From the NCBI GenBank assembly GCA_030695165.1, contig JAUYTH010000096.1, positions 1-37,897 on the forward strand: DNA of 37,897 nucleotides, written 5' to 3'. Made by a program: the position numbers and the translations under genes. This document shows positions 1 to 37,897 of this stretch, piece after piece; position 1 is the first letter of the stretch, and each line of letters begins with the position of its first letter. The DNA is from Bacteroidales bacterium. Lineage in GTDB: Bacteria > Bacteroidota > Bacteroidia > Bacteroidales > UBA932. The notes under the pieces are model-generated. The model worked only from the letters and a program-made list of their open reading frames with translations, was not told the DNA's origin and did no database searches.

Positions 1-1518
1 AACAAATGACGCCTGGTAAAGTCCTCTTCCGTTAGCACCTGTGCCTTCGGTGAGAGTTGTCTGAACATACTCAATTTTTCCACTGAATGTTGTTTGAGCC
101 CACCTAAGGTCCGGCATATTGCCTGTGTTTTTAAACAGTGAGAAAGAGGCAGATGAGGATTGCAGGTTCATTTTGAAAATTGCCGAGACATTTGCTGTCT
201 GGAACATACTGCCGCCCACCATTGTGATATTTGAGTTGTTTACCTTGAAATCTTGAGAACTCCAGTATGATCCCGGTTCAAGAAATGCTGTTATTTGGGT
301 TAAATCCGAAAGCTCTGCAAGGATTTTACAGAAGTTATAGACCGTACCTCCGCCGGAAGTTTTAAAATAGGTGGTTGCAACAATCTCTCCGTGGTTGGTT
401 AGCACTGTTGTGTTAGTCTGGTACCACTTCTGGATGTTTATTACACCTGTAACATCATTGAGGGTTGTACTGCTTACCGACATCTCTACATCCGGAGATT
501 CAATTAATCCTGAGTTGAAAAGCTGAGCACTATTGGTAATGAGCAGTTGTGATTTACTGTTTAGTATTCTTATTGTCCCCTCGTTGTAAACCTTGCTCGC
601 ATTGTTCATATCTAGATCAAAATTGTTTCCGTCTACAATCAATGTCCCTTTATTTACAGTGATTACGTTATTGTTTAAAGAGATATGTTTCTCTGATGTT
701 ATTGTAGCGTTGTTCTGAAGGTATACTATTGGAATTGGATTTGAGCTGGTATTTGTGAAGCTCCCTGTATTTATTCCTTCGCAAATAACCCGGCCTCCGG
801 AAAGAACCACAATAGAGGAGTTGTTAAGATTAATTTCTGCATTGATATTCAATGTTCCCTGGACATAGATAATGGCGTGTGACCTGTAATTGCTAAAATC
901 AATTGCAGCGGTTCTTGTATACCCGGTAGGGATAAGATAGGATTTGTATGTGTTTCCGTAAGCAGAGCTCTCACCGGTATTAAAACCGAGTGTATTGAGG
1001 GTGTTGTTGTTATTTACTATCTGATCATAACCTGTAGGTATGGCAATTGAGGGAGATGTAAAAAGAGCATTATTACCTGTCATAAAGGTGCTCTTTGTAA
1101 AAAAGGAGTCATTATCCCATCTTTTATCAAAAGCAATACTTAATGTCGAGGAGGAGATGGGGAGTTTGGAGACTTTCACTAATCCGTTGGGCTTTGTTTC
1201 GTGAACATAGAGATTCTCTACGGGTGCCGAAACAGAGAGTTTTACAGCATATGATGCATTCGGTTTTGCAACACCGGTTGCCATAAGCGCGCCGGTATTT
1301 AATAGTGGAGAGCTATAGATCCTGATAACGTGAATTTTATCTGCACTTTGGGCATCCACAGGTGTTACTGTGACAGTCACGTTTAACTCTTTGACTGTCT
1401 TCCAGTCAAAGTCAGGGTGTATAACTAGATCCTCTATTGGCTTTACATTTGACTCAGGCATCTTAACACAAGAGAGAAGTAAAGCAGAGAGAAGAATGGG
1501 TAAAAGGTTAAATTTCAC
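1..1518 (-). CDS. Secreted lipoprotein, repetitive Asn/Ser/Thr-rich (beta-helix-like), partial: C-terminus lies beyond the left edge; probable GTG start
   Basis: Manual translation from GTG at 1518 gives VKFNLLPILLSALLLSCVKMPESNVKPIEDLVIHPDFDWKTVKELNVTVTVTP..., with a lipobox (LLLSC) and no in-frame stop to position 1. An in-frame TGA lies just upstream of the GTG. The N-terminus resembles the neighbouring LruC protein (FDWKT motif). Confidence 0.75.
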   Translation of the reverse strand, partial: MKFNLLPILLSALLLSCVKMPESNVKPIEDLVIHPDFDWKTVKELNVTVTVTPVDAQSADKIHVIRIYSSPLLNTGALMATGVAKPNASYAVKLSVSAPVENLYVHETKPNGLVKVSKLPISSSTLSIAFDKRWDNDSFFTKSTFMTGNNALFTSPSIAIPTGYDQIVNNNNTLNTLGFNTGESSAYGNTYKSYLIPTGYTRTAAIDFSNYRSHAIIYVQGTLNINAEINLNNSSIVVLSGGRVICEGINTGSFTNTSSNPIPIVYLQNNATITSEKHISLNNNVITVNKGTLIVDGNNFDLDMNNASKVYNEGTIRILNSKSQLLITNSAQLFNSGLIESPDVEMSVSSTTLNDVTGVINIQKWYQTNTTVLTNHGEIVATTYFKTSGGGTVYNFCKILAELSDLTQITAFLEPGSYWSSQDFKVNNSNITMVGGSMFQTANVSAIFKMNLQSSSASFSLFKNTGNMPDLRWAQTTFSGKIEYVQTTLTEGTGANGRGLYQASFV

Positions 1519-1559
1519 GGCAGTAAAGAGTTTTCAACAATTGTTAATAAAATTATTTG

Positions 1560-1567
1560 CAAATATA
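1560..1567 (-). promoter_or_regulatory. Candidate Bacteroidota -7 element TATATTTG upstream of the partial lipoprotein gene
   Basis: Minus strand reads TATATTTG, an exact TAnnTTTG match about 40 nt upstream of the GTG start. No clear -33 TTTG found. Confidence 0.4.
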
Positions 1568-1617
1568 GAAAATATTTATCATTAGTTGATACTCTTTTTA
1601 ATGTTTTTTTAGTGTAA

Positions 1618-2754
1618 CTAATTCACATAACTAAAGTTGCCGCTTGTCCAGAGGCTATCCAGTACAGCCGGGGTATACCAGCCGGCCCCGCCGCCGCCGC
1701 CGCTCTCTGCCCAGCTCTTAAAATTCGGGTAGGCGTGATATATCTTTTTGAACTCCTGAGGGTGCCTTATAGATTGGTCACTTAGCACGGCCCAAACCCA
1801 ATTGTCTACTGTTGCAAAGTTTGAGGTGTTGGCACTTACAAAGTAGGGATAGTAAAAATAGTTGGTCGGGCGACCATTTTTGAAGTGAACCTCTTTGCCT
1901 CTTTCGCCGAATACCCCAAAGATGTCTATATTAACTTTGCCGTTTGTAGCGGGTTCCAGCAGAGTGAGAATTGAAAACGGAAATTTTGCGTTAGATTTTA
2001 GCTCAACATCTACATAGAACTCCTGGGTTGAGGTAAATGGGTCAATATTTCTAGCATTTAGGAATAGATCTTTACTATTGTCGAAGTAGGCCCTAAAATT
2101 CCCAGTTATAGGAATAACGTCAAAGAGATTTCCCTGCTCAACCGAGTATTCGCTTCCTGTAGAGATTACCCTAAAAAGATCATTCACATAGGAGGTTGAG
2201 GAGTGGGTAATCTTATCTACAAAGGATATTCCGGGAAATGTGTAGATAGAGGCAGCCAGCCCGATTGAGGGGTATGAGCTGCCAATTGCCCTGGGCTGAA
2301 TATTTATCCTGAAAGCCCTAACATTACTCTGATTGTCTACATAGAACTCTATATTTAGGCCAAAGACAGCATCATTCATATCCATATCCCCCTTAGAAGG
2401 GAAGAGATCTTCAAACATTACCGTTGCATATCTCCCTTTCGATGGAAAATAGACCGCCTCTTTGACTTCCCCACCAATTGCTTTGGTAGCAGGGGCTGTA
2501 TTGCTCTTAACTACGGTTAGAGTGCTGTTTTTAACTACCGTCAGGTTATAATCTCCCGGAGGCAAAAGGGTTGCAATTGTATCCCCTTTGTCATTAACCA
2601 CATTAGATACTTCAACAATTTTAACGGGTTGCGCCTCTATGGTCTTCCAGTCAAACTCAAATGGAACCTTCAGTTCAGATACATAGCTATCCTTAGGAAT
2701 CTTTATACAGGATGAGACTATGATTGTCAATAATAATAATATTCTGTATATCAT
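1618..2754 (-). CDS. LruC domain-containing lipoprotein
   Basis: 378 aa ORF with lipoprotein signal (MIYRILLLLTIIVSSC) and LruC-like motif FEDLFPSKGDMDMNDAVFGLNIEFYVDNQSNVRAFRINIQPRAIGS. Confidence 0.75.
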   Translation of the reverse strand: MIYRILLLLTIIVSSCIKIPKDSYVSELKVPFEFDWKTIEAQPVKIVEVSNVVNDKGDTIATLLPPGDYNLTVVKNSTLTVVKSNTAPATKAIGGEVKEAVYFPSKGRYATVMFEDLFPSKGDMDMNDAVFGLNIEFYVDNQSNVRAFRINIQPRAIGSSYPSIGLAASIYTFPGISFVDKITHSSTSYVNDLFRVISTGSEYSVEQGNLFDVIPITGNFRAYFDNSKDLFLNARNIDPFTSTQEFYVDVELKSNAKFPFSILTLLEPATNGKVNIDIFGVFGERGKEVHFKNGRPTNYFYYPYFVSANTSNFATVDNWVWAVLSDQSIRHPQEFKKIYHAYPNFKSWAESGGGGGAGWYTPAVLDSLWTSGNFSYVN

Positions 2755-2780
2755 TTTATTTCATTTTTTTAGCTGCAAAG

Positions 2781-2788
2781 CAAATTTA
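2781..2788 (-). promoter_or_regulatory. Candidate -7 element TAAATTTG upstream of the LruC lipoprotein gene
   Basis: Minus strand TAAATTTG (TAnnTTTG) about 27 nt upstream of the ATG at 2754. Confidence 0.35.
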
Positions 2789-2876
2789 CATAAAAGTAGG
2801 ATTTTTTTTGCATTTATCGATAATAGTAAAGATATTTGCAGATAATTAATAGAGCTATTAAATAAATACATTAAAT

Positions 2877-3527
2877 ATGGCTAATAAAAAAGTGCGTCGT
2901 GAAAAGAGTGAAAATGTAGAGCAGATGATACTTAATGTTGCCGAAGATGTCTTTCTGGAGAAAGGGTATGCAATGACCTCTACAACAGAGATTGCGAAAA
3001 GAGTCGGATGTAATCAGGCTCTTATACACTACTATTTTCGAACAAAAGAGCGACTCTTCGAAAAGCTTTTTGAGAAGAAGTTTGTCAGTTTCATCTCTGC
3101 TGTAGTTCTCTCCAAAGAGAGATCTGTAAACTTTAGGGATGTAGTAAGAAGCATAATCGAAAGTCACGCAGAGATAATATCTCAAAACCCCCGTCTCCCA
3201 TTTTTAATAATCAACGAAATGACCACAAATCCGGTCAGATTCAGAGTTATTGCAGAGAAAATTAAGGATACTGTTGGCTCTTTGTTATCCGGAATAGATA
3301 CTGAATTGAAAAAAGAGATTGCAGCGGGTAGGGTAAGGGAGATATCTTCGTTCGACCTATTCCTGAATATACTGTCGCTTAATCTTTTTGTCTACATCGC
3401 GCAACCCCTGATCTCTCACGTAAGAGATTACTCCTTCGAAGAGTTTGTAAAGTTTACAAAAAAGAGGAACGAAGAGGTCTTTCTAACAGTATGGGGTGGG
3501 ATATGCATTAAGGAAAACATTTTGTAA
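2877..3527 (+). CDS. TetR/AcrR family transcriptional regulator
   Basis: N-terminal HTH typical of TetR: ILNVAEDVFLEKGYAMTSTTEIAKRVGCNQALIHYYFRTKERLFEKLF. Located directly upstream of an efflux operon. Confidence 0.92.
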   Translation: MANKKVRREKSENVEQMILNVAEDVFLEKGYAMTSTTEIAKRVGCNQALIHYYFRTKERLFEKLFEKKFVSFISAVVLSKERSVNFRDVVRSIIESHAEIISQNPRLPFLIINEMTTNPVRFRVIAEKIKDTVGSLLSGIDTELKKEIAAGRVREISSFDLFLNILSLNLFVYIAQPLISHVRDYSFEEFVKFTKKRNEEVFLTVWGGICIKENIL

Positions 3528-3545
3528 TATTTAATAGTTGATAAT

Positions 3546-4832
3546 ATGCAGGTACTACTATTTTCGGCAATGTTGACACTACTCTCATTAGTGCCGTCAG
3601 GGGAACAAACAATGGCAGCAGAGCAGACTAATAAAAAATATTCACTAGAGGAGTGTGTGGCTCTGGCCACAGAAAATTACCCTTTAATTAAAAGATATAA
3701 TCTTATTGAACAGGCAAAAGAGTATACTATACGGAATATAGCCAAAAGCCACCTGCCTCAGGTGGGTCTCTCTGTAAAAGGGAGCTATCAGTCCGATGTC
3801 ACATCAATTCCGGTTATGATTCCGGGAGCAGTAATAGACCCGATGAGCAAAGATCAGTACTCGGCACTAGTTAATGTAGAGCAGACAATATGGGACGGGG
3901 GGCTATCGGGGGCTTACAAAAAGCAGAGTGAGGCAAATGCAGTATCGCAGAGAATGGAGATTGAGGTAGAGCTATACACTTTGAGAGAGAGGGTTCATAA
4001 CATCTATTTCGGGATTCTTTTGGCAGAGGGGTACATTCAGGAGTTGCGTATTGCAGAGAGGGAGATTAATCGCGCAAAGGAGCGGGTAGAGTCATATATA
4101 TCTGCAGGTGTGGCAAACAGAGGTGACCTCAGTGCAGTTGAGGTGGAGCAGATCTCTCTCAGGCAGAGGATGAGAGAGCTAATTTGCGACAAAGAGTCCT
4201 TTTTGACTATGCTTTCGCAGATTACAGGTGTAGAGTTTAATCAAAACTCAACACTTGAGGTACCTTTAGTTAAAACTATTATAAATAAAGAAATTATGCG
4301 CCCGGAACTCAATCTCTTAGTTTCCCGTAAAAACTCTCTTGAGAGCGAGAGAGCAGTGATAGATTCGAGGTCTCAGCCCAAATTAGGAGCATATCTTCTG
4401 GCTGGGTACGGAAGGCCGGGACTGAATATGTTAAAAGATGAATTTGCGGGCTTTTATACAGCAGGAATTAAGGTTGTCTGGAACCTTGGATCTCTCTATA
4501 CAAAAAGGGACGAATTAAGATTGATCTCTGTACGGCAGAGCGAAATAGATACACAACGAGAGGTTTTTCTATATAATATCAGGCTCAAAAGTACCGGAGT
4601 TAACGGCAAAATTATGAAGCTACAGGAGCTGCTGGAAGATGACCGTAAGATGATAGAGTTAAGAGTCACTCTTAAAGATGCCGCAGAGAAGAGGCTCGAG
4701 GGTGGGACCATTTCGGTTTCGGAGTATCTGAGAGAGCTTAATATGCTGGATATTGCACGAAGCACATTGCGAAGGAGGGAGATCGAGCTGATTATGGCAC
4801 ATACAGAATTAAAATATACACTTAACAACTAG
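3546..4832 (+). CDS. TolC family outer membrane efflux protein
   Basis: 428 aa with signal region, YSLEECVALATENYPLIKRYNLIEQA and long coiled-coil repeats typical of the OEP family. Same operon as HlyD and ABC genes. Confidence 0.9.
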   Translation: MQVLLFSAMLTLLSLVPSGEQTMAAEQTNKKYSLEECVALATENYPLIKRYNLIEQAKEYTIRNIAKSHLPQVGLSVKGSYQSDVTSIPVMIPGAVIDPMSKDQYSALVNVEQTIWDGGLSGAYKKQSEANAVSQRMEIEVELYTLRERVHNIYFGILLAEGYIQELRIAEREINRAKERVESYISAGVANRGDLSAVEVEQISLRQRMRELICDKESFLTMLSQITGVEFNQNSTLEVPLVKTIINKEIMRPELNLLVSRKNSLESERAVIDSRSQPKLGAYLLAGYGRPGLNMLKDEFAGFYTAGIKVVWNLGSLYTKRDELRLISVRQSEIDTQREVFLYNIRLKSTGVNGKIMKLQELLEDDRKMIELRVTLKDAAEKRLEGGTISVSEYLRELNMLDIARSTLRRREIELIMAHTELKYTLNN

Positions 4833-4838
4833 TTTTAT

Positions 4839-5735
4839 ATGAATAGGTTTTTTGTTATCCTTATCCTGTTGCCGGCCATCTTAGCCTGCAGGGATAGTAA
4901 AGGGGAGTATGACGCATCCGGAAGGTTTGAAGCGACAGAGCTTATTGTATCATCTGAGGCAAACGGGAGGGTTATGGAGCTTTGGGCAGAAGAGGGTGCC
5001 AGGGTAGACAGCGGAGCGGTTTTAGGCTACATAGATACAATCCAGCTAAGTTTTCAAAAGAGAAGACTACTTGTGGGCAATCAGGCTTTAAGGGCAAGAA
5101 GGGCAGATGTCTCTAAACAGATTGCTGTATTAAAACAGCAGATCACTAACCTCGAAGTGGAGAGAGAGAGGGCACAAAAGCTGGTTAAAGCAGATGCCGG
5201 TAACAGAAAAACTCTGGAAGATATAGAAGCTCAGACATCTACCCTGCAGAGGCAGGTAGAGGCCCAACGCTCCGCACTGGAGAGCGGTAATCTATCTGCA
5301 GATAAAGAGGGTGCTGCAATAGAGATTCAAATTGCCCAAACAGAGGACCTCATCAGAAAAAGTATGATTCTTGCTCCAATATCCGGTACAGTTACGGTTA
5401 GATATAGTAACAGGGGAGAGTTCCGGGGCGTAGGACAACCACTTTTAAAGATAGCAGATCTCGATAATCTCATACTGAGGGCGTATGTTTCTGCATTAGA
5501 TCTATCTGAGATTAAAGTGGGAGATGAAGTGGAAGTATTCACCGGATTTGACAACAATACAACTAAAGAGTATGCCGGAGTTGTAACGTGGATATCTCAG
5601 GAGGCAGAGTTTACACCAAAAAATATTCAAACCAGAGACCAGAGGTCAAATCTGGTATATGCCGTAAAGATTGCCGTAAAAAATGACGGATATATTAAAA
5701 TGGGAATGTACGGAGAGGTGAGGTTTAAAAATTAG
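4839..5735 (+). CDS. HlyD family periplasmic adaptor subunit (membrane fusion protein, lipoprotein-like)
   Basis: LLPAILAC lipobox, biotinyl-lipoyl-like halves (VMELWAEEGARVDSGAVLGYID; ILAPISGTVTVRYSNRGEFRGVGQPLLKIAD) flanking a coiled coil. Confidence 0.92.
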   Translation: MNRFFVILILLPAILACRDSKGEYDASGRFEATELIVSSEANGRVMELWAEEGARVDSGAVLGYIDTIQLSFQKRRLLVGNQALRARRADVSKQIAVLKQQITNLEVERERAQKLVKADAGNRKTLEDIEAQTSTLQRQVEAQRSALESGNLSADKEGAAIEIQIAQTEDLIRKSMILAPISGTVTVRYSNRGEFRGVGQPLLKIADLDNLILRAYVSALDLSEIKVGDEVEVFTGFDNNTTKEYAGVVTWISQEAEFTPKNIQTRDQRSNLVYAVKIAVKNDGYIKMGMYGEVRFKN

Positions 5736-5738
5736 GTT

Positions 5739-6674
5739 TTGATGAGCAGCGATATATCTGTAGAGATAAAAGGGGTTTCAAAAAGCTACTCCGTAGTTAA
5801 AGCTCTGGACAACATCTCTCTCTCGGTGAAAAAAGGGGAGATGTTCGGTCTTATTGGGCCTGACGGGGCCGGTAAGAGCACTCTATTCCGGATTCTCACA
5901 ACACTTATTCTTCCAGATAGCGGAGTTGCAACCATTGAAGGTCTCGACGTTAGGCGAGATTATAAATCGATAAGGAGGATAATAGGTTATATGCCGGGAA
6001 GATTCTCTCTCTATGGAGATTTGACGGTAGACGAAAACCTCTCCTTCTTTGCATCTGTCTTCAATGTTAAGGTTGCAGATAACTACCCGTTAATAGAGAA
6101 CATCTTTAAGGATATTGCCCCTTTTGGCAACAGGAGAGCCTCCCGACTCTCTGGCGGTATGAAGCAGAAGCTTGCCCTCAGCTGCGCACTAATCCACAAA
6201 CCCTCGGTTCTGTTTCTGGATGAACCTACAACCGGAGTAGACCCTGTCTCAAGAAAAGAGTTCTGGCAGATGCTTGAGAGACTAAAAACGAATGGGATCA
6301 CAATTGTGGTGTCCACCTCATATATGGATGAGGCGCTCTTATGTGACAGAATTGCACTTATTAAAGAGGGTAGAGTTCTAAGCAGCAATTCACCCCGCGG
6401 TGTGATTGACTCCTACCAAAACAAGCTTCTTGCAATATGGGGAGAGGATATGCACTCACTACTAAAAGAGCTTAGAAGTTATGATAGAATTAAAAGCGTA
6501 TATTCTTTTGGTCAGGAACATCATATAGCTGTAGATAAAAACTTATACAACACAAGCTATATTGACTCTCTTGCACAAAAACTTCAACAAAAAGGAGTCC
6601 GTGACTTCAACATTAAAGAGATTGCCCCGACCATTGAGGATTGCTATATGGAGTTCTCTGCTAACAACGATTGA
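5739..6674 (+). CDS. ABC transporter ATP-binding protein (YbhF N-half-like)
   Basis: Walker A GPDGAGKST, signature LSGGMKQKLALSCALI, Walker B VLFLDEPTTGVDP. Confidence 0.95.
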   Translation: MMSSDISVEIKGVSKSYSVVKALDNISLSVKKGEMFGLIGPDGAGKSTLFRILTTLILPDSGVATIEGLDVRRDYKSIRRIIGYMPGRFSLYGDLTVDENLSFFASVFNVKVADNYPLIENIFKDIAPFGNRRASRLSGGMKQKLALSCALIHKPSVLFLDEPTTGVDPVSRKEFWQMLERLKTNGITIVVSTSYMDEALLCDRIALIKEGRVLSSNSPRGVIDSYQNKLLAIWGEDMHSLLKELRSYDRIKSVYSFGQEHHIAVDKNLYNTSYIDSLAQKLQQKGVRDFNIKEIAPTIEDCYMEFSANND

Positions 6675-6675
6675 T

Positions 6676-7428
6676 ATGAATATTGACTTAGAAAAAGATA
6701 TCTTGCCTGTAATTATTGTTGAGAATCTGACAAAGGTTTTCGGAAGATTTACAGCTGTCAACGCTATCTCATTTGAGGTGAAAAAGGGGGAGATATTCGG
6801 GTTCCTCGGAGCAAACGGTGCAGGAAAAACAACCGCTATGAAGATGTTGTGCGGTCTTCTTAAACCAACATCCGGGCGAGGATTTGTTGCAGGCTTCGAT
6901 ATCACAAAGGATCCGGAAAAAGTAAAAGCCAATATAGGATATATGAGTCAGCGCTTCTCCCTGTATGATGACCTGCGTGTATGGGAGAACTTCCGGCTTT
7001 TCGGAGGTATTTATGGATTAAAGGAGAGAGAAATTTCCCAAACTACCGAGAGAATGCTCCACGAACTTGGTTTCACTCAAGAGAGAAACACAATGGTAAA
7101 GTCACTGCCTGCAGGGTGGAAACAGAAGCTGGCATTCTCAGTAGCAATAATACATAACCCAGGCATTGTTTTTCTGGACGAGCCGACCGGCGGGGTAGAC
7201 CCCAAAGCAAGGCGACAGTTTTGGGAGCTTATCTACGATGCTGCAGAGCGGGGAATAACAATTTTTGTAACTACTCACTATATGGATGAGGCTGAGTACT
7301 GCAGCCGGGTATCAATAATGAAGGATGGTGTAATTGACGCTTTAGATACACCTGCAAATCTAAAGTTGAAGTATGGTGCAAAAAGTATGGATGAGGTCTT
7401 TTATCAACTAGCAAACTCTAAACGATGA
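6676..7428 (+). CDS. ABC transporter ATP-binding protein (YbhF C-half-like)
   Basis: Walker A GANGAGKTT, Walker B IVFLDEPTGGVDP. ATG at 6676 (MNIDLEKDILPVIIVENLTKVFG) is 1 nt after the previous stop. The longer ORF start at 6562 would overlap the upstream gene and is unlikely. Confidence 0.93.
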   Translation: MNIDLEKDILPVIIVENLTKVFGRFTAVNAISFEVKKGEIFGFLGANGAGKTTAMKMLCGLLKPTSGRGFVAGFDITKDPEKVKANIGYMSQRFSLYDDLRVWENFRLFGGIYGLKEREISQTTERMLHELGFTQERNTMVKSLPAGWKQKLAFSVAIIHNPGIVFLDEPTGGVDPKARRQFWELIYDAAERGITIFVTTHYMDEAEYCSRVSIMKDGVIDALDTPANLKLKYGAKSMDEVFYQLANSKR

Positions 7429-8534
7429 GACAATTTTACATATTCGTAAGGAAGGAGTTTCTCCATATATTCAGAGATGGAAGGAGTGTGCTTATATTAC
7501 TCCTTATGCCTGTGATTCAGATTATTTTATTTGGATTTGCACTAACAAATGAGGTGAAAAACGTTAAAGTAGCAATAATGGATCCCTCCCGCGATGCTGC
7601 AACAACAATGATAACAGAGAGATTGACAGCCGGAGAGTATTTTAAACCATATATGATGATTACAACAGAGCAGCAGGCAGATGCCCTTTTAAGAAGGGGA
7701 GAGGTCTCTCTGATTGTAAACTACAGTGACAGGTTCCGGGAGAGATTGATGCATCAGGGGAGCGCCAGGGTGGGGCTTACCGCAGATGGAACAGACCCGA
7801 ATATGGCGTCATCAATTATTCTATATGCATCTTCAATAATCCGGTCGGCCGAATTGGATATTGAAGCGAAAAACCTGCAATCCGGCGGAGTTGCCATCCC
7901 AAATGTGAGACTCCTCTATAACCCCCAAATGAAGAGTTCATACAATTTTGTACCGGGGGTAATGGGTCTGATACTTATGCTCATCTGCGCAATGATGACC
8001 TCAATCTCAATAGTGAGAGAGAAGGAGACGGGCACAATGGAGGTTTTACTTGTATCTCCCGTACGCCCTATCTTTCTGATACTATCCAAGGCTGTCCCCT
8101 ATTTTGTGCTATCGGTAGTCAACCTGACAACAATATTGCTGCTCTCTGTATTTCTGCTTGGGGTTCCTGTCACAGGAAGCCTCTTTTGGCTGGTGATATT
8201 ATCTATGATATTCATTTTTGTCTCCCTCTCTATGGGCTTGCTCATCTCATCCATTGCAACCACACAGGTAGCAGCAATGTTAATATCGGGGCTGGTTCTG
8301 ATGATGCCGGTTATGCTGCTCTCCGGAATGATCTATCCGGTATCAAATATGCCCGAAATCCTACAGGTTATAGCACAATTTATCCCTGCAAAATGGTACA
8401 TAGAGGCTGTAAGAAAACTTATGATTCAGGGGTTGCCGCTAAACTCTGTTGTAACCGAATTATCTGTACTTGTTGCTATGGCAGCCATCTATCTTACAGC
8501 CAGTTTAAGAAGTTTTAGAGACAGGCTTCAGTAG
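7425..8534 (+). CDS. ABC-2 type transporter permease
   Basis: 369 aa, one N-terminal TM plus a C-terminal TM cluster, SIVREKETGTMEVLLVSPVRP motif. ATGA overlap with the upstream ATPase. Confidence 0.93.
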   Translation: MRQFYIFVRKEFLHIFRDGRSVLILLLMPVIQIILFGFALTNEVKNVKVAIMDPSRDAATTMITERLTAGEYFKPYMMITTEQQADALLRRGEVSLIVNYSDRFRERLMHQGSARVGLTADGTDPNMASSIILYASSIIRSAELDIEAKNLQSGGVAIPNVRLLYNPQMKSSYNFVPGVMGLILMLICAMMTSISIVREKETGTMEVLLVSPVRPIFLILSKAVPYFVLSVVNLTTILLLSVFLLGVPVTGSLFWLVILSMIFIFVSLSMGLLISSIATTQVAAMLISGLVLMMPVMLLSGMIYPVSNMPEILQVIAQFIPAKWYIEAVRKLMIQGLPLNSVVTELSVLVAMAAIYLTASLRSFRDRLQ

Positions 8535-8543
8535 AGAGTCACA

Positions 8544-9710
8544 TTGCTAAATAAATTTATGATGTTCAGATTTTTGTTGGAAAAGGAGTTTAAACAGATT
8601 GCGAGAAACAGGTTTCTCCCTAAGCTGATACTTGTCTATCCTGTGGTGATGATGATACTGATGCCTTGGGCAGCGAATCTGGATGTGAAAGATATTCGCT
8701 TATGCGTGGTCGATAACGACAACAGCACATATTCAAGGAGACTTACCCAAAAAGCCTCCGGTTCGGAATATTTTTCCGAGGCAATCTACAGGGCCACCTA
8801 TAGCGAGGCAATTTCGACAATAGAGAGAGCTGAGAGTGATATTATTTTGGAGATACCTGCAGATTTTGAAAAAGATCTGGTAAATGGAGTCAACAGAGAG
8901 CTCTCAATCTCCTCAAATGCAGTAGATGGAATCAGAGGGAGCATTGCCGCCTCATATCTGGCTAGTGTTGTAAATGATTTCTCGGACGAGCTTATGGAGA
9001 GCAGAATCGTTAACAGAGGATCCTCATCTGTTGTGTCGTCTTCAATGCCAGCTTCAACAGCAATGCCAACCTCAATAGAGATAGTCTCTCTAAGTAAATA
9101 CAACCCATCAATGGATTATAAGCTTTTTATGGTACCCGGCCTCATAGTTATAATCATTACAATAATCGGAGGGTTTCTGCCTGCCCTAAATATAGTTTCG
9201 GAGAAGGAGGCTGGTACAATTGAGCAGATAAATGTAACGCCGGTAAGAAAGATCACCTTTATTTTTTCCAAGCTTATACCGTATTGGGTTATCGGATTTA
9301 TAATACTTACAAATACACTGATTTTGGCAAAACTCCTCTACGGGATTGTCCCTGTAGGGAGTATTTTTGAGTTCTACCTGCTCTCTTTTCTCTTCCTTAT
9401 TGTGGTATCCGGCTTAGGGTTGGTTATATCCAACAACTCACGAACTATGCAGCAGGCAATGTTTGTGATGTTCTTTTTTATGCTCGTTATGATTCTTATG
9501 AGTGGTCTTTTCACACCGGTCAGCAGTATGCCTTTATGGGCACAGGTTATAAACGCCATAAACCCAATGAAGTATTTTACAGAGATAATGCGAATGGTCT
9601 TTCTAAAAGGGAGTGGCCTGGCAGATCTCTCCAAACATATTTTTATTATGTTTGGATTTGCAGGAGCTTTTAGCCTGTGGGCAGTACTCAGCTACCGTAA
9701 AAATAGTTAG
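8544..9710 (+). CDS. ABC-2 type transporter permease (second subunit)
   Basis: 388 aa, NIVSEKEAGTIEQINVTPVRKITFIFSKLIPYW and C-terminal TMs. Annotated start is TTG at 8544; ATG at 8559 is an alternative. Confidence 0.92.
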   Translation: MLNKFMMFRFLLEKEFKQIARNRFLPKLILVYPVVMMILMPWAANLDVKDIRLCVVDNDNSTYSRRLTQKASGSEYFSEAIYRATYSEAISTIERAESDIILEIPADFEKDLVNGVNRELSISSNAVDGIRGSIAASYLASVVNDFSDELMESRIVNRGSSSVVSSSMPASTAMPTSIEIVSLSKYNPSMDYKLFMVPGLIVIIITIIGGFLPALNIVSEKEAGTIEQINVTPVRKITFIFSKLIPYWVIGFIILTNTLILAKLLYGIVPVGSIFEFYLLSFLFLIVVSGLGLVISNNSRTMQQAMFVMFFFMLVMILMSGLFTPVSSMPLWAQVINAINPMKYFTEIMRMVFLKGSGLADLSKHIFIMFGFAGAFSLWAVLSYRKNS

Positions 9711-10269
9711 AGAGTATCTGTTCGCCCAGGTTTGTGATTACAGACTCCGGGTGGAACTGAACCCCGTAAATTGGCAGCGACCTGTGATAAAGAGACATTA
9801 TGATCTTATCTTCATTGCAGGAGCCAATAGATAGAACAGAGGGGAAACCCTCTCTCTTTACAGCCCAGGAGTGATAAAGAGCAACTGTACAGGGGTTATC
9901 TTTATTAAACTTCCCAACCAAAGGGTCATCACTATCTTCGATGGTTAAAACAGATTTGTGACCGTGTAGAGGGTGGCTCAGGTTTATGAGTCTGGCTCCG
10001 AAATGTTGGGCAATCGCCTGGTGTCCCAGACATATCCCCAAAATTGAGTGGCTCTCTTTGCAGCTATCTATGAGTTTAAGCATATCTCCCGCCTGCGAAG
10101 GGACACCGGGCCCCGGGGAGAGAATAATGTGGCTGTAACTATCCAGTTTGTCGAATGGGATTTTATCATTGAAGAAGATATCTGCAGGAGAGTCAGTCAC
10201 CTTTTTTACCAGGTGAAGAACATTGTATACAAACGAGTCGTAGTTATCTATAATCAGAGTCCTTTTCAC
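9688..10269 (-). CDS. pabA: Aminodeoxychorismate/anthranilate synthase component II (glutamine amidotransferase)
   Basis: Class I GATase motifs: IDNYDSFVYN, LSPGPGVPSQAGD, ILGICLGHQAIA, GVQFHPES. Paired with adjacent pabB and pabC homologues. Confidence 0.88.
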   Translation of the reverse strand: MKRTLIIDNYDSFVYNVLHLVKKVTDSPADIFFNDKIPFDKLDSYSHIILSPGPGVPSQAGDMLKLIDSCKESHSILGICLGHQAIAQHFGARLINLSHPLHGHKSVLTIEDSDDPLVGKFNKDNPCTVALYHSWAVKREGFPSVLSIGSCNEDKIIMSLYHRSLPIYGVQFHPESVITNLGEQILSNYFYGS

Positions 10270-10291
10270 CCCGCAAAAGTATATATTTTAG

Positions 10292-10299
10292 TACATTTG
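10292..10299 (+). promoter_or_regulatory. Candidate -7 element TACATTTG upstream of pabB
   Basis: Exact TAnnTTTG match 50 nt upstream of the ATG at 10349. Confidence 0.35.
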
Positions 10300-10348
10300 T
10301 TACCAATTTATGGCAAATGTCAAACACCTTTGTTAAAAAACTATTTAA

Positions 10349-11389
10349 ATGTCTTATAACTCAAACCTTCCAAAAGATTCTAAAGCAGCGATTATTTCGG
10401 CGGCAGAGGTTTGTGAGCATATAAACCGCACTGCATCACAGAGAGGTTCGTTTCTTTTTGCAGTAGATTTTGAATTGGAGAGTGGAATCTTTATAGAAGA
10501 CCCGATTAACAGCAGCGAGATACTATTCCGGGTGGGAGATATCTGCAATCTATCTGCAAAGAGTACTCGTCCACTATTTAAAGCGGGAAAAAAAAATCTT
10601 AAAATTGTAAATCCTGTACCCATTAAAGAGTATAGAGAGAAATTCAACTCTGTTCTTGATGGGCTTATGCGTGGAGATACATATCTGATTAACCTAACCT
10701 GCAAAACAGAGGTAGAGACCTCGCTAACCTTCGAAGAGATCTTCTATGAATCTGAATCCCCGTTTGCGATCTGTCTGCCAGGCCAATTTGTATGTTTCAG
10801 CCCGGAGAGATTTGTGAAGATTGAAAATGGGGTTATATCCTCCAGACCTATGAAGGGTACCATTATGGCGTCTATTCCAGAGGCCCGTGAGAAGATTCTC
10901 TCAGATTACAAAGAGAGTAGTGAGCACAACACCATAACAGATCTTATACGAAACGACCTGGGTAAGGTCTCGGAGAGGGTTTGGGTCGAGAGTTTCCGAT
11001 ACATAGACAGAGTCAAAACCGACAGAGGTGAAATTCTGCAGGTTAGCTCCGACATTAGAGGGGATTTGCCCGGGAGCTATCTAGAAAATTTGGGTGATCT
11101 CATTTTTAGGCTACTCCCTGCAGGCTCCGTATCGGGAGCTCCAAAAAAATCTACTCTCAAACTTATTGCCGAGAGCGAGGGGGAGAGAAGGGGTTTCTAT
11201 ACCGGGATTTTTGGTTTTTTCGACGGATCTGTTTTTGACTCGGCAGTGATGATACGATTCATTGAGAGAGATAATAATGGAAAGCTGTGGTACAGAAGCG
11301 GAGGGGGTATAACCGTTAACAGCAATTGCGAAGATGAACATAGTGAAATGATAGCCAAGATCTACTTCCCTTTTGAGAGTAGATTATAA
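10349..11389 (+). CDS. pabB: Aminodeoxychorismate synthase component I
   Basis: Chorismate-binding motifs: MKGTIMASIPEAREKILSDYKESSEHNTITDLIRNDLGKV and LPAGSVSGAPKKSTLKLIAESEGERRGFYTGIFGFFDG. Confidence 0.9.
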   Translation: MSYNSNLPKDSKAAIISAAEVCEHINRTASQRGSFLFAVDFELESGIFIEDPINSSEILFRVGDICNLSAKSTRPLFKAGKKNLKIVNPVPIKEYREKFNSVLDGLMRGDTYLINLTCKTEVETSLTFEEIFYESESPFAICLPGQFVCFSPERFVKIENGVISSRPMKGTIMASIPEAREKILSDYKESSEHNTITDLIRNDLGKVSERVWVESFRYIDRVKTDRGEILQVSSDIRGDLPGSYLENLGDLIFRLLPAGSVSGAPKKSTLKLIAESEGERRGFYTGIFGFFDGSVFDSAVMIRFIERDNNGKLWYRSGGGITVNSNCEDEHSEMIAKIYFPFESRL

Positions 11390-11398
11390 ACTACAATT

Positions 11399-11983
11399 AT
11401 GAATTTTATTGAGACAATTAAGGTGGTTGACGGTGTTGCCCAAAACCTGGATCTACACCTAAAAAGATCTTCTCAGACAATGCTTCATAATTTTGGAATA
11501 ATCAAAGAGCTGCCCTTGGCAGAGTTGTTATATTTCAATGTTAATCGGCCATTAAGCGGAGTCTTTAAACTGAGGGTTATCTACTCAAAGGATATTATAG
11601 ATTACTCACTGGAACCATACACCCCAAAGGATATAAAAACACTTAAGTTGGTTGATGGTGGAGATATAGACTACAGGTTTAAATATGAAAACAGAGTTGC
11701 TATTAATACACTTTTAGAAAAGAGGGGAGATTGTGACGATATTCTTATAGTTAAAGAGGGTCTTATTACAGACAGCTCATATTGCAATATCGTCTTTGGA
11801 GATGGAATAAGTTACTTTACCCCTGCAGATCCCCTTTTAAAGGGGACAAAGAGAGAGTCTCTTCTTACAAGTGGTGCTATCCGGGAGCGTGTTATCCGGG
11901 AGAGTGAAGTAGGTAAATACAGCACCTTTTTTATCATAAACGCAATGTTGGATATGACGCCGGTTAGCATCACCCTCTCTTAG
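11399..11983 (+). CDS. pabC: Class IV aminotransferase, probable aminodeoxychorismate lyase
   Basis: YDDILIVKEGLITDSSYCNIVFGDG-like motif (CDDILIVKEGLITDSSYCNIVF), 194 aa, immediately downstream of pabB. Confidence 0.75.
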   Translation: MNFIETIKVVDGVAQNLDLHLKRSSQTMLHNFGIIKELPLAELLYFNVNRPLSGVFKLRVIYSKDIIDYSLEPYTPKDIKTLKLVDGGDIDYRFKYENRVAINTLLEKRGDCDDILIVKEGLITDSSYCNIVFGDGISYFTPADPLLKGTKRESLLTSGAIRERVIRESEVGKYSTFFIINAMLDMTPVSITLS

Positions 11984-13139
11984 CCCGCTCCCAGTTTACA
12001 CTCTGCTTGCCTGCCAAATACCGGAAGAACCCCCGGTAAACAGCATAGTTCATTATGAGGAAGTAGTAGGGGACAAAAAGCACCTTCACCTTTATCTCTC
12101 TACTTTGAAGTATCCATCCTAAAGCAGCCAGAGAGTAGAAGATAGTTTGGGCAATAAATAGGGCCAGATAGATTGGGGAGCTCCAAACAAGAGCTGCATT
12201 AACAATAAAGATGAACGGGAGAAGTGCAGGGGCTAATGTCCATCGTAAAACCCTGTGAGAGATATATTGAAACGAAAGTGTTCTATACTTAAAAATATTT
12301 AGCAGAGGTAAAAGACGCACTATTGACTGGATTCCCCCGGCTGCTATTCGGATTTTTCGTTTTAACTCCTCCTTAACACTCTCCGAAGGCGCCTCTATTG
12401 CATAGGCATTTGGGTTGTAATCTATCTTATAACCACTCATTGCAACCCTCAGGGAGATGATAAAATCATCCAGAAGAGTATCCGGTTCAACCTCCCGGAA
12501 CAGCTCTGTCCTTATTGCAAAGAGCTCACCGGCCGCACCAACAGCAGAGTAGAGCTCTGCATCCCATTTTTTTAAAGTAGATTCATACCTCCAGTAGATA
12601 CCCTCTCCGGCTCCTGCCGCACCATCGGAAGCGGAGCTTCGGATTCGCTTCTCGCCGGATACACAACCTGTTTTAGGATTCCGGAAAAGATCTGCAATAA
12701 CTCTTACAGATGCCTGTGAAAGCATTGTATTTGCATCTGAGAAGATTACGTAAGGTGTCTCAATTAGCTTCATTGCCCTGTTCATTGCCGCAATTTTACC
12801 CCTTCGCTCATCAAGGTGAAGCACAGTAACTTCAGGGTACTCCTTTAGCAACTCCGGGGTTGAGTCATTTGAGCCGTCTGTTACCCAAATCTGCCGAAGC
12901 TTATCTTTAGGGTAGTCCAGAGAGCGGGTGTTCTCAACTTTTAACTTTACAAACTCCTTTTCGTTATATGCTGTAACTAAAATTGTAATTTCTGGTTCAA
13001 ATGGAGATAGATCTCTGCGGAGAGAAGGCTTTAGCACTCTTTTAATTCTTACTAAAAGATATAGCAGAATTCCATATCCTATGTAGGTATAGAAGACAAT
13101 AAACAGGGCAGCAAAAAAAAGAATTTCAGGAGTTCTCAT
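11970..13139 (-). CDS. Glycosyltransferase family 2 membrane protein
   Basis: EITILVTAYNEKEFVKLKVENTRSLDYPKDKLRQIWVTDGSNDST, DANTMLS, C-terminal TM segments. The natural start MRTPEILFFAALF (ATG ending at 13139) is preferred over the ORF start at 13343, which overlaps the next gene. Confidence 0.88.
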   Translation of the reverse strand: MRTPEILFFAALFIVFYTYIGYGILLYLLVRIKRVLKPSLRRDLSPFEPEITILVTAYNEKEFVKLKVENTRSLDYPKDKLRQIWVTDGSNDSTPELLKEYPEVTVLHLDERRGKIAAMNRAMKLIETPYVIFSDANTMLSQASVRVIADLFRNPKTGCVSGEKRIRSSASDGAAGAGEGIYWRYESTLKKWDAELYSAVGAAGELFAIRTELFREVEPDTLLDDFIISLRVAMSGYKIDYNPNAYAIEAPSESVKEELKRKIRIAAGGIQSIVRLLPLLNIFKYRTLSFQYISHRVLRWTLAPALLPFIFIVNAALVWSSPIYLALFIAQTIFYSLAALGWILQSREIKVKVLFVPYYFLIMNYAVYRGFFRYLAGKQSVNWERAKRG

Positions 13140-13155
13140 AATGGTAGATATTATA

Positions 13156-14295
13156 CTAAAGTTCTTTGATAACGCTCTTATAGAGTTCCAGATAGTTTTG
13201 TGCCATCTCTCTCCAGGAGAAGTGAGAGGCTCTTTCAATACCTTTTTGGCAGAGTGACTCACGAAGTTGATTGTCTGACAATACCCTTGTAATTGCATCT
13301 GCAATCTCCTGAGTATTCTCCGGATTAACCAGCAGAGCAGCATCGCCGGCCACCTCCGGCATTGAAGATGTTGTGGATGTGATTACAGGAACACCGCACG
13401 CCATCCCCTCTAAAATCGGTATCCCGAAGCTCTCTCTAAGAGATGGATATAGGAAAACCTTACATTGGTTTATTATGGCAGGCAACTCTCCGTTAGGAAC
13501 ATATCCTGTAAGTTGAATATCCTCCCTTATTTGAGGGTACCCTATTTCGCTTAGGATTTGCAAAAGCGCACTCTCGCGAAAATCGAGCATAACCAGTCTG
13601 TACTTGACTGCAGATTGGGCGTTGAATATTGCGAATGCCTTCAAAACATTGGGGGTATTCTTCTTTGGATCTGTATTTCCCAGAAAGAAGAGAAAATTAT
13701 CGGGAAGGTTGTACTTAGATTTTGCCCTTTCGATAATTTGAGCATCACTAATCTTTGTAAAGTGGCTGCCCACTCCGTTGTAAATTGCAACCAGATTATC
13801 TTTAAGCCCCATAAAGCTCCGGATACGCTCTTTCTCAAAGTTGGAGACAGTAACCACACGAGCGCTTCTCTTGGCAACAATGGGCACAACAAACCTCCGG
13901 TACATATTTCCAAACTTCTGATACCAGGTGCCGCTTTTTTTGAAAAGGGATATGCTTTCGAGATAGATTATGTCGTGAAGGGTTATTATAAGAGGAATCT
14001 TACACCTTATGGGAGCTGTGTTGCTTGTGCAGTGCAGGATCTGGCAACCCTCTTTTATGGCAGCCCTCCCAAGGGCAAGCTGCTCCCATATAGGGTAGGG
14101 GCCACCACTAAGTTCAACAATCTTAAAGTTGGGGGAGTCGGGAATGCACTCTCTGTCGGTATCCGGTTTTACAAAAACTACATACTCATTCTCTGTATCA
14201 ATGACCTGAAGGTTTTTAATCAGCTCCAGGGCAACCATATCCATTCCGTGCTTTTTAGTCCGGAAAACTCTTTGTGCTTCAATGCCGATTCTCAT
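13156..14295 (-). CDS. Glycosyltransferase family 1 (GT4-like)
   Basis: MRIGIEAQRVFRTKKHGMD, LHCTSNTAP, FLGNTDPKKNTPNVLKAF, VFLYPSLRESFGIPILEGMACGVPVITS. Confidence 0.93.
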   Translation of the reverse strand: MRIGIEAQRVFRTKKHGMDMVALELIKNLQVIDTENEYVVFVKPDTDRECIPDSPNFKIVELSGGPYPIWEQLALGRAAIKEGCQILHCTSNTAPIRCKIPLIITLHDIIYLESISLFKKSGTWYQKFGNMYRRFVVPIVAKRSARVVTVSNFEKERIRSFMGLKDNLVAIYNGVGSHFTKISDAQIIERAKSKYNLPDNFLFFLGNTDPKKNTPNVLKAFAIFNAQSAVKYRLVMLDFRESALLQILSEIGYPQIREDIQLTGYVPNGELPAIINQCKVFLYPSLRESFGIPILEGMACGVPVITSTTSSMPEVAGDAALLVNPENTQEIADAITRVLSDNQLRESLCQKGIERASHFSWREMAQNYLELYKSVIKEL

Positions 14296-15185
14296 AACCA
14301 GAGTTTTAAATGGGTAATATTCCAGAGATAGGCTCTCCAGTAAGCTAACATATTTTTGAGTTTACCTTTAAGCATAAAAACCAGACTGTTCTTTGGGAGC
14401 GAGATTAGTGTCTGAAACAGAAGACTAATAACCAACTGAAATCCGGAGTAGTTTCTACGGGTAAATATAAGCCGGCTTCTGTTTATATAGTAGGTTTTTA
14501 AAGGGCTCTCAACACCTGTAGTTACAGACTCTTTATGCAGGATGGTAGAGCCGGGGTGGTAGTAGATCTTATAACCAGCACGTTTAAACATTTCGCTCCA
14601 GTCGTACTCTTCATAGTAGAGAAAATAGATTTCAGGCATCTGGCCTACTCTTTCGACCAAAGCTCTTGGGACCATCATTGCAGCTCCGTGAATATACTCT
14701 GTTTGAGAGATAGTGTCATATTCGGGGCCGTCCGGCTGTAGATACCCAATACCGCTGTTTCGGATTGTGTATGGGTTCATTTTGGTAAACCCGGCATATT
14801 GTACAATATCCGGACTCCTGAAATATTTGATTTTAGGGCTAACCATCCCTATTGTTGAGTCATCTTCCAACAGCTGTACCAGAGGCTCCAAAAAGCCGGG
14901 AAAGACCTCTGTGTCGTTGTTAAGAAACATCAGATATTTGCCTTTTGAGACTCTTATCCCTCTGTTATTACCTCCGGCAAAACCAAGATTCTCGCCGGTC
15001 TTAACCAGATAGATCTCCGGGAAGCTCTCTTTAAGTTTGTCCGGATTCTCAACAGAGCCATTATCTACAACTATAATTTCATAATTGGGGTATGTAATAG
15101 AGCGCAGAGATTGCAGCAACTCACCGGTTACGATGCTCTGGTTGTAGTTGACCGTTATTATGGAGACCAATGGTCTGTTGCTCAT
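14292..15185 (-). CDS. Glycosyltransferase family 2 (rhamnosyltransferase-like)
   Basis: VSIITVNYNQSIVTGELLQSLRSITYPNYEIIVVDNGSVE, GFAGGNNRGIRVSKGKYLMFLNNDTEV. 4-nt overlap with the downstream GT. Confidence 0.93.
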   Translation of the reverse strand: MSNRPLVSIITVNYNQSIVTGELLQSLRSITYPNYEIIVVDNGSVENPDKLKESFPEIYLVKTGENLGFAGGNNRGIRVSKGKYLMFLNNDTEVFPGFLEPLVQLLEDDSTIGMVSPKIKYFRSPDIVQYAGFTKMNPYTIRNSGIGYLQPDGPEYDTISQTEYIHGAAMMVPRALVERVGQMPEIYFLYYEEYDWSEMFKRAGYKIYYHPGSTILHKESVTTGVESPLKTYYINRSRLIFTRRNYSGFQLVISLLFQTLISLPKNSLVFMLKGKLKNMLAYWRAYLWNITHLKLWL

Positions 15186-15212
15186 AACATCTCTGTTTTA
15201 AAACGTGATGTT

Positions 15213-16628
15213 TTAATATCTGTAGTGTTCTGGTTTATAAGGACCCTCTACTGGGATTCCCAGATATTCTGACTGCTCCGGGGTAAGGAGAGTAAGTTTG
15301 ACCCCAAGCTGTTCCAGATGGAGCCTTGCCACCTCTTCGTCAAGATGTTTGGGAAGGCGATATACATCAATTTCGTACTTTTTGTTCCAAAGCTCCATCT
15401 GTGCCAAAACCTGATTTGTAAAGGAGTTACTCATAACAAATGAGGGGTGACCTGTTGCGCAACCAAGGTTTACAAGACGACCCTGTGCCAGCAGGAAGAT
15501 TGAGTGCCCGTCCGGGTAGAGATATCTGTCTACCTGAGGCTTGATGTTTATTTTTTTGATTCCACTCCACTTTTCCAGCCTTGCCACCTGAATCTCATCG
15601 TCAAAGTGACCTATGTTACACACTATTGACTGATCTTTCATAGCAGCCATATGCTCTGCAGTTATAATGTCTTTATTGCCAGTGGTTGTTACAAAGATGT
15701 TCCCTTCAAAAACAGCCTCCTCCATCCTCTTCACCTCGTAACCCTCCATAGCCGCCTGCAGTGCGCAGATGGGGTCTATCTCTGTAATAATTACCCTTGC
15801 CCCGTAGCTATGCATAGAGCGTGCACAACCTTTTCCTACATCTCCGTAGCCCGCAATCACCACAACCTTCCCGGCAATCATAACATCGGTTGCCCTTTTA
15901 ATGCCATCTGCAAGTGACTCGCGGCATCCGTAGAGGTTGTCGAATTTAGATTTTGTTACCGAGTCGTTTACATTAAACGCAGGAAACAGTAGCTTCCCCT
16001 GTTCCAGCATCTGATAGAGGCGGTGCACTCCGGTAGTGGTCTCCTCCGAAACTCCCTTAATCTCGGGAGCCTGTCTATGCCAGCGACCGGGGTCAGAGGC
16101 AAGAAGCTCTTTTAAGATATTATTAAGTTCAATCTCATCCTGTGCCTGGGCAGGAGCAGACAGAATTGATGCGTCACTCTCTGCCATATAGCCCCGGTGA
16201 ACCATAATAGTGGCATCACCACCATCATCTACAATAACGTTTGGCCCCAATCCGTTGCCAAAATCTAGAGCTCTTTCGGTGCACCACCAGTACTCTGCAA
16301 GAGTCTCCCCTTTCCAGGCAAATACAGGAACTTTAGATGCTGCAATGGCAGCAGCTGCGTGGTCCTGGGTTGAGAATATGTTACAGCTGCACCAGCGGAC
16401 ATCTGCACCAAGCTCTTTGAGTGTCTCAATCAGTACTGCTGTCTGGATGGTCATATGGAGTGACCCCATTACCCTTGCACCTGCAAGCGGTTTTGTTGAG
16501 CCATATTTTTTACGCAGCGACATCAGCCCGGGCATCTCCTTCTGGGCAATCTCTATCTCCCGCCTGCCAAAATCTGCCAGTGTTATATCTGCTACTTTAT
16601 AGTCGTTAAAATTATTGCTTGTACTCAT
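15213..16628 (-). CDS. ahcY: Adenosylhomocysteinase (S-adenosyl-L-homocysteine hydrolase)
   Basis: Diagnostic motifs: [69 protein letters not shown]-terminal YKPEHYRY. Confidence 0.98.
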
Positions 16629-16655
16629 TTATGATAATTCTAGTTTTTAAAAATA

Positions 16656-17609
16656 CTAGTATGAAGATTTTACAATTTTTGCAACATTATCTGACCTCCC
16701 CAGGGTATAGAAGTGAATTCCGGGAACCCCATTTTTAATTAGATCCTTAGACTGCATAGTTGCCCACTCTACTCCCGCCTCTCTGGCCTCTTTATCATCC
16801 TTACATTTAACTACCGCTTTAAAGAGATCCTGTGGGACATCAATATGGAAGGTCTGAGGAAGAAGTTTTATGTCGTTGAGTGCAGATATCGGTTTAATGC
16901 CCGGGATAATTGGAACAGTAATTCCAATTTTGGTACACAGATCTCTGAACCGGTAAAACTTTTCGTTATCAAAGAACATCTGGGTTACTATATAATGTGC
17001 GCCTGCATCTACCTTTTGTTTCAGATACTCCATATCTACCTCAAGGTTGGGAGCCTCAAAGTGTTTCTCCGGATATCCTGCAACACCAATACAGAATGAG
17101 GTTGGCGAAGCACTCTCCATAGATGAGTCCAGATACCTTCCTTTATTTAGATTGACCACCTGCTCAATGAGTTCGTTTGTATTTCGGTGCCCATCCCTCT
17201 CCGGGATAAACATCCGGGTTCCTTTAGCAGGGTCCCCTCTAAGAGCGAGAACATCGTGGATACCCAAAAAGTTCATCTCAATAAGTGCGTTCTCGGTCTC
17301 CTCCTTTGTAAAGCCACCGCAAAGCAGATGTGGTACAACGGTAATGTTGTATTTGTATTTAACTGCTGCAGCCAGAGCAATTGTTCCCGGGCGGATTCTG
17401 GCTACCCTTCTCTCGAGTGTGCCGTCTGCCCTCTCCCGGTAGAGAGTCTCGTTGCGATGGGATGTAAAGTTGATATAAGCCGGGTCAAACTCTAGCAGAC
17501 CCTCTATTGAGGCATATATTTTATCAATACTGTGTCCCTTTAATGGGGGCAGCAGCTCAAATGTAAAAAGGGGGCTTTTTGCGTTTTTGATCTTTTCAAT
17601 TACAGTCAT
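16656..17609 (-). CDS. metF: 5,10-methylenetetrahydrofolate reductase
   Basis: TFELLPPLKG, VPHLLCGGFTKEETENAL, DVLALRGDPAKG, YIVTQMFFDNEKFYRFRDLC, GIHFYTLGRSD. Confidence 0.95.
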   Translation of the reverse strand: MTVIEKIKNAKSPLFTFELLPPLKGHSIDKIYASIEGLLEFDPAYINFTSHRNETLYRERADGTLERRVARIRPGTIALAAAVKYKYNITVVPHLLCGGFTKEETENALIEMNFLGIHDVLALRGDPAKGTRMFIPERDGHRNTNELIEQVVNLNKGRYLDSSMESASPTSFCIGVAGYPEKHFEAPNLEVDMEYLKQKVDAGAHYIVTQMFFDNEKFYRFRDLCTKIGITVPIIPGIKPISALNDIKLLPQTFHIDVPQDLFKAVVKCKDDKEAREAGVEWATMQSKDLIKNGVPGIHFYTLGRSDNVAKIVKSSY

Positions 17610-17679
17610 TAGCTTATTTGGTTACAGTGATTCAATATTTAAATATATAAATTTTCCGTGAAAAATCAATTACCGGGAT

Positions 17680-20600
17680 CTAAAGGTTAGGGGCCAGCCA
17701 CCGGGTTGCCTCATCAACAGTGATGCCCTTTCTGGCTGCGTAGTCTTTAAGCTGATCATCTCCAATCTTACCTACATTGAAATATGAAGATGCCGGGTGT
17801 GAGAAGATGTATCCGCAAACAGATGCGGCCGGCACCATTGTATAGCTCTCTGTAAGTTTAACCCCGATTCTTTTTTCGGCTTGTAAGATGTCAAAAATTG
17901 TCTGCTTTTCGGTATGCTCGGGGCAGGCAGGGTATCCCGGTGCCGGCCTTATTCCCTGGTATTTAGATGAGAGCATCATCTCCAGCGGGAGATTCTCCTC
18001 CCTTGCATATCCCCAGTATTGCTTACGAATCTTTTCGTGAAGCCACTCGGCCGAAGCCTCAGCCAGCCTGTCGCTAAGGATTCTTATCATAATTGTTGCA
18101 TAATCGTCCTCTTTGTAAAGGCTCATCCTGGAATCATCAATTATTGCAGATACCACGAATGCCCCAATGTGGTCTTTCAACAGAGCGGGCTCTAAGTTTT
18201 TGCTTGCAGATACATCTTCTATAGGCTTTATAAAATCTGCCAGAGAGAGGTTAGGGATGCCTTTATCTTTAATCTCCTGGTTACGAAGGAAATGCAACTT
18301 GGTTATCTGTTGGTTATCATCTGCCAGAATAATGTCATCTCCGCTGGATGCGGCAGGGAAGATACCATAAACAGCTTTTACTGTTATTAAGCTTTTATCT
18401 GCAATCTCCTTCAAAAAGATCTTTGCATCTTCATACAGCTTTTTCGCCTCCTCTCCCTTTACCGGATCTTTGAAGATTGAAGGATATCTGCCCGACATTT
18501 TCCAGGCAAAGAAGAAAAATGTCCAGTCGATATAATCGTAAAGGGTATTCAAATCAATATTATCTATCTGGTGAAGACCAGCCCGGGCGGGAGAGTAAAC
18601 AGTGTTTTCGTCCCAGTTTATTGAGAGAGAATTTCTTTTTGCCTCTTCATAAGAGATTAGTTGCCTGTTCTCTTTACGGGAGTTATGAACCTCTCGCAGA
18701 GAGTCATATTTTCGTAATATGGCAGATTTATAATCTGAACTGTTTGCCCCCTTAAGGGAAGAGAGAACTCCGGCGGCTTTTGATGCGTCCTTAACGTGTA
18801 TTACTGAACAGGAGTATTTTGGAGCAATTTTTACTGCTGCGTGTATCTCCGATGTTGTAGCACCGCCAACCAGGAGAGGAATCTTTACACCTCTTCTCTC
18901 CAGCTCTGCCGCTACGTGAACCATCTCCTCCAGCGATGGGGTTATCAAACCGCTTAGCCCTATAAAATCTACAGCTTCATCTATTGCTGTATCTATTATT
19001 TTATCTGCAGAGACCATAACACCAAGGTCAATAATCTCATAGTTGTTGCAGGAAAGAACGACACTTACAATATTTTTCCCAATGTCGTGAACATCTCCTT
19101 TAACAGTTGCAAGCAGCAATTTGCCTGCGCTCTTACTCTCCGCTCCATCGCTCTCAAGCTCTATGTAGGGTGCCAGCCGGGTGACCGCCTTTTTCATAAC
19201 TCTGGCACTCTTCACAACCTGAGGAAGAAACATCTTCCCGGAGCCAAAAAGATCTCCAACCTCATTCATTCCCCCCATCAATGGCCCCTCAATAAGCTCA
19301 ATAGATCTTTTATAAAGAGCGCGAGCCTCCTCTACATCCTCTTCTATATACTCATCAAGACCTCTAATGAGAGCGTGTTTTATTCTCTCTTTTACAGGCA
19401 GTTGGCGCCAGTCTAACTCCTTGGCCAGAGGCCCACCCCCAATACTCTTGGCAAGGTTCTCCCCCACGGATACAAGGCGGTCGGTGGCATCTTTGCGCCG
19501 GTTGAGAACGACATCTTCTGTTAGGGTTAGAAGATCCGGCGGGATTTCGCTATAGACCTGTAGCATTCCGGGGTTTACTATGCCCATATCCAGCCCGGCC
19601 TTTACTGCGTGGTAGAGGAAGGCTGAGTGCATAGCTTCGCGGACAGTGTCCATTCCCCTAAAAGAGAATGAGAGATTACTTATTCCGCCGCTCACCTTGG
19701 CGTATGGCAGATTTTGCTTTATCCAGGAGGTTGTTTTAATAAAGTCAACTGCATAATTATTATGCTCCTCAATTCCTGTTGCAACTGCAAGGACATTAGG
19801 GTCAAATATGATATCCTCCGGCGGGAAGTTAAGCTTCTCTATCAGGAGTGAGTAACATCTCTGCGCAACCTCTATCCTCCGGGCAAATGTATCTGCCTGT
19901 CCCTTCTCGTCAAAGAGCATAACAACCGCTGCCGCACCAAACCTTCTGATTGTTTTTGCACGCTCCAGAAAAACCTCTTCACCCTCTTTAAGACTTATTG
20001 AGTTTACAACCGATTTGCCCTGGATGCACTTAAGTGCGCTCTCAATTACCTCCCATTTAGATGAGTCTATCATTAAGGGAAGTCTGGAGATATCCGGCTC
20101 GGCCATTATAAGGTTTACAAAACGAACCATCGCTTTTTGTGAGTCCAGCATCGCTTCGTCCATACAGACATCAATGATTTGCGCCCCGCCATCTACCTGA
20201 TCCCGTGCAATTGCAAGAGCATCTGAATATCTCTCCTCCTTTATAAGTCTGGCGAATTTCTTTGATCCTGAGACGTTTGTTCTCTCTCCGATGTTTACAA
20301 AATTTGTTTCGGGAGTGATTGTGAGAGCCTCCAGTCCGCTCAGTTGTGTATAGCGCTGTAAAACAGGGATCACTCTGGGAGAGTGTCTTCTTGCTGCCTC
20401 TGCAATCTTCGCTATATGAGCCGGTGTTGTACCGCAGCACCCTCCAATGATATTTATCCACCCCTGTTTCATAAACTCCTCTGCAACCGAGGCCATATAT
20501 TGTGCCGCCTGGTCGTACTCCCCGAACTGATTTGGAAGCCCTGCATTCGGGTGAGCAGATACAAAAAAGGGAGATTTTGCAGATAGCTCCCCGACAAATG

Positions 20601-21405
20601 GTCGCAGCTGTTCTGCTCCGAGAGCGCAGTTAAGCCCGACACTCAATAGAGGATAATGTGAGATTGATACCAGAAAAGCCTCCAGAGTCTGGCCGGTAAG
20701 TGTTCTTCCACTTGCATCGGTTATTGTCCCCGATACCATAACTGGCAGCCTTTGACCCCTCTCTTCAAAAAGGCAGTCCAGAGCAAAGAGAGCCGCTTTG
20801 GCATTGAGAACGTCAAAGATTGTCTCAATGAGCAGAATATCTGCACCTCCATCTATTAAACCTCTCGCCTGCTCACTATAGGCATCAACTAAATCGTCAA
20901 AAGAGACCGCCCTTGCTCCGGGGTCATTAACATCGGATGACATAGATGCCGTTCGGTTTGTAGGGCCAAGCGTTCCTGCAACAAAATGGGGTTCCAAAGA
21001 GCCCGATTTCGCTTCATCTTTTGATGAGAGCATCTCGTACTCCATTATAGCTGCTTTTGCAAGCGAGGCAGATGCGAAGTTCAACTCATATGTAAGACTC
21101 TCCATCCCATAGTCGGCCATAGAGATTCTGTTTGAGTTGAAGCTATTTGTAGTTATAATATCTGCACCGGAGTTAAGGTAATCAAGATGAATTCCCTTTA
21201 TTATATCACCTCTTGTTAACGAGAGCAGGTCATTATTTCCTCTCTGCGGCATAGAATGATCTTTAAACCTCTCCCCGCGATAATCCTCTTCGGTAAGTTT
21301 AAACCGCTGAATCATTGTTCCCATTGCTCCGTCAAGAACGAGGATTCTCTTCTTTAGGAGATCCTCCGGAGTGATTTTTTTTAACTCTTCCCCTCTCTGT
21401 TTCAT
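17680..21405 (-). CDS. metH: Cobalamin-dependent methionine synthase (full length, with activation domain)
   Basis: 1241 aa: [10 protein letters not shown], Zn-binding [11 protein letters not shown], pterin-binding [16 protein letters not shown]12-binding [12 protein letters not shown]-terminal activation domain [15 protein letters not shown]. Confidence 0.98.
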
Positions 21406-21437
21406 TTTGACTCTATTATTGTTTTATTTTAATGCAC

Positions 21438-22244
21438 TTAAGCCCCTATCTCCCCGTTTGCCGGCTCTATCTTAAATTCGCTCTGTTGCAATGCTGTCCA
21501 GTGAGAAGATCTTATGCAACTTTTAATATAGTAGAGCTCCTCTTGAGATGGGTTAGCGGAGTTTGTGTACCAGGGAATATGTCTGGCAACATAGCTCCCT
21601 CCAGTCCTGTAACTCTCAATATACCAGTTTGAATAAGCTCTTGTGTAGGGTCTGTACAGAGCAAAGGTGGTATCGATCGGTGCACGAAAAAGATCTCTCT
21701 CACTCTCAATCTCCCAATGTCTCTTCTCCCACTCAATCACAGATTGTTTCTGGCTGAAATGGTCCGGAAGATCGTCTATTCTAAGACCAAAACCAACTTT
21801 TGTTGCGAAAGGGTGCCGTCTCATAATTGATCGGAACAGATCCATAAAGTCATCTTTGCACTCTTCACACGGGACAACATCTGAGTCGGTATAGACAAAA
21901 AAGTTATCTTGAAACTGCTTGTAGATAGGAGTTCTCCACAGTGCTTTATAACCTATGTTCTTATCCAGCATAAAGACTTTATAAGGAGTCTGCTTGTAAT
22001 ACTCTAAAAGTGGCGGATATGTAGAGGCATTATCAATAATAAAGATGTTTTTATACCCTCTTTGCTCCAGAAAAGAGATCAACTCCTTCAAGGTGGTAAC
22101 CCTGTTGAAGTTATTGATTATTATTGGAATACTTTTAGAATCTGAGATCTCCTTAACCCGGAATCCTCTCAGATAGATATAGCGTGTCTTTAAAAAATAG
22201 AATAATCGTTTGAATATCTTCTCTCTGTCCATAGATATAACCAT
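21438..22244 (-). CDS. Glycosyltransferase family 2-like protein
   Basis: IPIIINNFNRVTTLKELISFLEQRGYKNIFIIDNASTYPPLLEYY, YTDSDVVP (DxD-like). Alternative internal start MDREKIF. Confidence 0.75.
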   Translation of the reverse strand: MVISMDREKIFKRLFYFLKTRYIYLRGFRVKEISDSKSIPIIINNFNRVTTLKELISFLEQRGYKNIFIIDNASTYPPLLEYYKQTPYKVFMLDKNIGYKALWRTPIYKQFQDNFFVYTDSDVVPCEECKDDFMDLFRSIMRRHPFATKVGFGLRIDDLPDHFSQKQSVIEWEKRHWEIESERDLFRAPIDTTFALYRPYTRAYSNWYIESYRTGGSYVARHIPWYTNSANPSQEELYYIKSCIRSSHWTALQQSEFKIEPANGEIGA

Positions 22245-22537
22245 TTCTGCTCAACGTATCGCAAAGCTAATGATATTTTATTTAAGCTCTTTTAGAAACC
22301 TCATCTCTGTTAAAGAGAGCGGCCGGTTTTTACCTTCGAAAAGAGGAGATTGTAACTGCTATTTTTTACGCTGTAGAGTTATTAAAAGCAGAATATGACT
22401 CTAAAACGAGGGGTGACTACCTATACATAAACTCTACAAAAACGTGCATAAATAAATATTTATCTCTACAAACAATAAAACAGCTATATTTAAATAATTA
22501 AAATATAACGGAATAATAATAATCAATACCTCTACAA

Positions 22538-22570
22538 GAACATTTAACATCCATCCCGAACATTTGTTAA
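22538..22570. promoter_or_regulatory. Candidate operator: direct repeat GAACATTT x2 (20 bp apart) with overlapping inverted repeat TTAACA...TGTTAA
   Basis: GAACATTTAACA-tccatccc-GAACATTTGTTAA read directly. Repeats at 22538-22545 and 22558-22565; inverted arms at 22544-22549 and 22565-22570. Lies about 65-97 nt upstream of the DUF47 ATG. Confidence 0.35.
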
Positions 22571-22634
22571 GATATGAATTATGGGATTGAATATATTGTA
22601 ACTTGCGTGGGGTATTACTAAAAAAATTGAGAGT

Positions 22635-23282
22635 ATGTTACTTTTTGCAAAAGCGAACAAATCTATTGAACTGATTGATCAATTTCTTAATTGTGTAGAT
22701 CAAAGTCTACTGCTTTTTAAAGAGGGTGTAAAAAACTACCTCTACGCCAGCACAGAAAATTTTAACTCAAACCTTCAGTCTCTGGCAAATTCAGAGCTGG
22801 AGTCAGATAAATTGAGAAGAAAAATTGAGAGTACTCTTTTCTCTCAATCACTAATGCCCGAACTGAGAGGAGATTTTATGAGATTGCTCGAGGAGCTTGA
22901 CAATATTATTGACCAGGCAAAAAAGAATCTTTTTCAGTTTGATGTAGAGCAGCCGCACATCCCTGCAGAGCTTATTCCGGACTTCATTCGGCTTCTGCAA
23001 ATATCGGTCTCTGCAGCTGAGTCAGTAATACCGGCAGCGAAGAGCTACTTTACAGATCCTGTAAATGTGAATGAGAAAATCCACAGAGTCTACTTTTACG
23101 AAAAAGAGGCAGACCTGTTGGCAGATATTATTCGCAGACGAATTTTCCGCGAAATGCCGGAACTTAAGCTGAGTGAAAAATTTCATCTCCGCTACTTCAC
23201 ACTGCATATAGAGATGATTTCTGATACTGCAGAAAAGGTTGCCGACCTGCTCTCAATAATGGCAATTAAAAGAGTAGTATAA
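22635..23282 (+). CDS. DUF47 / TIGR00153 family (PhoU-like) putative phosphate transport accessory protein
   Basis: 215 aa all-helical PhoU-like sequence (FHLRYFTLHIEMISDTAEKVADLLSIMAIKR), immediately upstream of a PiT transporter, the classic DUF47-PiT pairing. Confidence 0.88.
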   Translation: MLLFAKANKSIELIDQFLNCVDQSLLLFKEGVKNYLYASTENFNSNLQSLANSELESDKLRRKIESTLFSQSLMPELRGDFMRLLEELDNIIDQAKKNLFQFDVEQPHIPAELIPDFIRLLQISVSAAESVIPAAKSYFTDPVNVNEKIHRVYFYEKEADLLADIIRRRIFREMPELKLSEKFHLRYFTLHIEMISDTAEKVADLLSIMAIKRVV

Positions 23283-23285
23283 ATT

Positions 23286-25034
23286 ATGCTGATACTCGTC
23301 TTTATATCGAGCGGTCTGTTTTTGGGGTGGTCCCTTGGTGCCAATGATGCTGCCAATATTTTTGGAACAGCAGTCGGTTCAAAGATGATCAAATTCTCGA
23401 AAGCAGCTTTGATAGCCGGAATTTTTGTAATACTTGGTGCTGTTTTGCAGGGTACGGGAACCACCAACACACTATCGGAGCTGGGTTCCGTAGATGCTGT
23501 TGGCGGAGCCTTTACCGTAGCGTTGTGTTCGGGGCTGATTGTTGCAATAATGACACGGTTTAAGTTGCCTGTCTCTACAGGTCAGGCAATAGTTGGGGCA
23601 ATTATGGGGTGGTGCTATTTTACGGCCAACCCGGTTGACTATAGCGTGCTCTCAGTTATTGTGGGCAGCTGGATAAGTGGTCCTATTCTCGGAGCCATAT
23701 TTTCTGCACTTCTTTATATGCTTTTAAGGAGATATATTAGAAGAAGTCACATTCATCTCCTTAAACTGGACTCAGTTATCCGTAACGGACTTATTATTGC
23801 GGGAGCATTTGGAGCATATAGCCTTGGTGCAAATAATATTGCCAATGTTATGGGGGTGTTTGTAAAGACAATCTCCTTTGAAATAAACATTGGAGGGTTT
23901 TCGTTAGACTCAATTACTGTTCTATTCCTTTTAGGAGGAATCTCCATTGCAATCGGGATTCTAACCTACAGTAAAAAGGTAATGGAGACCATTGGTACCG
24001 GAATACTGGCAATGACTCCGGAGAGTGCAATAGTTGTGGTACTGGCACAGGCACTGGTACTGTTTATCTTCTCGTCAACTACTTTGTCAAATCTTTTTGT
24101 GAGTATAGGGTTGCCGGCCATACCTATGGTACCGGTATCCAGCACCCAGGTGGTTGTAGGTTCTGTTTTGGGAATAGGTTTAGTTAAAGGTGTACAGGAG
24201 ATTAAGCTCAAGATGATTAGAAATATTATTGCAGGGTGGATATTAACTCCTATTCTCTCCGGGATCACTACATTCTTCAGCCTCTTCTTTATTCAGAGTG
24301 TATTTGGAATATCTGTGACCAAGAAAAACATTACGGGAAGCGTGCTTGAACCGGGACCTGTGAAATCATCTGCAATAAATATTCCTTTGGAGATGGTTAA
24401 TATTCTTATCATAGTTCTTCTCTTTCTACTGCTCATCACTATAGTTATTCTTTTTTACAGATATCAGAGGAACAGACAAAAACTTAAGGATAATGAGAAG
24501 CGGTGGACAGAGCTTGTAAACTATACCGATATAAGAAAGTCCTTAAGTGATATGGAGGTGAGCACTATTCAACTGGAGAACGACTCTTTGGTAACCAGGC
24601 TGGAAGAGAGGAAAAGAGAGCTTATAACCTACTCTTTGAGCATTGGAGAGCAGAGGCAACTCCTTAGCTCAATCTCCAGAACACTGGAATCTGCGATAAA
24701 TACTCAAGACCCAAAAGAGAAAAATGATCAGCTTATGGCAGAGATACGCAGGATAAAACAAAAGATGAGTTTTACAAACGAGGTAGAGCGAATCTACACT
24801 CAGGCAGAGCACGTCTATGCAGACTTCTCTAACAGACTTGTTCAAAAATTTCCAAATCTCACAGTTCAGGACAGAAGGCTTATGATGTTGCTCAGAATTG
24901 GATTTTCTTCGAAAGAGATAGCCCCGATTTTAAACATATCTGTAAAGAGTGTAGAGATCAGCAGGCATAGGCTTAGAAAAAAATTAAATCTTTCTCAGGA
25001 TGAAAATCTTGTAGAGTTTGTCAAGACAGCTTAG
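23286..25034 (+). CDS. PiT family inorganic phosphate transporter fused to a coiled coil and a C-terminal LuxR-type HTH domain
   Basis: Two PiT signature halves (GWSLGANDAANIFGTAVGS...; YSLGANNIANVMGV...PVSSTQVVVGSVLGIGLVKG), last TM ILIIVLLFLLLITIVILFY, coiled-coil linker, then LTVQDRRLMMLLRIGFSSKEIAPILNISVKSVEISRHRLRKKLNL (GerE/LuxR-like HTH, from about nt 24858), in one uninterrupted 582 aa ORF. Confidence 0.92.
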   Translation: MLILVFISSGLFLGWSLGANDAANIFGTAVGSKMIKFSKAALIAGIFVILGAVLQGTGTTNTLSELGSVDAVGGAFTVALCSGLIVAIMTRFKLPVSTGQAIVGAIMGWCYFTANPVDYSVLSVIVGSWISGPILGAIFSALLYMLLRRYIRRSHIHLLKLDSVIRNGLIIAGAFGAYSLGANNIANVMGVFVKTISFEINIGGFSLDSITVLFLLGGISIAIGILTYSKKVMETIGTGILAMTPESAIVVVLAQALVLFIFSSTTLSNLFVSIGLPAIPMVPVSSTQVVVGSVLGIGLVKGVQEIKLKMIRNIIAGWILTPILSGITTFFSLFFIQSVFGISVTKKNITGSVLEPGPVKSSAINIPLEMVNILIIVLLFLLLITIVILFYRYQRNRQKLKDNEKRWTELVNYTDIRKSLSDMEVSTIQLENDSLVTRLEERKRELITYSLSIGEQRQLLSSISRTLESAINTQDPKEKNDQLMAEIRRIKQKMSFTNEVERIYTQAEHVYADFSNRLVQKFPNLTVQDRRLMMLLRIGFSSKEIAPILNISVKSVEISRHRLRKKLNLSQDENLVEFVKTA

Positions 25035-25101
25035 CTCAATGTAACTAAAATCATTATCCATTTATTAAATAAAATTATGTAACACTTAATAAAAAAACGA
25101 A

Positions 25102-26466
25102 ATGAAAAAATCATTATTAACACTAACTCTGCTGCTTCTCTTTGGAGTAGCAAATGCACAAGAACCACCTCAAAAAGATGTTCGCTATGACCAGTATGGT
25201 AAACTCATTAAAGAGAGGAAACCTCTCTCGGCAGAGGCCCGTAACGGCATTCTTGTATTTGAATCACAGGAGCAGGACTATAAGCTCTGGCTTGATGTAC
25301 GGATCCAGGCAGATGCGCAGATGTTCTCGAAAAATGCACTTAATGAAATTGGTGATGGAGCCAAGATTAGAAGGGCCAGGTTTGCAGTTAAGGCTATCAT
25401 TAACAAACACCTTTACGGAGAGTTGGATATTAATGTTGCCAACGGTATTCTGGAGCTTAATGATGCCTATCTCCAGTATGATTTTCTTAACGGGCTTTCC
25501 AGCAGAGTCGGTAACTTTAAAGAGCCATTCTCAATGACTCAGACTACAACTTCTCGATACATTAAGTTTATGGAGCGTTCTCTGGAGGTTGGGACTTTTG
25601 CACCATCCAGACATATCGGATGGGAGACATCATACTCAGGAAAGAAGTTTCTTGCAGTTGGAGGTATCTTCTTTCAGGAGATAGAGGATGCAGAGAAGGC
25701 TATCTATACAGAGGATAACAACAAAGATTTTGGCCGTGATGAGGGCTACTCATTAACAGGGAAATTTGTTTATCAACCCTTTAACCACAAAACAGATTAT
25801 GGGGTTCACCTTGGCTTTGCATACTCATACAGAACACCAAAAACCAGCTTTGCTCCTGGTGAGTGGGGAATGGCAAGATACAGTGCTCGTTCGTTGAGTA
25901 ATATCAACAGAAAGAAGTATTTGGATACGGACTTGATTCCAAATATGCACCACGAGAGTCTTACAAATTTTGAGCTGGCTATGTTCTATAAAGGGCTCTC
26001 TTTGCAGAGTGAAATTATGAATAACAATCTCATCAGAAAGAACAACCTTGAGACTCTCAATTTTGGCGGATTCCATATTGAGGGAGGTTATATGCTATTT
26101 GGAGGTAGACAGGTCTACAATAAGGGTGAAGGGGAGTTCACTCAGCCGGATCTTGGTCGTAAATGGGGAGATGTTGAGCTTGTATTTCGTTACGATTACG
26201 TTAACCTGAACGACAAAGATGTATATGGAGGTTCGGCAGAGGGAGTTACAGCAGGACTTAACATCTATACAGGATATAACTTCAAATTCCAGATTAACTA
26301 CAGCTATGTTAACCACGACAGATATGCAAGCGGAAAGAAGAAACTGTATGTTGGTAAAGATGTAGAGGGTAACCTTACAAAGGACCCTACCAAGGTTGCC
26401 ACTGCAGCAGGTAATGCAGGCGACGATTACGGAATGTTGGGTGTGAGATTTCAGATAGCATTTTAA
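25102..26466 (+). CDS. Porin O/P (OprO/OprP-like phosphate-selective porin)
   Basis: 454 aa with signal peptide; KIRRARFAVKAIINKHLYGELDINVANGILELNDAYLQYDFLNGLSSRVGNFKEPFSMTQTTTSRYIKFMERSL is typical of the porin O/P family. Ends MLGVRFQIAF. Confidence 0.9.
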   Translation: MKKSLLTLTLLLLFGVANAQEPPQKDVRYDQYGKLIKERKPLSAEARNGILVFESQEQDYKLWLDVRIQADAQMFSKNALNEIGDGAKIRRARFAVKAIINKHLYGELDINVANGILELNDAYLQYDFLNGLSSRVGNFKEPFSMTQTTTSRYIKFMERSLEVGTFAPSRHIGWETSYSGKKFLAVGGIFFQEIEDAEKAIYTEDNNKDFGRDEGYSLTGKFVYQPFNHKTDYGVHLGFAYSYRTPKTSFAPGEWGMARYSARSLSNINRKKYLDTDLIPNMHHESLTNFELAMFYKGLSLQSEIMNNNLIRKNNLETLNFGGFHIEGGYMLFGGRQVYNKGEGEFTQPDLGRKWGDVELVFRYDYVNLNDKDVYGGSAEGVTAGLNIYTGYNFKFQINYSYVNHDRYASGKKKLYVGKDVEGNLTKDPTKVATAAGNAGDDYGMLGVRFQIAF

Positions 26467-26485
26467 CAATTAAATAAAGAGAGTT

Positions 26486-27310
26486 ATGAAAAATAGATTA
26501 GTAATAATATTTCCTCTGGTAGTTCTGCTTATAATAGCATCATGTGTTAAAGACCTGGTTTTTGAAGGACCGGCCACTATATCGAATGTTGCAGGAAGCC
26601 CTGCTGCTCCAAAATCTACAGAGAGCGTTACAGTTACTGCAAAAGTTACAGACCTTAAAGGGGTAACATCTGTAAATCTTATGTATAAGATCTCAACAGC
26701 ATCAACATTTACATCGGTGGCAATGACTGCCGGAGCAAACTTTGTATATACCGGAACAATTCCTGTACATCCTTTGAATACCGCTGTTCAATACTATGTT
26801 GAGGTAACAAATCAGGATGGTCTTAAATCAAAATACCCGGCTACAGCACCCACCGCATTAGCTACCTATACCGTTGGAGCATCTACTGTTATAAGTCTTT
26901 TTATTAATGAGGTTTTTGCAGATGGAACTAAAGATGCAACAGACCCCGACTGGTTTGAAATCTACAATAACTCTGAGATACCCGTTAACCTTACAGGCTA
27001 TCTGGTTTCTGACGGAGGTATCTACGGAACGACAAAACCAAAAAGGGTACTGGGAAATCTTACTATAGCAGCAAAAGGGTTCCTTGTTATCTCAACCGAG
27101 TATAATGAAGAGACTGTTCAGTTTGGATTGAGTACCAGCGGAGACGCAATATATCTGGAGAACCCTTCCGGTGTGCTTGCAGCATCTCTCGATTTTGGCA
27201 CTATCGCTCTTGCCGGAAAGAAATCATACGGTCGTAAACCGGATGGTTCATCTACACTATTAATATTTAATAACCCAACAAAAGGGAGCTCTAACAACAA
27301 CGCAAATTAG
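26486..27310 (+). CDS. Lipoprotein with lamin-tail (LTD) domain
   Basis: LLIIASC lipobox; LFINEVFADGTKDATDPDWFEIYNNSEIPVNLTGYLVSDGG...GFLVISTEY is an LTD fold pattern. Confidence 0.8.
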   Translation: MKNRLVIIFPLVVLLIIASCVKDLVFEGPATISNVAGSPAAPKSTESVTVTAKVTDLKGVTSVNLMYKISTASTFTSVAMTAGANFVYTGTIPVHPLNTAVQYYVEVTNQDGLKSKYPATAPTALATYTVGASTVISLFINEVFADGTKDATDPDWFEIYNNSEIPVNLTGYLVSDGGIYGTTKPKRVLGNLTIAAKGFLVISTEYNEETVQFGLSTSGDAIYLENPSGVLAASLDFGTIALAGKKSYGRKPDGSSTLLIFNNPTKGSSNNNAN

Positions 27311-27336
27311 AGTCTCTTTTTTCTAATTTTTTTGAT

Positions 27337-27981
27337 ATGAGTAAAGAAGAGTTGAAAATAGGAGAGATATCAAAACCAAGATTCGAGTACAGAACATTCG
27401 GACAGAATTTTGACAGTGCCTTTATGAGAATGGCACGGCTGAGTGTTCCCGTACCGGAGAAGGTTTGGGAGAGGACCAGTGAAGAGATATACATCGTTTC
27501 ACGAACAAATGATATAAATAATACTAAAATTCGTGATGGTAAGATGGATATCAAAACGTTTGTCCAGACAGTAGATGGGCTGGAGCAGTGGAATCCTCTT
27601 ATGAAAGGAGAGTTCCCCATCTCTGCAGATGTTCTTAAAAAAGAGGTTTTCCCGGCTTTCCAGGTTAAGATGGATGAGCTTAAAAAGGATACTTACACCT
27701 ACGATGAGTTTATGGAGATTATCAATAATCATCCCGATCTTCAGGCCGTGAGAGTATACAAACAGCGTTTCGGTTATATGGTAAACAATACCATTTGTGA
27801 GACAGGAGTTGTCCTTATTAACGGAGCAAAGCTTGTGACAATTAACTCTGAATCTACAGAGGTAGAGGATATACTTAAAACTGTTAAAGATGTCGGGCTT
27901 GAGGGTGTAGAAAACATCAACTACCTGCAGGCTATCAAACGGGTAATAGGAATGATTAATAAACCTTTAGCAAACGAATAG
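27337..27981 (+). CDS. Uncharacterised protein; possible divergent CYTH-like (triphosphate tunnel) fold
   Basis: 214 aa ORF in the operon. Pattern EEIYIVSRTND...NTKIRDGKMDIKTF...VRVYKQRFGYMVNNTICETGVVLINGAKLVTINSESTEVEDILKTVKDVGL loosely resembles CYTH strand order. Gene call strong, fold assignment weak. Confidence 0.6.
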   Translation: MSKEELKIGEISKPRFEYRTFGQNFDSAFMRMARLSVPVPEKVWERTSEEIYIVSRTNDINNTKIRDGKMDIKTFVQTVDGLEQWNPLMKGEFPISADVLKKEVFPAFQVKMDELKKDTYTYDEFMEIINNHPDLQAVRVYKQRFGYMVNNTICETGVVLINGAKLVTINSESTEVEDILKTVKDVGLEGVENINYLQAIKRVIGMINKPLANE

Positions 27982-27982
27982 T

Positions 27983-28453
27983 ATGGCACAGGAGATAGAG
28001 AGAAAATTTCTGGTGAAATCTGATGATTTCAAAAAGGTTGCCTCTAAGGAGACTCGAATCACACAGGGCTATCTCTCATCTGTACCTGAGCGTACGGTGA
28101 GGGTGCGCATAAAGGGGAAATCGGGCTATCTTACCATAAAAGGTATCGGTAATGAGAGCGGAGCTTCCCGTTATGAGTGGGAGAGAGAGATTCCTGTTGC
28201 AGAGGTAGAGGAGTTACTCAAAATATGTGAGCCGGGTGTTATTGATAAAACACGCTACGAGGTAAAATCCGGGATTCACACTTTTGAGGTAGATGAGTTC
28301 TACGGCGAAAACAGTGGATTGATTGTGGCAGAGGTAGAGCTAAAATCCGAAGATCAGGCATTCACCAAGCCAGATTGGATAGCAGAAGAGGTAACAGGGG
28401 ACTCTAAGTATTACAACTCAATGCTTATGAAGAACCCCTATACCAAATGGTGA
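27983..28453 (+). CDS. CYTH domain protein (triphosphate tunnel metalloenzyme, probable inorganic triphosphatase)
   Basis: N-terminal EIERKFLV motif, RVRIKGKSGYLTIKG, YEWEREIP, TFEVDEFYGENSGLIVAEVELKSEDQAF. Confidence 0.92.
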   Translation: MAQEIERKFLVKSDDFKKVASKETRITQGYLSSVPERTVRVRIKGKSGYLTIKGIGNESGASRYEWEREIPVAEVEELLKICEPGVIDKTRYEVKSGIHTFEVDEFYGENSGLIVAEVELKSEDQAFTKPDWIAEEVTGDSKYYNSMLMKNPYTKW

Positions 28454-28468
28454 AATGTGCATAGAGAC

Positions 28469-28505
28469 CCACCCGGGGAGAGTAGCTTCCCGGGTGGTTA
28501 TTTTG
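28469..28505 (+). terminator. Rho-independent terminator downstream of the CYTH gene
   Basis: CCACCCGGGGAG-AGTAG-CTTCCCGGGTGG: 12-bp stem (one G.U), 5-nt loop, followed by a T-rich tract TTATTTTG; 15 nt after the stop codon. Confidence 0.85.
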
Positions 28506-28529
28506 TTATAATGTTTAACTTTATTTAGA

Positions 28530-30128
28530 ATGAGCACTATAGAGAGTACGCACGACATACTCGATATGAATAACTATCGTGTCGAGAAGTTGAAAAAAGC
28601 ACAAAAAACAGGGTTTGAGAAGTGGATGGAGATAGTTGGAGGGCCTCTGGCTGTTATCGTTTTTCTTGGGATTTACTACTTTATGGATATCTCATTTTTA
28701 AACGACATAGACCCGGGCCTGCTGGGGAAAGAGTCTCTAAAACGGTTTAACGATTTAGGGACACAGAATTTCTCCCGAATAAACTATGCTATGCTGGCAA
28801 TTTTTGCGGCTTCAATTGTTTTATGGATTACAGAGGCGATTCCAAACTACCTCACATCTCTTCTGGTAATAATTACAATGGTCCTCACCGGAGTAACATC
28901 GGAAAAACTGGCATATGCTCAGCTTGGACACCCGGTAATGTGGCTTAACATACTCTCTTTTGTTCTGGCAAGTATGCTGGTTAAAACAAGAGTTGCCAAG
29001 AGGTTTGCATTATGGTTTGTAATTCGGTTCGGGAAAAATGCCACCTGGATATTTTTCAGTTTTATTGTAATAAACGTAGTACTCTCAATATTCATCTCGG
29101 CAACAACTGCAAAGGCCACAATTCTTCTCCCGATATTTATGGTTATTGCTGCAATTTACGGGGCATCTCCCGATAAAAGGAACAATTTCGGAAGGAATAT
29201 AGTGCTTCAGAATCTATTCCAGATCAATATGGGTGCCAGCGGGTTCATAACAGGATCGGGAGCAAACCTACTTGCAGGTTCACTCATTGCGGGCTCTATG
29301 GGGATGTCTATGTTTGGATTCCAGGATTGGTTCTTTGCCGCTTTCCCATTATGTATGATATTAATATTGATTGGATGGGTTGTGGGGACCAAAATAATTT
29401 TTCCTATGAAACCCGGCGAGAGGGTTCCTCAGATTGAGGGTGGGATGGAGCGACTCAAAGAGGAGTACCATCTGCTAGGGAAGATGAAATTTGACGAGTT
29501 TAAAGCTATTGCGATTTTTGTTGTAGTTCTCTTACTTTGGGCTACTGATAAACAACACGGAATATCACAGACAGCAGTCGCATTTATGGGGGCCGTAGTA
29601 GCTCTGCTACCCGGCATAGGGATAGTAAAATGGAATGATGTAGATATTCCCTGGCACCTTATGCTATTCTCTGCAGGAGCATACACTTTAGGTTCCGGAC
29701 TAGAGGTTACAGACCTTCCTGCAATAATGGTTGACTCTCTCTTTAGCCATTTTGGAATTTCTGAGCAGACTCCGTTCTGGGTTCTCTACTTAAGCCTGAC
29801 ATTTGTTATGATATTCAGCGGGATGCTTTTCCAGTCAAAAACGATGAGAGCTCTCATTTTTGTGCCAATTGCAATTGGTATCTCACAAAAATTCGGGTAC
29901 CCCATAATGAGTTTATCATTCCCTATAGCACTTCTTATAGAACACGTATATGTGTTGCCTTTCAACAGCAAACCAGCGGCATTGCTCTACACTACAAATC
30001 AATACAGTATAACCGACACATTTAAATTCGGCTTCACAATGCTGGTTATTAGCTGGGTTATGATAATTATATGGGGAGAGACACTTCTTCACTGGTTAGG
30101 TTATACGCCAAACGGAGTATTCTTTTAA
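28530..30128 (+). CDS. SLC13/DASS family anion transporter
   Basis: 532 aa multi-TM; LWITEAIPNYLTSLLVIITMVLTGV, ATTAKATILLPIFMVIAA, ITGSGANLLAGSLI and symmetric C-terminal half. Confidence 0.88.
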   Translation: MSTIESTHDILDMNNYRVEKLKKAQKTGFEKWMEIVGGPLAVIVFLGIYYFMDISFLNDIDPGLLGKESLKRFNDLGTQNFSRINYAMLAIFAASIVLWITEAIPNYLTSLLVIITMVLTGVTSEKLAYAQLGHPVMWLNILSFVLASMLVKTRVAKRFALWFVIRFGKNATWIFFSFIVINVVLSIFISATTAKATILLPIFMVIAAIYGASPDKRNNFGRNIVLQNLFQINMGASGFITGSGANLLAGSLIAGSMGMSMFGFQDWFFAAFPLCMILILIGWVVGTKIIFPMKPGERVPQIEGGMERLKEEYHLLGKMKFDEFKAIAIFVVVLLLWATDKQHGISQTAVAFMGAVVALLPGIGIVKWNDVDIPWHLMLFSAGAYTLGSGLEVTDLPAIMVDSLFSHFGISEQTPFWVLYLSLTFVMIFSGMLFQSKTMRALIFVPIAIGISQKFGYPIMSLSFPIALLIEHVYVLPFNSKPAALLYTTNQYSITDTFKFGFTMLVISWVMIIIWGETLLHWLGYTPNGVFF

Positions 30129-30138
30129 ACTACAAAAA

Positions 30139-31596
30139 ATGATAGACGAACAGGTTAAACTGCACGACAGATTTTCGGCAGAGATAAAGGTGAGTTTTGG
30201 AGCAAGAAAGAAGCTGAAATTGAATGATTTTGCGTTTAATATATGGCTTTTTGTTCCGAACAGCCTGGATATAAACAGGTTTAATTACTCGAAACAGGAT
30301 TTTTACAGAGACTTAAGGTCAAATATCCGGCTCATTACCCCCGTATATCTTTTACGGAATATAGTTTGGGCAGAAAATTCCCCCTTTATATACCTGGAGA
30401 AAGCATTCAGGAAGATCACCTCACAACCAACCAGAACGAACTCAGAAGAGTATGAGTATCAGATAAAGATGTTTCTTTCAATACTTAAAAGCTCTCTCAG
30501 AGATGAGGTAAATCATATGAACTCAGCAAAAGCTGACGATCTTAACTACCTCGTAAGCAATTACACTAAAAACGTAAAGAGCATCTTTGAAAAATACAGA
30601 GATCTCTACCCAATAATCAATGTTCCCAATATTGAGCCGGGACTTATAGACTACTACCGTTACGGAGAGGAGTTTATGTGTAATGTAATTGAGAAGTACA
30701 GCTTCCTGCTGATGAAGGGGATTAAAGGTGCAGATAAAGAGCTTTTTGAAAGTTACAAAACAGCCATTCTCTCTATGGTAAATGAGATTATCGAGTTCAA
30801 AAAGAGCAGGGGATACCAGGTGGTGGAGAGTGAACAGAAGAACATCTCCAGTGACTTTGTTCATCGTCTTGGATTGCTTAAAAAGTATGCAGAGAGCCAT
30901 CTCTACCTAAATGTAAAAAAGCGAAGGGACGGAGTCCTCACAGAGCAGTTCCTCTATAGTATAGCTGCAGGAATATCAATGATCTTTGCAACAATAATAG
31001 CCTTTTCGGTACAGCAGCAGTTCGGAAGTTTCACTATGCCTCTGTTTGTTGCACTTGTAGTGAGCTATATGTTAAAAGACAGAATTAAAGAGTTGGCAAG
31101 ATACTATTTTGCACATAAGATGAGCTCTAAATACTTTGACCACAAAATAGCAATGAACATTAACGATACCGATATAGGGTGGGCAAAGGAGAGTATGGAC
31201 TTTATTCAGGATTCAAAGATTCCTAAGGAGATTATTAAACTAAGGAACAGAGCTGCAATTATAGACGCTACATATAAAACCGACAGTGAGAAGATTATTC
31301 TCTATAGGATGCATATGCATATAGACAGGGAGAAACTCAACTCGACAAGTCCCTACTTCTTTTCCGGAGTTAACTCAATCATACGCCTGAATACCTCCCA
31401 TTTTTTGAGAAATATGGATAACCCGGAGTTCACTCTTTACTTTCCGGATGACCAAGCGGGTTATCAAACCATCAAAGGAAAAAAGTTATACTACCTCAAT
31501 CTGATTATTCAAAAGCAGAACGAAACCCAGAATGAGTTTCGCCACTACCGTCTGGTACTAAACCGAGACGGAATTATCCGAATAGAAGAGGAATAA
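30139..31596 (+). CDS. Uncharacterised 485 aa protein with two central TM helices
   Basis: Complete ORF 10 nt after the SLC13 stop. TM pair FLYSIAAGISMIFATIIAFSVQQQFGSFTMPLFVALVVSYML; no family recognised. Confidence 0.85.
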   Translation: MIDEQVKLHDRFSAEIKVSFGARKKLKLNDFAFNIWLFVPNSLDINRFNYSKQDFYRDLRSNIRLITPVYLLRNIVWAENSPFIYLEKAFRKITSQPTRTNSEEYEYQIKMFLSILKSSLRDEVNHMNSAKADDLNYLVSNYTKNVKSIFEKYRDLYPIINVPNIEPGLIDYYRYGEEFMCNVIEKYSFLLMKGIKGADKELFESYKTAILSMVNEIIEFKKSRGYQVVESEQKNISSDFVHRLGLLKKYAESHLYLNVKKRRDGVLTEQFLYSIAAGISMIFATIIAFSVQQQFGSFTMPLFVALVVSYMLKDRIKELARYYFAHKMSSKYFDHKIAMNINDTDIGWAKESMDFIQDSKIPKEIIKLRNRAAIIDATYKTDSEKIILYRMHMHIDREKLNSTSPYFFSGVNSIIRLNTSHFLRNMDNPEFTLYFPDDQAGYQTIKGKKLYYLNLIIQKQNETQNEFRHYRLVLNRDGIIRIEEE

Positions 31597-31749
31597 ACAC
31601 TTTTTCGGTACTTAATTTGGCCTTTGGGATAGGATCTCAAGGTAAGAAACAACAACTATATCGTATCTGATAATAATAAGGGGTGTAACATCGATATAAA
31701 TTAGGTGGTTCAGGTCAGGATTATGTAATTTTTAATAGAATATATTTTA

Positions 31750-31757
31750 TATATTTG
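31750..31757 (+). promoter_or_regulatory. Candidate -7 element TATATTTG upstream of the Hpt gene
   Basis: Exact TAnnTTTG match 16 nt upstream of the ATG at 31774. Confidence 0.3.
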
Positions 31758-31773
31758 ATTAAAAATTATTCGA

Positions 31774-32127
31774 ATGGATAATACCATCAAAAATAGCAAT
31801 ATACCTATCCCCGATCTTCAATATTTAAAACAGATGATTGGAGATGATCAGGAGGTTTTAAAGGAGGTGCTCACAATCTTTATCGAAGAGATGCCCACAA
31901 TGCTCAAAAACCTGAGAGAGAGTAGTGAATCCAGGGATCACGACAGACTAAAGTCCATCTCCCATACTATGATAACCGAGTTGTCAACTTTGGGTATTAC
32001 ATCAGTTTTAAATGATGTGAAGGCAATCAATAAAGGGAGCCGAGAGATGAGAGATATGGATGAAACAGTAGATAGGATAATAAGAGCTGTTACATTCAGT
32101 ATAGAGTATTTTAAAACGTTGATTTAA
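31774..32127 (+). CDS. Hpt (histidine phosphotransfer) domain protein
   Basis: 117 aa helical; YLKQMIGDDQEVLKEVLTIFIEEMPTMLKNLRESSESRDHDRLKSISHTMITELSTLGI, with the His in the canonical position. Adjacent to a response regulator. Confidence 0.82.
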   Translation: MDNTIKNSNIPIPDLQYLKQMIGDDQEVLKEVLTIFIEEMPTMLKNLRESSESRDHDRLKSISHTMITELSTLGITSVLNDVKAINKGSREMRDMDETVDRIIRAVTFSIEYFKTLI

Positions 32128-32135
32128 AACTACCT

Positions 32136-33494
32136 ATGGCAAAAATTTTAGTTATTGACGATGACAGGCTAATCCGTAAAATAATTACGACCATTCTCAG
32201 AAAAGATGGCCAGGAGGTTTTTGAGGCAGAAGATGGAGAGATTGGAATGGGTATTATTTTGTCTGAACGTGTGGAACTTGTTTTAACAGACTTTCAAATG
32301 CCGGGAAAAAACGGACTTGAGGTTTTGTCAGAAATTGTTGCTCTTAAGCGTGGGATTCAGGTTATTATGCTTACGGGGTTTGGAGATATTACTCTAACAA
32401 TAAAAGCAATACAGCAGGGGGCTTTTGACTTCCTGGAAAAGCCGATAAATCCTGTTCTGCTTAAAGATGTCATTCATAAAGCTCTTACCTCTGTAAAGCA
32501 GAGTGCAATATTAACAGATATCCTAAGAGAAAATCTTGATGCAATACCCAATTTTGACAGCACACTTCTGGTTGGAAGAGCACCACAGATGAAAGAGATC
32601 TTTAAGAGTATCGGGCTTATCTCAATGAATAAAGTTAATGTTTTGATTCAGGGAGAGACCGGTACAGGAAAGGAGCTAATTGCAAGACTAATCCACTTCT
32701 CCGGGATTACACACGATAAGCCCTTGGTTGTGGTAAATTGCAGTGCTCTAACAGAGACATTGCTGGAGAGCGAACTCTTTGGTCACGTTAAGGGATCTTT
32801 CACAGATTCAATCAGAGATAAAAAGGGTAAATTTGAACTGGCCGCAGACGGAACTATCTTTTTAGATGAAATATCGGAGATTTCTTTGAATACGCAGGTA
32901 AAATTATTAAGAGTTATTCAGGAACTTGAGTTCGAAAAGGTTGGAGGGGACTCTCCAATTCCTATGAAGGCAAGGATAATTACTGCCTCAAATAAAAACC
33001 TGGAAGATCTCATTAAACAGGGTAAATTCAGGGAAGATCTTTACTACAGATTAAAAGTATTCACAATAACACTTCCTCCATTAAGAGAGCGTAAAGAGGA
33101 CATTAATGATCTCATAATACACTTTCTAGTTAAGTTGAACAAAAGGTTCAATAAAAATGTAAAAAAGATAGGGGATGGAGTAATTGAAATGCTTAAAGAT
33201 CACGATTGGTATGGAAATGTACGTGAGCTTGAAAACACACTTATGCAGGCAGTAGTTATGTCTAAGAGTGATGTTTTAGAGATAGAAAATATAATTCTCA
33301 ATAAGAGAGAGGTTGATTTCACCGAAAAAGACGATGAAGTTTTTGAAATGAAACCCCTTTCAACTATTGAAAAGCATTATATTAAAAGAGTTTTGGATGC
33401 AGTAAAGTGGAACAAACTTGAGGCATCCAGAATACTGGAGATTACACGGCCAACTCTTAATGCAAAAATTGAGAAGTACGATATCCAACCCTGA
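32136..33494 (+). CDS. Sigma-54-dependent response regulator (NtrC family: REC-AAA+-Fis HTH)
   Basis: REC (VIDDD, LTDFQMPG, MLTG, EKPI), AAA+ (GETGTGKE, GTIFLDEI, WYGNVRELENTL), C-terminal Fis-type HTH (LEASRILEITRPTLNAKI). Confidence 0.95.
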   Translation: MAKILVIDDDRLIRKIITTILRKDGQEVFEAEDGEIGMGIILSERVELVLTDFQMPGKNGLEVLSEIVALKRGIQVIMLTGFGDITLTIKAIQQGAFDFLEKPINPVLLKDVIHKALTSVKQSAILTDILRENLDAIPNFDSTLLVGRAPQMKEIFKSIGLISMNKVNVLIQGETGTGKELIARLIHFSGITHDKPLVVVNCSALTETLLESELFGHVKGSFTDSIRDKKGKFELAADGTIFLDEISEISLNTQVKLLRVIQELEFEKVGGDSPIPMKARIITASNKNLEDLIKQGKFREDLYYRLKVFTITLPPLRERKEDINDLIIHFLVKLNKRFNKNVKKIGDGVIEMLKDHDWYGNVRELENTLMQAVVMSKSDVLEIENIILNKREVDFTEKDDEVFEMKPLSTIEKHYIKRVLDAVKWNKLEASRILEITRPTLNAKIEKYDIQP

Positions 33495-33499
33495 GCCGG

Positions 33500-36400
33500 C
33501 TATCTGGGTGTAATTACTATAAAAGAGTCTCTCCACCCAAGCTTTCTTAAGAGTGTGAGCAGCTCTTCTGCCTCCTTCCGACTATTCATAATACCGCAGA
33601 AATATCTGTAATAACCGTCTTTGCCAAGATTTTCTTTGATTACTATATTAGGGAATTTATTATAAATGGCAGAGAAACCCTTTTCAATAGAAATAGGTTT
33701 TCTGGCTGCCAGTATTTGCACGGAGAAAAGTTCAGGTGCAGGAAGAAGATTACTTTCTGACATATAGAGTGGGATAATAAATGACTCCTCCCAACCGGCC
33801 TTAACAATTTTTTTGTTGACAACTTTTGCATTTTCAAGCGTTTCAAATAGCTCTGCAGAATACCTGTAAAAGCCGTCCTCACCCAAATTTTCCACAATAT
33901 TGATATCAGGTATTACAGATATGATTGATTTAAAATGCTCATTTATAACAATTTTATTGGAGGTTGCCAAGAGTTGTATTTTGTATACAACTCTTCCCGA
34001 ATGATATGTCTCAATAGCCAAAGTGTCTTTTTCGGATATTACACTTTTAGGTATTATAATCTCCTCTTTGTTATATACAGTGCTCTTCTCGACGCTGTCT
34101 AAAGAGCCATTTTTCTCAATTGTAAACACAAGCTCTTCGGTAAGATCTCCGTATCTTGAGGCAGAAATTGAAAACTTAATAAGCCCTGGAGTGGATGTCA
34201 TATTTAGTTTTTGCATCTGATCTTTATTAATAACAGCATAATAATCACCGGGAGTAAAGCCCAGTAAACTGAAAAATCCATCATCTTCGGATAGGGTGCT
34301 CTTAACAAGCTTAGAATCACTATTGTAAAAATCAACAATAACTCTTCCCTGCCCCGATTGTCCTGAACTACTCTTCAGGTAAACCATTCCGTTTGCCTCT
34401 CCATAAACATTTACAGGAACCTCAATCTTCTTAATCTGGTTAGATTCTACTGTCACATCATACACCTTGTTTTTCAGTTGCCAGGCAATATTGTCAAAGC
34501 TGGAGCCGGAGAAAGTAAGCAGATACTTTGAGTATGATTCAAGGTCGAATACTCTTATAGTTGTATCTTTTACATTATATTCTACACGTCCTCCATTTAG
34601 GTGTAACTGAAGACCATAAACTTTTGGTTCACCCTTATCTTTCTTCCCATTACAATTTATGTCCAGGTATGGGTAAATTAACAACCCCCCTTTGCCTGCA
34701 TTAGGCCTTCTGCTACTGCCTATATACCTGTTCTTTGCATCTACAATAATACTTCCACTGGCAGTTTCTGTGAATGAAGTGGTGTTATTATCCTTTCTGG
34801 CATTAATATTAATTTGAGCGAAAGAGAAATCGAAACGAATTCCAAGATCAATATTTGTGAAGTTATTTATTAAATCCTTCTCATATGAGGCAGAAATGTA
34901 ACCATTTTTCAAAATCCGCTTCTCAAGTACAGATTTAAATGATGTGAATTTGCCTTGGCTATAGTTAAACTGAGACTGAGGTGTTAAGATAAAACCACGA
35001 GGAAACCTCATCGATAAAGACAGGGTACTGTAGATATCAGGATTTAGCATTTGGGAGAATATTGCGCTTGTGGTCAAATTTGCATTAACACCCATAAAGG
35101 CACTTGACATAAGCAGCTCAACAGCAGTGTATTTTGATTGCGGCATTATAAACTGGTTTGCAGATAATCTCGAAAACAGAGCTATATTTTTACCTCTGAT
35201 AGGCACCGATAACGAAATCTTTCTCTCTTCTGTGTAGTTTGTATTTATTGCGGTTTGACCTTTATCGTATTTCACATAATTGGCCTCAAACTGGAAATCG
35301 GAAGGTAATCTATAATTCATTGTTCCTTCTAATTTTGCTCCGTATGTGTACTCTCCGGATATGATTAATCTTGAAGAGACCCTAATTGATGAGCGAATAA
35401 AGGGAAGAAATTGCCCTGATGTTTTTGATGAGAGAAATTCAACTCCACCTCCAACTGTTATAGATCTGGAGATCCCATAGTCCATATTTAATCTTGAAAA
35501 GACTCTTCCAAGCGAATCCTCTGTAACGCCGCCGCTAAGATTGTATTCAAACACACCCTTTGGAAGGAAATTATAAGGGATGTTAATGCTCTTCTCTTTA
35601 GACCTCTCCTCACCCCAGGGTCCGTAAAACTGAAGTTTAACGCTTGTGTTTCCATAAACAAGAGGAACTTCAAATGAGAAAAACCCGGATGCATCTGCTT
35701 TTTTATAATCTACCAGTACATTATTAACAAATAATTCAACCAGCCAGCCGGGTTCTGTCACATCACTCAATGTATATGTACCGTAAGATTGTCTGTAAGT
35801 TGTAGGAGTATTTGTAAGTTGCAATCCAATAATAGGAGCGTTTAATGAAGCAACGGCATCCGTTGTTATTTTACCGGCGACTATCTGCTTAAATACCTTA
35901 AAATCATTATTTGTATATCTCCAGTAATAGTTCTGATCTCTCAGGGAGAGTGCAGTTGCATCATTATAGTTAAAAGCAACATTCAGCTCCCCTCCAGCCA
36001 AAGTAGATCCTAAAGTAACAGCCAACCTGTTGTTTGTCTCTCCGCCAACTTTTTGGGAAGAGGTAACCGACCAGTCTGCAACCCCAAAACGAAAGAGCGG
36101 GTAGCTTCTTGCGATTAAGGTATCTGCCTTAATTTCCCCTCTTATCTGATTTATATTTTTTCTCATCTGTTCATTACGAATCTCACGAATAACAGGAAGT
36201 TCGATTTTAGTATTAAGAATAACAGAGAGACTCCTAAAATTAAAAGTGCACTCAAGGCCAAACACCTCACCAAAATAGTTTGCTTTTAAATATAAATTTG
36301 TTTCAGTTCGGAGAATATCGCCCTCTTTAATGTTAAATACCCTTTTCTGATACTCTATTTTAGAGTTTACACGATCAATGAGATAAGAGTCACTCTCAGA

Positions 36401-36697
36401 TAAAAAAAACCCGGTCACGGAGTCAAACCCGGGAGAGGAGGTGTTTTTAATTTTTAAGAAATTAAAGAGGTCTGTTATCGAGAGATAGAGCTTCTCATCA
36501 TAAATAAGGGCAGGAAGTTCGGCCCCGCCAATTTTTGGCAGACTTAGAAAGACATTAACCTCATCATACTCCTGCTCTTGTTGTGCGCTTAAGCGGGATG
36601 TGAATAGAAGAAGAGAGACTATAAGCAGGGAGATAAACTTATAGTAAGATCCGGTTATAAAGCGGATCTTCTTAGATGAAGAGGGTAAATATGCCAT
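33500..36697 (-). CDS. Fimbrial usher-like outer membrane protein with C-terminal tandem SPOR-like repeats
   Basis: 1065 aa with signal peptide. Usher-like segment DVTEPGWLVELFVNNVLVDYKKADASGFFSFEVPLVYGNTSVKLQFYGPWGEERSKEKSINIP; long beta-rich barrel region; C-terminal SPOR-like repeats. Operonic with PapD-like and DUF4402 genes. Confidence 0.75.
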   Translation of the reverse strand: MAYLPSSSKKIRFITGSYYKFISLLIVSLLLFTSRLSAQQEQEYDEVNVFLSLPKIGGAELPALIYDEKLYLSITDLFNFLKIKNTSSPGFDSVTGFFLSESDSYLIDRVNSKIEYQKRVFNIKEGDILRTETNLYLKANYFGEVFGLECTFNFRSLSVILNTKIELPVIREIRNEQMRKNINQIRGEIKADTLIARSYPLFRFGVADWSVTSSQKVGGETNNRLAVTLGSTLAGGELNVAFNYNDATALSLRDQNYYWRYTNNDFKVFKQIVAGKITTDAVASLNAPIIGLQLTNTPTTYRQSYGTYTLSDVTEPGWLVELFVNNVLVDYKKADASGFFSFEVPLVYGNTSVKLQFYGPWGEERSKEKSINIPYNFLPKGVFEYNLSGGVTEDSLGRVFSRLNMDYGISRSITVGGGVEFLSSKTSGQFLPFIRSSIRVSSRLIISGEYTYGAKLEGTMNYRLPSDFQFEANYVKYDKGQTAINTNYTEERKISLSVPIRGKNIALFSRLSANQFIMPQSKYTAVELLMSSAFMGVNANLTTSAIFSQMLNPDIYSTLSLSMRFPRGFILTPQSQFNYSQGKFTSFKSVLEKRILKNGYISASYEKDLINNFTNIDLGIRFDFSFAQININARKDNNTTSFTETASGSIIVDAKNRYIGSSRRPNAGKGGLLIYPYLDINCNGKKDKGEPKVYGLQLHLNGGRVEYNVKDTTIRVFDLESYSKYLLTFSGSSFDNIAWQLKNKVYDVTVESNQIKKIEVPVNVYGEANGMVYLKSSSGQSGQGRVIVDFYNSDSKLVKSTLSEDDGFFSLLGFTPGDYYAVINKDQMQKLNMTSTPGLIKFSISASRYGDLTEELVFTIEKNGSLDSVEKSTVYNKEEIIIPKSVISEKDTLAIETYHSGRVVYKIQLLATSNKIVINEHFKSIISVIPDINIVENLGEDGFYRYSAELFETLENAKVVNKKIVKAGWEESFIIPLYMSESNLLPAPELFSVQILAARKPISIEKGFSAIYNKFPNIVIKENLGKDGYYRYFCGIMNSRKEAEELLTLLRKLGWRDSFIVITPR
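33503..33988 (-). repeat. Two tandem SPOR-like repeats in the C-terminus of the usher-like protein
   Basis: Repeat 1: VYKIQLLATSNKIVINEHFKSIISVIPDINIVENLGEDGFYRYSAELFETLENAKVVNKKIVKAGWEESFII. Repeat 2: FSVQILAARKPISIEKGFSAIYNKFPNIVIKENLGKDGYYRYFCGIMNSRKEAEELLTLLRKLGWRDSFIV. They share VQ-like start, (I/V)(V/K)ENLG(E/K)DG(F/Y)YRY and GW(E/R)(E/D)SFI. Confidence 0.8.
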
Positions 36698-36719
36698 CTG
36701 AAGAAAAACTTAAGGAGAC

Positions 36720-37211
36720 TTAGTTATAATTGAAGGTTACATTAAACGTACCCACATAGTTTCCAGGGGGGTTTGCTGTTATGCTTCCAACTATCAAGGT
36801 GGCACCAACGTTTATAATTGCAGTTCGGTTGCGGATATTAATGTTAGGCGAGGGGCTGGTTATGAATGTTATTAAAGAGAGGGTTCCCCCTCCACCAACC
36901 CTGGTTAAAGTGGCATTAGGGATGGTAATGCTGGTGATATTCCTTACCCTATTATTACCTCTTACTTCAAAAATTGCATTGGAAGATATTCCGCCACTGA
37001 GCAATACAATATTACCGGTAGATGTCCGGGCGCCTGAAGCACTAATTATCACGCTACCCCCTGCACCTAAAGGATAAAATATTCCGAAGCTAAGATCCTG
37101 TGTTTTTTGGACAGTAACATCCTGGGAAAAGTGAACCTTTGGGATAAAAAGAATAAAAGCCAGCAGAATAAGTTGTCTAAATATTTTAATATATGAATAT
37201 TGTCCGTTCAT
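36720..37211 (-). CDS. DUF4402 domain-containing secreted protein (putative fimbrial-type subunit)
   Basis: 163 aa with signal peptide; DLSFGIFYPLGAGGSVIISASGARTSTGNIVLLSGGISSNAIFEVRGNN...GNYVGTFNVTFNYN matches the DUF4402 pattern. Confidence 0.82.
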   Translation of the reverse strand: MNGQYSYIKIFRQLILLAFILFIPKVHFSQDVTVQKTQDLSFGIFYPLGAGGSVIISASGARTSTGNIVLLSGGISSNAIFEVRGNNRVRNITSITIPNATLTRVGGGGTLSLITFITSPSPNINIRNRTAIINVGATLIVGSITANPPGNYVGTFNVTFNYN

Positions 37212-37216
37212 TTAAA

Positions 37217-37897
37217 TTATCTTAGAAGAAATTCAGTCTCAGCAAATTTTTCCGGCTTTGTGTCCGATTGAGATAGGTATGAGATAATCAGTTTACCTGT
37301 TTTATAGTTTACTGCCCTCTCGTTTGAAAGATAAATTTTGAGAGTTCTCGATTTGTTGGGGGTATAAACAGCAACTCCGTTAAGAGACCCAACAGGGGTT
37401 TGTTTTCCGTTTGGTGCTACATATACAACTCTAAGATCGCCATAAACAGACATATTGCCGCTTCGGTTAAATTTGATCTCAAGAACTTTAGTTGTGTCGT
37501 CAAGATCTTCAAATTTAACATCAGAAAGATTTACTTTTACTTCGGGTGTTCCGACCCTTATAATAACAGGAATTGTAATGCCGAATACAGGAGTAAGCTG
37601 CACACTTACAGATGTTGTGTCTTTTTTAAGATCTTCAGCTCCAAGAGCTTCTAGTTTAGGAACAGATCTAAAATATACGTGTGACCGATACTCCCCCGGT
37701 GCAAGCCTCTCCATATTTGTTACCTGCATCTTGACAACCTGAGCCTCATTTGGCCCAAGAGTTACTGTTCTGGGGAAAAAGCGTATATTCTTGTCTGCAA
37801 AGTATTGACCCGGATCCGGCTCTGTAATTTCCGTAAATGAGCCATCTTCATTCATCCTGTACTGAATAAGGGAGACATTATATTTTGAAGAGTCAAC
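37217..37897 (-). CDS. PapD-like periplasmic pilus chaperone (partial; N-terminus lies beyond the right edge)
   Basis: Reading frame is open to the edge (upstream of the ORF-track Met: VDSSKYNVSLIQYRM...). FFPRTVTLGPNEAQVVKMQVTNMERLAPGEYRSHVYFRSVP...VFGITIPVIIRVG resembles PapD/FimC domain 1. Confidence 0.75.
   Translation of the reverse strand, partial: VDSSKYNVSLIQYRMNEDGSFTEITEPDPGQYFADKNIRFFPRTVTLGPNEAQVVKMQVTNMERLAPGEYRSHVYFRSVPKLEALGAEDLKKDTTSVSVQLTPVFGITIPVIIRVGTPEVKVNLSDVKFEDLDDTTKVLEIKFNRSGNMSVYGDLRVVYVAPNGKQTPVGSLNGVAVYTPNKSRTLKIYLSNERAVNYKTGKLIISYLSQSDTKPEKFAETEFLLR

Follow-up and report, generated by a model that had tools for sequence, protein, structure and literature searches.

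Architecture of the fusion gene

The window, by which we mean the whole 37,897-nucleotide stretch of Bacteroidales DNA that was analysed, contains a gene in which a PiT transporter domain is followed by a coiled coil and a LuxR-type helix-turn-helix (HTH) domain. The gene occupies positions 23286-25034 of the forward strand as a single open frame of 582 codons plus the stop, and its translation runs through without interruption, as a preliminary description of the locus had stated. The gene and its parts are listed here.

23286-25034, + strand: PiT-coiled coil-LuxR HTH fusion gene, 582 aa (frame, Pfam, relatives)
23286-24305, + strand: PiT transporter domain, residues 1-340, signatures intact (Pfam PF01384; top fold match 6L85, TmPiT)
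24396-24470, + strand: extra last transmembrane (TM) helix, residues ~371-395, then a basic stretch (AF2 helix 369-410; position kept in relatives)
24471-24845, + strand: coiled-coil linker, residues 396-520 (AF2 long helices 413-494)
24846-25031, + strand: LuxR/GerE HTH, residues 521-582 (Pfam PF00196, 36.8 bits)

A Pfam search matched residues 18-328 to PHO4 (PF01384; 185.6 bits against a cut-off of 33.7) and residues 524-577 to GerE/LuxR (PF00196, cut-off 23.5 bits). GerE was the sole output domain, and no histidine kinase domain was found in the protein by this search. Both halves of the PiT signature are intact (GANDAAN at residues 18-24 and GANNIAN at residues 181-187); the two GAN(D/N)xAN signatures and the ST/Q motifs are kept in the window's protein and in the intact fusions of other genomes. 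Judging from these residues, the PiT domain of the window's protein probably still moves phosphate. The top NCBIfam match of the permease half was a Bacteroides sulfate permease model, which scored far under its cut-off (68.9 against 400 bits).

The AF2 model of the fusion, built from 21 sequences (pLDDT 73, pTM 0.56), comprises a PiT core, a helix at residues 369-410, long coiled-coil helices and a four-helix HTH (527-538, 542-549, 553-566 and 575-581). A Foldseek search using this model revealed the sodium-dependent phosphate transporter 6L85 as the closest PDB fold (E 7e-13, prob 1.00). The coordinates and the domain order of the preliminary description, with two PiT halves, a coiled coil and a C-terminal HTH, are correct. 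PiT cores terminate outside the cytoplasm, and a cytoplasmic coiled coil and HTH therefore need one more TM helix, here together with the basic stretch YRYQRNRQKLK. The final TM helix, previously placed at about nt 24400-24470, was found at 24396-24470, and the C-terminal coiled coil and HTH are predicted to lie on the cytoplasmic side.

Gene neighbourhood

The fusion gene is accompanied by the following genes.

22635-23282, + strand: DUF47/PhoU_div (PhoU-like) protein, 215 aa, directly 5' of the PiT gene (Pfam PF01865, 76.8 bits)
25102-26466, + strand: Porin_O_P outer-membrane porin, operon member (order conserved, 30 loci)
26486-27310, + strand: lamin-tail-domain (LTD) protein, operon member (domain search, locus comparison)
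27337-27981, + strand: conserved 214-aa protein of no known family, operon member (locus comparison)
27983-28453, + strand: CYTH-domain protein, operon member (domain search, locus comparison, structure match)
28530-30128, + strand: DASS/SLC13 anion symporter, operon member (domain search, locus comparison)
30139-31596, + strand: 485-aa protein without a Pfam match, often the next gene (locus comparison)

The order DUF47 - PiT/HTH - Porin_O_P - LTD - 214 aa - CYTH - DASS - 485 aa recurs in HTH-bearing loci and spans several Bacteroidales families with some variation. The conserved operon with DUF47 first was found in 25-30 loci, and the DUF47 gene immediately precedes the PiT gene in all loci that hold both. 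The nearest solved structures of the CYTH protein are 3TYP and 2FBL (E about 1e-19). Present in the operon in 26 loci, the 214-aa protein is 81-100% identical to the window's copy in five aligned relatives; it has no Pfam or NCBIfam match, and an AF2 model from only six sequences reached a pLDDT of 39.7. A DUF47-PiT-HTH triple ORF in one genome (G984; L219/L244) was rejected because its frame runs through an N run at the junction.

Conservation of the fusion

Full-length relatives of the fusion, with 43-97% identity, were found in about 20 further Bacteroidales genomes, in every case behind a DUF47 gene and for the most part within one conserved operon. A related-locus search recovered the same full-length fusion from independent assemblies at 97, 97, 82, 74, 64, 63, 62 and 59% identity, and an order-wide scan revealed it in a further 13 genomes at 43-55% identity with residues 1-580 covered. 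Because independent assemblies carry the full-length fusion, an assembly artefact or frameshift is ruled out as its source. Mean identity of the HTH is 63% over the intact fusions; the loop at residues 341-370 is poorly conserved (23%). In a comparison of the window with the relative L034, the HTH had a pN of 0.084 and a pS of 0.81, the PiT part had comparable values (0.085 and 0.67), and the loop with the last TM helix was loose (0.30). The pN far below pS in the HTH argues that this domain is under strong purifying selection. What the preliminary description had named as fatal to its reading was not found: no join is indicated, homologues conserve the HTH, and close relatives carry the fusion.

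Several variants were seen among the relatives. In one of the 13 genomes from the order-wide scan, an in-frame TAA in L117 (G075:C20) parts the PiT domain from the remainder of the fusion, which makes this copy a possible pseudogene or sequence error. A second fusion type of 614-624 aa (L128, L129 and L139; proteins L017, L018 and L020), in which L139 is truncated by the contig end before the HTH, is laid out as PiT, a longer insert ahead of the last TM helix, a coiled coil and the HTH, and has the upstream repeat array described below. In the HTH tree, the HTHs of L128 and L129 cluster with L125, away from the main type, and this second type may be a separate fusion event. One group of HTH-less PiT proteins (L042-L054 and L057) shares the extra last TM helix, behind which a short coil runs to about residue 410; their C-termini mostly read ...EEKFWKNxK before the stop, and their genes lie in another neighbourhood without a repeat array. 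Elsewhere in the phylum, PiT proteins of ~500 aa (L090-L098) carry a conserved additional C-terminal stretch of ~150 aa.

A phased repeat array upstream of DUF47

The region upstream of the DUF47 gene contains the following candidate elements, all from sequence comparison or scanning.

22372-22379, - strand: inverted repeat copy TGTAGAGT (sequence scan)
22420-22427, + strand: candidate operator half-site CCTATACA, next copy 11 bp on (sequence scan)
22431-22438, + strand: candidate operator site ACTCTACA (sequence scan)
22463-22470, + strand: candidate operator site TCTCTACA, 32 bp past the preceding copy (sequence scan)
22529-22536, + strand: proximal candidate operator site CCTCTACA, 66 bp past the preceding copy (sequence scan)
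22599-22606, + strand: candidate Bacteroidota -7 element TAACTTGC, an imperfect TAnnTTTG that starts 70 bp after the start of the proximal site

Repeated CTCTACA first became visible when the upstream regions of close relatives were aligned. It was the top 7-mer in an unbiased scan, found in 9 of 19 loci where 0.5 would be expected (p 6e-10, uncorrected for the roughly 8,000 7-mers). The direct repeats, C[T/A]CTACA, are spaced in multiples of ~10.9 bp. Using the pattern NC[TAC][CAT]TACA, with the variants TC, AC, TA, TT and CC at the two variable places, we counted 71 direct copies in 31 loci, where Markov shuffles gave 3.6 (maximum 10); the 31 loci include L140, which is without an HTH, and L040, whose ORF is cut by a contig end. 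Spacings of 11, 22, 32, 43, 55, 66, 98 and 109 bp occur in this set, with a best period of 10.9 bp. The type-II relative without an HTH, L140, has zero copies. An inverted copy is also present at about -242 to -263 in L033, L041, L034, L036, L040, L131 and L132.

With the pattern fixed beforehand, 67 direct copies were found in 24 new loci, several of which are close relatives of one another, against 3.6 expected. At least one copy was present in 23 of these 24 loci and a phased pair in 18; L235-L237, being the same contigs as L034, L033 and L041, were left out of this hold-out set. The array is associated with the HTH. A phased pair was found in 39 of 53 HTH-bearing loci but in 0 of 32 HTH-less PiT loci (p 2e-12), and a thinned set gave 29 of 43 against 0 of 32 (p 2e-10). 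At least one copy was seen in 52 of 53 HTH-bearing loci, compared with 3 of 32 HTH-less PiT loci. No array preceded the first gene in any of 14 tail-type loci, where DUF47 is not first (L045 offered only 30 bases), and no phased pair was found at L142, a plain PiT copy in G116, which has a fused PiT as well. Because the HTH-less controls differ in operon layout, the association could partly mirror operon history instead of binding. The tandem CTCTACA-N4-CTCTACA at 22421-22438, with at most one mismatch allowed, is the single match in the whole of the window's own genome, and it is also single in G322 and in G385, where it lies at the promoters of operons with the pseudo-PiT/HTH forms described below. 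A pair pattern with a gap of 80-108 bp has four other matches in the window's own genome.

Many LuxR-type dimers favour inverted repeats, and the direct-repeat form of the array therefore counts against binding by the HTH. Nevertheless, we infer from the association that the fusion's HTH binds the candidate array. The position of the copies relative to the promoter bears on the direction of control. The -7 consensus of the Bacteroidota primary sigma factor is TAnnTTTG (PMC7366714). In a spacing scan that accepted the looser TAnnTTG, 16 of 30 loci had a candidate -7 box beginning 66-71 bp after the start of the proximal copy; the corresponding distance in one pseudo-PiT group is 35 bp, about three helical turns shorter. 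The -7 box of the window is overlapped by no array copy. Array positions upstream of the core promoter would suit an activator, and from these site positions the predicted effect of the HTH on the operon is activation.

Loss of the transporter signature in relatives

Homologues of about 527-587 aa that are without GANDxAN, VSTxQ, GANNxAN and VPVSSxQ occur in the window's taxonomic family. This pseudo-PiT form was found in at least 30 genomes, and an intact PiT signature was present in none of 30 scanned pseudo-PiT loci, which retain the operon and the array. In six such proteins compared with the window's, the PiT part is 21% identical and the HTH 60%. PHO4 is still recognised by Pfam in L130 (36.4 bits) and L131 (43.1 bits), and L126 looks intermediate, with GSKDTVN and GANNIGN. 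One carrier of the pseudo form, G226, has a separate 343-aa PiT, and the window's own genome has a second PHO4 protein of 739 aa.

Two other loci depart further from the intact form. A 418-aa ORF at L243:1296-2549 has a much shortened membrane part ahead of the coiled coil-HTH and keeps its DUF47 and porin neighbours. At L136:6219-7202 (G359), a single ORF joins DUF47 straight to the coiled coil-HTH (PF01865 41.8 bits, PF00196 28.3 bits), PiT is absent, and the same porin gene comes next. This fusion is known from one MAG contig and has a 43-base N run inside the DUF47 part, off the junction, whose length fits the expected 14 residues.

The HTH tree, in which the row L075 (plain PiT) was disregarded, groups the pseudo-PiT form, L136 and the window's clade together (98/95). 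In the PiT tree the pseudo-PiT domain has very long branches and no clear placement, and its descent was therefore taken from the HTH tree. Because the relatives lose transport residues yet keep the HTH, the operon and the repeats, transport is apparently not needed for the conserved function. The pattern points to a regulatory role as the conserved function, for which the PiT domain would serve as a sensor or an anchor, possibly with transport retained in window-like forms, and suggests that a nutrient pump was turned into a direct sensor for gene control.

Proposed function and alternatives

We consider it probable that the fusion is a transporter-derived, membrane-anchored regulator of its own phosphate operon, most likely an activator working with DUF47. 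Its PiT domain would bind phosphate and, given the signature residues, would probably still transport it in the window's form. DUF47 may read or relay the state of the membrane domain, as its strict adjacency and the one natural DUF47-HTH fusion suggest. The anatomy of the protein implies that the extra TM helix leads the C-terminus into the cytoplasm and that the coiled coil pairs the HTH domains. These would bind the C[T/A]CTACA direct-repeat array, with its ~10.9 bp phase, upstream of DUF47, which the strong association favours, and once bound would most likely activate DUF47-PiT/HTH-porin-LTD-214aa-CYTH-DASS. In the related lineage, decay of the transport site would have left a receptor-only regulator. 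We infer phosphate to be the signal and DUF47 its presumed relay.

A fuller version is a complete one-protein phosphate-to-DNA pathway, in which an active PiT reports its transport state via DUF47 and the coiled coil to array-binding HTHs, with an evolutionary series from working transporter through pseudo-transporter receptor to a transporter-free DUF47-HTH; this we hold only tentatively and somewhat doubt. The preliminary description had proposed a phosphate transceptor with transport coupled to transcription. Its fused architecture and membrane-anchored regulatory role are upheld by the conservation, the dedicated operon and the HTH-linked array. Strict coupling to transport is only one possibility, because the signature residues are intact in the window's protein but many relatives hold the HTH without such residues. 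That description did not include the DUF47 partner, the repeat array or the decay series.

The array could instead be a Bacteroidota Pho box for a PhoB-like response regulator, with the fusion's HTH acting elsewhere. The seven-base direct repeats with their 11-bp period resemble the E. coli Pho box, and every tested genome has OmpR-family regulators; the PhoB model TIGR02154 reached its cut-off in just 2 of 14 controls and is hence uninformative on whether a PhoB is present. However, phased copies were absent from the six pst loci scanned, the tandem is single in the window's own genome, and the phased pair was missing from all 32 HTH-less DUF47-PiT loci, including L142. Moreover, PstB is clearly present in G086, G200 and G322, but none was found in the window's own genome (G000, 89% complete), where the best score was 151 bits against a cut-off of 343. 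A Pho box at this position thus seems quite unlikely. The array evidence leaves the sign of control unfixed, and autoregulation by repression is common; with the same anatomy, the HTH might be a repressor at plentiful phosphate that is released at scarcity. Repression is rather unlikely given that the sites lie upstream of the core promoter at the distances given above, which is typical of activators, and that no copy overlaps the window's -7 box.

The signal itself may be different, since the regulator could serve another oxyanion (e.g., sulfate) or an intracellular phosphate status sensed by DUF47, and not PiT transport. The sulfate permease model as top NCBIfam match, albeit far under its cut-off, agrees with this, as do the dispensability of the transport residues in relatives and the ability of DUF47 to join the HTH directly in L136. 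The DUF47 and Porin_O_P neighbours, the CYTH protein and the intact PiT signatures favour phosphate, and we lean against another signal while regarding it as a serious possibility. Proteolysis might free the HTH from the membrane as a soluble regulator, and a cleavage site could lie in the linker at loop 341-370, which is long and poorly conserved; there is no obvious protease gene among the nameable recurrent operon members, and we judge such a release improbable. The existence of the HTH-less relatives L042-L054, which have the same last TM helix and a short coil, would fit a neutral or vestigial HTH appended to an otherwise ordinary permease. However, the strong purifying selection on the HTH argues against this, and the pseudo-PiT forms show the reverse, in which the permease decays and the HTH stays; this explanation is very improbable.

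Significance and comparison with known systems

If the fusion is indeed a membrane-anchored regulator of its own operon, no path from taking up a nutrient to transcribing genes could be shorter than a secondary transporter joined directly to a DNA-binding domain. Such a protein would also give genomes in which no PstB was found a means of phosphate control independent of Pst-PhoBR. The series of intact PiT, pseudo-PiT, shortened membrane domain and DUF47-HTH makes it testable whether signalling needs transport, binding or only the PhoU-like partner. DUF47, a family of unclear role, would gain a concrete place in gene control.

Large Bacteroidota coiled coil-LuxR regulators (mostly 900-1000 aa), such as those of the Y_Y_Y/beta-propeller kind, have a homologous TM-coiled coil-LuxR C-terminus with roughly 25-39% identity. 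They differ from the PiT fusion in their non-transporter input, and in the HTH tree their HTHs do not belong to the main PiT-linked group. DUF47-PiT pairs resemble the fusion locus in having adjacent genes for a PhoU-like protein and a PiT, but the HTH-less pairs examined are without the repeat array.

Among transporter-derived sensors, the ammonium sensor Ks-Amt5 consists of a transporter domain fused to a histidine kinase, in which transport is lost and binding is kept as the trigger (PMC5764959). Like the PiT fusion, it combines a nutrient transporter domain with a C-terminal signalling domain, and its lost transport corresponds to that proposed for the pseudo-PiT forms. However, its kinase output needs a response regulator, whereas the PiT fusion has an HTH as its own DNA-binding output domain and is also found in an apparently intact form. 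CbrA/CrbS likewise join a transporter domain, of the SLC5 family, to signalling through a fused histidine kinase, and the need of transport for their signalling is debated (PMC8871633). They have the SLC5 fold and a two-component output, in contrast to the SLC20/PiT fold and one-component output of the fusion. The transmembrane transcription regulators (TTRs), which carry a DNA-binding domain and TM helices in one polypeptide, are enriched in Bacteroidota, and over half are single-pass; no permease is named in the main text of the survey (PMC10269533). The PiT fusion, in which Pfam and the AF2 model place a DNA-binding domain and a TM region in the same polypeptide, falls within the TTR definition but differs in that its sensor is a whole secondary transporter. 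A search of the open literature returned no report of a PiT-LuxR fusion. The transporter-derived bacterial sensors found in the literature use kinases for output, and to these the PiT-LuxR fusion would add one with DNA binding, not a kinase, as its output.

Follow-up and report, generated by a model that had tools for sequence, protein, structure and literature searches.

Three minus-strand genes at the end of the window, a stretch of 37,897 nucleotides that represents an entire contig (C56) of a draft Bacteroidales genome, very probably form the 3′ end of an operon for chaperone-usher assembly of a surface fibre. Their products are a PapD-like chaperone, a DUF4402 protein and a large usher-like outer-membrane protein (Table 1). 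The preliminary description had listed the same three genes, and they are real: open reading frames and gaps agree with it, and the peptides it cited were found. Chaperone and DUF4402 genes are separated by 5 bp, DUF4402 and usher genes by 22 bp. Because the window is a whole contig that ends inside the chaperone gene, the first ~56 residues of the chaperone are missing from it.

Table 1 Features of the putative chaperone-usher locus and its neighbourhood
Feature	Position	Strand	Details
Hpt phosphotransfer protein	31774..32127	+	Hpt E=2.6e-4, just under Pfam cut-off
Sigma-54-dependent response regulator (NtrC type), tail to tail with usher	32136..33494	+	Pfam
Usher-like outer-membrane assembly platform gene	33500..36697	-	1065 aa
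Two C-terminal SPOR-type domains of usher	33515..34000	-	predicted peptidoglycan-binding
Usher C-terminal beta-sandwich domains (SdrD_B / carboxypeptidase-regulatory-like), aa ~654-862	34112..34738	-	domain matches and AlphaFold
Usher beta-barrel, aa ~202-653, 25 predicted strands besides plug	34739..36094	-	AlphaFold secondary structure
Usher plug, aa ~314-377 (TEPGW...ELFVNNVLVDY...FYGPWGEER)	35567..35758	-	small-strand insertion in model
Putative usher N-terminal periplasmic domain, aa ~40-200	36098..36580	-	AlphaFold secondary structure
DUF4402 subunit gene	36720..37211	-	163 aa; PF14352 E=2e-21
PapD-like periplasmic chaperone gene	37217..37897	-	226 aa, frame open at contig end

Operon conservation and the DUF4402 subunits

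The gene order is not due to chance: in 41 of 47 dissimilar loci DUF4402 lies directly 5′ of the usher gene on the same strand with a gap below 200 bp (a 42nd locus has 201 bp). Relatives of the usher system were found across Bacteroidota, and loci of the same genus read DUF4402 (three copies), chaperone, DUF4402 and usher. The chaperone is present in all 14 usher-bearing genomes tested, versus none of the five same-genus genomes without an usher; where the usher is located elsewhere in the genome, the chaperone retains a DUF4402 cluster of its own. This near-universal linkage, together with the predicted fold, supports the divergent chaperone-usher-like pathway for export of DUF4402 subunits that had been proposed for the locus. 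Two flanking genes of relatives were considered as pilus parts and rejected, as by eye the sequence of one (~280 aa, 3′ of the usher) is endonuclease IV-like and that of the other (~290 aa, in genus g22) is a glycosyltransferase.

The AlphaFold model of the usher-adjacent DUF4402 protein (pLDDT 94.4) is all-beta past the signal peptide. Its best Foldseek matches, each of them weak, are Caf1, CfaB and CsuA/B (E 0.026-0.45); chaperone-usher fibre subunits account for 29 of the top 50, none below E=0.001. The DUF4402 profile matched E. coli pilins in its last 38 columns only. The structural matches support a pilin-like fold, though weakly, and DUF4402 seems to be a chaperone-usher fibre subunit, since it resembles such subunits best, however weak each match. 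No mention of the family was found in the literature searched; until now of unknown function, it would gain a role as a subunit of such fibres.

The donor strand of chaperone-usher fibres is an N-terminal extension, and donor-strand exchange predicts two classes of DUF4402 proteins, with and without this extension. Both classes were found: the LxFG motif is preceded by a median of 27 residues in other DUF4402 proteins versus 14-17 in usher-adjacent ones, lengths that are approximate, as signal-peptide ends were set by a crude rule; the p-value of this comparison takes no account of relatedness. The strand GNYVGTFNVTFNYN, earlier taken for the donor strand, is C-terminal and thereby sits at the wrong end; the usher-adjacent DUF4402 has no N-terminal extension at all. 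As it lacks the extension that shaft-type paralogues carry, it is probably the tip or first subunit of the fibre.

It is rather unlikely that the machinery makes no pilus and instead serves to secrete or display individual DUF4402 proteins or a coat resembling a capsule, perhaps for the benefit of a large T9SS protein that many relatives encode in the same operon. Such a role would suit loci with a single DUF4402 gene beside the usher, the large proteins with T9SS sorting tails that precede DUF4402-usher in many Bacteroidia loci, and the coat of thin fibres formed by Caf1, the best structural match of DUF4402. However, loci with at least three DUF4402 genes bearing N-terminal extensions fit polymerisation, and genomes with lone DUF4402-usher pairs have more DUF4402 genes elsewhere, at a chaperone locus of their own. 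Even less credit is due to the idea that this organism retains a mere remnant of the system or one that does not function. The genome is a draft, and absence from five genomes of the same genus makes the system dispensable, but both the usher and the DUF4402 gene have intact frames, the residues conserved in their families are retained, and other contig ends of this genome hold almost identical DUF4402 copies whose frames are open as well.

Usher-like platform and chaperone

The usher fold is established as a confident prediction. In the AlphaFold model (pLDDT 82.7) the 1065-aa protein forms a barrel of about 24 strands (25 predicted when the plug is excluded) that is interrupted by an inserted plug, the most conserved stretch of the family. 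The 17 top Foldseek matches in the PDB are all FimD or PapC (E 1.6e-27 to 1.2e-14), followed by the strongest non-usher match at E 2e-10, which bears out the plugged usher-type barrel anticipated in the preliminary description. The usher profile also matched E. coli K-12 ushers in hhalign (E=1.2e-6), with far lower scores for shuffled and reversed controls. At the Pfam cut-off no usher or PapD model matched the window proteins; PF00577 gave no match in the window usher and was found in two of 47 relatives, with E no better than 5e-4. PDB sequence searches with single proteins and profiles yielded no convincing E-value to any chaperone-usher protein, and we consider the sequences too divergent for them. 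The least credible reading, a different large barrel (LptD-like, TonB-dependent or a peptidoglycan-anchored porin) with a superficial usher likeness, could draw on the missing Pfam usher match and on the carboxypeptidase-regulatory-like domains, which are also common in TonB-dependent receptors, but can hardly be upheld when, in the Foldseek results above, LptD and porins reach no better than E about 1e-7 to 1e-6 whereas FimD scores 1e-27, the plug of proteobacterial homologues aligns with the FimD plug region, and chaperone and subunit co-occur with the usher.

The C-terminus of the usher carries a SPOR domain (PF05036) above cut-off at aa 988-1054 and, at aa ~900-979, a second SPOR-type copy with 36% identity. 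SPOR domains are present in 21 of the 47 usher relatives; two other candidates (G061 and G079) matched in the SPOR tail only and are not ushers. We found no published description of an usher-SPOR combination, which suggests a new way of anchoring a pilus platform.

The window chaperone is 85% identical to a full-length relative (L073) and 35% identical to a Polaromonas protein annotated 'fimbria/pilus periplasmic chaperone'. PapD_N matches were obtained for 15 of 30 chaperone relatives and, above the Pfam cut-off, for two proteobacterial relatives, and the chaperone profile matched E. coli K-12 chaperones in hhalign with E=8.8e-7 (score 52 versus at most 18.9 for shuffles). Of the two PapD immunoglobulin (Ig) domains expected earlier, the first is thereby supported; the putative second has weaker support, from length, conservation and the extent of that alignment.

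Relation to known fimbrial systems

Ushers have been listed for Proteobacteria, Spirochaetae, Cyanobacteria and Deinococcus/Thermus, and not for Bacteroidetes (PMC4827864); the list for archaic chaperone-usher systems comprises Proteobacteria, Cyanobacteria and Deinococcus-Thermus, again without Bacteroidetes (PMC4654587). With FimC/FimD and PapD/PapC pili the window system shares the plugged usher barrel, a PapD-like chaperone, small secreted beta-sandwich subunits and gene clustering, and no solved structures come closer to its usher than FimD and PapC. It differs from them in sequences far under Pfam thresholds, in DUF4402 replacing the usual subunit families, in the C-terminal SPOR-type domains of the usher and in its Bacteroidota host. 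Archaic (sigma) pili such as Csu have small single-domain subunits and a wide phyletic spread in common with it, and their CsuA/B is among the best, albeit weak, structural matches of DUF4402. A search of the genome for SCPU (PF05229) gave no match, but control genomes were equally silent, so this result is uninformative. Judged by sequence, the system was not filed under any of the named clades (alpha, beta, gamma, kappa, pi, sigma), because its usher has no PF00577 match and its subunits are DUF4402 proteins; there seems to be a class of surface fibres that has gone unrecognised.

The system does occur in Bacteroidota, as the preliminary description held, yet it is not confined to that phylum. 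DUF4402-chaperone-usher cassettes were identified on plasmids of the alpha- and betaproteobacteria Polaromonas, Novosphingobium and Sphingopyxis. They consist of the same three protein families, and their ushers align nearly full-length with the window usher (hhalign E=4.5e-50). In contrast to the window locus, these cassettes are plasmid-borne, their order is DUF4402-(hypothetical)-(DUF4402)-chaperone-usher, and no SPOR domain was matched in their ushers. Such ushers have been overlooked because databases label the plasmid homologues as 'carboxypeptidase-like regulatory domain' or hypothetical proteins.

Subunits of type V (FimA/Mfa1) fimbriae, which occur in the same phylum, are lipoproteins, and these fimbriae are not known to use an usher. 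Fibre-forming surface proteins, here predicted, are common to both systems, but the signal-peptide region of the window DUF4402 contains no cysteine and no fimbrillin domain was matched.

Putative regulators, proposed assembly route and motor genes in relatives

The NtrC-type regulator adjoins the usher in all same-genus loci and is a probable regulator; the Hpt gene, with a putative role, is kept beside it in several relatives. RpoN is encoded in the genome. A scan with the strict sigma-54 consensus gave no overall signal. A relaxed sigma-54-like motif, derived from inspecting the strict-scan hits, is suggestive only; most same-genus loci, and likewise contig C214 of this genome, have it 63-88 bp 5′ of the main subunit gene.

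For fibre formation, tip, peptidoglycan anchoring and regulation we infer the following scheme. Sec would carry DUF4402 subunits into the periplasm, where the PapD-like chaperone would cap their incomplete Ig folds and deliver them to the usher, whose barrel in the outer membrane is presumably gated by its plug. The extension-less, usher-adjacent DUF4402 most likely initiates the fibre and forms its tip, and shaft-type DUF4402 subunits encoded further upstream would be joined at the usher by donor-strand exchange via their N-terminal extensions. Through its two SPOR-type domains the assembly platform is probably fixed to peptidoglycan, and the adjacent NtrC-type regulator probably activates the main subunit gene via sigma-54.

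In Bacteroidota relatives of other classes the DUF4402-chaperone-usher operon runs on into genes for a FliF/FliG fusion, a TPR protein, MotA and MotB, the latter with OmpA and SPOR domains. The same arrangement is seen in genomes that lack a flagellar export gate. Whether some machines of the DUF4402 chaperone-usher class are powered by a rotary motor is a surprising question that the motor genes of sister lineages make directly testable. We consider this possible, if doubtful: the rotor, driven by ions, would turn the usher-built fibre or load it, and the SPOR-tailed usher of the window would represent a motorless form, self-anchored to peptidoglycan. A 445-aa gene of the other-class relatives was rejected as a two-domain tip adhesin, its DUF4402 match being limited to the signal-peptide region; it encodes FliF/FliG instead.

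The usher and its chaperone

The final 4.4 kb of the window comprises three minus-strand genes separated by gaps of 5 and 22 bp (see table). A single-sequence Pfam search detected no usher domain in the 1065-aa protein. Its AlphaFold model, built with an alignment of 47 relatives (pLDDT 82.7), displays an N-terminal domain, a barrel, beta-sandwich domains and two SPOR-type domains, in this order; the barrel has 25 predicted strands (aa 202-653) with a small-strand insertion at aa ~319-372, in line with the usher-type barrel and plug proposed in the preliminary description. In a Foldseek search of the PDB, ranks 1 to 17 were all FimD and PapC (E from 1.6e-27 to 1.2e-14), the first match after them was at 2e-10, and the large barrel LptD followed at about 3.5e-7. 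TM-scores were moderate (0.42-0.56 by target length), and on the modelled structure we therefore consider this protein an usher distantly related to FimD and PapC. The usher-like identity suggested earlier also agrees with hhalign, which matched the family profile to eight E. coli K-12 ushers (E=1.2e-6, score 67.4, versus 16.5 for the reversed profile and at most 21.4 for 12 column shuffles). Homologues from proteobacterial plasmids matched the window's usher family nearly over full length (E=4.5e-50) and the K-12 ushers with plug regions in register (E=5.2e-8); in profile comparison they bridge the two.

The two C-terminal SPOR-type domains are 36% identical to each other, one being above the Pfam cut-off, and SPOR is present in 21 of 47 relatives. 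Literature matching both usher and SPOR concerned, judged by title, other subjects. One usher (L142:1489-4470) carries a C-terminal TPR repeat instead, and the tail therefore differs among lineages.

The chaperone-like gene lacks approximately 56 N-terminal residues, judged from an 85%-identical relative. Its proposed PapD-like nature was borne out for the first domain: 15 of 30 relatives matched Pfam PapD_N, albeit weakly (best 8.8e-6), two proteobacterial relatives passed the Pfam cut-off, and the family profile matched eleven K-12 chaperones by hhalign (E=8.8e-7, score 52; shuffles at most 18.9).

Coordinates of the window's three genes and of genes adjoining the usher or the DUF4402-usher pair in other loci
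Feature	Position	Strand	Remark
Chaperone-like gene	37217-37897	minus	open at contig end
DUF4402 protein, 163 aa	36720-37211	minus	PF14352 E=2e-21
Usher, 1065 aa	33500-36697	minus	AlphaFold, Foldseek, hhalign
FliF/FliG fusion, TPR protein, MotA, MotB-OmpA-SPOR	L206:10099-15008, L207:8789-13738, L208:9088-14034, L211:9037-14129, L215:9450-14179		directly 3' of usher
Large proteins with T9SS type A sorting tails	L084:2751-5339, L091:3401-5410, L094:3303-5333, L097:1-5385, L074:1-4083		immediately 5' of DUF4402-usher

DUF4402 subunits and operon layout

The DUF4402 model (pLDDT 94.4) had no match below E=0.001 among 350,542 PDB chains searched with Foldseek. Its nine best matches, all above that value, were Caf1, CfaB and CsuA/B chains, and by our count 29 of the top 50 were chaperone-usher fibre subunits, which supports, without proving, a pilin-like fold. 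Donor-strand exchange calls for an N-terminal extension on shaft subunits but not on the tip. Two N-terminus classes, just as this predicts, were found among 106 DUF4402 proteins: usher-adjacent copies have a short stretch before the LxFG motif (median 17 residues, or 14 in multi-copy loci), and the others about 27 residues with an alternating pattern such as ATATATATVITPISISKNTDM (Mann-Whitney p=3e-4, ignoring kinship and with approximate signal-peptide ends). The donor strand had previously been assigned, incorrectly, to the C-terminal end.

Loci of the same genus have the order DUF4402 x3, chaperone, DUF4402 and usher, and a gene for an NtrC-type regulator faces the usher tail to tail. Genus g22 keeps the DUF4402-usher pair separate; its chaperone is at a second locus, surrounded by DUF4402 genes, and in at least one case this locus has a sigma-54 regulator of its own close by. 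Of 47 dissimilar loci, 41 have DUF4402 as the gene directly upstream of the usher; the chaperone is present in all 14 usher-bearing genomes tested and in none of five same-genus genomes without usher.

The window's genome is a draft (2.55 Mb, 89% complete), and the window is an entire contig. Besides the window's gene, at least two DUF4402 fragments lie at contig ends in this genome; contigs C214, C273 and C25 stop inside near-identical DUF4402 genes. The assembly was probably interrupted there within the upstream portion of the operon, the expected outcome where near-identical subunit genes break assembly.

A motif like TGGCACACTTTNTGA precedes the shaft DUF4402 gene by 63-88 bp in most same-genus loci and on C214 (L198:8642). 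This sigma-54-like motif is conserved (TGGCACACTTTNTGANTTATAA) and departs from the usual TTGC in its -12 part; 0.019 occurrences are expected per 350 bp, an optimistic figure, as a first scan had guided the choice of motif. The genome encodes RpoN.

Distribution and neighbouring systems

A 2016 survey reported ushers in Proteobacteria, Spirochaetae, Cyanobacteria and Deinococcus/Thermus (PMC4827864), and a 2015 paper gave a similar phylum list for archaic systems (PMC4654587). Our literature search returned no mention of DUF4402; subscription papers and preprints lay outside it, and an earlier description is possible. The system probably works like known chaperone-usher systems and has the defining usher fold, but in our tests it could be assigned to no named clade; we call it a chaperone-usher variant outside these clades, new in our judgement.

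Of 399 genomes examined in the phylum, 96 have matches to the usher profile, some to its C-terminal domains only; named loci include Chitinophaga, Niastella and Daejeonella. The same cassette resides on plasmids of Polaromonas, Novosphingobium and Sphingopyxis (L200, L201, L202, L203), several typed as conjugative, where ushers are annotated as carboxypeptidase-like regulatory or hypothetical proteins. Immediately 5' of DUF4402-usher, several Bacteroidia loci encode a large protein that ends in a T9SS sorting tail, which suggests cooperation between type IX secretion and the chaperone-usher system.

In Bacteroidota of another class, the DUF4402-chaperone-usher cassette is followed by genes for a FliF/FliG fusion, a TPR protein, MotA and a MotB-OmpA-SPOR protein. 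The fusion (608-622 aa) matched FliG_M (7.9e-12), FliG_C (2.7e-11) and PDB FliG (E=5e-14), its FliF part only weakly (E=0.02), and MotA gave 1.7e-16 (Pfam run on L208). By position comparison we counted 17 genomes in which the usher and a FliG match are no more than about 3 kb apart; in three of them (G250, G290, G346; completeness 98-99%) no FlhA-family export gate was found, and the motor there is therefore not flagellar. We hypothesise that the motor may be coupled to the usher, as a motor-coupled chaperone-usher fibre. No FliG was found in the window's genome.

In motor-bearing genomes, a second FliG-containing ORF of ~610-620 aa lies at a great distance from the usher (G314:C12, G187:C61, G203:C12, G226:C2, G346:C1:812061, G290:C1:502270). 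Prepilin-like N-termini occur in genes that precede the DUF4402 cluster (L208:183-2653, with equivalents in L211 and L215), and one of these genes has DUF4900 and a bactofilin-like match.
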